In this document: piece after piece, positions 1 to 44,517 of the stretch
How the letters are laid out: every line of letters starts with the position of its first letter
Numbering within the stretch: position 1 is the stretch's first letter
Assembly: GCA_017411435.1 (NCBI GenBank)
Contig: JAFQQD010000024.1
Location: 1-44,517 of the forward strand
Direction of reading: 5' to 3'
Origin: Clostridia bacterium
GTDB taxonomy: Bacteria > Bacillota > Clostridia > UMGS1883
Length of the DNA stretch: 44,517 bases
The notes under the pieces: generated by a model
Database searches by the model: none
What the model was told of the DNA's origin: nothing
The model's input: the letters and a program-made list of their open reading frames with translations, nothing else
Translations under genes and position numbers: made by a program

Positions 1-5
1 AAGCA

Positions 6-113
6 TCCGAAAAATAGTAAGTTTGGATGTAGAACAAGGTAAAAATGCGAAGTTATCCTGACGGATTACAAGCATTTTTAACGCAGTTATACGCCAAAAT
101 CACTATTTTTGGA
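6..113. repeat. Long imperfect palindrome (about 108 bp)
   Basis: The left arm (6-48) and right arm (72-113) are near-complementary over about 42 positions with scattered mismatches, so a transcript would fold into one long hairpin. The centre (49-71) has a short inner stem, TCC/GGA around TGAC. It lies outside any gene, between the window edge and the 3' end of recG. It could be a miniature mobile element, a structured RNA or a bidirectional terminator relic. No protein is encoded and no second copy was seen in this window. Confidence 0.6.
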
Positions 114-150
114 CAAATAATCCCTATGTGAGCGCCGCTTTAGTCGGGTG

Positions 151-252
151 TTTTTTTACCGAATAGGAATTTGCGTGTTTTTATCGCGAGCAACATTTGT
201 TGGTTTTAAGTTGAGTTGGGGCGCGAAATGGGTGAAGCGGAACGATTCTTTT
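151..252. repeat. Dispersed intergenic repeat, copy A (3' of recG)
   Basis: This stretch closely resembles 26761-26857. Shared blocks in the same order are a T-tract followed by ACCG, then ATAGGAATTTG, CGCGAGCA and CGCGAAATGGGTGAAGCGG, then TTCTTTT. It abuts the recG stop codon. The inner CGCGA and outer TCGCG blocks can pair across about 35 nt. Both copies touch the stop codon of a leftward gene, so the element may act as a 3' end or processing signal for that gene; this role is inferred. Confidence 0.65.
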
Positions 253-2295
253 TTATAATGTAAGACTTTTTGCAAGTTTTTCTGTAGCTTCTTTGATATA
301 AAAATGCTTTTCTTCTGAAAGGGAGGGGTCATTTTTAAGAAGCTTTTCCGCTGCAATACCGCTTGCTTTAAGAACGGAAAAATCATCAGCAAGGTCTGCT
401 ATCTTAAAGTGAATTTCTCCGTGCTGCCTTGTGCCGAAGAAATCGCCGGGCCCCCGCAGCTTAAGGTCGGTTTCGGATATCTTAAATCCGTCACGACTCT
501 CGGTCATAATCTTCATTCGTTCTTTAATATCCTGACTGAAACTTCCGCAGAAAAGAACACAGTAACTTTTTTCTTTACCACGACCTACGCGTCCGCGTAA
601 CTGATGAAGCTGACTAAGACCGAACCTCTCCGCATTTTCGATAACCATCAGCGTTGCCTCAGGAACATTAACACCAACCTCAATAACAGTTGTGGAAACA
701 AGGATTTTCGTGTTTCCACTCACAAAATCACTCATAGATGTTTCTTTATCCTTTGCCTTCATCTTTCCGTGAACAATCCCCATCGGGATATCGGGATAGA
801 TGTATTTTGAAAGGTTATTAAAATGCTCCTCAGCAGATTTTAACGGCATTTCCTCGTTCTCCTCAACAGAAGGGCACACAATATATGCGCGATTTCCCTT
901 TTCGACCTCTTTACGGATAAATGCGTAAATCCTTTCGCGCATATTTTCACCCACACAGTAGGTGTCAATTTCCTGCCTGCCCGGAGGAAGAGAGTCAATA
1001 ACGGAAATATCCATATCCCCATAAACGATGAGTGCCAGTGTTCTTGGTATCGGTGTAGCCGTCATTACAAGTGTATGTACTGATTTACCCTTGGAAGAGA
1101 GCATCATTCTCTGCCTTACACCAAATCGGTGCTGTTCATCAGTGATTGCAAGGGCAAGTGATTTGAATATAACCTTGTCGGTTATAAGTGCGTGCGTGCC
1201 GAATGCGATATCTATTTCACCGTTTTCAAGTTTTTCATATATTTCTCGCTTATTCTTCGCAGTAGTGCTTCCCGTAAGAAGTGCACACTTTATTCCAAAC
1301 TGTGAAAGAATGGGGGAAAGGTCATTATAATGCTGTCGTGCCAGAACCTCAGTCGGTGCCATCATTGCCGCCTGATACCCATTTTTAACGCATGCGTAAA
1401 GTGCCGATGCCGCAACAACTGTTTTACCGCTGCCGACATCTCCCTGAACGAGTCTGTTCATAACATTACCTGACGATAAATCGCGCAGAATTTCGCCTGT
1501 AACCGTTTTCTGAGCACTCGTAAGAGTGAATGGAAGTGAGCTTTCAAAAGGCGAAATATCGGTATCTGTGAACGCTATACCGCGTTCTTTTGAGCCTGAT
1601 TCCTTCATTTTGCGAAGTGCCGTCTGTAAAATGAAAAATTCCTCAAACACAAGACGCTTTTTAGCTATCTCAAGACTTTTTGAATCGCTTGGAAAATGAA
1701 TATTTTTAATTGCATACTCAACTGAGCAAAGTGAATGTTCTTTAAGTATTTCAGGAGGAATACTATCTCTGAAATACTTTTCATAGTCGCGGTATGTATC
1801 CGAAATAGTCTTTCTTAAAAACTTCTGTGTAATACCGCTTGTGAGCGGATATACAGGCACAATACACTTTGTGCACTGCGACTGTGACGACGGTTCGAAT
1901 TCAGGCGCAAGAATTTCGCGTACATTTCCGCGTATGTTGATTTTTCCGTAGAAAGAATATTCGTACCCTTTTTTCAGGTAATTTCTAAGATAGGGGTTAT
2001 TGAAAAATATACAGGTTGCGATACCGGTATCGTCACGGATTTGCAGTTTGTAGTATGTAAGTCCTTTTCTTACATAGTGCTCACTTACGGGAGTAACTAC
2101 AATACCGTTTACGGTAGCAAAGCTGTCGTGCTCCAAATCAAATATTTTTTTTACAGCCCTTCTGTCCTCAAACCTTACAGGGAAGTATGTAAGCAAGTCC
2201 CAAACAGTAAAAACGCCAAGGCGAAGCAATTGCTTCGCCTTGGCGTCGCCTATTCCTTTAAGTAATTTTATATCTGTTTCCTGTGGATTAAACAT
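253..2295 (-). CDS. recG: ATP-dependent DNA helicase RecG
   Basis: RecG is a monomeric superfamily 2 helicase that remodels stalled replication forks and Holliday junctions. The protein has an N-terminal wedge/OB region beginning with a helix-hairpin-helix-like segment (LLKGIGDAKAKQLL), Walker A GDVGSGKT, a DEQH box in DEQHRFG, and helicase motif VI in QLRGRVGRG. About 680 residues is the family's normal length. I chose the ATG at 2295 because the upstream GTG (2304) lies inside the Shine-Dalgarno stretch AAAAGGTGA. It is the last gene of an Asp23-fakA-recG unit, an order also known from Bacillus (yloU-yloV near recG). A perfect 34-bp palindrome lies in the early coding region (2213-2246). 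Confidence 0.96.
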   Translation of the reverse strand: MFNPQETDIKLLKGIGDAKAKQLLRLGVFTVWDLLTYFPVRFEDRRAVKKIFDLEHDSFATVNGIVVTPVSEHYVRKGLTYYKLQIRDDTGIATCIFFNNPYLRNYLKKGYEYSFYGKINIRGNVREILAPEFEPSSQSQCTKCIVPVYPLTSGITQKFLRKTISDTYRDYEKYFRDSIPPEILKEHSLCSVEYAIKNIHFPSDSKSLEIAKKRLVFEEFFILQTALRKMKESGSKERGIAFTDTDISPFESSLPFTLTSAQKTVTGEILRDLSSGNVMNRLVQGDVGSGKTVVAASALYACVKNGYQAAMMAPTEVLARQHYNDLSPILSQFGIKCALLTGSTTAKNKREIYEKLENGEIDIAFGTHALITDKVIFKSLALAITDEQHRFGVRQRMMLSSKGKSVHTLVMTATPIPRTLALIVYGDMDISVIDSLPPGRQEIDTYCVGENMRERIYAFIRKEVEKGNRAYIVCPSVEENEEMPLKSAEEHFNNLSKYIYPDIPMGIVHGKMKAKDKETSMSDFVSGNTKILVSTTVIEVGVNVPEATLMVIENAERFGLSQLHQLRGRVGRGKEKSYCVLFCGSFSQDIKERMKIMTESRDGFKISETDLKLRGPGDFFGTRQHGEIHFKIADLADDFSVLKASGIAAEKLLKNDPSLSEEKHFYIKEATEKLAKSLTL
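2213..2246. repeat. Perfect 34-bp palindrome inside recG
   Basis: Positions 2213-2229 are exactly complementary to 2230-2246, with no spacer. It lies about 16 codons into recG and encodes the segment around DAKAKQLLRLGV in the N-terminal helix-hairpin-helix. The DNA could extrude a cruciform, and recG mRNA would carry a very stable GC-rich hairpin near its start. Seventeen matched pairs are far beyond chance within a gene constrained by its protein sequence. Confidence 0.9.
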
Positions 2296-2320
2296 AAAAA
2301 TCACCTTTTGCCAACCGGCT

Positions 2321-3946
2321 TTATTCTACGGACACAATATAGTAATAAACACTCTGTCCGCCGTTTGCAACAAGTATATCAGCATCGGGGAAAATCTCTT
2401 CTATTGCATCTGCAATTTCCTGCGCGCTTTCTGCGGTTTCGCCCTCACCGTAATAGAGAGTAATAATCTCGCTGTCTTCGTCTGCAATCTGCTCTACAAG
2501 CCCTATTGTTGCGGTATAGATATCAATATCTGCAGACAGAATATGACCGCCTGAAACACCGATTATATCGCCCTCGTGGATTTCTTTCCCATCCATTTGT
2601 GTATCCTTGACAGCGTGTGTAACATTACCGCTTACAACATTTGCCATAGCGGCATTCATATTCTTTGTGTTTGTTTCGTTATCCGCCTCGGGGGAGAAGC
2701 TCATCATTGCACAAATACCCTGCGGAATTGTTTTTGATTCAATAACTATTACATTGCAGTCAGCAATTTCTGCCGCCTGCTGTGCCGCAAGGACAATGTT
2801 TTTGTTATTAGGGAGAACAAAAACTGTATCTGCGTTAGCCTCATTAACCGCGTTTAATATATCCTCGGTGCTTGGATTCATTGTCTGACCACCGTGGATT
2901 ATGTTTGTAACGCCAAGTTCAGTAAATGCGCATATAAGTCCTTCACCGTTTGCAACTGCAACAACACCAACAGCCTTGTGCTCTGTCTTTTCTGTCTTGG
3001 GAGCACTTTCACTGCCACTTAAAATGTCAGTATGCTGCTCGCGCATATTTTCAATTTTTATATTTACCATTTCGCCCAATTTAACTGCCTGTTCAAGAAC
3101 AAAACCGGGATGATTTGTATGGATGTGAACTTTTACTATATCGTCCTCATCAATTACTATCATACAATCGCCCTTAGGCTCAATAGCATTACGCATTTTA
3201 TCTGCGGTAGTCTTCGCATTATACTTGTTTATAATAAATTCAGTACAGTACGCAAACTTGATTTCCTCGGTACTGATACTGCTTTGCGCAGGCTTATTAA
3301 CTGATGCAAATGCACCCTGGTCCTTGAGAGAAATTTCTTCACCGCGAATTGCAGAAAGAAAACCTTCAAAAATAAAGAGAAGACCCTGACCGCCTGCGTC
3401 AACAACACCTGCCTGACGAAGCTGAGGAAGCATTTCCTGTGTAGCCTTAAGCGCTTCCTGCATACCCTTGCAAACTGTTTCCATAAGCTCGAAAGCATCT
3501 TCGCCTTCGTAGCCTTCGGCAGTTTGGGCTGCAGCACGGATTACAGTAAGAATAGTACCCTCAGTAGGCTTCATAACAGCTCTGTACGCTGTATCAGAGC
3601 CACTGCGGAGCGCATCCTTCAGAGCTGCTGCGTCAATAAATTCCGGATTTTCTATCTTTTTGGAAATTCCGCGGAAAATCTGCGACAAAATAACGCCCGA
3701 GTTACCACGCGCACCGCGAAGAGTTGCTTTTGCAACTGCATTTGCAACTTCTGTTACATCTGTTGAGGAAATTTCCTCAACACTGCGAGCCGCGTTTATA
3801 AAAGTAAGCGACATATTGGTTCCTGTGTCGCCATCAGGCACAGGGAAAACATTCAGAGCATCAACCATTTCGCGGTTGTTACTCAAATTGTTCGCACCGG
3901 AAATTATCATTTTAGATAACAGCGATGCGTCTATATATTTAGTCAT
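2321..3946 (-). CDS. fakA: FakA/YloV-type fatty acid kinase (DAK2 domain protein)
   Basis: FakA phosphorylates fatty acids held by a FakB (DegV-family) carrier, feeding exogenous fatty acids into membrane lipid synthesis. The N-terminal DhaL/DAK2 nucleotide domain shows the Mg-ATP-binding motif VPDGDTGTNM near residues 36-45, followed by the GARGNSGVILSQ loop. The C-terminal half matches the DAK1-like region of YloV. The length of 541 residues suits the family (about 550). The ATG has a clear GGAGG upstream. It lies 27 bases after the Asp23 gene and 25 bases before recG, so the three are probably cotranscribed. No fakB is visible in the window, so the carrier must be elsewhere. Confidence 0.9.
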   Translation of the reverse strand: MTKYIDASLLSKMIISGANNLSNNREMVDALNVFPVPDGDTGTNMSLTFINAARSVEEISSTDVTEVANAVAKATLRGARGNSGVILSQIFRGISKKIENPEFIDAAALKDALRSGSDTAYRAVMKPTEGTILTVIRAAAQTAEGYEGEDAFELMETVCKGMQEALKATQEMLPQLRQAGVVDAGGQGLLFIFEGFLSAIRGEEISLKDQGAFASVNKPAQSSISTEEIKFAYCTEFIINKYNAKTTADKMRNAIEPKGDCMIVIDEDDIVKVHIHTNHPGFVLEQAVKLGEMVNIKIENMREQHTDILSGSESAPKTEKTEHKAVGVVAVANGEGLICAFTELGVTNIIHGGQTMNPSTEDILNAVNEANADTVFVLPNNKNIVLAAQQAAEIADCNVIVIESKTIPQGICAMMSFSPEADNETNTKNMNAAMANVVSGNVTHAVKDTQMDGKEIHEGDIIGVSGGHILSADIDIYTATIGLVEQIADEDSEIITLYYGEGETAESAQEIADAIEEIFPDADILVANGGQSVYYYIVSVE

Positions 3947-3973
3947 AATTATCCTCCAATTAATCCGAAAGGA

Positions 3974-4333
3974 TCAGGCGTTTGTTACACGAATACTTTC
4001 AACAAACACATTAACTGCCTTTACATCCATGCCGATAAGCTCAGACAGACGGTATTTTACACCGTGCATAATGCTTTCGCAGATTGCATTGATATTAACA
4101 CCGTACTGAACAACTATATACATATCTACTGTGATTTCATTATCTTCAATAGTTACTTTGATACCTTTTGCAAGGTTGGAAGGTTTAAGCAAGCTTACAA
4201 TACCGTCCTTGGGGCTTCTGATAGCCATACCAACTACACCGTAACAACTTGTAGCGATAAGTCCGGCTGCATTTGCGATTACATTATTTGAAATAACTAT
4301 GTTGCCGTATTTGGTTTCTGATTTTGCTGCCAT
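3974..4333 (-). CDS. Asp23/Gls24 family protein (YloU-like)
   Basis: A 119-residue protein of the Asp23/Gls24 family, small cytoplasmic proteins often linked to envelope stress and found beside fakA homologues. The fold is suggested by the early GNIVISNNVIANAAGLIA segment, the GVVGM motif and alternating strands ending in VNVFVESIRV. An AAAGGAGG Shine-Dalgarno lies 8 bases before the ATG. It is the first gene of the unit, directly behind the promoter at 4363-4392. The precise role of Asp23 proteins outside staphylococci is not established. Confidence 0.9.
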   Translation of the reverse strand: MAAKSETKYGNIVISNNVIANAAGLIATSCYGVVGMAIRSPKDGIVSLLKPSNLAKGIKVTIEDNEITVDMYIVVQYGVNINAICESIMHGVKYRLSELIGMDVKAVNVFVESIRVTNA

Positions 4334-4362
4334 AGAAGTAACCTCCTTTAATACTAACTTAT

Positions 4363-4392
4363 ATTATACCCTAAAATAAGGTTGTATGTCAA
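4363..4392 (-). promoter_or_regulatory. Sigma-A-type promoter for Asp23-fakA-recG
   Basis: On the minus strand TTGACA (4387-4392) and TATAAT (4363-4368) are both perfect consensus, separated by 18 bases. The -35 overlaps the stop codon of the Rad50-like gene, so the downstream unit has its own strong promoter despite the compact gene order. Confidence 0.8.
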
Positions 4393-5939
4393 ATGTTTCT
4401 GTCCGATAGGGCCTTATCTGCCGTAAAAAGAATAATCTGCCTGTAATTTTTAATATTCTCAAAAAGAGAAATTGTATTCTTTTTCCTCTGCTCATCATAC
4501 TGTAAAAAGGGCTGGTCAAGTATGATTGGGCAATTGTTTTCTCCGAAAATCATATCAATCAGTGCAAGACGGAGAGAGAGGTAAAGCTGGTCAACAGTTC
4601 CTCCGGAGAAAAATCCGCTTTCCCTTGGAATAGTGCTTTCAATCTTGACGCCAAACTCCTTGTCACAGAAAATACGGTCATATTTGCCACCGGATATTAC
4701 CCTGAAATATTCCGATGCCTTCTCGTTAAGAGTGGGGGTGAAATTTTTTTGCATATTTTCGTATGCTGCGGAAAGTGCCTTTGACGAAAGGCTTATAATC
4801 CTGAGCTTTTTTTCAAGTGCTTCTTTTTTTCTGTAAAGCTCGCTGATATCATCAGTATCTTTCCTGGCAGTAATTTTAAGAGTTTCCTCGCGGACCTTCA
4901 TATCCATAAGCCGTGCTCTTGAAAATTTAAGCTCGGATTTTAATTGCAATATCTTATTCTCATTTTCTTCTTTTTCAGAAATGAGTTTTTCTTTTTCATT
5001 TACAAGTGCTTTCTTTTCGGTTTCATTATTTTTATTACGGTTAGAAAAAACAAGAGACGCAATAAAAAAAGCAAGAGGAATCACCCCGTATTTTGCATTT
5101 ATAAAGAGAGTTATGAAAAACATACAAAGAAGGATAATTGGAAAAAGCATGCTCTTCCTACCATCTCTTTTTCCCATTTCCTCAAGCCGTCCTGAAATAT
5201 GTGCAACCGGGGAATTGTAATCTTTGTTTGAAAGGGAAGAAATCTCATTTTCAAGCGATTTTACTTTTTCCTCTTCTTTGGGAATAACGGAAAGAAGACT
5301 TGAAAGCTCAGCTTCTGCATTTTTACTTATTTCGAGTGATTTCTGGGCATATGTAATCTTTTTGGTTATCTCAGAATACAGCCCCCCGCTACCTCTCTGA
5401 GGCTGGATTTCGCGGCGCAAGGAATCGAGTATCTTTTGCGCCTTTTCAAAACTTACACCCTCATCGCCACCGGAGGAAAGATTGGAAAGTTTTTGAGCGA
5501 TTTCATCATTTGCTCCGTCAAAAGCACTTCCAAGCTGTCTTATACACAGTGTTTTAAGAAAAGTATCTGCCTCTACACCGATAATTTCTTCAGGAATAAG
5601 TGAAAGCTCTTCTCCGCTTACTGCATTGTGTACATGGAGAATATCATATTTTTTCACACTTCCTGCTTTTCTGTAAATGCTTATGCTTTCTCCTCTATCA
5701 GTTTTAAGAGTCATTTTTCCTTCACATACACCGCCATTCCAGGGTGTGTATTTTTCGCGCAGGGAAAGTGCTTTTGTACGGCTTTCGCCAAAACCGTAAA
5801 GCATCGCATAGATAAAATTTATAGTGGTGCTTTTACCGCTTTCATTGTCACCGTATATTATGTTAAGCCCGTCTGTGAAATCAATTACTTTATTTTTCAG
5901 CTTGCCAAACGAAATAATTTCAAGTCTTTCTATTTTCAT
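4389..5939 (-). CDS. Rad50/SbcC-like ATPase with membrane hairpin (YhaN-like)
   Basis: A 516-residue ABC-type ATPase that pairs with the nuclease encoded just upstream. Walker A is at residues 30-38 (GDNESGKST), the signature SGGTVDQ at about 445-451, and Walker B PIILDQP at about 471-477. Between two charged coiled-coil arms (about 190-245 and 300-385) lie two hydrophobic segments, about 264-281 and 284-299, in place of the zinc hook of Rad50/SbcC. This arrangement resembles Bacillus YhaN, but the protein is roughly half that length. The ATG overlaps the nuclease stop by 4 bases (ATGA), implying coupled translation. A role in DNA end processing near the membrane is inferred. Confidence 0.8.
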   Translation of the reverse strand: MKIERLEIISFGKLKNKVIDFTDGLNIIYGDNESGKSTTINFIYAMLYGFGESRTKALSLREKYTPWNGGVCEGKMTLKTDRGESISIYRKAGSVKKYDILHVHNAVSGEELSLIPEEIIGVEADTFLKTLCIRQLGSAFDGANDEIAQKLSNLSSGGDEGVSFEKAQKILDSLRREIQPQRGSGGLYSEITKKITYAQKSLEISKNAEAELSSLLSVIPKEEEKVKSLENEISSLSNKDYNSPVAHISGRLEEMGKRDGRKSMLFPIILLCMFFITLFINAKYGVIPLAFFIASLVFSNRNKNNETEKKALVNEKEKLISEKEENENKILQLKSELKFSRARLMDMKVREETLKITARKDTDDISELYRKKEALEKKLRIISLSSKALSAAYENMQKNFTPTLNEKASEYFRVISGGKYDRIFCDKEFGVKIESTIPRESGFFSGGTVDQLYLSLRLALIDMIFGENNCPIILDQPFLQYDEQRKKNTISLFENIKNYRQIILFTADKALSDRNI

Positions 5940-7015
5940 AATGATTCCTCCATAGCAGGAATTTTCCCCGAAAGAGCATCAAGACCTGCTTTAGCCGAGA
6001 GGATAAACTCTTCTTCGCTGTCTGAGATTTTACGAAGCTCACGCAGAAATTCCCCCCTGAGACTTTCCTCTTTCTCGATAGAATCAAAATCGTACGCAGG
6101 CGAGGTGTTATCAAATATATCAATAAAAAATGCCTTGCCTGAAAGCGCATCCTTTATAAAGGGAATATTTATCTCATCAGTATATTCTCCAGTAAGAGTA
6201 ATGCGGTAAAGGTCGCTTTCATTTACAATATCGGAAATCCCCGCTATAATTTCGCTGTTTCCCTGCCCTGTGATGTTGTATGAAATATTGCAGTAATGCC
6301 TTGTTGACAATGAAACGGGGGAGATATTTACTTTGTTTTCGTCAATTTCTGCATAGATAAATCCTGTATTACCGTCATCACCGAAACTGAGTGCTTCGCT
6401 CGTACCGCTGTAAGCGCACTTAATATTTCCTACCTCAAAAATTCCGCCATTATGAATATGCCCGAACGCGGCATAGCGCACGGGAAGAGATGAAAGCGTT
6501 TTTTCGCTGATTGTGTTGTAATCGCTTGACGGCACAGTGTCACCGTGAAGCGCGAGTATATTTATCTTATTCTCATCAAAAATACATTCGTTGAAAGTAG
6601 GCTCCGTCACACTGGAACTATATGACTTTCCGTAAATAACCGCATTTCCCCCCGGGATTTCAAACGAATGGTCAAAACACGGGAAGATATGTACATTCTC
6701 GCTGAAGTAATCAGGTTTTGAAAATATACTCTCGGCACACATATAATCGTGGTTGCCGCAGATAATATATATCGGAACAGGGGAGAGTGACGAAAGCAGA
6801 TTTCTTACAAAATCGCTATCCTTTTTAGTAGGCTTAGGAGAATCAAAAAGGTCACCGCAGATAAGAAGTGCATCTATCTGTCTGTCTTTTGAAAAATTGA
6901 CAATATTAACTAAACCTTCTTTTATTTCTTCGCGGCGCATAGCTGCAAGTGAAGTCGGAAGGTAAGAAAAAGAAGCACCAATATGTAAATCTGCACAATG
7001 AACAATTTTAACCAT
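5936..7015 (-). CDS. Metallophosphoesterase, Mre11/SbcD/YhaO-like nuclease
   Basis: A 359-residue calcineurin-like phosphoesterase. The metal-binding motifs are in order: ADLHIG (about 8-13), GDLFDS, GNHDY, LHGD and GHIHNG. This spacing fits the Mre11/SbcD/YhaO nuclease group, in which the partner ATPase gates access to DNA ends. The C-terminal third (from about 280) is acidic and helical and would be the ATPase-docking part. It lies 6 bases after trmB and overlaps the Rad50-like gene by 4 bases. YhaO-like is preferred over SbcD because the partner has membrane segments rather than a zinc hook. Confidence 0.85.
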   Translation of the reverse strand: MVKIVHCADLHIGASFSYLPTSLAAMRREEIKEGLVNIVNFSKDRQIDALLICGDLFDSPKPTKKDSDFVRNLLSSLSPVPIYIICGNHDYMCAESIFSKPDYFSENVHIFPCFDHSFEIPGGNAVIYGKSYSSSVTEPTFNECIFDENKINILALHGDTVPSSDYNTISEKTLSSLPVRYAAFGHIHNGGIFEVGNIKCAYSGTSEALSFGDDGNTGFIYAEIDENKVNISPVSLSTRHYCNISYNITGQGNSEIIAGISDIVNESDLYRITLTGEYTDEINIPFIKDALSGKAFFIDIFDNTSPAYDFDSIEKEESLRGEFLRELRKISDSEEEFILSAKAGLDALSGKIPAMEESL

Positions 7016-7021
7016 AAAAAA

Positions 7022-7651
7022 TCATCTCTCAATCCGTGCTACAAGACGGCAAATGGGAAATCCCATCTGCGAGAACTTTTCTTCGTATTCGGTCATAATA
7101 TTCCCCTCAAAACCGCTGTTATGAAGGTCAAAGGTAACCTCCGAAAGCGTAAATCCGTTTTCAGGAAAGCTTTCAAGGGAAAAATCAAAAAGTTCACGGT
7201 TATCGGTCTTGAAACAGATTTCACCGTCATCTTTTAAGATGCGCTTATATATTTCAAGGAATCCTCCGTGCGTAAGACGGCGCTTTGCATAACCTTTTTT
7301 AGGCCACGGGTCGCTGAAATTAAGATAAATCCTGTCAACTGATTTGTCGGGAAAACTTTCGGCTAAAACCTCGAATTTTCCGCGCATGAAACGAAGATTG
7401 GGAATCTCGTCATTTGCCGCTTTTTCCATAGCAAGCACAATTACATTTGAAACTTTTTCAACTGCAATATACCTGATATCGGGGTTATTCTTAGCGGTTT
7501 CGGTTATAAACCTTCCCTTACCGCAACCGATTTCTATATGTAGGGTGCCGCCATCAATAAACTGACGGGCACTGTCATCGTATTTTTCAAGAGTAATATT
7601 TTTGCAGGCGGCAATCCTTTCGTCAAGATGACCGCGATTTCTCATTCTCAT
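7022..7651 (-). CDS. trmB: tRNA (guanine-N7)-methyltransferase
   Basis: TrmB uses S-adenosylmethionine to form m7G46 in the tRNA variable loop. The Rossmann methyltransferase core shows the SAM-binding loop IGCGKGRF, followed by AVEK. The family signature NFSDPWPKKGYAKRR is intact. The length of 209 residues is typical. A GGAGG lies 10 bases before the first ATG; a second ATG two codons later is also possible. It sits between spoIIR and the Mre11-like gene in the leftward cluster, with short gaps suggesting cotranscription. Confidence 0.96.
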   Translation of the reverse strand: MRMRNRGHLDERIAACKNITLEKYDDSARQFIDGGTLHIEIGCGKGRFITETAKNNPDIRYIAVEKVSNVIVLAMEKAANDEIPNLRFMRGKFEVLAESFPDKSVDRIYLNFSDPWPKKGYAKRRLTHGGFLEIYKRILKDDGEICFKTDNRELFDFSLESFPENGFTLSEVTFDLHNSGFEGNIMTEYEEKFSQMGFPICRLVARIER

Positions 7652-7671
7652 CCTATGTTTTCCTCCAATGC

Positions 7672-8292
7672 TTAATCGGCTTTAGCGTAGACCTTACTTC
7701 GCCCGCTTAATTTGCCGTACACTTCTACAATTTTGAATTTTATTTCAAAAGGCATCATGGAATCATCTGCCTTTGATGTTATAAGTCTGGCACTCTCATC
7801 GCTTAAAGAAGCACGCAGCTTTTCCTCAGCATATTTAGTGTCTGTTGTTCCGTCCACAAAACATAATGGGGGGAACATTACGCACCACCAGTTTTGTCCC
7901 TTCGCCGTACCGATTTTGACGCGTACCGCATCGTAATTACCTGCAGGGAGCCTTAAATTATTATATTCCTTTGTCGGGAATTTGAAATTTCCGTATTCAA
8001 CTTCCACATCGTAGTTATATCCGTTTTCGGAAATAACCTCTTTTGCAATTTCTTTATAACTTTCAAGCTCGTCTTTCACTTCGTCTTTTTTTGTGAAATT
8101 ACTTCGGCTGTGAGAAAGTATTGCGTCACGGACCTTAAGCTTTAATGCCTGGTCTTCCTCGCTGTCGCTGTTTGCAATTACATGAAGACGCACCATATTT
8201 GAAGAAAGGTTCGAATTCACACTTGTGGAATAACCCACAAGTAAAAAAAGCATAAATATACTTACTGCTAAAACGGTTATAAATTTTTTCAC
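7672..8292 (-). CDS. spoIIR: Stage II sporulation protein R
   Basis: SpoIIR is made in the forespore, exported to the intermembrane space, and triggers SpoIIGA to process pro-sigma-E in the mother cell. The protein has an N-terminal hydrophobic signal/anchor (about residues 4-23) and the family block RLHVIANSDSEEDQALKLKVRDAIL. I place the start at GTG 8292 because GAGGTG lies 7 bases upstream and the predicted sigma-F start of transcription (about 8306) excludes the in-frame ATG at 8307. This gives 206 residues. Its presence is the clearest sign that the organism can sporulate. Confidence 0.93.
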   Translation of the reverse strand: MKKFITVLAVSIFMLFLLVGYSTSVNSNLSSNMVRLHVIANSDSEEDQALKLKVRDAILSHSRSNFTKKDEVKDELESYKEIAKEVISENGYNYDVEVEYGNFKFPTKEYNNLRLPAGNYDAVRVKIGTAKGQNWWCVMFPPLCFVDGTTDTKYAEEKLRASLSDESARLITSKADDSMMPFEIKFKIVEVYGKLSGRSKVYAKAD

Positions 8293-8312
8293 AGGGCAAC
8301 ACCTCATAAGAA

Positions 8313-8341
8313 AGTATTACCGCTACCGAAAAAAATTATAC
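8313..8341 (-). promoter_or_regulatory. Sigma-F-like forespore promoter for spoIIR
   Basis: On the minus strand GTATA (8337-8341) and GGTAATACT followed by T (8313-8321) match the sigma-F consensus GYWTA and GGNNANANTW, with a 15-base spacer. It overlaps the ispE stop codon. Predicted transcription starts about 14 bases before the GTG, just at the Shine-Dalgarno. SpoIIR genes are known sigma-F targets, so both match and context agree. Confidence 0.72.
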
Positions 8342-9187
8342 AGGAGAGCAAATATATACTGTTTTGTATTTTCCCCACAACTTATTTTTTGCTTCGCTTG
8401 CAAGGTCATAGTCTTTGAAAATACCAAAAACAGTAGGCCCGCTTCCACTCATCTGTGCGCCGATTGCACCAAGCTCAAGCAGTTCATTTTTAACATTCTG
8501 AAGTATAGGATGCTCTGCAATGCTAACTTCTTCCAGTACATTTCCCATAGAAGAAGCTATTTTATCAAGATTCCCCTCATGCAGTCCGTCTATAAGACTT
8601 TGTGTCTGGGGGCGCCTGAAATCCGCGCATGAATCTATTTTTTCATAAACGGTTCTTGTGCTGATTGAAAATGCAGGCTTAACAAGTACAATACTGCATT
8701 TAGGGATTTTGGGAAGAGATGAAAGTTTCTCGCCAATTCCCTCAGCAAGTCTTGTGCCGCCTAAAATACAGTAGGGAACATCAGCACCCAGCTTTACACC
8801 GATTGCACAAAGCTCCTTAAGCGAAAGTCCTGCATTAAAGAGTTTATTCATAGCCTTGAGTACTGCCGAAGCATTACTGCTTCCTCCGGCAAGACCTGCT
8901 CCAACTGGAATTCGTTTTGAAATATTTATTCTGACGCCGCCCTTTATGCCGGTGTGATTAAAAAACTCTTCAGCAGCTTTATATGCAATATTTCCGCGGT
9001 CGAGCGGCAGATAGGGAAGATTGGTGGAAATCTCAATCCCGGAGTCGGTCCTCTCAACTGTTACAAGGTCAAAAACGGAAACTGTCTGCATAACCATCTG
9101 CACTTCGTGGTATCCGTTTTCAAGCTTACCCAGAACATCGAGTGAAAGATTTATTTTTGCAAATGCTTTAGTAACTGTTTTCTTCAT
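8336..9187 (-). CDS. ispE: 4-diphosphocytidyl-2-C-methyl-D-erythritol kinase
   Basis: IspE is the GHMP-family kinase of the MEP (non-mevalonate) isoprenoid pathway. It phosphorylates the 2-hydroxyl of CDP-methylerythritol. The motifs seen are [12 protein letters not shown] at the N-terminus with the catalytic Lys, the ATP-binding [15 protein letters not shown] loop, and [13 protein letters not shown] near the C-terminus. The length of 283 residues is normal. It is the first gene of the leftward cluster and is divergent from nfo. In Bacillus relatives ispE also lies apart from the rest of the pathway. Confidence 0.96.
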
Positions 9188-9209
9188 AGCACAACCTCTT
9201 AAATTTGTA

Positions 9210-9238
9210 TTTACAAAGGAAGTTTTTTATAATATAAT
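9210..9238 (+). promoter_or_regulatory. Promoter for nfo
   Basis: TTTACA (9210-9215) and TATAAT (9233-9238) are spaced by 17 bases in an AT-rich gap between the divergent ispE and nfo genes. Confidence 0.6.
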
Positions 9239-9265
9239 TATATATTATAAACATTGGAAAAGCAA
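9237..9265 (-). promoter_or_regulatory. Promoter for ispE cluster
   Basis: On the minus strand TTGCTT (9260-9265) and TATAAT (9237-9242) are 17 bases apart. The -10 overlaps that of the divergent nfo promoter, so the two polymerases would compete for the same region. Confidence 0.5.
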
Positions 9266-9287
9266 TAATTTATTTGGAGGACACAGT

Positions 9288-10121
9288 ATGTTTTATATAG
9301 GATGTCATCTTTCTGCATCAAAAGGTTTTTTGCATATGGCAAAGGAAGCAAGCTCCATAGGTGCAAATACATTTCAGTTTTTTACGAGGAATCCCCGCGG
9401 ATTTGCCGCAAAGGATATTGATGAAAAGGATGTCCGTGAATTTTTAGATTATGCAAAAGAGCATAATTTTGGTAAAATTCTTGCCCACGCGCCGTATACA
9501 TTAAATCCGTCATCTGCCGATGAAAAGGTGCGTGACCTTGCGCTCCGTATTATGACAGACGATATGGAGCGAATGGAATATGTGCCCCATAACCTTTATA
9601 ACTTTCATCCGGGAAGCCATGTTGGTCAGGGCGCAGAAAAAGGGATAGAGCTTACCGCAACCCTTCTTAATACTATTCTTAAGCCGGAGCAGACAACAAT
9701 TGTCCTTCTTGAAACAATGTCGGGCAAAGGCAGTGAAATAGGCAGAAATTTTGAAGAAATAAAGGAGATTATTGACAAAACCGAGCTTTCCGACAAGGTT
9801 GGAGTGTGTCTTGATACCTGCCATGTATATGATGCAGGCTATGACATTGTCGGAAATCTTGACGGTGTGCTTGATGAGTTTGACCGCATAATAGGGCTTG
9901 AAAAACTCCATGCAATTCATATGAATGATTCGAAAAATCCGTTTGAGAGTCATAAGGACCGCCACGAAAAAATAGGCGAGGGCTATATAGGCCTTGATGC
10001 AATGGAGAAAGTTATAAATAACGAAAGACTCAAGCACCTTCCAATATTCCTTGAAACACCTAACGAACTTGACGGATACGAGGCGGAAATAAAAACCCTA
10101 AAAGAAAAAAGGGACTTGTAA
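9288..10121 (+). CDS. nfo: Deoxyribonuclease IV (endonuclease IV)
   Basis: Nfo is a zinc-dependent AP endonuclease that cuts 5' of abasic sites in base excision repair. The TIM-barrel metal ligands are visible: GCHLSA at the start, [46 protein letters not shown] and the final ETPNE. The ATG at 9288 is preceded by GGAGG at 9276-9280. A longer in-frame reading to 9021 only overlaps ispE antisense and is not supported. The protein has 277 residues, normal for the family. Confidence 0.96.
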
Positions 10122-10179
10122 AAAGAGCTCTCTTATAGTAAAATATATACGACAGAAAATTCGAATTTTGGAGGCAAAA

Positions 10180-11850
10180 ATGAAAAACAAAAGACGAATA
10201 ATATCTTTACTTATTGTGATTGTCACATTTTTGACTAGCAATATAGTTGTGTTTGCAAATAACGATATTAAAGTTTATCTGGATGATAAACTTTTAACCT
10301 TTGATGTAAGTCCCCAGATAATTGACGGACGGACAATGGTGCCGATGAGAAAAATTTTTGAATCATTAGGCGCCGTAGTCACATGGGACGAAAATTCCAG
10401 AACAGTTACGGGGAAAAAGGGCGATACAACTGTAAATGTGACGATTGATTCAAATGTTCTTTTCAAAAACTCCGTTCCAAGAGCGCTTGATGTTGCTCCG
10501 GTAATCGTTGACGGCAGAACCCTTGTTCCTGTAAGGGCGATTGCAGAAAGTTTTGACTGTAAGGTAGAATGGGTAGCACAAAGCAGAACTGTTAAAATAG
10601 AAACTGGCGAAAATTTTGACGCTACGAAAGAAAAATTGACAGCCTCGGAAATTGCTGAGCGAGTATCACAATCAGTTTTTTATATTGAAGTATACGACAA
10701 TAAAAAGAATGCAGTTGCCAGCGGTAGCGGATTTTTTGTTACTTCAGACGGTGTCGCAGTTACTAATTACCATGTAATTGAGGATACTTCTTCCGCGCAG
10801 ATAACAATGACAAACGGCGATGTTTTCAGAGTTGAACAGGTTATTGCGTTTGATAAAGCACTTGATATAGCAATAATAAGAATTTCAAAAACTGCGCTCA
10901 GCGGAAAAACAGTATCAGGTTTTCCTGATGTTGAAATGGGAGACAGCGACACTATAAAGGCAGGTCAGACGATATATGCAATAGGCAGTCCTGCAGGGCT
11001 TCAGAACACTATTTCAAACGGAATAATCAGTAATGTTAACCGTCAGCTTGAGGGAAACAGTTTCATTCAGATTACGGCCGCCATTTCTCATGGGTCAAGC
11101 GGCGGTGCTCTTGTAAATGAATACGGTGAGGTTCTTGGAATAACCTCTGCAGGTATAGAGGATGCTGAAAACATCGGCTTTGCAATCCCGATAAATATAA
11201 TAAAGGCATTTGACCTGACTACTCAGGGAAAACCGTATAACGAATTTCTTCACGAGGATAGCGGATTCATCCTGGAGCTCTCCGAAACAACCGTGAATGT
11301 AGCTGTAGGCGAAACTAAGGAAGTTTTGGTTTATGCTGAGGGAAAAGGCAAGTGGAGTATCTATTGGGATACGAAGCAGGAATATATTGTGGATTGCGAT
11401 TGGGGCGACTGGCTTAAGGAAAATGAATCAGTATGCAATCTGAAAATAACCGGACTTCGGGAAGGTGTTGCCACAGTAACCGTATTTTCAAATGTTGATT
11501 TTAAGGGTGTGGACATAACCGTTCATGTAACTCCTGCTAAAAACGGATATTATGCAAGTGAATATTATCCCTCTTCGAAGGTGTCTGTTCCCACATACAC
11601 CTCTGTAACAGGAGACAAATCAACCGGATTTAAGCAGTATGAAGAAAATGATTTATATATTTACAGATACTACAGCAATGATCCGATACTGAAATATATA
11701 GAGGTCCTGATGACAAGCGGATGCAAACTGTATACCACGGAAAAGGATAATGAAGCTACGGCTTTTTATTATATAACTCCACAGAATAGAATGATTTGTA
11801 TAGCGGTATCAGCCATATACTCAGAAGTATGGATTTATATTCCAAGATAG
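10180..11850 (+). CDS. Secreted HtrA-type serine protease with N-terminal copper-amine-oxidase-like domain
   Basis: A 556-residue exported protease. Residues 1-26 form a signal peptide ending VFAN. Residues about 28-142 carry the two-repeat copper amine oxidase N-terminal-like domain (IDGRTMVPMR, VDGRTLVPVR), a cell-surface module common in Clostridia. The trypsin-like domain spans about 155-350 with catalytic triad His198 (TNYHVI), Asp229 (DKALDIAI) and Ser307 (GSSGG). Instead of a PDZ domain, a beta-rich Ig-like region follows (about 365-450) and then an unrecognised tail. The ATG at 10180 has GGAGG 5 bases upstream; the earlier TTG is part of that site. Substrates are unknown; surface protein quality control is the likely role. 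Confidence 0.85.
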   Translation: MKNKRRIISLLIVIVTFLTSNIVVFANNDIKVYLDDKLLTFDVSPQIIDGRTMVPMRKIFESLGAVVTWDENSRTVTGKKGDTTVNVTIDSNVLFKNSVPRALDVAPVIVDGRTLVPVRAIAESFDCKVEWVAQSRTVKIETGENFDATKEKLTASEIAERVSQSVFYIEVYDNKKNAVASGSGFFVTSDGVAVTNYHVIEDTSSAQITMTNGDVFRVEQVIAFDKALDIAIIRISKTALSGKTVSGFPDVEMGDSDTIKAGQTIYAIGSPAGLQNTISNGIISNVNRQLEGNSFIQITAAISHGSSGGALVNEYGEVLGITSAGIEDAENIGFAIPINIIKAFDLTTQGKPYNEFLHEDSGFILELSETTVNVAVGETKEVLVYAEGKGKWSIYWDTKQEYIVDCDWGDWLKENESVCNLKITGLREGVATVTVFSNVDFKGVDITVHVTPAKNGYYASEYYPSSKVSVPTYTSVTGDKSTGFKQYEENDLYIYRYYSNDPILKYIEVLMTSGCKLYTTEKDNEATAFYYITPQNRMICIAVSAIYSEVWIYIPR

Positions 11851-11851
11851 T

Positions 11852-11885
11852 AAAAGAGGCAGAAACTAAAGTTTCTGCCTCTTTT
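11852..11885. terminator. Bidirectional terminator (protease / MATE)
   Basis: Perfect 15-bp arms (11852-11866 and 11871-11885) around TAAA, with A and T tracts at either end. It serves the two convergent genes and its edge overlaps the MATE stop codon. Confidence 0.92.
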
Positions 11886-13231
11886 TATATCCTGATGTCA
11901 ACCCATTTACCTTGCCTGAAACGCCAACCTGACAATATAAATCTTGTAATCTGGTCTGCAATGACACCCATCCAAATACCTATAATTCCCCAACCAAGCG
12001 GATAACAGCAGATATAGGAAACTGCAGTACGGATAATTGTTACACTGAACGCCGATGCAAATGCCGTGAATTTGGTGTCGCCGGCACCGCGGAGAGAACC
12101 CATATAAATACACTGACGAATCTGAAGAAGTACAGATATAACCAAAGCATACATTATTGATACGCCGATGTCTGCAATATCTTTATCGTTGGGGAAGAAA
12201 AGTGACATTATCCATCTTGATGAAGCAAAGAACACTACAACAAGAATAATCGATATAAAACCGCCGATTTTTTGACATGCGTTGCCATATTCTTTTGCGA
12301 GGGCGTGATTCTTTTCACCAAGACTTCTGCCGATAAGTGCCACTGCTGCATGCTGTAAACCATCGCCAAATGCAAACGACAAACTTAAAATATGACTACA
12401 TACCTGGTGCGCTGCCATGGGGGCTGTGCCTTGCTTCGCTGCCATGATAGCGCAGGACATGAAACCAACTCTCAGAAGAAGTTGTTCGAGGAATATACTG
12501 TAACCAACCTTTACAATATTTGTAAGTGCCGCCATGCTGGGACGGATTTTATTTTCTATTATGTAATGGATATTCGTAAAACAATCCCTCTTCATAATGG
12601 AAAGCACACTCATCGTACAGGAAACAACCGTCCCAAGCACCGTTGCAATAGCAGCACCGCGTATTCCAAGTGCAGGGAAACCGAATTTTCCGCCTATGAG
12701 AAGATAATTAAGGATCACATTTACCGTATTTGATGTTACATTCGTGCGCATGGTGATTTTTGTGTTTCCGGCACCACGCTGAACAGCGTTGATTCCTATT
12801 TGCAGACAGTTAAAAATCATGCAGCTCATAATTATCTTGAAATAGAGTGTTGCGCCTGCGTGTGTATCATTGTTTGAACCGCATAGCCTGATAATTGGAG
12901 ATGCAAAAACTGTCATAAGCGTTCCAATAAGAAGAGAGAGCACTATAATCATTATTATCGCGGTAAAAAGAATTGAATTTGCCTTGTCGCGTTCCTTTTC
13001 GCCGTAACGGCGCGCGATAAGTGCAGAAAGAGCGACAGAAATCGCTGAAAAAACAGCCAGCCCAAGGAATTTTGGCTGCGCAGTAAGACCAACCGATACA
13101 ACCGCTGCAGGTCCGAGCGAGCTTACCATAAACGAGTCAACAAGCCCTGCAAAGCATATAAAGAATGATTCGACTATTGCAGGGAGCGCCATACGCAATG
13201 TGGTTTTTATTGTTTCATTAGTTTTCTTCAT
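11885..13231 (-). CDS. MATE family multidrug/metabolite efflux transporter
   Basis: A 448-residue membrane protein with about twelve hydrophobic helices in two homologous halves, as in the MATE superfamily of Na+ or H+ antiporters. Typical features are the N-terminal ALPAIVESFF segment and paired GAGNTKI (first half) and GAGDTKF (second half) motifs. The ATG follows AAAGAGGG. It stands alone, ends at the shared terminator with the protease, and its substrate cannot be predicted. Confidence 0.9.
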   Translation of the reverse strand: MKKTNETIKTTLRMALPAIVESFFICFAGLVDSFMVSSLGPAAVVSVGLTAQPKFLGLAVFSAISVALSALIARRYGEKERDKANSILFTAIIMIIVLSLLIGTLMTVFASPIIRLCGSNNDTHAGATLYFKIIMSCMIFNCLQIGINAVQRGAGNTKITMRTNVTSNTVNVILNYLLIGGKFGFPALGIRGAAIATVLGTVVSCTMSVLSIMKRDCFTNIHYIIENKIRPSMAALTNIVKVGYSIFLEQLLLRVGFMSCAIMAAKQGTAPMAAHQVCSHILSLSFAFGDGLQHAAVALIGRSLGEKNHALAKEYGNACQKIGGFISIILVVVFFASSRWIMSLFFPNDKDIADIGVSIMYALVISVLLQIRQCIYMGSLRGAGDTKFTAFASAFSVTIIRTAVSYICCYPLGWGIIGIWMGVIADQITRFILSGWRFRQGKWVDIRI

Positions 13232-13330
13232 TAGAAAAGCCCTCTTTCCTTCAAAGAATTATAGCACTTTGCAATAGGCTCGTCAAGTTTTCCAAATAAA
13301 TAAAATTATTAAATTACTTATAAAAAAGAG

Positions 13331-13359
13331 TTCACTTTTTCACTATAATATGTTATAAT
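13331..13359 (+). promoter_or_regulatory. Promoter for the lepA operon
   Basis: TTCACT (13331-13336) and TATAAT (13354-13359) are separated by 17 bases and lie 43 bases before the lepA start codon. Confidence 0.6.
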
Positions 13360-13401
13360 ATATGTCGATAAAATTTGATTTTTAATTTTGAGGGAATAGC
13401 T

Positions 13402-15198
13402 ATGCAGGAAAATATCAGAAATTTTTGTATAATTGCACATATAGACCATGGTAAAAGTACACTCGCAGACCGTCTTTTAGAGCTTACAGGCAGCATAGAA
13501 AGCCGTGAAATGGAACAGCAGCTCCTTGACAATATGGAACTTGAAAAGGAGCGCGGTATCACTATTAAAGCGCGTGCAGTACGACTTAATTACAAAGCGG
13601 AAGACGGTAAGGACTATGTCCTGAATCTTATCGACACCCCCGGACATGTTGACTTTAACTACGAGGTTTCGCGGTCTTTGGCAGCTTGCGAAGGTGCTCT
13701 TTTGGTAGTTGATGCATCGCAGGGTATTGAGGCGCAGACACTTGCAAATACTTACCTTGCGCTTGACCATAATCTCGAAATACTTCCGGTAATAAATAAG
13801 ATTGACCTTCCCAGTGCACGCCCGGAAGAAATTGTAAAAGAAATTGAGGATATTATTGGTATCCCTGCTGATGAGGCTCCGAAAATCAGTGCGAAAAACG
13901 GAATCAATATAGAGCAGATTCCTGAGTATATAGTAAAGAATATCCCTGCTCCCAAGGGCGATGAAGATGCACCTCCGCGTGCACTCATATTTGACTCGTA
14001 TTACGATTCATACAAGGGTGTTATTGTATATGTACGCGTAATGGAGGGCGAGATAAAACCCGGTATGCGCATCCGCTTTATGGCAACAGGCGGAGAATTT
14101 GATGTTGTTGAAACGGGTTATCTTCATCCTAAGTGCATGATGCCCTCAAAATCCATTAAGGCAGGCGAGGTTGGTTATATTGCTGCAAGCATCAAGACAG
14201 TCCGCGATACTCAGGTTGGCGATACTGTTACCGATGCGGACAATCCTGCAAAAGAACCTCTTGAAGGCTACAAGGATATAAATCCCATGGTTTACTGCGG
14301 TATTTACCCTGCTGACGGTGCCAAATACGGCGATCTTCGTGACGCGCTTGAAAAACTTCAGTTAAATGATGCATCACTTTCGTTTGAAGCCGAAACAAGT
14401 GCGGCGCTCGGTTTTGGTTTCCGCTGCGGATTCCTTGGCCTTTTGCATATGGAAATCATTCAGGAAAGACTTGAACGCGAATTCAATCTTGACCTTGTTA
14501 CAACAGCGCCGAGCGTTGTTTATAAAGTGCATAAAACAACGGGTGAGGAGATATTTGTGTCCAATCCCACAAACCTCCCCGCACCTGCAGAAATCGACTA
14601 TATGGAGGAGCCTTTCGTAAATGCGCACATTTTTGTTCCTCAGGAATATGTAGGTGCAATTATGGAGCTTTGTCAGGACAGACGCGGTAACTACATCGGT
14701 ATGACATACCTTGATGCCGAGCGTGCTGACCTGCATTATGAGCTTCCGCTTAATGAAATCATATACGACTTCTTTGATGCTATAAAGAGCCGTAGCCGCG
14801 GATATGCATCGTTTGACTATGAGATGGGCGAATATGTGAAGAGTGACCTTGTAAAACTCGACATCCTCTTAAACGGAGATGTTGTCGATGCATTAAGTTT
14901 CATCGTTCACTCTACAAAGAGCTATGCACGCGGAAGAAGAATTGCCGAAAAACTTAAGGAAACTATTCCGCGCCAGCTTTTTGAAGTTCCCATTCAGGCG
15001 GCTATCGGCGGTAAGGTCATCGCGCGCGAAACCGTCAAAGCTATGCGTAAAGATGTCCTTGCAAAATGTTACGGCGGCGATATTACGCGTAAGAAAAAAC
15101 TTCTTGAAAAACAGAAGGAAGGTAAGAAGAGAATGCGTCAGGTCGGAAGTGTAGAGCTTCCTCAGGAGGCGTTTATGTCTGTTCTTAAGCTTGACTGA
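13402..15198 (+). CDS. lepA: Elongation factor 4 (LepA)
   Basis: LepA is a ribosome-associated GTPase involved in ribosome assembly and translation under stress. The GTPase motifs are [10 protein letters not shown] (G1), RGITIKA (G2), DTPGHVDF (G3) and NKIDLPSA (G4), and the protein ends with the LepA-specific C-terminal domain ([19 protein letters not shown]). I chose the ATG at 13402; the earlier in-frame start at 13375 adds nine residues not seen in the family. The protein has 598 residues, as expected. It heads a rightward eight-gene operon with gaps of a few bases. Confidence 0.96.
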
Positions 15199-15199
15199 T

Positions 15200-16252
15200 A
15201 TGATTTATATACACATTCCGTTTTGCGTACGCAAATGTCTTTACTGCGACTTTTACTCTGTTACGGATAAATCGCTATACAGGGCTTATACCGATGCACT
15301 CATAAAGGAAATTGAAGGAATAAAGGGTACAGAAACAAACACTGTCTATATAGGAGGAGGTACTCCTACTGCAATAGGTAATTATCTCCTCGAAATAGTG
15401 GATGCAGTAAATAAAAACCTTGTTCTTTCCGAAAACTGCGAATTTACCGTTGAGGCAAATCCGGGAACGGTGGACGAAAAAATACTTTCTTCTCTTTATA
15501 AAAAAGGTGTCAACCGCATCAGCCTCGGTGCGCAGTCGTTTAATGATAATGAACTTCGCGCACTTGGCAGAATACACACCTCTAAAGAAATTTTTGAAAG
15601 TTGTGACGCAATTAAAAATGCAGGCTTTTCTAACTTCAGCCTGGACCTTATGCTAGCAACTCCGCATCAGACAATGGAAAGCCTTGAATATACGCTTTCC
15701 TGTATAGAAAAAATAAATCCCCCACATGTATCGGCATATTCGCTTATCGTGGAGGAGGGGACCCCCTTTTACGATATGGAGCTTAATCTTCCCAACGAAG
15801 ATACTGAGAGAAAAATGTATTACTACGCAAGTGACTTCCTCTCCAAGTTAGGGCTTTTACGCTACGAAATTTCAAACTTTGCAAAAGAAGGTTTTGAAAG
15901 CCGACACAACTGCGGGTACTGGAGAGATGAAGAATATATAGGCCTCGGTGCCGGTGCGCACTCGTATTACGGCGGTGCACGCTATTTTAATGCGTCTGAC
16001 ATAAAAAGCTATATAGAAGGAAAAGGCAGAAAAGAAGACTACACCCCCATATCGGAAAAGGAGCGGAAGCTCGAACTCTTTATGCTGGGTCTTCGTATGA
16101 CAGCTGGCGTTTTATACAGCGGCGAATTTCCCGAAAGGGTAAATCCTCTTATCGAAAAGGGACTGCTTGAAATTAAAGAAGGCAGACTGCGACTTACTCC
16201 GCGCGGAACAGACTGCGCAAATTTAGTGTTTATGGAGTTTTTGAATGATTAG
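15200..16252 (+). CDS. hemW: HemW-type radical SAM protein
   Basis: HemW is a radical SAM protein, formerly annotated as oxygen-independent coproporphyrinogen oxidase, now considered a heme chaperone. The cluster motif is CVRKCLYC (CxxxCxxC) near residues 10-17, followed by the IGGGTPTA SAM-binding loop. The adjacent lepA-hemW order is conserved in Firmicutes. The ATG lies 1 base after the lepA stop without a good Shine-Dalgarno, suggesting translational coupling. A TTG nine bases upstream is in frame but less likely. The 350-residue length is normal. Confidence 0.92.
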   Translation: MIYIHIPFCVRKCLYCDFYSVTDKSLYRAYTDALIKEIEGIKGTETNTVYIGGGTPTAIGNYLLEIVDAVNKNLVLSENCEFTVEANPGTVDEKILSSLYKKGVNRISLGAQSFNDNELRALGRIHTSKEIFESCDAIKNAGFSNFSLDLMLATPHQTMESLEYTLSCIEKINPPHVSAYSLIVEEGTPFYDMELNLPNEDTERKMYYYASDFLSKLGLLRYEISNFAKEGFESRHNCGYWRDEEYIGLGAGAHSYYGGARYFNASDIKSYIEGKGRKEDYTPISEKERKLELFMLGLRMTAGVLYSGEFPERVNPLIEKGLLEIKEGRLRLTPRGTDCANLVFMEFLND

Positions 16253-16727
16253 TTCACGAGACTATGCACTTTACCTTATAGAATTTCGCGACAGAACGGA
16301 AAAGGAGCTTCGCGAAAAACTTACGGCAAAAGGGTACACAGAAGAACAAATTGAAGATACGGTAGAATTTCTTAAAAACTACGGATATATTGATGATAAG
16401 CGTTATGCATTACATTTTATAAGCGATGCGATAAACCTCAAAAAATGGGGTAAAATCAGAATCCGCACAGAACTGCTTCGAAAAGGAATTGACCGTGAAA
16501 CCGTTGAGTTTTCATTGGAAGATGCCTTTTCGAAAATAGAGGATGACCGAGTGTTTTCCATAATGGAAAAAAGATTCAGTGATTCTGATTTTGGCAATAT
16601 GAAGGAACGGACAAGGATATTTAACTTCTTTATGCGCCGTGGGTTTACTCCTGACGAGATAAAAGGTGCAATGAATAAAATGAGCGCGTTTAGAGATATA
16701 GACACAGACAGTGAGGTGACAAGGTGA
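16245..16727 (+). CDS. recX: Regulatory protein RecX
   Basis: RecX binds RecA filaments and limits RecA activity. The 160-residue protein is made of the three-helix repeats of the family; recognisable segments are YALYLIEFRDRTEKELREKL and LKNYGYIDDKRYA. It overlaps the 3' end of hemW by 8 bases and rimO by 4 bases. recA itself is not in the window, so regulation of recX here follows the housekeeping operon rather than recA. Confidence 0.9.
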   Translation: MISSRDYALYLIEFRDRTEKELREKLTAKGYTEEQIEDTVEFLKNYGYIDDKRYALHFISDAINLKKWGKIRIRTELLRKGIDRETVEFSLEDAFSKIEDDRVFSIMEKRFSDSDFGNMKERTRIFNFFMRRGFTPDEIKGAMNKMSAFRDIDTDSEVTR

Positions 16728-18052
16728 CAAAAATAGGCTTTGTATCTTTAGGTTGTAACAAAAATCTGTGTGATACAGAAAATATGATGGGACTTCTTCT
16801 TGAAGACGGATTTGGAATCACACTAAACCCCAACGAAGCAGAAGTAATCGTAATAAACACCTGCGGATTTATTGAAAGTGCACAGCAGGAATCAATCGAC
16901 ACAATACTTGAAATGGCAGAGTATAAAAAAGAAAACTGTCGCCTTCTGGTTGTGTGCGGATGCCTTGCACAGCGCTTTTGTGATGAAATCAGAAACGAAC
17001 TTCCCGAAGTTGATGTTATTGTCGGAACAACTGCATTTGACGAAATCGCAGATGCAGTAAAAAAAGGACTTTCGGGCAAAAAAGAAACTTATATATACGA
17101 CATTGATAAAGATGTAGCCGAAAATCTTCCCCGCGTTCGCACAACACCTCCTTATACGGCATATCTTAAAATTGCCGAAGGATGCGACAATAGATGCACC
17201 TACTGTGCAATTCCCTACATACGCGGAAAATACAGGAGCAGAAGGGAAGAGGACATCCTCTCTGAGGCTAAGGCACTTGCTGATGACGGAGTTCGCGAAA
17301 TCATCGTAGTTGCACAGGATACAACGCGTTACGGCATTGATTTGTATGGAGAGAAGAGGATATCACATCTTCTTCATAAGCTTTGTGAAATAGAAAAAAT
17401 CGATTGGGTAAGAGTGCACTACTCATACCCCGAAGAAATAGATGAAAATCTTATCAAAACTATTCGTGACGAGGAAAAAATCGTGAAATACCTCGATATT
17501 CCCGTACAGCACGGCTCAAGCAGTGTTCTTCGCAGAATGGGACGAAAGACAACTCGTGAAAAACTTGAAAAGCTGATTGAAACCTTAAGGAAAGAAATCC
17601 CCGGTGTAACACTTCGTACAAGTATTATTACGGGATTTCCGGGTGAAACGGAAGATGAATTTAATGAACTTCTGGACTTCCTTGCTAATGTCAGGTTTGA
17701 CCGCGTTGGAGTGTTTGCATATTCGTGCGAAGTAGGAACACCTGCCGCAAGGATGAAAGACCAGATTCCCATGAAAATCCGGGAAGAGCGCCGCGACAGA
17801 GTAATGGAGCTTTCACAGGAAATTTCACTTAAGCGCAATGAATCAATGATAGGGAAAACCGTGACGGTAATTACAGAAGGCTTTGAAGAAAATCTCTACT
17901 ATGGCAGAAGCGGTGGAGAAAGTATTGAGATAGACCCCAAAATTTATTTTGGCGCGCATCGTGATCTTGATGCAGGCGAATTTATAGAGGTTATAATTAA
18001 ATCTGCCGATATATATGACTTATACGGCGAAGAAATTGAAAGGACGGAATGA
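16724..18052 (+). CDS. rimO: Ribosomal protein S12 methylthiotransferase RimO
   Basis: RimO is a radical SAM enzyme that adds a methylthio group to a conserved aspartate of ribosomal protein S12. The N-terminal UPF0004 domain has cysteines in SLGCNKNLCDTE, NTCGF and CGCLAQ for the auxiliary cluster. The radical SAM motif is CDNRCTYC. A C-terminal TRAM-like domain ends the 442-residue protein. RimO rather than MiaB is chosen from SLGCNKNLCDTE. The start is GTG, overlapping the recX stop as GTGA, with GGTGACAAGG upstream. Confidence 0.95.
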   Translation: MTKIGFVSLGCNKNLCDTENMMGLLLEDGFGITLNPNEAEVIVINTCGFIESAQQESIDTILEMAEYKKENCRLLVVCGCLAQRFCDEIRNELPEVDVIVGTTAFDEIADAVKKGLSGKKETYIYDIDKDVAENLPRVRTTPPYTAYLKIAEGCDNRCTYCAIPYIRGKYRSRREEDILSEAKALADDGVREIIVVAQDTTRYGIDLYGEKRISHLLHKLCEIEKIDWVRVHYSYPEEIDENLIKTIRDEEKIVKYLDIPVQHGSSSVLRRMGRKTTREKLEKLIETLRKEIPGVTLRTSIITGFPGETEDEFNELLDFLANVRFDRVGVFAYSCEVGTPAARMKDQIPMKIREERRDRVMELSQEISLKRNESMIGKTVTVITEGFEENLYYGRSGGESIEIDPKIYFGAHRDLDAGEFIEVIIKSADIYDLYGEEIERTE

Positions 18053-18055
18053 TTT

Positions 18056-18574
18056 ATGAATTTACCCAACAAACTTACAATGGCAAGATGTATTATGATT
18101 CCGATTTTTATGGCGCTTATTCTTAATGAGTGTTATATCTGGGCTCTCGTTGTATTTGCGATTGCATCACTTACAGATTTTTTTGACGGATATCTCGCAA
18201 GAAAGTATAACCTTGTTTCATCATTCGGCAAAATAATGGACCCCCTTGCAGATAAGCTTCTGGCGTTCAGCGCGCTTCTTTCTTTTATTCAGCTTGATGT
18301 TGTTTCTGTGTGGGCACCTATCATTATCATTGCACGCGAATTTTTCGTAACAAGTCTTCGAGTTGTAGCAGTATCCAAAGGTAAGGTTATTGCAGCTTCA
18401 TGGTGGGGCAAGATAAAGACAAATGTACAGCTTTTTGCAAGTATTTTTGCAATGCTCTTCTGCCATTTTGGAAATATTGAAGTTGCAGGCATCCTCATCT
18501 GGGTAGCCGCTATCTTCACGGTAGCAAGCTGGGTTGCTTATGTTTTCGAAAATATTGCTATTTTTAAGGACTGA
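18056..18574 (+). CDS. pgsA: CDP-diacylglycerol-glycerol-3-phosphate 3-phosphatidyltransferase
   Basis: PgsA makes phosphatidylglycerophosphate, the committed step of anionic phospholipid synthesis. The CDP-alcohol phosphotransferase motif is complete across SLTDFFDGYLARK and SSFGKIMDPLADK, with the conserved DG, AR, G and two Asp. About four membrane helices follow in a 172-residue protein of usual size. It lies 3 bases after rimO; the rimO-pgsA neighbourhood is common in Firmicutes. Confidence 0.94.
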   Translation: MNLPNKLTMARCIMIPIFMALILNECYIWALVVFAIASLTDFFDGYLARKYNLVSSFGKIMDPLADKLLAFSALLSFIQLDVVSVWAPIIIIAREFFVTSLRVVAVSKGKVIAASWWGKIKTNVQLFASIFAMLFCHFGNIEVAGILIWVAAIFTVASWVAYVFENIAIFKD

Positions 18575-18579
18575 TTGTA

Positions 18580-19701
18580 ATGAATATGCGTATATGCGCT
18601 TATATTGATAAGGTCGCAATAATTCATAATTTTAATTCTATAAAGAAAAGACTTCCTGAAAATGTGAAGGTAATGCCCGTAATAAAGGCTGACGGATACG
18701 GTCACGGTGCCAGTATTTTTGCAAGTCTTCTTTGTGATAAATGTGACTATTTTGCGGTTGCTACAATTGATGAAGCGATTGCACTGCGTAAAGAAGGTAT
18801 AAAAAATCCTATCCTCATCCTGGGCCGTGTTTTTCCTGATGATATAGAAGCTGCAATCAGGGAAGATGTAACTGTTACGGCCTTTACATTTGATGAGGTG
18901 CAGTGGGTATCCAAAACCGCTGAAAAGACAGGGAAGATTGCCAAAATACATATCCCCATTGACACAGGTATGTCAAGGATAGGTTTTCAGCCTACAGAAG
19001 AATATGCGGATACAGTGAAAGAAATTTCTTTGCTTCCCAACATAGAACTTGAGGGGGTTTTCTCACACTTTGCAACTGCAGATGAAGAGGATAAATCCTT
19101 CACAAATAATCAGGCAGAGCGTTTTAGGAATTTCAAAAAAATGCTTGAAGACCGCGGTGTTAATATAAAAATCTATCACAGTGCAAACAGCGGTGCAATT
19201 CTGCAGCACAAGGATTTCTGCTTTGATATGGTAAGACCGGGAATAATCCTTTACGGTCTTGCTCCGAGCGGATACCTTAAAGAAGATATAACAGACCTGA
19301 AGCCCGTTATGCAGCTTCATTCCCATGTAGCATTCGTGAAAATGATTAAAAAGGGAGAAACAGTAAGCTATGGCAGAACATTTACTGCCGGGGACGATAT
19401 GAAGATTGCCACAATCCCCGTAGGCTATGCAGACGGCTACCCGCGGCTTCTTTCAGGTAAGGGCAGGGTAATTATAAACGGCAGCTATGCACCCATCGTA
19501 GGCAGAATCTGTATGGACCAGTTTATGGTGGATGTTACTCATATTGAAAATGTAAGCCTGGGTGACAGGGTAATCCTCATGGGAAGCGAAAACGGCATCA
19601 GCATAACGGCTGACGAGATAGCCGATTTTGCACAGACAATAAATTACGAGATAGTTTGCGGTGTGTCAAAACGCGTGCCTCGAATTACTCTTGGGAAGTG
19701 A
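18580..19701 (+). CDS. alr: Alanine racemase
   Basis: Alr is the PLP-dependent racemase that supplies D-alanine for peptidoglycan. The PLP lysine lies in VIKADGYGHGA near residue 35. The second catalytic base region (SYGRTF) and CMDQFMVD near the C-terminus are present. The length of 373 residues is typical. It starts 5 bases after pgsA in the operon. A catabolic form cannot be excluded, but the housekeeping context favours the biosynthetic role. Confidence 0.96.
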   Translation: MNMRICAYIDKVAIIHNFNSIKKRLPENVKVMPVIKADGYGHGASIFASLLCDKCDYFAVATIDEAIALRKEGIKNPILILGRVFPDDIEAAIREDVTVTAFTFDEVQWVSKTAEKTGKIAKIHIPIDTGMSRIGFQPTEEYADTVKEISLLPNIELEGVFSHFATADEEDKSFTNNQAERFRNFKKMLEDRGVNIKIYHSANSGAILQHKDFCFDMVRPGIILYGLAPSGYLKEDITDLKPVMQLHSHVAFVKMIKKGETVSYGRTFTAGDDMKIATIPVGYADGYPRLLSGKGRVIINGSYAPIVGRICMDQFMVDVTHIENVSLGDRVILMGSENGISITADEIADFAQTINYEIVCGVSKRVPRITLGK

Positions 19702-19705
19702 TTAA

Positions 19706-21052
19706 TTGAAAGCAAAAACAGTATTTGTATGTAAAGAATGTGGAAACGAATCTCCTAAATGGATGGGAAGATGTACCGCATGCGGAACATGGAACTCTAT
19801 GATTGAAGAGGTTTTGGAAAAAACCTCTTCTGCTAAGATAAAAAAGAAAGTTTCTCCCGTCCTTATAAAAGAAGTTTCGACACAAGAGGGAGAACGCAAG
19901 AGCGCAGGAAGCGATGAGCTTGACCGTGTGCTCGGTGGCGGAATTGTAAAAGGCTCACTTGTCCTTTGCGGTGGCGAACCCGGTATTGGTAAGTCTACGC
20001 TTCTTTTACAAGTAGCAAAACATGCATCAGAAGAGGGCACGGTGCTCTATGTTTCAGGCGAAGAATCTGACAAGCAGATTCGCCTTCGTGCAGAGCGTCT
20101 TGGCGCTATTTCTGACTCGCTCTATGTTCTTAACGAAACAGACCTTGAATCAATCCTCGATGCAATTGAGGTTATGAAGCCTGCACTTGTGATTGCGGAT
20201 TCCATACAGACTCTTTATTCGCAGAATCTTACATCTGCGCCCGGAAGTGTAGGACAGGTAAGGGAATGTACGCTAAAATTTATGGAGCTTGCAAAAAGCA
20301 CGGGAACAACCGTATTTATTGTTGGTCATGTTACAAAGGAAGGCTCTATCGCAGGTCCGAGAGTGCTTGAGCATATGGTTGATTCTGTTTTGTACTTCGA
20401 GGGTGAAAGACATCAGAGCTACCGTATCGTCCGTGCCGTTAAAAACCGTTTCGGTTCAACAAACGAAATCGGTGTATTTGAAATGACGGACAAGGGTCTT
20501 GTCGATGTGCCCAACCCATCGCATATGCTTCTTTCGGGAAGACCTGTTGATGCTCCCGGAAGTGCAATCGTATGCTCGGTTGAGGGGACGCGTCCCATCC
20601 TTGCAGAAATACAGGCACTCGTTTCAAAAAGTAGTTTCACAATGCCTAGACGAATGGCAACAGGTGTTGATTTCAACCGTGTTTCGCTTATATTGACAGT
20701 TCTTGAAAAGCGTATGGGGCTGCATCTTGGCGACCACGATGCATATGTAAATGTAACGGGTGGAATTAAACTTGACGAATCAGCAACCGACCTTGCAATC
20801 GCTTGTGCGATTGCATCAAGTTTCCGTGAAAAGCCTCTTCCTCAGGATATGGCATTTTTCGGCGAAATCGGACTTACTGGTGAAATCCGCACAGTAACTC
20901 AGGCATCAAGACGAATTGCTGAAATAAAGAAGATGGGTTTTCGCCGTTGTATGCTCCCGTTTGACTGTCTGGGAAGTATTGATAAGTGTGACGGTATTGA
21001 ACTTATTGCTGTAAAAACACTCTCAGATGCATTAGCCTATATTAAGGAGTAA
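19706..21052 (+). CDS. radA: DNA repair protein RadA
   Basis: RadA (Sms) is a RecA-related, DnaB-like helicase that promotes branch migration during recombination. It has a four-cysteine zinc finger (CKECGN...CTACGTW) at residues about 9-30, Walker A GEPGIGKST, the RadA-specific KNRFGSTNE motif and a C-terminal Lon-protease-like domain. The start is TTG at 19706, just before the zinc finger, with GGGAAG upstream; no ATG or GTG fits. The length of 448 residues is normal. A perfect 11-bp inverted repeat (19805-19830) lies between finger and ATPase. Confidence 0.95.
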   Translation: MKAKTVFVCKECGNESPKWMGRCTACGTWNSMIEEVLEKTSSAKIKKKVSPVLIKEVSTQEGERKSAGSDELDRVLGGGIVKGSLVLCGGEPGIGKSTLLLQVAKHASEEGTVLYVSGEESDKQIRLRAERLGAISDSLYVLNETDLESILDAIEVMKPALVIADSIQTLYSQNLTSAPGSVGQVRECTLKFMELAKSTGTTVFIVGHVTKEGSIAGPRVLEHMVDSVLYFEGERHQSYRIVRAVKNRFGSTNEIGVFEMTDKGLVDVPNPSHMLLSGRPVDAPGSAIVCSVEGTRPILAEIQALVSKSSFTMPRRMATGVDFNRVSLILTVLEKRMGLHLGDHDAYVNVTGGIKLDESATDLAIACAIASSFREKPLPQDMAFFGEIGLTGEIRTVTQASRRIAEIKKMGFRRCMLPFDCLGSIDKCDGIELIAVKTLSDALAYIKE

Positions 21053-21056
21053 AAAA

Positions 21057-21779
21057 ATGAGCAAAACTGTATTTATAACAGGTGGCAGCCGCGGTATCGG
21101 AAAATGCGCGGCAGAGCTTTTTTATAAAAACGGATACAATGTGGTAATAAACTATAACAATAGCGAAAAAGAAGCGCTTGAACTTTCTGACTCTCTTGCA
21201 GGCAGCCTTGCTCTCAAAGGCGATGTTTCAAATGAAAACGATGTAAGAGAAATGCTCCAAAAGGCAATAACCCATTTTGGCAAAATAGATGTTGTTATAA
21301 ATAATGCAGGTGTATCTTTTTCAAAACTGGTTACCGAAACAACCCTTTCCGATTGGGAAAATCTTTTCGGCATCAATGTAACGGGAACATTTCTTATGAG
21401 CAAATACACCGCAGAGCATATGATAAAAAACCACAGCGGAAAAATCATAAATGTAAGTTCAATATGGGGAGTAAGCGGTGCCTCCTGCGAAAGCTGTTAC
21501 AGTGCCTCGAAGGGTGCAGTTATATCTTTTACAAAAGCTCTTGCCAAGGAGCTTGGTCCCTCAGGAATAACGGTAAATGCAGTTGCCCCGGGCTTTATTG
21601 ATACCGATATGAATAAAAATATATCCCCCGAAGAACGCGAAGCCTTCCGCGAAGAAACACCGCTTGGGAAAATCGGTACACCTGAAGATGTAGCAAATCT
21701 TCTATTGTTTCTTGCGTCAGACAGCGCTGGTTTTATTACAGGGCAAGTGATAGGAATAGATGGCGGCGTGATATTATAA
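21057..21779 (+). CDS. SDR family oxidoreductase (FabG-like)
   Basis: A 240-residue classical short-chain dehydrogenase. The NAD(P) loop is GGSRGIG near residues 9-15, with NNAG and the catalytic Ser (NVSSIWG) and YSASK (Tyr and Lys) motifs. It ends with the IGIDGGVIL tail seen in 3-oxoacyl-ACP reductase homologues. It is the last gene of the lepA operon, 4 bases after radA, and is not next to other fatty-acid synthesis genes. It is therefore probably a FabG paralogue, and the substrate is uncertain. Confidence 0.85.
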   Translation: MSKTVFITGGSRGIGKCAAELFYKNGYNVVINYNNSEKEALELSDSLAGSLALKGDVSNENDVREMLQKAITHFGKIDVVINNAGVSFSKLVTETTLSDWENLFGINVTGTFLMSKYTAEHMIKNHSGKIINVSSIWGVSGASCESCYSASKGAVISFTKALAKELGPSGITVNAVAPGFIDTDMNKNISPEEREAFREETPLGKIGTPEDVANLLLFLASDSAGFITGQVIGIDGGVIL

Positions 21780-21787
21780 CAAAAAAC

Positions 21788-21847
21788 AATCCTCCTGCAT
21801 ATAATTTTAATGGGCGATGCCTACTAAATTATATAGGAGGATTTTTT
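21788..21847 (+). terminator. Terminator-like hairpin whose 3' arm holds the next RBS
   Basis: The arms 21788-21807 and 21826-21843 are complementary except for a two-base GC bulge, and a T6 run follows directly, as in an intrinsic terminator for the lepA operon. The 3' arm contains AGGAGG, the Shine-Dalgarno of the Cys-rich gene. Read-through RNA would therefore have a hidden RBS. Confidence 0.75.
21796..21826 (+). promoter_or_regulatory. Sigma-G-like promoter inside the hairpin
   Basis: TGCATA (21796-21801) matches the sigma-G -35 TGHATA. CCTACTA (21820-21826), 18 bases on, matches the -10 CATWMTA with one mismatch. Transcription would start near 21833, after most of the hairpin, giving a leader with a free Shine-Dalgarno. 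This is a by-eye match and needs experimental support. Confidence 0.45.
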
Positions 21848-22675
21848 ATGGAAGAAAAACTTACCGGTTCCTTTGGTTGTAAGGAAAAGGTATGCATACA
21901 GACCGATAAAATATACGATTCATGCAGAAGCAAGGAATGTATCGAATGTATGAGAGTGTACTTAACAGAAACAGGTCAGGAAATAATTGACCGCGCAGTT
22001 GATGTCAAATGCCGAAAGGCAGAGGTAGTGTGGGTGTTCAGCGATGTTGAGAAAATGCCCTTTAACCGCGGTTACTACACCGTTGACCTGACATTCTTCT
22101 TCCGCGTGTCTCTTGATGCGTATACAGGTGTTTCGCGTCCTGTTACTGTTGAGGGTGTAGCTACTTACAATAAAAAGGTAGTCCTTTTCGGTAGCGAGGG
22201 AAGTGCAAAGATTTTCACTTCAAGATATAAAAAAGACAGTTTTGACCCTCAGCTCTGGCAGAAAACCAATATGCCAAAGGCAGTGGTGGAAACTTTAGAT
22301 CCGATTTGCCTCGGCGTAAAGTTTGCAGAACCAAGAGAGAAGTGCTGTCACTATGGCGATGACGAAATCGATGTAACGAGCATTCCCGACTGCGTATGCA
22401 GAGTGTTTGAAGACCGATTCGTAAATTGCCGTGAAGACCAGAGAAAGGTTTATATCTCTCTTGGTCTTTTCACTATCATTAAACTTGAAAGAAATGTTCA
22501 GCTTCTTATCCCTGCGTACGATTTCTGCATTCCCGAAAAGGAATGTGTTACAAGCTCTCCCGATGACCCGTGTGAAATTTTCGCAAATATTAATTTCCCC
22601 ATTGACGAATTTTTCCCGCCCGTTGAGGATTGCTTAAAAGAAACAGCCCCCGATTGCTGTTGTAGTGAAGACTAA
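21848..22675 (+). CDS. Cys-rich conserved hypothetical protein, possibly sporulation-linked
   Basis: A 275-residue soluble protein that I do not recognise firmly. It has no signal peptide or membrane helix. Cysteines cluster at the N-terminus (FGCKEKVCIQ, SCRSKECIEC), in the middle (EKCCHYG, PDCVCRVF) and at the extreme C-terminus (PDCCCSED). Between them lie beta-rich segments such as YYTVDLTFFFRV. AGGAGG lies 8 bases before the ATG. Cysteine-rich proteins of this kind are often spore-coat or spore-associated in Clostridia, and the sigma-G-like promoter agrees, but this is inference. It has its own strong terminator at 22678-22713. Confidence 0.65.
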   Translation: MEEKLTGSFGCKEKVCIQTDKIYDSCRSKECIECMRVYLTETGQEIIDRAVDVKCRKAEVVWVFSDVEKMPFNRGYYTVDLTFFFRVSLDAYTGVSRPVTVEGVATYNKKVVLFGSEGSAKIFTSRYKKDSFDPQLWQKTNMPKAVVETLDPICLGVKFAEPREKCCHYGDDEIDVTSIPDCVCRVFEDRFVNCREDQRKVYISLGLFTIIKLERNVQLLIPAYDFCIPEKECVTSSPDDPCEIFANINFPIDEFFPPVEDCLKETAPDCCCSED

Positions 22676-22677
22676 AT

Positions 22678-22713
22678 AAAAAAGAGGTTGCGGAATTCCG
22701 CAACCTCTTTTTT
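22678..22713. terminator. Bidirectional terminator (Cys-rich gene / lysS)
   Basis: A 36-bp perfect palindrome centred on GAATTC, with A and T tracts at the ends. It serves the convergent Cys-rich gene and lysS. Confidence 0.9.
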
Positions 22714-22747
22714 GCCAATAAATGTTCTGTGCATTTTACCGAGCCCT

Positions 22748-24766
22748 TTAAGAGATAGGTGTACCCTCGGGGATAGCATCGTCCACAAATATAACCTTAC
22801 ATCCGCAGGCATTATTTGTACCTGCAAGAAGCATACCGTTGCTTGTAACACCGCTAAAGCGTGCGCTCTTAAGGTTTGCTACAACGATAATCTTCTTACC
22901 TACAAGTTCTTCGGGCTTATAATCGTGCTTAATACTTGAAACAATAACTCTTTCATCCAGACCGTCAAAAAGAGTAAGCTTTAAGCAGTTATGGGACTTT
23001 CTGATTTCGTTAACCTTTACAATCTTGCAAACGCGAAGGTCAATTTTGGAGAACATATCGATATCAATTTCATCCTTAATGGGTTGTACAGGATCGGGCT
23101 CACCGTAAACCTTTTCGGGAACTACTTCTTCAACTACTTCTTCTACGGGAGGGTTCTTTTCAATCTCGGTCATAGGAGTGGAGAAGTCGAGAAGATTTAA
23201 GTAGCTTTCCTTGTCAACTGCGAAAAGGAATAGATAGAGTCTGGGTCCGCGCTCTTTATCTATAATAAGCTTGTACACATTCTTGAAGAACTGACCCTGA
23301 ATACCCTTAAGCTCCTTGGGGTCCATATCTTCGCCAAAAATTTTCTTGGGTATAGCGTAAAGTTCGCTGTTAAGCTCGTCAAGTGTATAGCCGTCAGTTT
23401 TCAGGAATTCGCAAAGAAGCTCGATTTCCTTCTTTTCCTCATCTGTGAAGCTGTTGTAAAGCTCCCAGTTACGGTATGTGCGAAGACGGTTAACATTTTC
23501 CGGAGAACACTGTTCAAGCCAGAATTTAGCTCTCTCAAGTCTGTCTGCAAAGTCTTCATATTTGTAGGGTGTGCCGATTTTTTCGAAAACGATTTCAAGC
23601 ATAGGAACATTGAAGTTAACAACACTTCCAAGCTGAACAAGAAGGCTCATAGGAACTGTAGCGGGCTTTCTGCCCTCAACGGTTGTGTTGTACATAACGC
23701 CCTGAGCATGCTCGTCTGCAGTGCCTTCTTCCCAGGCGGATTGCATCTTGTCAAATTCAAAATACTGACGAAGGATACCGTCATCGAAACAGAAGTCAAA
23801 CGCCTTTAGAGGCTCAGTCTTGGAGTAAAGCCACAATATAACTTCGGGCTGGTAAAGGCGGAGAAGTGTTTCAGGAGTAAGGTTAAGTCCTGATGAACCG
23901 GACATCTTACCTGTTGTACCCTTGATACCGATGAATTCATAACCCTGGAAAATCGGAGGCTCGAAACCAAAGATTTCCTTTGAAATATCCTTGCTTGTAT
24001 CGTAACTGCCGTGTCTTGCAGCATGGTCCTTTCCACCCGGCTCAAAGTCTACGCCCTCATACATCCAGCGCATAGGCCAGTCAATCTTCCATGCAAGCTT
24101 GCAGTTAAAATCCTTTGTAAAATCAAAGCTTCCGCTGTGACCGCATTCGCAGGAATACTCGGCAACGGTGCAATCATCTGAAAGAGAATGAATCTTTGTA
24201 GTATCCTTACCGCAAACGGGGCAGTAGATGCTTACGGGGTAGTACGCCTCACGCTCGCCTTCCTGAGCCTGCTGCGTACGGTGTGAATCGAGAATATCAA
24301 AAATCTCACCGCGCTTACGAAGGGCGTGGAGGATATGTTCTACATACTTACCGCTTCTGTACATTTCGGCCTGATGACGATAGTCCATATCTATACCGAA
24401 TTTCACGATTGATTCTTCAAATTCTTTTTCAAAATACTCGGCATATGTCTTTATTTCCGGAGCATCGGCAAAGGGGTTTTCAATATCAGCATAGGGTTTT
24501 CCAATATACTGCTCAAAATCGTCACGCACCTTGGCAACATTTACAGGCACCTTTCTGAGTCTGTCAAATTCATCCCACGAGAAAAGAAGCTTTGCTTTTT
24601 TGCCCATTTTGCGAAGTGCTCTTACAACAAAGTAACTTGTTGCAATATCGCGGAAATTACCAATATGAATAGAACCTGAGGGACTGATACCTGCGGCACA
24701 TACATATTCTTCTTTATTGGGATTTCTCTCAATAATTCTTTGTGCTATTTCTTCTGACCAATGCAT
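22748..24766 (-). CDS. lysS: Class I lysyl-tRNA synthetase with C-terminal tRNA-binding OB domain
   Basis: This enzyme charges tRNA-Lys. It is the class I (archaeal-type) LysRS, not the class II form usual in bacteria: HIGN at residues 34-37 replaces HIGH, and KMSGSSG serves as the KMSKS loop. A zinc-finger-like insert (CPVCGK...CECGH) lies near 185-210. After the class I body (about 530 residues) come an acidic linker (VEEVVEEVVPEKV) and about 105 residues of an EMAPII/Trbp111-like OB fold (FSKIDLRVCKI, SNGMLLAG), as found at the end of many MetRS proteins. This fusion explains the 672-residue length. The gene is monocistronic with its own promoter. Confidence 0.93.
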   Translation of the reverse strand: MHWSEEIAQRIIERNPNKEEYVCAAGISPSGSIHIGNFRDIATSYFVVRALRKMGKKAKLLFSWDEFDRLRKVPVNVAKVRDDFEQYIGKPYADIENPFADAPEIKTYAEYFEKEFEESIVKFGIDMDYRHQAEMYRSGKYVEHILHALRKRGEIFDILDSHRTQQAQEGEREAYYPVSIYCPVCGKDTTKIHSLSDDCTVAEYSCECGHSGSFDFTKDFNCKLAWKIDWPMRWMYEGVDFEPGGKDHAARHGSYDTSKDISKEIFGFEPPIFQGYEFIGIKGTTGKMSGSSGLNLTPETLLRLYQPEVILWLYSKTEPLKAFDFCFDDGILRQYFEFDKMQSAWEEGTADEHAQGVMYNTTVEGRKPATVPMSLLVQLGSVVNFNVPMLEIVFEKIGTPYKYEDFADRLERAKFWLEQCSPENVNRLRTYRNWELYNSFTDEEKKEIELLCEFLKTDGYTLDELNSELYAIPKKIFGEDMDPKELKGIQGQFFKNVYKLIIDKERGPRLYLFLFAVDKESYLNLLDFSTPMTEIEKNPPVEEVVEEVVPEKVYGEPDPVQPIKDEIDIDMFSKIDLRVCKIVKVNEIRKSHNCLKLTLFDGLDERVIVSSIKHDYKPEELVGKKIIVVANLKSARFSGVTSNGMLLAGTNNACGCKVIFVDDAIPEGTPIS

Positions 24767-24801
24767 AGTTCATCATCCTTTTATTTTGCATATTCCAAGT
24801 T

Positions 24802-24830
24802 ATTATATATCTTTTTTGCTCTTTTGTCAA
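24802..24830 (-). promoter_or_regulatory. Promoter for lysS
   Basis: On the minus strand perfect TTGACA (24825-24830) and TATAAT (24802-24807) are separated by 17 bases, 35 bases before the start codon. No T-box was seen in this short leader. Confidence 0.8.
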
Positions 24831-24858
24831 TTATTTCGGGGGACTTCTGAAAAATACC

Positions 24859-24887
24859 TTGACAAAATTGTAAGAATGTGTCATAAT
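24859..24887 (+). promoter_or_regulatory. Promoter for the glycine riboswitch-symporter transcript
   Basis: TTGACA (24859-24864) and CATAAT (24882-24887) with a 17-base spacer, ending just before the first aptamer. Confidence 0.75.
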
Positions 24888-24908
24888 ATCACTGTTATTT
24901 TAATATTG

Positions 24909-25096
24909 GCTATGTGAAGTTTGCAGGAAAGTGGCGTTTCGCCTGCCGAAGGAGTAACACTCTCAGGAGCAATATTTGTAAAGACTGCATACGGATAGCT
25001 CTCCGGAGAAGTCCGCTTCTTGATATTAAAGAAGCAAAAGGATGCCGAAGGTGCAAGGCGCATTTATGCGCTAATCTCTCAGGCAAAAGGACGGAG
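24909..25096 (+). promoter_or_regulatory. Tandem glycine riboswitch
   Basis: Two glycine aptamers lie head to tail. Aptamer 1 (24909-24999) is closed by GCTAT/ATAGC and contains the core GCCGAAGGAGTAAC. Aptamer 2 (25000-25096) is closed by CTCCG/CGGAG and holds GCCGAAGGTGCAA and the canonical CTCTCAGGCAAAAGGAC. The 3' core of aptamer 1 (CTCTCAGGAGCAAT and onwards) departs from consensus. The downstream gene is an AGCS symporter, a known target of this class. Together with the promoter and terminator it fills the 428-base gap before the gene. Confidence 0.92.
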
Positions 25097-25128
25097 GTAT
25101 ACGGCAATATTGCTGTATTTACTGCGCG

Positions 25129-25161
25129 GAGTTTTTCTATTTGTGAAAACTCTGTTTTTTT
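25129..25161 (+). terminator. Riboswitch expression-platform terminator
   Basis: A stem of GAGTTTT (25129-25135) with AAAACTC (25146-25152) is followed by a T7 run. It lies 32 bases after aptamer 2, so glycine probably controls transcription termination. A second hairpin (about 25098-25118) between them may be the competing fold. Confidence 0.65.
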
Positions 25162-25194
25162 ATTTCGCAGGCCAAAAGAAAGGAAGTTTTATTT

Positions 25195-26718
25195 ATGATG
25201 CAGTGGTTGACTGATTTCAACAATGTCATCAACAGTTTTGTGTGGGGAAAGGGCCTTTATCTTCTTCTCTTCACAGGCGTACTCACAACAATCATCACAG
25301 GTGTGTTCCAGATAACACACATCAGACACTGGTTTAGTGAAACGCTCGGTTCGCTTTTCAAGAAAGATGTTTCAGGTCATGTTAAGGGCAAGGCGATTTC
25401 ACAGTTTCAGGCGCTTTGTACTGCTCTTGCAGCAACAATCGGTGTCGGTAATATTGCCGGTGTTGCAGCAGCTATCGTAGGTGGTGGCCCCGGTGCAGTG
25501 TTCTGGATGTGGATAGCAGCATTCTTTGGCATGATGACAAACTATTCTGAAAATATCCTTGGTATCTATTACAGAAGAAAGAATGCTAACGGCGAATGGT
25601 CAGGCGGTGCTATGTACTACCTTGCTGACGGTCTGGGTTCATATAAAAACTGCAAATGGATAGGTAAGATTCTCGCAATACTCTTCTCAATCTTTGCTAT
25701 CCTCGCATCATTCGGTATCGGTGCAATGGGTCAGATCAACAAAATCGTTGTAAATATGGTTTCAGCGTTTGACATTCCTGCTCTTTCTTCAAAAATTCTT
25801 TACGAAGGCGTATCAGTTTATCACATCATTATTGGTGTAGTGCTTCTTGTGATTGCGGCACTTATCATCCTCGGTGGTCTTAAGAGAATTGCAAACTTTG
25901 CTGAAAAAGTAGTGCCTTTTATGGTTGTTCTTTTCGTTGCAGGAAGCATTATTATTCTCTGCAAAAACTATGCAGTCATAGGTGATGCGTTCAAGTCAAT
26001 CTTTAAGTATGCATTTACAGTTCCCGCTGCTCTTGGTGGCGTAGGCGGTATTGTGGTTAAGGATATCGTAACACAGGGCTGTAAACGAGGCGTATTTTCT
26101 AACGAGGCAGGTCTTGGTTCATCTGTTATGGTACACTCCAACTCCAATGTTGTTGAGCCTGTTCGTCAGGGACTCTGGGGTATTTTCGAAGTGTTTGCAG
26201 ATACAATGGTTGTTTGTACAATGACTGCACTTGTGGTTCTTACAAGCGGATTTATAAACCTTGATACAGGTGCTCTTGCGGAAGGCGTAACAGATGCAAC
26301 TCTCGTTGCAAATGCTTTCGCAACAGTATTTGGCGGCTTTGGTGCAAAGTTCATTGCAATAGCAATTCTTCTTTTTGCATTTACAACGGTTCTTGGCTGG
26401 GACCACTACGGAAGCAAGGCGTGGGAATACATCTTCGGAACAAAGTCACTTCCCGTTTATAAGGTTATTCACCTTATCACAATCTTCCTTGGTGCAGTCT
26501 TAACATCTTCACTTGCATGGGACATTTCAGATACCTTCAACGGCCTTATGATGGTACCCAACCTTATCGGCGTAATTGCTCTTTCAGGACTCGTAATGAA
26601 AATTACAAAGAACTATGTTGACAGACGCCTTAAGGGCAAGGACATCAAGCCTATGATTTCAGTTTTCCCCGAAATTCAGGAAGAACAGGAAAAGGCTCTT
26701 GCGGAAGGTCATAAATAA
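25195..26718 (+). CDS. AGCS family alanine/glycine:cation symporter
   Basis: A 507-residue integral membrane protein of the alanine or glycine:cation symporter family, with about ten or more helices. Family blocks include GVFQITHIRHW, ATIGVGNIAGVAAAIVGGGPGAVFWMW and GVFSNEAGLGSS. It probably imports glycine or alanine with sodium. The glycine riboswitch in its leader points to glycine as the regulating ligand and likely substrate. GAAAGGAAG precedes the ATG at 25195; a second ATG follows immediately at 25198. Confidence 0.94.
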   Translation: MMQWLTDFNNVINSFVWGKGLYLLLFTGVLTTIITGVFQITHIRHWFSETLGSLFKKDVSGHVKGKAISQFQALCTALAATIGVGNIAGVAAAIVGGGPGAVFWMWIAAFFGMMTNYSENILGIYYRRKNANGEWSGGAMYYLADGLGSYKNCKWIGKILAILFSIFAILASFGIGAMGQINKIVVNMVSAFDIPALSSKILYEGVSVYHIIIGVVLLVIAALIILGGLKRIANFAEKVVPFMVVLFVAGSIIILCKNYAVIGDAFKSIFKYAFTVPAALGGVGGIVVKDIVTQGCKRGVFSNEAGLGSSVMVHSNSNVVEPVRQGLWGIFEVFADTMVVCTMTALVVLTSGFINLDTGALAEGVTDATLVANAFATVFGGFGAKFIAIAILLFAFTTVLGWDHYGSKAWEYIFGTKSLPVYKVIHLITIFLGAVLTSSLAWDISDTFNGLMMVPNLIGVIALSGLVMKITKNYVDRRLKGKDIKPMISVFPEIQEEQEKALAEGHK

Positions 26719-26728
26719 TTAAATACAT

Positions 26729-26765
26729 AAAACACCTCTTGTTTGATTAGCAAGAGGTGTTTTTT
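26729..26765 (+). terminator. Terminator after the AGCS gene
   Basis: Perfect 13-bp arms (26729-26741 and 26751-26763) with a 9-base loop and a T6 tract. The T-tract forms the edge of dispersed repeat copy B. Confidence 0.9.
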
Positions 26766-26857
26766 ACCGTATAGGAATTTGTGTATTTTTCGCGAGCAGA
26801 GTTTGTCAGTTTGAACTTTAGATAGAACGCGAAATGGGTGAAGCGGCACGCTTCTTT
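26761..26857. repeat. Dispersed intergenic repeat, copy B (3' of yycI)
   Basis: Homologous to 151-252 in the same orientation. Here TTTCGCG and CGCGAAA can pair perfectly over 7 bp around about 35 nt, and AAGCG-GCA-CGCTT forms a small hairpin at the end touching the yycI stop codon. The near end runs into the AGCS terminator T-tract. Confidence 0.65.
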
Positions 26858-27609
26858 TATTCAATTATTTTAGGTTCTTCATTTACATTTACTCTCCACG
26901 CGGGGGAGAAGAGGAAGTTATCTCCGCCTAATGAGTGGAGTGAATAGCCAAGCTCAATGCTTTTTACCGTTCCGCCATTTGGAAAAGCCTCTCTGAGCTT
27001 TGCACTGCTTTCAATAAATGAAATAGTCTTGTTTTCACTTTTTATAAGTCTTTTCGGCCAATGTGCCTTCACAAAGCAAATTTCACCGTCTTCATCAAGC
27101 TTTGCTTCAAGCGACATATTAAAAAGATTCAGGCCGTTATACATTTTGTAAAAGTGTTTTGTTTTTTCGTCATATACGGCGCCCGTCATATCAAAGCCTG
27201 TTTTTTTGAGTGCGCGCTTTAATTCTTCAGGAGACGATTTTTTCCGTGCATCATTTCCGCTGTCATATGAAAAATAATTGTCGTTAACTGTAAGAACTGC
27301 ACTATCCTGTGTGCCGACCAGCGAGTCATCTTCTGTACGGAAAGCAATCTGCTTTTTGAAGAATAAGTCTGAAAGGTCACTTGCAGAGTAAAACTCTGAT
27401 TTGTATGTGGGAAGGGAATAATACTTGTCGGGGAAAGTACCTTTGGTTATTTCAAAGCCTGATTTCCTTATAACGCTGAGAGTTGAATTTATAACCTTTT
27501 GCGGAATATATGCCTTGTTAACCGAAGTAGCGATTATAATGGCAAGCATTGCAACATTCATAAATATAAGGAAGCCTACCATCAAATTTTTAATGGAACT
27601 CCACTTCAT
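26857..27609 (-). CDS. yycI: WalRK accessory regulator YycI-like
   Basis: A 250-residue protein with one N-terminal membrane helix (about 8-27, LMVGFLIFMNVAMLAIIIAT) and an extracytoplasmic domain. Position and layout match YycI, which with YycH modulates the WalK sensor through membrane contacts. Sequence similarity alone is weak, so the call relies on the walR-walK-yycH neighbourhood. It overlaps the end of yycH by 4 bases. Its stop codon abuts repeat copy B. Confidence 0.78.
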   Translation of the reverse strand: MKWSSIKNLMVGFLIFMNVAMLAIIIATSVNKAYIPQKVINSTLSVIRKSGFEITKGTFPDKYYSLPTYKSEFYSASDLSDLFFKKQIAFRTEDDSLVGTQDSAVLTVNDNYFSYDSGNDARKKSSPEELKRALKKTGFDMTGAVYDEKTKHFYKMYNGLNLFNMSLEAKLDEDGEICFVKAHWPKRLIKSENKTISFIESSAKLREAFPNGGTVKSIELGYSLHSLGGDNFLFSPAWRVNVNEEPKIIE

Positions 27610-29051
27610 TCTGCGCTCACCTCCGCAACTTTTTCATAACCGTATATTTTGCCGTCATCAGTTCTGGAAAGCCACCGTGCTGAGAGATTAGTGTTGACTC
27701 CTCTGTCTAAGAAACCTATGTAAATATCCTCTATAACAGTCGGAGACTCCGATTCTTTATCAATGACCTGAACAAAATAGTCAAGTGCACCTATAAAGTT
27801 TTCTGAAAGAGTTTCCGTGGAAACCGCCTGGTATGAACGCATATACTGTCTGTATGAAATAAGTCTTCCGCCCTTGACAGTTATTTCAATGGCACAGTTC
27901 ATTTTTTCGTGCCCTGCACTATTTGGAATATCAACTTTAATCGGGCGTCCGTTTAAGTAGTAATCAAATTTGAATGTATAGGGGCGCGAACTGTCATAGT
28001 CTGAAAGGTCACTTGTTACAAGTATGCTAAGCGGTTCAGCCGATACGCTTTCCCACACCTTTTCCGCAAAATCAATGGATGCGTTAAGAACATTGTAGCT
28101 GTCACCGCTTGCGTCAAGCAGTATACCGCGGTCCTGAGAAACAGCGTTATACTCAAAAACTGAATCGGGGTAAATTGTTGCGGAGGCATAGTTTGCAATA
28201 TATTTCAGTGCACCCTGTGAATCTTCATAGGGTGTGGTTTCATAATTGAACTGGAAATTTTCGAGGAGCTTGCCTTCCAAACTCTTCGTGATAAGATTGT
28301 GAGGCGCCAATATCTGAGTAATTGGCTGCGAATCAGAAAACAAAACGAGCGGGTCGAGTGAAACATTACTCTTCTCGTCAAGTTCCAGTCCTGTGCTGAA
28401 TGCAGGCTGATAATATCCGTCACTGCTTGTATATACTGCAAGGTCAGAGGCGGGGAGAGAGTAAGTGCTTTTCAGAATATGTGCATAAATATCGCTCTTA
28501 TCATTCCCTCGGGTTAATATACAGACATCACTTTCATCGCTTGAAGGAATAATTATAAACTCGCGGATTGAAGAAAGTTTCTCGGGCATCAGGGATGGAG
28601 CTACACCCATAATTCTGCAAAACATCTCTGAGGAGAATTCAACAGGGTATTCCACATAGATGCTAAGGGACTCAAGGCCTGCTTCCCAGGTGTCCTGATT
28701 TATCTTTCTTGATGCAGTGACATCTCCGCTGAGCAGTGCTTTTATAAGGTCTCGCGTTCTGACCTCAATGGGGGCGAATCCGCGGTCGGTATTGTAATAT
28801 GCCATCCACAAGGAACCGTCATTTATGAGCAGCTTTCTCGGCATGGAAAGGTTTTCTTTCGAGATACTGTATTTGGGCTCAATAGGGAAGAAACGCTCAA
28901 CAATAGGAATTTCCCTGATATATCTGTAAAGACTTTCTCCAAGGGAATTAGTTGAATTGACAAACCAAAGCTGAGTTGTCAGAAATATTAAGTTGAAAAT
29001 AAGAATAATTATAACCGAACTTTTAATTCTTTCCTTAATCAAGAGTTTCAC
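27606..29051 (-). CDS. yycH: WalRK accessory regulator YycH-like
   Basis: About 481 residues with one N-terminal membrane helix (VIIILIFNLIFLTTQLWFV) and a large extracytoplasmic region, as in YycH of Bacillus and Staphylococcus, which regulates WalK. I prefer the GTG at 29051. The longer frame begins with a TTG (29081) at the edge of the preceding terminator's T-tract. The Shine-Dalgarno is weak (GCGGG), so the start is uncertain. It is separated from walK by the small secreted-protein gene and a terminator, so it probably needs read-through or a promoter not seen. Confidence 0.78.
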   Translation of the reverse strand: MKLLIKERIKSSVIIILIFNLIFLTTQLWFVNSTNSLGESLYRYIREIPIVERFFPIEPKYSISKENLSMPRKLLINDGSLWMAYYNTDRGFAPIEVRTRDLIKALLSGDVTASRKINQDTWEAGLESLSIYVEYPVEFSSEMFCRIMGVAPSLMPEKLSSIREFIIIPSSDESDVCILTRGNDKSDIYAHILKSTYSLPASDLAVYTSSDGYYQPAFSTGLELDEKSNVSLDPLVLFSDSQPITQILAPHNLITKSLEGKLLENFQFNYETTPYEDSQGALKYIANYASATIYPDSVFEYNAVSQDRGILLDASGDSYNVLNASIDFAEKVWESVSAEPLSILVTSDLSDYDSSRPYTFKFDYYLNGRPIKVDIPNSAGHEKMNCAIEITVKGGRLISYRQYMRSYQAVSTETLSENFIGALDYFVQVIDKESESPTVIEDIYIGFLDRGVNTNLSARWLSRTDDGKIYGYEKVAEVSAE

Positions 29052-29081
29052 CCCGCAACACTCTTTTGAATTAAAAAACAA

Positions 29082-29112
29082 GAGCTTCAGACTGATGTCT
29101 GAAGCTCTTTAG
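29082..29112 (-). terminator. Terminator after the small secreted-protein gene
   Basis: On the minus strand a stem of AGAGCTTCAGAC with its complement around a 4-base loop is followed by a T-rich tract (TTGTTTTTT). It lies immediately before the yycH start. Confidence 0.85.
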
Positions 29113-29120
29113 TAATGTCG

Positions 29121-29597
29121 TCAATTCATCCAGCCATTATAAAGTGACTGTATTCCATTTGAAAAACCGCTTACATTGTTCATGATTTTCTGGTCGAGAA
29201 CATTAATATCAAAGTAAACAACCTGGTAAGCACCGTTTGAAGCTTCCGCTCTTACTGCGAACTTATTATGACCGCTGGAAAGAGAAACCTGCTTGTAGAA
29301 AACACCGGCAGTACCAATCTTGGTCTGTGAAATAGCACCGCTGGAGTCCTTAAGCGAAACATATGAATATCCGTTCCACTTGTAGTAGGCAACAGTTACA
29401 CCGTTTTTACCGGTTCCGGTAATGCCGTAAGTCTTTTTAAGTGTAGCGGAATTTTTTGTTTCGGGCTTCTTCACAACTATAAGGTTTGAAGAAGTACCGT
29501 TGTCTCCTGCCGAAATTGAAGCAGGATTTGCCGCAAGTACACTGACCGATGACAATATTAATATTAACGCAATTAATAATGCACTTATTTTTTTCAT
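29121..29597 (-). CDS. Small secreted protein, predicted WalR target
   Basis: A 158-residue exported protein of unknown function. Residues 1-24 form a signal peptide (MKKISALLIALILILSSVSVLAA), and the rest is rich in Ser, Gly, Asn and beta-strand patterns, with a compact Ig-like look (TYGITGTGKNGVTVAYYKWNG). It has no catalytic motif I recognise. ATG 29597 is chosen because the upstream GTG is part of its Shine-Dalgarno GAGGTG. It sits between walK and yycH with its own promoter, a WalR box and a terminator. A cell-wall-associated role is inferred. Confidence 0.75.
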   Translation of the reverse strand: MKKISALLIALILILSSVSVLAANPASISAGDNGTSSNLIVVKKPETKNSATLKKTYGITGTGKNGVTVAYYKWNGYSYVSLKDSSGAISQTKIGTAGVFYKQVSLSSGHNKFAVRAEASNGAYQVVYFDINVLDQKIMNNVSGFSNGIQSLYNGWMN

Positions 29598-29640
29598 GGA
29601 TAACACCTCAAAAATATCTATAAGCCTACTATGTATTTGT

Positions 29641-29673
29641 ATTATACACTATCAATGTTACAAGAGTGTTACA
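29641..29673 (-). promoter_or_regulatory. Promoter with perfect WalR box
   Basis: On the minus strand TGTAAC-ACTCT-TGTAAC (29657-29673) matches the known WalR consensus TGTWAH-N5-TGTWAH exactly. A TATAAT -10 (29641-29646) follows 10 bases later, and the box covers the -35 position, which lacks a good sigma-A hexamer. This is the layout expected for activation by WalR. Confidence 0.82.
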
Positions 29674-29732
29674 TTCGTCTTAATGGTTTATTACTTTTTT
29701 CTGGTAATTTCAGGTAAGGAGCAGTGCTTCTT

Positions 29733-31487
29733 TTAGTCCTTTTTATAGAGAGGAAGAGTAATTTTAACGACAGTACCCTTTTGCTCAGGGCTTTCAATTA
29801 CGATGGTGCCGTCATGGCGCTCAATAATTTCCTTAGCTATAGCAAGTCCCAGACCCGTACCGCCACTTTGACGGCTGCGCGCTTTGTCCACGCGGTAGAA
29901 ACGCTCAAATATACGGGGGAGGTCACTTGCGGGAATACCGATACCGTTATCCTTTACAGTAATATAAGCCTTGGAAAAATCACCGTAACAGCTTATAGCA
30001 ACTTTTCCGCCACCGGGGGTATACTTGATTGCATTTGAAATAATGTTTGTAAGAACTTGCTCAATTGCATCAGGCTCACCAAAACATGTGGGCGAGCTCA
30101 TATTGATATCAAGTTTTATTATATGTCCTGTAGTTTTAGCAGGTATGGAAAGCTTCTCTGTTACCGAGGAAACAAGCGCGGCAAGGTCAAACTTCTTTCT
30201 TCTTTCCATAACCTTGGAACTGTCAAGTTGTGAAAGTGTAAGAAGGTCCTTTACAAGTCTTGTCATTCTGTCGGCTTCGTTTTCGATTACATTTATAAAA
30301 TGAAGAACAGAATCGTTTACACTGTCTTCGCCCATATCAGAAATTGTTTCTGCATAGGTTTTAATGGTTGTAAGGGGAGTGCGGAGTTCGTGTGATACAT
30401 TTGCAACGAATTCACGGCGTGCATTGTCAAGCATCTGACGGCGTGTAATATCCTGAAATACAACAACGACACCTGCCGCTACAGACCGCTCTGTGTTGAA
30501 CGGAGCGAAAAACGCTTTAAGGCTTTTTCCGCGAAATTCTATATCACGCTCAATTGTTTCCGCCGAATCAATGTATAAAATGCGGTAAAGAGAAATATTT
30601 GCGCCAAGCATATCAAAGAAATCGTCAAACGATTTTTCTTTATCTTCTCCCAACAGTTTGTCTCCGGCAGGGTTGATATGAATAAGCGCACCCGTATTGT
30701 CATACGCAAGAACGGCGTCTGTCATATGAAGAAGTATCGCCTCAACCTTGTTTTTTTCTGCCTGTATTTCTTCAAGACTTGTGTTGATTTTTCCGGCCAT
30801 TTCATTAAAAGCTATGGTAAGTCTGCCGATTTCATCGCGTGAACGGACTTCGATTTTATGTGTAAAGTCACCCTCCGCCATACTTTCGCTTCGGTGCTGA
30901 AGCGTAGAAATGGGGGAGATAATAGTTCTTGACAGGAAGAAACCGAGTATAAGACTGATAAGAAGACCGAAAAGCATCGCCCAGAATATGTTTATAAACA
31001 TATTGGTTATGATTTCATTGACTTCCTGCATTGAATCAGTTACATAGATAATATATTCTCCACCGGCAATAGGAAGAGCGTAATCCATAAATTTAAGATT
31101 TTCATCAGTAATGTTTCCGCGCTTTCCGTCAAGAGCAAGCACAAGATTACTCGTTGCATCAATAGTACCTGTATCTGATGATGAACCGCCCAGTATGTTA
31201 AGAGAACTGTCAAGAATATAGTAATTGCGGAATGAATCTATACCCATTCTGACCGAGTAAACTTTAAGAAGGTCAAGGCAGTTGTAAACGCCGTTTTCTT
31301 CGCTTATTGCCGACTCAAAGTCAGTAATAACATCTTCACTGAAAACCTGTGTGTCAAGCGAATTGCTAAAGTCGTTATAGTAGTATGCAGAAATATTTTG
31401 CAACAGAAAAGTACCGACAACTATCATAACGCTGACGGTTAAGAGAAGAAATATTGCAATAATTTTCCATTGAATACTCTTAAACAT
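29733..31487 (-). CDS. walK: WalK sensor histidine kinase
   Basis: WalK senses the state of peptidoglycan metabolism and phosphorylates WalR. The 584-residue protein has membrane helices at about 9-30 and 163-186 flanking an extracytoplasmic sensor, then HAMP (about 187-240), PAS (about 245-345), HisKA with phospho-acceptor His366 (SHELRTPLTT) and a HATPase domain (NIISNAIKYTPGG, DNGIGIP, GGTGLGLAI). WalK is chosen over PhoR by the companion WalR and YycHI-like genes. It lies 14 bases after walR. Confidence 0.9.
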   Translation of the reverse strand: MFKSIQWKIIAIFLLLTVSVMIVVGTFLLQNISAYYYNDFSNSLDTQVFSEDVITDFESAISEENGVYNCLDLLKVYSVRMGIDSFRNYYILDSSLNILGGSSSDTGTIDATSNLVLALDGKRGNITDENLKFMDYALPIAGGEYIIYVTDSMQEVNEIITNMFINIFWAMLFGLLISLILGFFLSRTIISPISTLQHRSESMAEGDFTHKIEVRSRDEIGRLTIAFNEMAGKINTSLEEIQAEKNKVEAILLHMTDAVLAYDNTGALIHINPAGDKLLGEDKEKSFDDFFDMLGANISLYRILYIDSAETIERDIEFRGKSLKAFFAPFNTERSVAAGVVVVFQDITRRQMLDNARREFVANVSHELRTPLTTIKTYAETISDMGEDSVNDSVLHFINVIENEADRMTRLVKDLLTLSQLDSSKVMERRKKFDLAALVSSVTEKLSIPAKTTGHIIKLDINMSSPTCFGEPDAIEQVLTNIISNAIKYTPGGGKVAISCYGDFSKAYITVKDNGIGIPASDLPRIFERFYRVDKARSRQSGGTGLGLAIAKEIIERHDGTIVIESPEQKGTVVKITLPLYKKD

Positions 31488-31501
31488 ACTTTTCTCCGAA
31501 T

Positions 31502-32191
31502 TTACTTGTTAAAATAATATCCTACTCCGCGCTTTGTCATAATAAAATTGGGAGATGCAGGATTATCCTCAACCTTTTCGCGCAGTCTTCTTACAGTTAC
31601 ATCGACTGTACGCACATCGCCGAAATACTCGTATCCCCAAACTTTTTCAAGCAGGGTTTCACGGGTGAATATCTGTCCCGACTGCTGAGCAAGGAACTTA
31701 AGAAGCTCAAACTCACGCAGAGTAAGGTCAATCACGGCATCATCCTTTTTAACCTCATAACGGGAGGGATTGATGGAAAGATTCTGGAAAGTAATGATAT
31801 CTCCCGTTTCGCCCTGAGGAACATCAGTAGATGTACGGCGGATGTTAGCCTTGACTCTTGCCATAAGCTCACGCACAGAGAAAGGCTTTGTGCAGTAGTC
31901 ATCAGCGCCGAGCTCAAGACCGAGAACCTTATCAACCTCTTCATCGCGGGCTGTAAGCATAATGATAGGGGTAGAGTGCTTTTCACGGATTTTTTTGCAA
32001 ACCTCAAACCCATCCATTTTGGGAAGCATTACATCAAGGAGTATAAGGTCAGGCTTCTCGGAAAGAGCAAGTCTGTATCCTTCCTCGCCATCAAAAGCAG
32101 CAAGAACTCTGTACCCTGATTTTGTAAGATTAAACTTCAATATTTCAACAATAGGTGCCTCATCTTCGATAACCAAAATGAGTTTCTCCAT
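31502..32191 (-). CDS. walR: WalR response regulator
   Basis: An OmpR/PhoB-family regulator of 229 residues, essential in many Firmicutes for autolysin control. The receiver domain has the acidic pair Glu9-Asp10, phospho-acceptor Asp53 (LLDVMLPKMDG) and Lys in CTKPFSV. The winged-helix DNA-binding domain ends with VDVTVRRLREKVEDNP and MTKRGVGYYF, as in WalR. It heads the locus, divergent from ileS, with GGAGG before the ATG. A perfect WalR box lies downstream in the same locus (29657-29673). Confidence 0.93.
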   Translation of the reverse strand: MEKLILVIEDEAPIVEILKFNLTKSGYRVLAAFDGEEGYRLALSEKPDLILLDVMLPKMDGFEVCKKIREKHSTPIIMLTARDEEVDKVLGLELGADDYCTKPFSVRELMARVKANIRRTSTDVPQGETGDIITFQNLSINPSRYEVKKDDAVIDLTLREFELLKFLAQQSGQIFTRETLLEKVWGYEYFGDVRTVDVTVRRLREKVEDNPASPNFIMTKRGVGYYFNK

Positions 32192-32211
32192 AACTAATTA
32201 CCTCCGTTTCG

Positions 32212-32229
32212 GTGTATAGTACTATACAC
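32212..32229. promoter_or_regulatory. Perfect 18-bp palindrome at the walR transcription start
   Basis: Positions 32212-32220 are exactly complementary to 32221-32229 (GTGTATAGT and its reverse). It overlaps the predicted walR start point, just downstream of the -10. This is the usual place for a repressor operator. It does not match the WalR box. Confidence 0.7.
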
Positions 32230-32234
32230 TGTAT

Positions 32235-32263
32235 ATTTTATATTATTTTGGGGTTTATGTCAA
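32235..32263 (-). promoter_or_regulatory. Promoter for walRK
   Basis: On the minus strand TTGACA (32258-32263) and TAAAAT (32235-32240) with a 17-base spacer. Confidence 0.75.
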
Positions 32264-32272
32264 TAAAAACAG

Positions 32273-32301
32273 TTGACAATTTTGCCTTGGGGTATTATAA
32301 T
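32273..32301 (+). promoter_or_regulatory. Promoter for ileS
   Basis: Perfect TTGACA (32273-32278) and TATAAT (32296-32301) with a 17-base spacer. It is divergent from the walR promoter, with the two -35 boxes about 9 bases apart. Confidence 0.85.
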
Positions 32302-32309
32302 AAGTAAGA

Positions 32310-32553
32310 ACTTTATATAAAGGCTGTGACGAAGACAGTAGCAAAATTCAAAACGCAAAGCGAGTCGGGGATGGTGTAAGCCCGGTGCGGAGTAGGTTTT
32401 TGTGAATATCACTTCTGAGCCGCATCGCTGAACAACAAAAACAAGGTTTTACAGTAAGCGGTGACGGGCAGTTCCTCCGTTAAGGGAACGCATATGATGG
32501 TATGCTAATTAGGTGGTGCGATTACTTCGTCCTGATTAGGGCGAAGTTTTTTT
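32310..32553 (+). promoter_or_regulatory. T-box leader for ileS (Ile, AUC specifier)
   Basis: A tRNA-sensing leader. The distal Stem I signature is AGCGAG, then CGGG, GGTG and CCCG. The specifier codon ATC (32408-32410) lies in GAATATCAC. The antiterminator T-box AGGTGGTGCG is at 32511-32520. A 10-bp terminator stem follows (32524-32547, ACTTCG/CGAAGT ends) with a T7 run. Uncharged tRNA-Ile should stabilise the antiterminator and allow ileS expression. Confidence 0.93.
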
Positions 32554-32595
32554 ATTAGATAATAATTTTTTATATTTTTATATGGAGGTAGTGCT

Positions 32596-35500
32596 ATGTA
32601 CAACAAGGTAGATACCACACTCAATTTTGTAGAAAGAGAAAAGAAAATCGGTGCTTTCTGGCGCGAAAACAATATCTTTGAAAAAAGTATTGAAAATCGT
32701 GCAAAGTGCGAAAGCTACACATTCTATGACGGTCCTCCGACCGCTAACGGAAAGCCTCATATCGGTCATGTTTTAACGCGCGTTATCAAGGATATGATTC
32801 CCCGCTACCGTACAATGAAGGGCTACAAAGTTACCCGTAAGGCAGGTTGGGATACACACGGACTTCCCGTTGAGCTTGAGGTTGAGAAACTTCTCGGCCT
32901 TGACGGTAAGGAGCAGATTGAACAGTACGGTCTTGAGCCTTTCATTTCAAAATGTAAAGAAAGCGTATGGAAGTACAAGGGTATGTGGGAAGATTTCTCA
33001 CAGACAGTAGGCTTCTGGGCAGATATGGATGACCCCTATGTAACTTATGAAAACGATTTCATTGAGTCTGAATGGTGGGCGCTCAAGCAGATATGGGACA
33101 AGGGTCTTCTCTATAAAGGCTTCAAAATTGTTCCTTACTGTCCCCGTTGCGGAACTCCTCTTTCATCACACGAGGTTGCACAGGGTTATAAGAATGTAAA
33201 GGAACGCTCCGCAGTAGTCCGTTTCAAAGTAGTAGGAGAAGACAGTTACTTCCTCGCATGGACAACAACTCCGTGGACACTTCCTTCAAATGTCGCTCTT
33301 TGCGTAAACCCCGATGATACCTACTGCAAGGTAAAGGCTGCTGACGGCTATACTTACTATATGGCAGAGGCACTCCTTGACAAAGTTTTAGGCAAACTTG
33401 CAACAGAAGATGCACCCGCGTATGAAATCCTTGAAACATATAAAGGCACAGACCTTGAGCATAAGGAATACGAACCTCTCTTTGACTGCGTAAAGCCTAT
33501 CTGCGAAAAGCAGAAGAAAAAAGGTCACTTCGTGACATGCGATTCATATGTTACAATGTCTGACGGTACAGGTATCGTTCATATTGCACCTGCATTCGGT
33601 GAAGACGATGCTCAGGTGGGAAGACGCTATGACCTTCCGTTCGTTCAGCTCGTTGACGCAGCAGGTAATATGAGTGAGGAAACTCCCTTTGCAGGACTTT
33701 TTGTAAAGGATGCAGACCCCAAGGTGCTCGTTGACCTTGACAGCCGCGGACTTCTTTTTGATGCTCCTAAGTTTGAGCACGATTATCCTTTCTGCTGGAG
33801 ATGTGACACACCTCTCATCTACTACGCAAGAGAGTCTTGGTTTATCAAAATGACAGAGGTTCGTGAAGACCTCATCCGTAATAACGAAACAATCAACTGG
33901 ATTCCCGAAACAATCGGTAAGGGCAGATTCGGCGACTGGCTTAAAAATGTTCAGGACTGGGGCGTAAGCCGTGACAGATATTGGGGTACACCACTTAATA
34001 TCTGGATTTGTGAATGTGGACATCAACATTCAATCGGCTCTATTGAGGAGCTTCGTTCAATGAGTGATAACTGTCCCGAAGAAATCGAACTTCACCGTCC
34101 TTTCATTGATGCAGTTACAATCAAATGTCCCGAGTGCGGAGGCGAAATGCACCGTACCAAGGAAGTTATTGACTGCTGGTTTGACTCAGGCGCAATGCCC
34201 TTTGCACAATGGCACTATCCCTTTGAAAACAAGGAAATCTTTGAAGAGAATTTCCCTGCAAACTTCATCAGTGAAGCAGTTGACCAGACAAGAGGCTGGT
34301 TCTATTCACTTCTTGCTATTTCGACCCTTATCTTCAATAAAGCACCCTATAAGAATGTAATCGTTCTCGGTCATGTTCAGGACGAAAACGGACAGAAGAT
34401 GAGTAAGAGTAAGGGTAATGCCGTAGATCCGTTCGATGCACTTGAAAAGCACGGTGCAGACGCTATACGCTGGTACTTCTATGTTAACAGCGCTCCCTGG
34501 CTTCCAAACCGTTTCCATGACGGTGCGGTAAGCGAAGGCCAGCGTAAGTTTATGGGTACACTCTGGAACACATATGCGTTCTTCGTGCTCTATGCTAATA
34601 TTGATCAGTTTGACGCTACAAAATATACTCTTGATTACGACAAGCTTTCCGTAATGGATAAGTGGCTTATTTCTAAGCTCAACACACTTGTAAAGACTGT
34701 AGACGAATATCTTACAGATTACAAGATTACAGAAAGTGCGCGCGTTATTCAGGAATTTACTGACGAGATGAGTAACTGGTATGTTCGCCGCAGTCGTGAA
34801 AGATTCTGGGGTAAGGAAATGACTCAGGACAAGATTAACGCGTATATGACACTTTATACAACACTTGTTACTCTCTCCAAGGTTACAGCTCCCATGATTC
34901 CCTTTATGGCGGAAGAAATCTACCGTAACCTCGTTTGCAGCATTGACAAGGATGCACCAATAAGTGTACATCTTTGCGATTATCCCGTATTTGACGAATC
35001 AAAGATTGACCTTGCTCTTGAAAAATCAATGGAAGAAGTTCTCGACATCGTTGTACTGGGAAGAGCCGCAAGAAACGCATCTGCTATCAAGAACCGTCAG
35101 CCTATCGGTAAGATGTATATAAAGGCAGAGGGCACACTTGACAGCTTCTATACAGAAATTATCGCAGATGAGCTTAATGTAAAGGAAGTTCTCTTTACAG
35201 ATGATGTTCGCGAATGTACAACATATAACTTCAAGCCTCAGCTTAAGACAGTCGGACCCAAGTACGGAAAGGTTCTTGGAGGAATCCGTGAATACCTTTC
35301 AAATGTTGACGGAAATGCTGCTATGGACGAACTTGAAGCAAACGGCAATATCAAATTCGAGGTAAACGGCGAAAGCGTTGTTTTGGAAAAGGATGACCTT
35401 CTTATTGAATCTGCGCAGGTTGAAGGATTTGCATCAGAAAGCGATTTCGGTATCACTGTTGTACTTGATACCCGTCTTTCAGACGAACTTATCGAGGAAG

Positions 35501-35742
35501 GCTTTGTGCGTGAAATCATCAGCAAAATCCAGACTATGCGCAAAGACAGCGGATTTGAAGTTATGGATAACATCAATATCTACATCAGCGGAAATGAAAA
35601 GATTTCTGCAATAGTAGATAAAAATGCCGATGAAATAAAGGAAGATGTTCTCGCTCTTGATATCAAACAGGGCGATTGCGCTAATTCAAAAGAATGGAAC
35701 ATCAATGGCGAAAAGGTAAAAATCGGCGTTGAAAAGGCATAA
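32596..35742 (+). CDS. ileS: Isoleucyl-tRNA synthetase, IleS2-like
   Basis: A class I synthetase charging tRNA-Ile. The HIGH motif is at residues 55-58 (NGKPHIGHVLTRVIKDMIPRY) and KMSKS at 601-605. The wording around HIGH and the 1048-residue length fit the eukaryote-like IleRS2 group, which in known members is less sensitive to mupirocin. The CP1 editing region is present (WTTTPWTLPSN), as are zinc-like cysteine pairs (CPRCG, CPECG). GGAGG precedes the ATG. Regulation is by the T-box above. Confidence 0.96.
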   Translation: MYNKVDTTLNFVEREKKIGAFWRENNIFEKSIENRAKCESYTFYDGPPTANGKPHIGHVLTRVIKDMIPRYRTMKGYKVTRKAGWDTHGLPVELEVEKLLGLDGKEQIEQYGLEPFISKCKESVWKYKGMWEDFSQTVGFWADMDDPYVTYENDFIESEWWALKQIWDKGLLYKGFKIVPYCPRCGTPLSSHEVAQGYKNVKERSAVVRFKVVGEDSYFLAWTTTPWTLPSNVALCVNPDDTYCKVKAADGYTYYMAEALLDKVLGKLATEDAPAYEILETYKGTDLEHKEYEPLFDCVKPICEKQKKKGHFVTCDSYVTMSDGTGIVHIAPAFGEDDAQVGRRYDLPFVQLVDAAGNMSEETPFAGLFVKDADPKVLVDLDSRGLLFDAPKFEHDYPFCWRCDTPLIYYARESWFIKMTEVREDLIRNNETINWIPETIGKGRFGDWLKNVQDWGVSRDRYWGTPLNIWICECGHQHSIGSIEELRSMSDNCPEEIELHRPFIDAVTIKCPECGGEMHRTKEVIDCWFDSGAMPFAQWHYPFENKEIFEENFPANFISEAVDQTRGWFYSLLAISTLIFNKAPYKNVIVLGHVQDENGQKMSKSKGNAVDPFDALEKHGADAIRWYFYVNSAPWLPNRFHDGAVSEGQRKFMGTLWNTYAFFVLYANIDQFDATKYTLDYDKLSVMDKWLISKLNTLVKTVDEYLTDYKITESARVIQEFTDEMSNWYVRRSRERFWGKEMTQDKINAYMTLYTTLVTLSKVTAPMIPFMAEEIYRNLVCSIDKDAPISVHLCDYPVFDESKIDLALEKSMEEVLDIVVLGRAARNASAIKNRQPIGKMYIKAEGTLDSFYTEIIADELNVKEVLFTDDVRECTTYNFKPQLKTVGPKYGKVLGGIREYLSNVDGNAAMDELEANGNIKFEVNGESVVLEKDDLLIESAQVEGFASESDFGITVVLDTRLSDELIEEGFVREIISKIQTMRKDSGFEVMDNINIYISGNEKISAIVDKNADEIKEDVLALDIKQGDCANSKEWNINGEKVKIGVEKA

Positions 35743-35751
35743 AGTAATAGT

Positions 35752-35778
35752 GGGCACTCCTTTATAGGAGGAGTGCCC
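35752..35778 (+). other. Intergenic hairpin between ileS and DUF4430 gene
   Basis: A 9-bp perfect stem (35752-35760 with 35770-35778) and 9-base loop, without a T-run. It could be an RNA processing or stability element between cotranscribed genes rather than a strong terminator. Confidence 0.55.
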
Positions 35779-35805
35779 CTCAAGAAATTCGGAGATGGAG
35801 TAAAA

Positions 35806-36231
35806 ATGAAGAAATCAGTTATAATTTCGATTTGTGTGGTAGCACTAGTTCTTATCATAACATTCTTTATCGGTAAAGGTATTACAGGTGCCGATCGTGT
35901 TTGGGAGAAAGCAACATACACAAGAAATACGGAGCTTGGAGAAGGTGAAAAAACTTTCAGCGTGAAAGTTATTGTCGGAAAAGATAATGTGACCTTTACT
36001 ATTCATACAGATAAAGAAACCGTAGGCGAAGCTCTTGTGGATAATAACCTTATAGAGGGAGAAGAAGGCCCTTACGGACTTTATGTAAAGTATGTCAATG
36101 GTATGAGAGCAGATTATGATATGAATAAAACATACTGGGCTTTCTCAAAGGATTCAAAACCGCTTGAAACAGGTGTTGATATGACAAAAATCGAGGATGG
36201 AGCACAGTACGAGCTTACCTATACAAAATAA
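35806..36231 (+). CDS. DUF4430-like membrane-anchored or exported protein
   Basis: A 141-residue protein with an N-terminal hydrophobic anchor (about 4-25) and a small extracytoplasmic domain. The middle and end (TVGEALVDNNLIEGEEGPYGLYVKYVNGM, TYWAFSKDSKPLETGVD) resemble DUF4430 domains, which share a fold with cobalamin-binding C-terminal domains. Known members are surface proteins of unclear function. The ATG at 35806 has GGAGATGGAG upstream. It follows ileS by 63 bases and may be cotranscribed with it. Confidence 0.75.
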   Translation: MKKSVIISICVVALVLIITFFIGKGITGADRVWEKATYTRNTELGEGEKTFSVKVIVGKDNVTFTIHTDKETVGEALVDNNLIEGEEGPYGLYVKYVNGMRADYDMNKTYWAFSKDSKPLETGVDMTKIEDGAQYELTYTK

Positions 36232-36235
36232 CCTA

Positions 36236-36264
36236 TTGACATATAATTTTATGAGTGGTATAAT
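36236..36264 (+). promoter_or_regulatory. Promoter for the trpB leader
   Basis: Perfect TTGACA (36236-36241) and TATAAT (36259-36264) with a 17-base spacer, 5 bases after the preceding stop codon. Confidence 0.85.
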
Positions 36265-36284
36265 ATGTTCAAATAAAATATAAA

Positions 36285-36468
36285 ACCGTTGAGGCAGAAA
36301 AAAGTCAGTCAACAGTTCTTAGAGCGAGCGGATTACGGTGTGAGTTCCGCAGAACTGCCTGAGTAATATGGGCTGTCGAGGGCAGTGTTAAATGCACTGA
36401 CGCAGGACTTGCGTTAAAAGTCGGGGATATGTAGGTATCTCGCATAAGGTTTCATAGCCTTGCTTTTT
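36285..36468 (+). promoter_or_regulatory. Trp T-box-like leader with non-canonical antiterminator
   Basis: The distal Stem I matches the ileS T-box closely: AGCGAG, GCGGA, GGTG and TCCGC within a CAGTTCT/AGAACTG stem (36313-36357). TGG at 36369-36371 in GTAATATGGGC is a good Trp specifier. A Stem III-like hairpin ACGCA/TGCGT follows. The expected AGGTGG T-box is missing; the nearest match is TGTAGGTATC (36430-36439). A weak terminator (36442-36468) with T5 comes next. Control by uncharged tRNA-Trp is likely from the gene context but not certain. With the features below it fills the gap from 36232 to 36620. Confidence 0.65.
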
Positions 36469-36482
36469 GAGGTTTTACCTAT

Positions 36483-36514
36483 GCCCTTGATATGACGCAT
36501 ATCAAGGGCTTTTT
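36483..36514 (+). terminator. Strong second terminator before trpB
   Basis: Perfect 12-bp stem (36483-36494 with 36498-36509), loop ACG, followed by T5. It is much stronger than the T-box terminator just upstream and lies between leader and trpB. Confidence 0.85.
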
Positions 36515-36532
36515 CATATTTTGGAGGCAAAT

Positions 36533-36577
36533 ATGTTTTTACTTAATAAAAAGTTGGATGTGCGATGGCGAAGGTAA
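36533..36577 (+). CDS. Possible 14-codon leader peptide with a Trp codon
   Basis: The ORF MFLLNKKLDVRWRR begins at ATG 36533, 5 bases after GGAGG, a better ribosome site than many real genes here. It contains one Trp codon and ends 43 bases before trpB. Such short ORFs can regulate the next gene, but no attenuator hairpin follows it, so it may equally be chance. Confidence 0.35.
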   Translation: MFLLNKKLDVRWRR

Positions 36578-36620
36578 AACAGTATAATAGTTAATAACCT
36601 GAAAAGAAGGAGTCTATATT

Positions 36621-37865
36621 ATGAAAAGTTACAGAGAATTTGAAAATTATCTTAAAGAGAATCCTACCCAGGACGGCTATTTCGGAGAATACGGCGGTTC
36701 TTATCAGGATAAAGAGCTTATAGAGGCTTTTAAGGAAGCAGATGATGCATATGAGGCAATTTGTCACAGTGCTCAGTTTATAAATGAGCTTCGCAGAATC
36801 CGTAAGGAATTTCAGGGAAGACCCACTCCCGTGTACCATTGTGAGCGTCTTTCCAAAATTTTCGGCAACTGCCAGATTTACTTAAAGCGTGAAGACCTTA
36901 ACCACACAGGTGCGCATAAACTCAATCACTGTATGGGTGAGGGACTTCTGGCAAAATACATGGGCAAAAAGAAGATTATCGCAGAAACAGGTGCAGGTCA
37001 GCACGGCGTTGCAATTGCAACTGCAGCGGCATATTTCGGTATGGAGTGCGATGTATATATGGGTGAGGTTGATATTGCAAAGCAGCACCCAAATGTAATC
37101 CGTATGAAAATGCTTGGTGCAAATGTTATTCCCGTAACACGCGGACTCAAGACTCTTAAAGAGGCTTGCGATGCGGCATTTGAAGCATATCTCAAAGAGT
37201 ATAAGACTGCAATATATTGTATCGGTACTGCAGCAGGTCCGCATCCTTTCCCCAAGATGGTTCGTGATTTCCAGGCGGTAATAGGTATTGAAGCGCGTGA
37301 ACAGTTCCTTGAAATGACAGGAATTATGCCCGATGCAATTTGTGCTTGTGTAGGTGGCGGTTCAAACTCACTGGGTATGTTTACACCATTCCTTGCAGAC
37401 CCCGTTGAAATATACGGCGTTGAGCCTCTTGGAAGAGGCAGTGGCGTAGGCGACCATGCAGCTACAATGGCATACGGTACAAAGGGTATCATTCACGGAT
37501 ATTCAAGCTATGTTCTTCAGGACGAAAATGGAGAGCCGCTTCCCGTATATTCAATCGCAAGCGGTCTTGACTACCCCGGCGTAGGTCCTGAGCACGCACA
37601 CCTTCGCGATATGGGACGCGTTCACTATGAAACAGTTTCTGACGAGGAAGCAATGGAGGCATTCTTCCTTCTTTCAAGATATGAGGGTATCATCCCTGCT
37701 ATTGAAAGTGCGCACGCAGTTGCATACGCAATCCGCTACGCAAAGGAGCACAAGAGCGGCTCAATCCTCGTATCACTTTCAGGTCGTGGTGACAAGGATA
37801 TCGACTATGTTTACGAGAACTACGGCTGCGGTGAAAAATTCAAACTTGATTACGATGTAAAGTGA
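36621..37865 (+). CDS. trpB: Tryptophan synthase beta chain (orphan)
   Basis: TrpB condenses indole with serine to make tryptophan, using PLP. The PLP lysine is Lys100 (NHTGAHK), the catalytic glutamate is Glu122 (AETGAGQHG), and the phosphate-binding loop is GGGSNSLG. The 414-residue length is normal. No trpA or other trp gene is near, so it may use free indole from the environment or an unlinked TrpA. AAGGAG precedes the ATG. It is transcribed alone, from the T-box-like leader to the terminator at 37874-37909. Confidence 0.94.
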
Positions 37866-37873
37866 TAAAACTC

Positions 37874-37909
37874 AAAGAGCCCCATTTTCTAAAATGGGGC
37901 TCTTTTTTT
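37874..37909 (+). terminator. Terminator after trpB
   Basis: Arms of about 14 bp (AAAGAGCCCC and complement) followed by a T7 run. Confidence 0.92.
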
Positions 37910-37916
37910 GTGATTA

Positions 37917-37945
37917 TTGACAAAAAATGTTGCGTGCGATATAAT
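37917..37945 (+). promoter_or_regulatory. Promoter for the structured leader / SGNH gene
   Basis: Perfect TTGACA (37917-37922) and TATAAT (37940-37945) with a 17-base spacer. Predicted transcription starts near 37952, exactly at the first base of the outer stem of the leader. Confidence 0.85.
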
Positions 37946-37951
37946 AAAAGT

Positions 37952-38107
37952 GCGACACAAGTGAATATTTACAACCAAATTGGTACATTTTAATTAGATA
38001 AAAATGTACTGCTCTTTTCGTGTACCTTTTTGGTTGTTCGAAAACTTGTGTCGCAGCAATTGGAGTTGTGCATTTTTTGGTGCGCGGCTTCGGCTGCGCA
38101 CTTTTTT
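37952..38107 (+). promoter_or_regulatory. Structured leader RNA with terminator (riboswitch candidate or small RNA)
   Basis: Nested perfect stems: outer 11 bp (37952-37962 with 38044-38054), middle 9 bp (37971-37979 with 38029-38037) and inner 9 bp (37983-37991 with 38001-38009), with an alternative GGTAC/GTACC pairing (37982-37986 with 38022-38026). A GC-rich terminator with TTCG loop (38080-38101) and T6 follows. The 3' strand of the outer stem plus AGC (38048-38057) can also pair with the terminator's 3' arm (38093-38101), so the folds may be mutually exclusive. I match it to no known riboswitch class. It may instead be a free-standing small RNA. Confidence 0.65.
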
Positions 38108-38124
38108 ATTTTAGGAGAGAGACT

Positions 38125-38838
38125 ATGAAAATCAGAAAAAGGTATCTAATTATCGCATCTATCGTGACTATATTAAGCATAGTTGCTTTTAGTGTATTGT
38201 TTTTTCACGAAGGTTATGACGACAAAATTTTGTCAAAACTCGGACTTAAATCACCGGAGATAAAAAGAAACTGGACTATTGTTTCCTGGAATAGTTGCCT
38301 TAAACAACTGAATTACGATTCCGATGTTGCTTTTTTTGGAGATTCAATCACCCAAGGCGGAGATTTCCGAACATATTTTCCAGACACAAAAATCATAAAC
38401 TTAGGGTGCTCCGGAGACGACATTGTCGGTATGACCCAAAGAGTATCGATGTTAAAAAATACATCTCCGGAAAAGGTGTTCATTATGGTTGGAATAAATA
38501 GTCTGACAAATATGAACAGCACAATTTGTTTAGAAGCATATTCAACCTTATTAACTTCTGTAAAGAAAGCAGTTCCAAAAGCAGAGATTTATGTGCAAAG
38601 TGTTCTTCCGATCTCAGAAAAAAAAGAAAAAACACTTTTTTGCAGTAACGCCACTATAAAGAAATTTAACAAGGAAATAAAGAAATTATCTGAAGAAAAT
38701 AAAATGACATATATTGATTTGTATTCCGTCTTCGCACAAAACGAACAAATGAATCCAAACTTAAGTACGGATGGCTTGCATCTTAATTCTAATGGCTATG
38801 AGGTCTGGAAAGACGCAATTACGGATTACATAAATTAA
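38125..38838 (+). CDS. SGNH/GDSL hydrolase, membrane-anchored
   Basis: A 237-residue esterase-like protein. The N-terminal hydrophobic segment (about 6-26) is a signal anchor. SGNH blocks are FFGDSIT (catalytic Ser), LGCSGDD (block II), MVGINSL (block III, Asn kept) and DGLHLNSNG (Asp and His). Many relatives remove acetyl groups from surface polysaccharides; the substrate here is not predictable. Codon use is visibly more A-rich than in neighbours, hinting at later acquisition. AGGAGAGA precedes the ATG at 38125. The gene lies behind a structured leader and terminator. Confidence 0.85.
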   Translation: MKIRKRYLIIASIVTILSIVAFSVLFFHEGYDDKILSKLGLKSPEIKRNWTIVSWNSCLKQLNYDSDVAFFGDSITQGGDFRTYFPDTKIINLGCSGDDIVGMTQRVSMLKNTSPEKVFIMVGINSLTNMNSTICLEAYSTLLTSVKKAVPKAEIYVQSVLPISEKKEKTLFCSNATIKKFNKEIKKLSEENKMTYIDLYSVFAQNEQMNPNLSTDGLHLNSNGYEVWKDAITDYIN

Positions 38839-38876
38839 GGAAAACGGGCTATCACGAATGATAGCCCGTTTTCCTT
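38837..38876. terminator. Bidirectional terminator (SGNH gene / metH)
   Basis: Perfect 18-bp arms around CGAA, between convergent genes, overlapping the last bases of the SGNH stop codon. Confidence 0.93.
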
Positions 38877-38877
38877 A

Positions 38878-41274
38878 TTATAATGTCGTATTTAATTTTT
38901 CAGAGTAACGAACTGCTTCCATAGCATCTTTAGCATATTTGTCTGCACCTATAGAATCTGCATATTCCTGTGTCAGGACTGCGCCTCCGACAATTACCTT
39001 GCAGAAAGGAGCCTCTTTACGAAGTAACTTTATCGTTTCCTCCATAGCAGGAACAGTGGTGGTCATAAGTGCACTCAAACCTGCAAGCGGAGCATTTGTT
39101 TCTTTTACTTTTTCCACGATTTTTTCGGGAGCAACATCTTTTCCAAGGTCATACACCACAAAACCGTAATTTTCAAGCAGAAGTTTTACGATGTTTTTGC
39201 CTATATCGTGAATATCGCCCTTAACTGTTGCAATTACTATTGTGCATTTGTTTTTGGAATTTTCCTTCGGCATCGCAATTTTGATTTCTTCAAATGCGGC
39301 TTTTGCCGCCTCAGCACTCATCAGAAGCTGGGGAAGATAAACAGTTTTATTTTCAAAACCCGTTCCGACTGTGTTAAGGGCAGGAATAATTTCATTTTGC
39401 ACTATTTCAAGCGGTGCTACAGATGAAAGCATCTCTTTTGTAAGTGATGCCGCCTGCTCGCGAAGTCCCTTAATAATCGCCTTTTGAAGAGCCGTGCCCT
39501 GCTCTTCTGCGTCTGATGTGACGGGGATTGAGTGAACTACGGTCTCCTTAACAGTTTCGGAAAAAGAGATATACTCCGTGCAATTTTCATCAAGTCCTGA
39601 AAGTGCACAGTAAGAAAAATAAGCCTTCATCATTTCTGCTGAATATGGGTTCATAATCGCGGCGGAAAGACCGCTACTCATCGCAAGTGTGAAAAATGCA
39701 CTGTTAATCGCATCGCGGTGCGGAAGACCGAATGACACATTTGACACACCAAGCGATGTGTGTACACCGAGTTTTTCTTTAATCATATTTACTGCACGCA
39801 GAGTTTCCTTTGCCGCTTCAGGCGCAGCGCTTATTGTAAGAGTAAGAGGGTCGAATATAATATCATTTTTATCAATGCCGTATTTTGACGCCTCTTTAAG
39901 TATCTTTTCCGCGATGGCAAATCTACCCTCGGCAGTTTCAGGAATACCGTCCTCGTCAAGGGTAAGCGCCACGATAACACCGCCATACTTTGCTGCAAGG
40001 GGGAATATTGCATCCATACTTTCCTTCTTGCCGTTTACGGAATTTATCATCGCTTTACCGTTATATCTGCGAAGAGCACCCTCCATTGCGGATATGTCTG
40101 CAGTATCAATCTGCAAGGGGAGATTAGTAACCGCCTGAAGCTCGCAAACGGCATTTTTCAGCATTTCCGATTCATCTATTTCGGGAAGTCCCACATTTAC
40201 ATCAAGGATATCAACGCCCTTTTCCTGCTGTGCTATACCCTCGTTTAAGATATAGTCCATATCACCCGTTTTGAGAGCTTCCTTAAATCTTTTCTTACCA
40301 GTGGGGTTAATTCTTTCGCCAATAAGAATCGGCTTTTCGCGAAACTCAACAGTGTGAGTGTACGATGAAACACAAGTGATATTTTTCTTTTCTATCTTTT
40401 TTGGAGAAAGGGAAGAGGTCTTTTCAACAAGTGCCTTTATATATTCGGGAGTTGTACCACAACAGCCCCCTGCAACCCGCACGCCTTTTTCCATCAGTTT
40501 TTTCACATCTTCTGAAAATTCATCGGGTAAAACATCATAAACGGTTTTGCCTTCCTGAACCTTGGGAAGGCCTGCATTTGGCTTTAATATAACGGGGATT
40601 GAGGATTTTTCAATATATTCTTCAGCCACGCTCATAAGAGCCTTAGGACCAAGAGAACAGTTAATACCGATAGCGTCAGCACGCATACCCTCAAGCATGG
40701 AAACCATCGCAGAAGGAGTTGCACCCGTCATCAGCTTTCCGTCTTCTCCATATGCATTGGAAACAAAAACGGGGAGAGAGGAGTTTTCTTTTGCTGCAAG
40801 AAGCGCGGCCTTTGTTTCATAGCTGTCGTTCATTGTTTCAATGAAAATAAGGTCAACACCGTATTTCACGCCAAGCTTTACTGTCTGTGCGAAAATATCT
40901 ACCGCATCTTCAAAATCAAGGTCACCGTAAGGCTTAAGCATCCGTCCGCTGGGACCGATATCAAGCGCAATCCACTTTTCGCCTTTTGATGTTGACTCTT
41001 CACGCGCGCGCTTTGCGTTTTCAACTGCACTTTTCACGATTTCTTCCAATTCTTCGGCAGGGAATTTTAATATATTCGCCCCGAATGTGTTGGTGTTTAC
41101 GACATTACTACCTGCGTCAAAATAGTCGCGATGAATTTTTGTGATAACATCAGAGCGCGAAATATTCCATCTTTCGGGAAACTCTCCGGGGAGAAGCCCC
41201 TGCGCCTGTAAAAGTGTCCCCATACCGCCGTCAAGGTATATTAAATTATCTTTTAAGTAATCTTTTATATTCAT
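38878..41274 (-). CDS. metH: Cobalamin-dependent methionine synthase lacking the reactivation domain
   Basis: MetH moves a methyl group from methyl-THF via cobalamin to homocysteine. In order: the homocysteine domain (about 1-290) with zinc cysteines in GINCSLG and GGCCGTTP; the pterin-binding domain (about 310-570, GERINPTGKKRFKEAL, DVNVGLPE); and the cap and B12 domains to the C-terminus, with the cobalamin-ligand motif GDIHDIGKN. At 798 residues it lacks the C-terminal AdoMet reactivation domain of the roughly 1200-residue enzyme. That function is supplied by the adjacent gene, 2 bases upstream. Confidence 0.94.
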   Translation of the reverse strand: MNIKDYLKDNLIYLDGGMGTLLQAQGLLPGEFPERWNISRSDVITKIHRDYFDAGSNVVNTNTFGANILKFPAEELEEIVKSAVENAKRAREESTSKGEKWIALDIGPSGRMLKPYGDLDFEDAVDIFAQTVKLGVKYGVDLIFIETMNDSYETKAALLAAKENSSLPVFVSNAYGEDGKLMTGATPSAMVSMLEGMRADAIGINCSLGPKALMSVAEEYIEKSSIPVILKPNAGLPKVQEGKTVYDVLPDEFSEDVKKLMEKGVRVAGGCCGTTPEYIKALVEKTSSLSPKKIEKKNITCVSSYTHTVEFREKPILIGERINPTGKKRFKEALKTGDMDYILNEGIAQQEKGVDILDVNVGLPEIDESEMLKNAVCELQAVTNLPLQIDTADISAMEGALRRYNGKAMINSVNGKKESMDAIFPLAAKYGGVIVALTLDEDGIPETAEGRFAIAEKILKEASKYGIDKNDIIFDPLTLTISAAPEAAKETLRAVNMIKEKLGVHTSLGVSNVSFGLPHRDAINSAFFTLAMSSGLSAAIMNPYSAEMMKAYFSYCALSGLDENCTEYISFSETVKETVVHSIPVTSDAEEQGTALQKAIIKGLREQAASLTKEMLSSVAPLEIVQNEIIPALNTVGTGFENKTVYLPQLLMSAEAAKAAFEEIKIAMPKENSKNKCTIVIATVKGDIHDIGKNIVKLLLENYGFVVYDLGKDVAPEKIVEKVKETNAPLAGLSALMTTTVPAMEETIKLLRKEAPFCKVIVGGAVLTQEYADSIGADKYAKDAMEAVRYSEKLNTTL

Positions 41275-41276
41275 AA

Positions 41277-41927
41277 CTATCTCCTGAATAAGCAGTTTTC
41301 CTTATTGCATTTATTGCAGTTATGCTCTTTTGCTTCATTGCAGTTTGATATACCGACTATCGCCGTAACTGACTTTGAAGGAGTCATAATAAGGGTTTTG
41401 TTAAGTGTTAAACCTATTTTGCGACCAGGCTCAAGCACCGCGAAAAAATCCTTTTGGATTTCAAGTGCTAAATCGCCATATCCGGGACTGAATCGGGGAG
41501 TAGTAAAGGGGAACTCCTCTTTAATGTCTTTACAAAACTTATCGCACAGACTTTCAATTCTTTCTGTGCCGATTGCCTGAAACATCAGTGCCTTTGACGG
41601 AGAAATCTTGCTGTATTTTGCAATCAATCTATCAAGCCCTATGCCGATTGTTGCACCAAAAAGGATGAAACTGTCTGAATTTTTAAGGCATTTTGCCAAA
41701 TCTTTAGAAATTGTTTTTGTAAATGTTAAATCTATCTCATCACCGCTAATTAAAAGCGGAAACCTGCCATAGCATACCTTGTATGTAAAGATACCGTCTG
41801 CCTCTTTAAGACATTCTTCAAGAAGCGCGTCAATTTCGGGAGAAGCCTCCTTTGCTCCGGCATAGCGCAAGATTTCCTTTTTGTTAAAATCGGGCGAGGG
41901 GTAGGTTTTTGTAATTATGCTCATCAT
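41277..41927 (-). CDS. MetH activation-domain protein (separate reactivation subunit)
   Basis: A 216-residue protein matching the vitamin B12-dependent methionine synthase activation domain, which uses S-adenosylmethionine to remethylate oxidised cobalamin. The RFSPGYGDLALEIQKDF segment carries the SAM-binding motif (RxSPGYGD). The C-terminal cysteines (SNCNEAKEHNCNKCNKENCLF) could bind a metal or iron-sulfur cluster, unlike the E. coli domain. It sits between metF and metH, overlapping metF by 4 bases, which strongly supports the assignment. Confidence 0.9.
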   Translation of the reverse strand: MMSIITKTYPSPDFNKKEILRYAGAKEASPEIDALLEECLKEADGIFTYKVCYGRFPLLISGDEIDLTFTKTISKDLAKCLKNSDSFILFGATIGIGLDRLIAKYSKISPSKALMFQAIGTERIESLCDKFCKDIKEEFPFTTPRFSPGYGDLALEIQKDFFAVLEPGRKIGLTLNKTLIMTPSKSVTAIVGISNCNEAKEHNCNKCNKENCLFRR

Positions 41928-42802
41928 AACGGGCTTATAATATCCGACAGATTGCTCTGTATTTTCTGTGCAACATCAGGATTGTTCATCGAATAAATAT
42001 GAACATTCTTTATTCCGTTTGCGAAAAGGTCAATTATCTGGTCAGTCGCATATGCAATACCTGCCTGCTTCATAGCATCAGGAGATGAACCGAATTTGTC
42101 CACTAAGCTCTTAAACCTCTGCGGAATAAACGATTCTGAAAGATGTATCGCACGGTCTAACTGATTCGCGTTTGTAATCGGCATAATGCCCGGAATAACA
42201 GGAACAGTAATGCCTGCTTCACGGATTTTGTAAAGGAAATTATAAAGCAGATTGTTATCAAAAAACATCTGTGTTGTAAGGAACTGACACCCTGCGTCAA
42301 CCTTTTCCTTAAGGTGCTTAATATCTTCTTTCTGATTCGCACTTTCAGGATGAATTTCGGGGTAACAAGCACCGCCGATACAAAAATCATATCCGCTTTC
42401 CTTTATGTCGCGGATAAGGTCAACGGCGTATCTGTAGTCCCACTTACTGCGGTCAGTTTCCATAAGTTCAGGTGTAAGGTCACCGCGAAGTGCCATCACA
42501 TTTTCAATACCTGCCTCGTGCATTTTCAAAAGGCGTTCGCGCACAGTTTCGCGTGTTGACGAAACACAGGTAAGGTGGGCGAGAGTGGGCACACCGTACT
42601 GGTACTTGATGTTTTTTGCAATCTCGAGTGTATATTCACTCGTTCCACCGCCTGCGCCATATGTAACACTCATAAAAGACGGACGCAGTTTCGCAATTTC
42701 CTCAGTCGCAAATTTAACGCTGTCAAATGATGAATTTGTCTTCGGAGGAAAAACCTCAAACGAAAGAGAAAGCTTGTCTGAAAATAATGTACTTAATTTC
42801 AT
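41924..42802 (-). CDS. metF: 5,10-methylenetetrahydrofolate reductase
   Basis: MetF reduces methylene-THF to methyl-THF, the methyl donor for MetH downstream. The barrel shows SFEVFPPK near the start, SVTYGAGG, ALRGD and GGACYPEIHPES. The length of 292 residues is normal. ATG 42802 is preferred over ATG 42811 because AAGGGATGA is its Shine-Dalgarno. It heads the metF-reactivation-metH operon. I found no SAM riboswitch, cobalamin riboswitch or T-box in the short leader. Confidence 0.94.
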   Translation of the reverse strand: MKLSTLFSDKLSLSFEVFPPKTNSSFDSVKFATEEIAKLRPSFMSVTYGAGGGTSEYTLEIAKNIKYQYGVPTLAHLTCVSSTRETVRERLLKMHEAGIENVMALRGDLTPELMETDRSKWDYRYAVDLIRDIKESGYDFCIGGACYPEIHPESANQKEDIKHLKEKVDAGCQFLTTQMFFDNNLLYNFLYKIREAGITVPVIPGIMPITNANQLDRAIHLSESFIPQRFKSLVDKFGSSPDAMKQAGIAYATDQIIDLFANGIKNVHIYSMNNPDVAQKIQSNLSDIISPL

Positions 42803-42832
42803 AAAAATCATCCCTTAGTAAAATCTCTCTTC

Positions 42833-42861
42833 ATTTTATCACAAATAAATCCTATAATCAA
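42833..42861 (-). promoter_or_regulatory. Promoter for metF operon
   Basis: On the minus strand TTGATT (42856-42861) and TAAAAT (42833-42838) with a 17-base spacer, only about 31 bases before the metF start. Confidence 0.6.
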
Positions 42862-42916
42862 TCTAAAAAAGTTGATTTTTGTCAGTTGTTATGATAAAGT
42901 GTATAAGGTGTTTTTT

Positions 42917-43621
42917 ATGAAGAAGTATGAGTTTTTTAACGGAATAAAGGACGGAATACCGATTTGTCTTGGATATTTTTCTGTTTCAATGGCATTTGGT
43001 ATGACGGCAGTTCTGTCAGGCTTTCCCTCCTGGGCGGCAATTTTGACTTCACTTACAAACCTTACAAGTGCGGGGCAATTCGCAGGAGTTAATATCGCTC
43101 TTGCAGGCGGCAAGATAATAGAGCTGATACTGACTACTCTTGTTATAAATGCGCGCTATTTTTTAATGTCACTCTCCATCTCTCAAAAGGTGAGCAGCGA
43201 AATGACGCTGTGGCATAGATTTCTGGTATCATTTGGCATAACTGACGAGATTTTTGCCGTGTCAATGCGTCATACAAGAGAACTTACCATGGCTTATATG
43301 TCGGGGCTTATCTTAACTCCGCTTATCGGTTGGACAGCAGGTACCGCTACCGGCGCCCTTGCAACATCAATTTTGCCCGAATCGCTCTCATCAGCAATGG
43401 GAATTGCACTTTACTGTATGTTTATCGCAATTATAATTCCGCCTGCGCGCGATAATAAGAATGTGCTTATTGCAGTTATTATGGCAACTATGGGAAGCGT
43501 TATATTTGCATATACTCCAATTTTGCGCGCTCTTTCAGGCGGCTGGAGTATAATTATCGTTGCAATACTTGTAAGTGCAATCTGTGCAAAACTTTTCCCC
43601 ATAATGGAGGAAAAGATATGA
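42917..43621 (+). CDS. azlC: Branched-chain amino acid exporter, large subunit AzlC
   Basis: AzlC with AzlD exports branched-chain amino acids and some analogues. The 234-residue protein has several membrane helices and the family block GIPICLGYFSVSMAFGM, followed by NLTSAGQFAGV and INARYFLMSLS. ATG 42917 has AAGGTG upstream. It overlaps azlD by 4 bases (ATGA). A weak promoter (TTGATT-17-TAAAGT, 42872-42900) lies just upstream and is divergent from that of metF. Confidence 0.93.
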   Translation: MKKYEFFNGIKDGIPICLGYFSVSMAFGMTAVLSGFPSWAAILTSLTNLTSAGQFAGVNIALAGGKIIELILTTLVINARYFLMSLSISQKVSSEMTLWHRFLVSFGITDEIFAVSMRHTRELTMAYMSGLILTPLIGWTAGTATGALATSILPESLSSAMGIALYCMFIAIIIPPARDNKNVLIAVIMATMGSVIFAYTPILRALSGGWSIIIVAILVSAICAKLFPIMEEKI

Positions 43622-43929
43622 AAACATCATACATTCTTTTATGCATTGCGGTAATGGCGTCAGTTACATACCTGATTCGCGTTATTCCGATGGTGCTTTT
43701 CAGAAAGAAAATCGAAAATAAATTCATACAGTCATTTTTGTATTATGTGCCCTATGCAGTTCTTGCTGCAATGACATTCCCGGCAGTGTTCAGTAGTACT
43801 GCATCAACAGTTTCAGCAGTTGGCGGATGCACAGTAGCACTTCTTCTTGCATACTGTCGCCGCAGCCTTTTAACCGTAGCATTGGGCGGTGCAGCAGGTG
43901 CATTTATATTAAGTGTAATCGGTTTATAA
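43618..43929 (+). CDS. azlD: Branched-chain amino acid exporter, small subunit AzlD
   Basis: A 103-residue partner of AzlC with four hydrophobic segments and the family start YILLCIAVMASVTYLIRVIP. ATGA overlap with azlC and GGAGG upstream indicate coupled translation. The pair form one transporter. Confidence 0.92.
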   Translation: MKTSYILLCIAVMASVTYLIRVIPMVLFRKKIENKFIQSFLYYVPYAVLAAMTFPAVFSSTASTVSAVGGCTVALLLAYCRRSLLTVALGGAAGAFILSVIGL

Positions 43930-43985
43930 AAAACAGTTGATGTTTTACTGATGATATGGTAAAATAACCGTATTGGAAAAGGAGA

Positions 43986-44225
43986 GTGAAAAATGAAAAA
44001 GCTAAAGAAATTGCTTTGAATTATTGTGAAAAAATGGAACCTTCACTTAATTTTACAGGACCGAAATTGTTCGATTATTCTGATTCCTCATATCTTATTG
44101 GTGTAAAAGGTTTCCCGGGAGATGGATTTCATTGTGTGTCAGTAAATAAAACAACGGGTTATACATTTTTCTGCGGAAATGGATCAGCTTCATGGACGAA
44201 AATAGGAGCTCTGTATGCTATATAA
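43986..44225 (+). pseudogene. Small ORF of unknown function, start possibly damaged
   Basis: A 79-residue frame opening at GTG 43986 with no recognised family; it has Gly-rich, aromatic, beta-like segments (VKGFPGDGFHCVSVNKTTGYTFFCGNG). The Shine-Dalgarno AAAAGGAG ends only about 1 base before this GTG. A well-spaced ATG at 43993 lies in another frame and stops after 8 codons. A TTGATG-17-TAAAAT promoter precedes it. A one-base indel near the start would explain this, or the gene may be intact with a poor start. Confidence 0.4.
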
Positions 44226-44261
44226 GGAAGAAGTAATAATATCCAACTAGAAATTTTGAAA

Positions 44262-44286
44262 ATAAAAAGCCGACATTTGTCGGCTT
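44262..44286 (+). terminator. Weak terminator before tRNA-Leu
   Basis: Stem AAGCCGAC with GTCGGCTT around a short loop; the T-run is poor (TTAAAT). Confidence 0.5.
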
Positions 44287-44292
44287 AAATAC

Positions 44293-44376
44293 GCGGATGT
44301 GGCGGAATTGGCAGACGCGCCAGATTTAGGTTCTGGTGCCTTCGGTGTGCAGGTTCAAGTCCTGTCATCCGCACCA
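44293..44376 (+). tRNA. tRNA-Leu (UAG anticodon)
   Basis: An 84-base class II tRNA. The acceptor stem GCGGATG pairs with CATCCGC, followed by discriminator A and an encoded CCA. The anticodon stem CCAGA/TCTGG frames the loop TTTAGGT, giving anticodon TAG (44327-44329). The long variable arm (TGCCTTCGGTGT) and the TTCAAGT T-loop are typical of tRNA-Leu. No integrated element flanks it. Confidence 0.96.
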
Positions 44377-44380
44377 AAAA

Positions 44381-44434
44381 AGGGCGTGTCTCAATAAGTG
44401 ATTTTTCACTCAATTGAGGCAACGCCCTCTTTTT
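44381..44434 (+). terminator. Terminator after tRNA-Leu
   Basis: AGGGCGT (44381-44387) pairs with ACGCCCT (44422-44428), with inner pairing of TCAAT-like segments, followed by a T5 run. The remaining 83 bases to the window end hold nothing I recognise. Confidence 0.85.
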
Positions 44435-44517
44435 CTGCCCAAAATGTGGATAAGTTTTAGAAATTTCATTAATTCTTGGTACACAAAATAAAGCTCGTTG
44501 TTTTACGAACTATTTGA

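Follow-up and report, generated by a model that had tools for sequence, protein, structure and literature searches.

What is the structured RNA encoded directly ahead of an SGNH hydrolase gene at positions 37952–38107 of the window (the whole 44,517-nt stretch of Clostridia bacterium DNA analysed here), and how might it act on that gene? The most probable answer, to which we assign a probability of about 0.76, is that it is a cis-acting transcription-attenuation leader with a riboswitch-like layout, belonging to a large and apparently undescribed RNA family of Clostridia.

All features of the locus lie on the forward strand. A sigma-A-type promoter, TTGACA-17-TATAAT, occupies positions 37917–37945 (−35 box at 37917–37922, 17-nt spacer, −10 box at 37940–37945) and reaches a motif score of 12/12, in agreement with the perfect promoter of the original prediction. 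The canonical +1, 7 nt past the −10 box, is position 37952, exactly where the 11-bp perfect stem P1 (37952–37962/38044–38054) begins. The P1-closed domain (37952–38054) is supported by fold, conservation and compensatory changes, and contains the two further perfect stems that had been anticipated, P2 (ACAACCAAA/TTTGGTTGT, 37971–37979/38029–38037) and P3 (GTACATTTT/AAAATGTAC, 37983–37991/38001–38009), as well as a stem P2b (37982–37987/38021–38026). The intrinsic terminator, including the T-run, spans 38079–38107, with the 5′ arm at 38079–38091, the 3′ arm at 38093–38101 and T6 at 38102–38107; as expected, it is followed by a ribosome binding site, AGGAGAG (38113–38119), and the ATG at 38125. 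The gene (38125–38838) encodes a lipase-like SGNH/GDSL hydrolase of 237 aa (PF13472, E = 1.7e-24) with a hydrophobic N-terminal segment. The minimum free energy of the 159-nt RNA is −62.9 kcal/mol, compared with −33.7 (sd 3.4) for shuffled sequences (z = −8.6), and none of the 200 shuffles was as stable. The gene 5′ of the promoter closes with its own terminator-like hairpin (37874–37905); hence, the leader and the SGNH gene form an independent unit. Elsewhere, the window contains a T-box leader (32317–32537; 93.4 bits, threshold 93) located 5′ of a 1048-aa isoleucyl-tRNA synthetase-like ORF, and a glycine riboswitch aptamer (24993–25104; 52 bits).

Neither the region 37952–38107 nor the RNA in 20 relatives matched any family of Rfam 15 at the curated gathering threshold, and a permissive scan gave weak matches only (one, for instance, scored 20.8 bits where 90 were required); a known Rfam class was therefore rejected. 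When 98 relatives were searched by DNA similarity alone, 29 genomes proved to carry comparable stretches, frequently more than one each and before different genes. The family search was based on a covariance model, R1. In the genome of the window it yielded seven candidates, of which five had E < 1e-3. Across the order, 26 of 28 genomes were matched, with 2–26 copies each, and across the class, 97 of 391 genomes (about 25%) and 57 of 223 genera. The model is specific, since, of 299 genomes drawn from across the phylum, the window's own was the sole match at E ≤ 1e-6. The conserved-motif pattern was found in at least 119 stretches of named genomes, mostly gut and rumen Oscillospiraceae, Ruminococcus, Monoglobus and other Clostridia MAGs. 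Searches of open-access journal papers for secreted-protein, BspA and Ruminococcaceae leaders gave no equivalent, and the human-microbiome set of 3161 RNA candidates (PMC8040213) could include the family in unnamed form. The family is real, widespread and apparently undescribed, with strong structural evidence behind it and a coherent regulon. The absence of an Rfam match, the size of the family, the compensatory changes and the fixed position before genes support the proposal that the leader is a riboswitch-like attenuator outside the known classes.

The anatomy of the RNA is conserved in the family. An extended −10 element, TGnTAnnnT, stands 5′ of the RNA in 171 of 195 members and ends exactly 6 nt before P1 in 154 of those, with a −35 box, TTG(A/C)(A/C)A, located at −35; with this fixed spacing, P1 begins at +1 family-wide. 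Double changes are observed at 10 of 10 counted pairs of P1 (83 members), and position 3 of the stem is GC in 103 members, CG in 35, AT in 25 and TA in 14. Conserved unpaired stretches adjoin P1 and P3. Two stronger elements were overlooked in the original prediction, namely a pseudoknot between the apical loop and the linker, and an antiterminator between the linker and the terminator 5′ arm. The pseudoknot, which joins the A-rich apical strand to the linker after P1, shows double changes at 5 of 10 pairs in 83 members, and one of its pairs is UA in 31 members, CG in 28 and UG in 19. Its covariation score is 0.421, compared with 0.175 for shuffled and at most 0.073 for slid controls, the pseudoknot being absent from the covariance model and the alignment not fitted to it. 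The stems are also kept at the hydrolase gene itself. Among 98 genomes, only one further homolog reached E ≤ 1e-20, an SGNH ortholog with 49% identity from a different family of the order, and it has the same RNA as its leader; P1 is changed from GCGACACAA to GTCACACAA with the partner strand altered to match, and matching changes occur in the pseudoknot and the antiterminator. Maintenance of the structure, with compensatory changes, before orthologous and other genes argues for an attenuator. The ATG-like triplet of the linker is not conserved across the family, and a short coding leader was rejected.

The exchange of pairing partners involves segment a, the 5′ strand of P3 (GTACATTTT, 37983–37991); segment b, the apical strand AAAAATGTACTGCTC (38000–38014); segment a′, the linker GGAGTTGTGCATTTTT (38062–38077); and the terminator arms, b′ (5′) and c (3′). 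Segment b can pair with a in P3 or with a′ in the pseudoknot, and a′ can pair with b or, in the antiterminator, with b′. Duplexes within the same molecule were better than those with cross-partners for a:b (p = 4e-25), b:a′ (p = 2e-24) and a′:b′ (p = 2e-21), with phylogenetic relatedness left in, while the control pairs a:b′ (p = 0.88), b:b′ (p = 0.37) and a:a′ (p = 0.23) showed no partner specificity in the same test. Two coherent states would result, a:b with a′:b′ (read-through) and b:a′ with b′:c (termination); the former would be the default, because b′ emerges before c in the order of synthesis. For the window RNA, the energies are −22.8 kcal/mol for the antiterminator tail, −18.8 for the terminator alone and −16.1 for the pseudoknot duplex. 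Over 182 members, the antiterminator and the terminator are near-isoenergetic (means of −16.1 and −16.2 kcal/mol), and the minimum-free-energy fold of the tail contains the antiterminator in 101 and the terminator in 81. A terminator between promoter and gene is hence accompanied by a mutually exclusive antiterminator, as in attenuators. The switch had originally been sought in the pairing of 38048–38057 with the terminator 3′ arm (38093–38101, one bulged T). This pairing is present in the window (−14.6 kcal/mol), but family-wide, the pairing of the P1 3′ arm with the terminator 3′ arm shows only weak partner specificity (−10.2 for own and −9.2 for cross partners; 118/182), and it was dropped as the main switch in favor of the strand exchange between a, b, a′ and b′.

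According to the proposed mechanism, transcription from the strong promoter would begin with the 5′-terminal base of P1. By default, P3 (a:b) would form and a′ would capture b′, so that polymerase enters the gene (ON). Pairing of b with a′ in a pseudoknot across P1 would let the terminator b′:c form, and transcription would stop (OFF). An input, perhaps a small molecule, would set the choice by stabilizing or destabilizing the P1/P2/P3 domain, and the genomic copies would mainly control secreted, surface and cell-wall proteins and AbrB/SpoVT-type regulators. What is observed are the elements, their co-variation, their position and the regulon; which way the switch goes, what its input is and that it operates in cells are inferred. 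A fixed +1 at P1 and tandem promoter–RNA units are unusual for metabolite riboswitches and count against this explanation.

The genes begin close to the RNA, with a start at most 60 nt past the T-run in 118 of 195 members and mostly after 14–45 nt. A separate promoter would hardly fit, if at all, into this gap, which contains little beyond the ribosome binding site, so that the gene must be reached by read-through. Signal-peptide-like N-termini were found in 85 of 104 downstream genes (82%) and 71 of 424 other ORFs (17%; p = 4e-36) and, at the same loci in a non-redundant set, in 33 of 44 and 49 of 243, respectively (p = 3e-12). The count covered downstream genes encoding 100 aa or more; the size of the enrichment is approximate, as the signal-peptide calls rest on a crude hydropathy rule and the genes are partly related. 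Domain assignments (Pfam, NCBIfam) for 122 downstream genes include BspA-type LRR proteins (28), copper amine oxidase N-domains (7), AbrB/SpoVT-type regulators (5) and SLH domains (3), and M23 proteins, CHAP proteins and GDSL lipases also occur 3′ of the RNA. A leader before an SGNH hydrolase is therefore a correct description of the window copy, but the element is not SGNH-specific and serves secreted-protein genes regulon-wide. Small cysteine-rich proteins of about 60–83 aa with the motif LTPGN/LIPGN..GKDC.GN are encoded directly 3′ of the RNA at five loci (L007, L010, L013, L017 and L149). Tandem copies, mostly with their own promoters and standing before one gene or none, were noted at ten loci (L058, L059, L101, L129, L155, L162, L174, L177, L187 and L191).

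Not all members are cis leaders, since 26 of 195 (about 13%) have no sense gene with a recognizable ribosome binding site within 150 nt. For some of these, the gene is frameshifted or farther away; several occupy gaps that hold no gene in the sense direction, one example in the window's genus being the space between convergent thrS- and hrcA-like genes. Such members, along with the own promoter, fixed +1, strong terminator and tandem copies, would suit a stand-alone small RNA, with the terminated transcript of about 155 nt as the product and an adjoining gene that is incidental. This alternative, raised in the original prediction, fits a minority of the family and is quite improbable for the window copy, given the closeness of gene starts to the T-run, the strong enrichment of exported proteins downstream and the co-variation of the antiterminator pairing, for which a plain small RNA would have no need. 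Several stand-alone members carry, about 15–35 nt past the T-run and in one case 114 nt past it, a trailer that contains (T)GTCGCCAAACA or a similar sequence and precedes a second terminator-like hairpin; a trailer together with the lack of a nearby sense gene was noted at L035, L036, L037, L045, L101, L129, L174, L254, L255 and L257. The trailer is the reverse complement of the P1 3′ arm and linker of GCCAAACA-type leaders, which would fit an RNA-sensing attenuator, where a trans-encoded antisense RNA binds the P1 3′ arm and a′, blocks the antiterminator and causes termination in a pT181-like manner. Within a genome, the trailer is often predicted to pair most strongly with a GCCAAACA-type leader in trans (trans vs. 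own pairing of −47.8 vs. −30.3 in G025, −38.6 vs. −34.5 in G077 and −26.0 vs. −15.2 in G002), but trailers are able to pair in cis too (own mean −23.9 vs. −19.9 for others). In the window's genome (G000), contig C54 contains, at about 35094–35200 (L279 1448–1600), a consensus promoter followed by ~45 nt antisense to the AbrB-type leader of this genome, with a predicted duplex of −42.3 kcal/mol (shuffled −15.0, sd 2.9). The same stretch pairs with the window leader at only −23.7, and an exact 15-mer search of 28 genomes gave no separate antisense locus for the window's GCGACACAA type, all matches being at family members. Antisense control is thus rather unlikely to set the switch, and is a rival or a second layer, not the main explanation. 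The C54 promoter is apparently divergent from an XRE-type regulator gene and lies near ribosomal-protein genes; 3′ of the antisense stretch, the sequence resembles the end of an IS3-type element.

It is also doubtful that the family forms an RNA-only chromosomal network, in which secreted-protein genes carry the four-strand terminator switch and stand-alone copies gate an antisense trailer that shuts sister leaders. If this were true, an RNA-sensing attenuator class, not a metabolite sensor, would coordinate the secretome of gut and rumen Clostridia. An RNA-binding antiterminator protein, rather than a small molecule, setting the switch is somewhat unlikely, though the conserved unpaired stretches by P1 and P3 could be protein sites and a single regulator would be in keeping with one regulon of many targets. 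The LicT/SacY antiterminators use short RAT hairpins, and the layout of the present RNA is unlike them. A mobile repeat, MITE-like or phage-derived, would account for the many copies per genome, some in tandem, but is highly improbable: the exact pattern had no matches in 2.9 million viral contigs, P1 is internal and not at the ends of the element, and the compensatory evolution, fixed gene distance and functional bias of the genes speak against it. A phage or MITE origin was rejected.

The attenuator leader can be compared with several known systems. With terminating pseudoknot riboswitches (preQ1, SAM-II), it shares a mutually exclusive pseudoknot, antiterminator and terminator in a 5′ leader and conserved unpaired nucleotides; it differs in having no Rfam match, a secreted-protein regulon, an RNA start exactly at P1 and a fixed promoter spacing. 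The family thus appears to resemble a pseudoknot-controlled terminating riboswitch in mode, class membership not being claimed. T-box leaders also rely on competition between antiterminator and terminator, but no T-box match covers 37952–38107, and the downstream genes are not aminoacyl-tRNA related. As in pT181-type attenuators, antisense pairing with the leader could favor termination here, and antisense candidates exist for one leader type; however, this family is chromosomal and multi-gene, and its trans-encoded antisense RNAs are predicted ones, with none found for the window's leader type. Stand-alone trailer-bearing members resemble the riboswitch-controlled ncRNAs EutX and Rli55 in that a switch would gate RNA output, but the predicted output is antisense to sister leaders and not an ANTAR-protein sponge. 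In gene context, the SLH motif (Stav et al. 2019, PMC6429828) comes closest among published candidates; its 80 examples extend to Synergistaceae and Negativicutes, and about 60% stand before SLH-domain genes. Both are orphan cis-regulatory RNA candidates found in Clostridia before cell-surface protein genes; in this comparison of gene context and taxa, SLH domains occur in 3 of 122 genes here.

The family would be a widespread, apparently unnamed class of regulatory RNA, present in about 25% of the sampled Clostridia genomes, with up to 26 copies in one. It would join surface adhesins, cell-wall enzymes and AbrB-type regulators in one regulon in largely uncultured gut bacteria, and naming the input of the switch would reveal a signal that governs their secretome.
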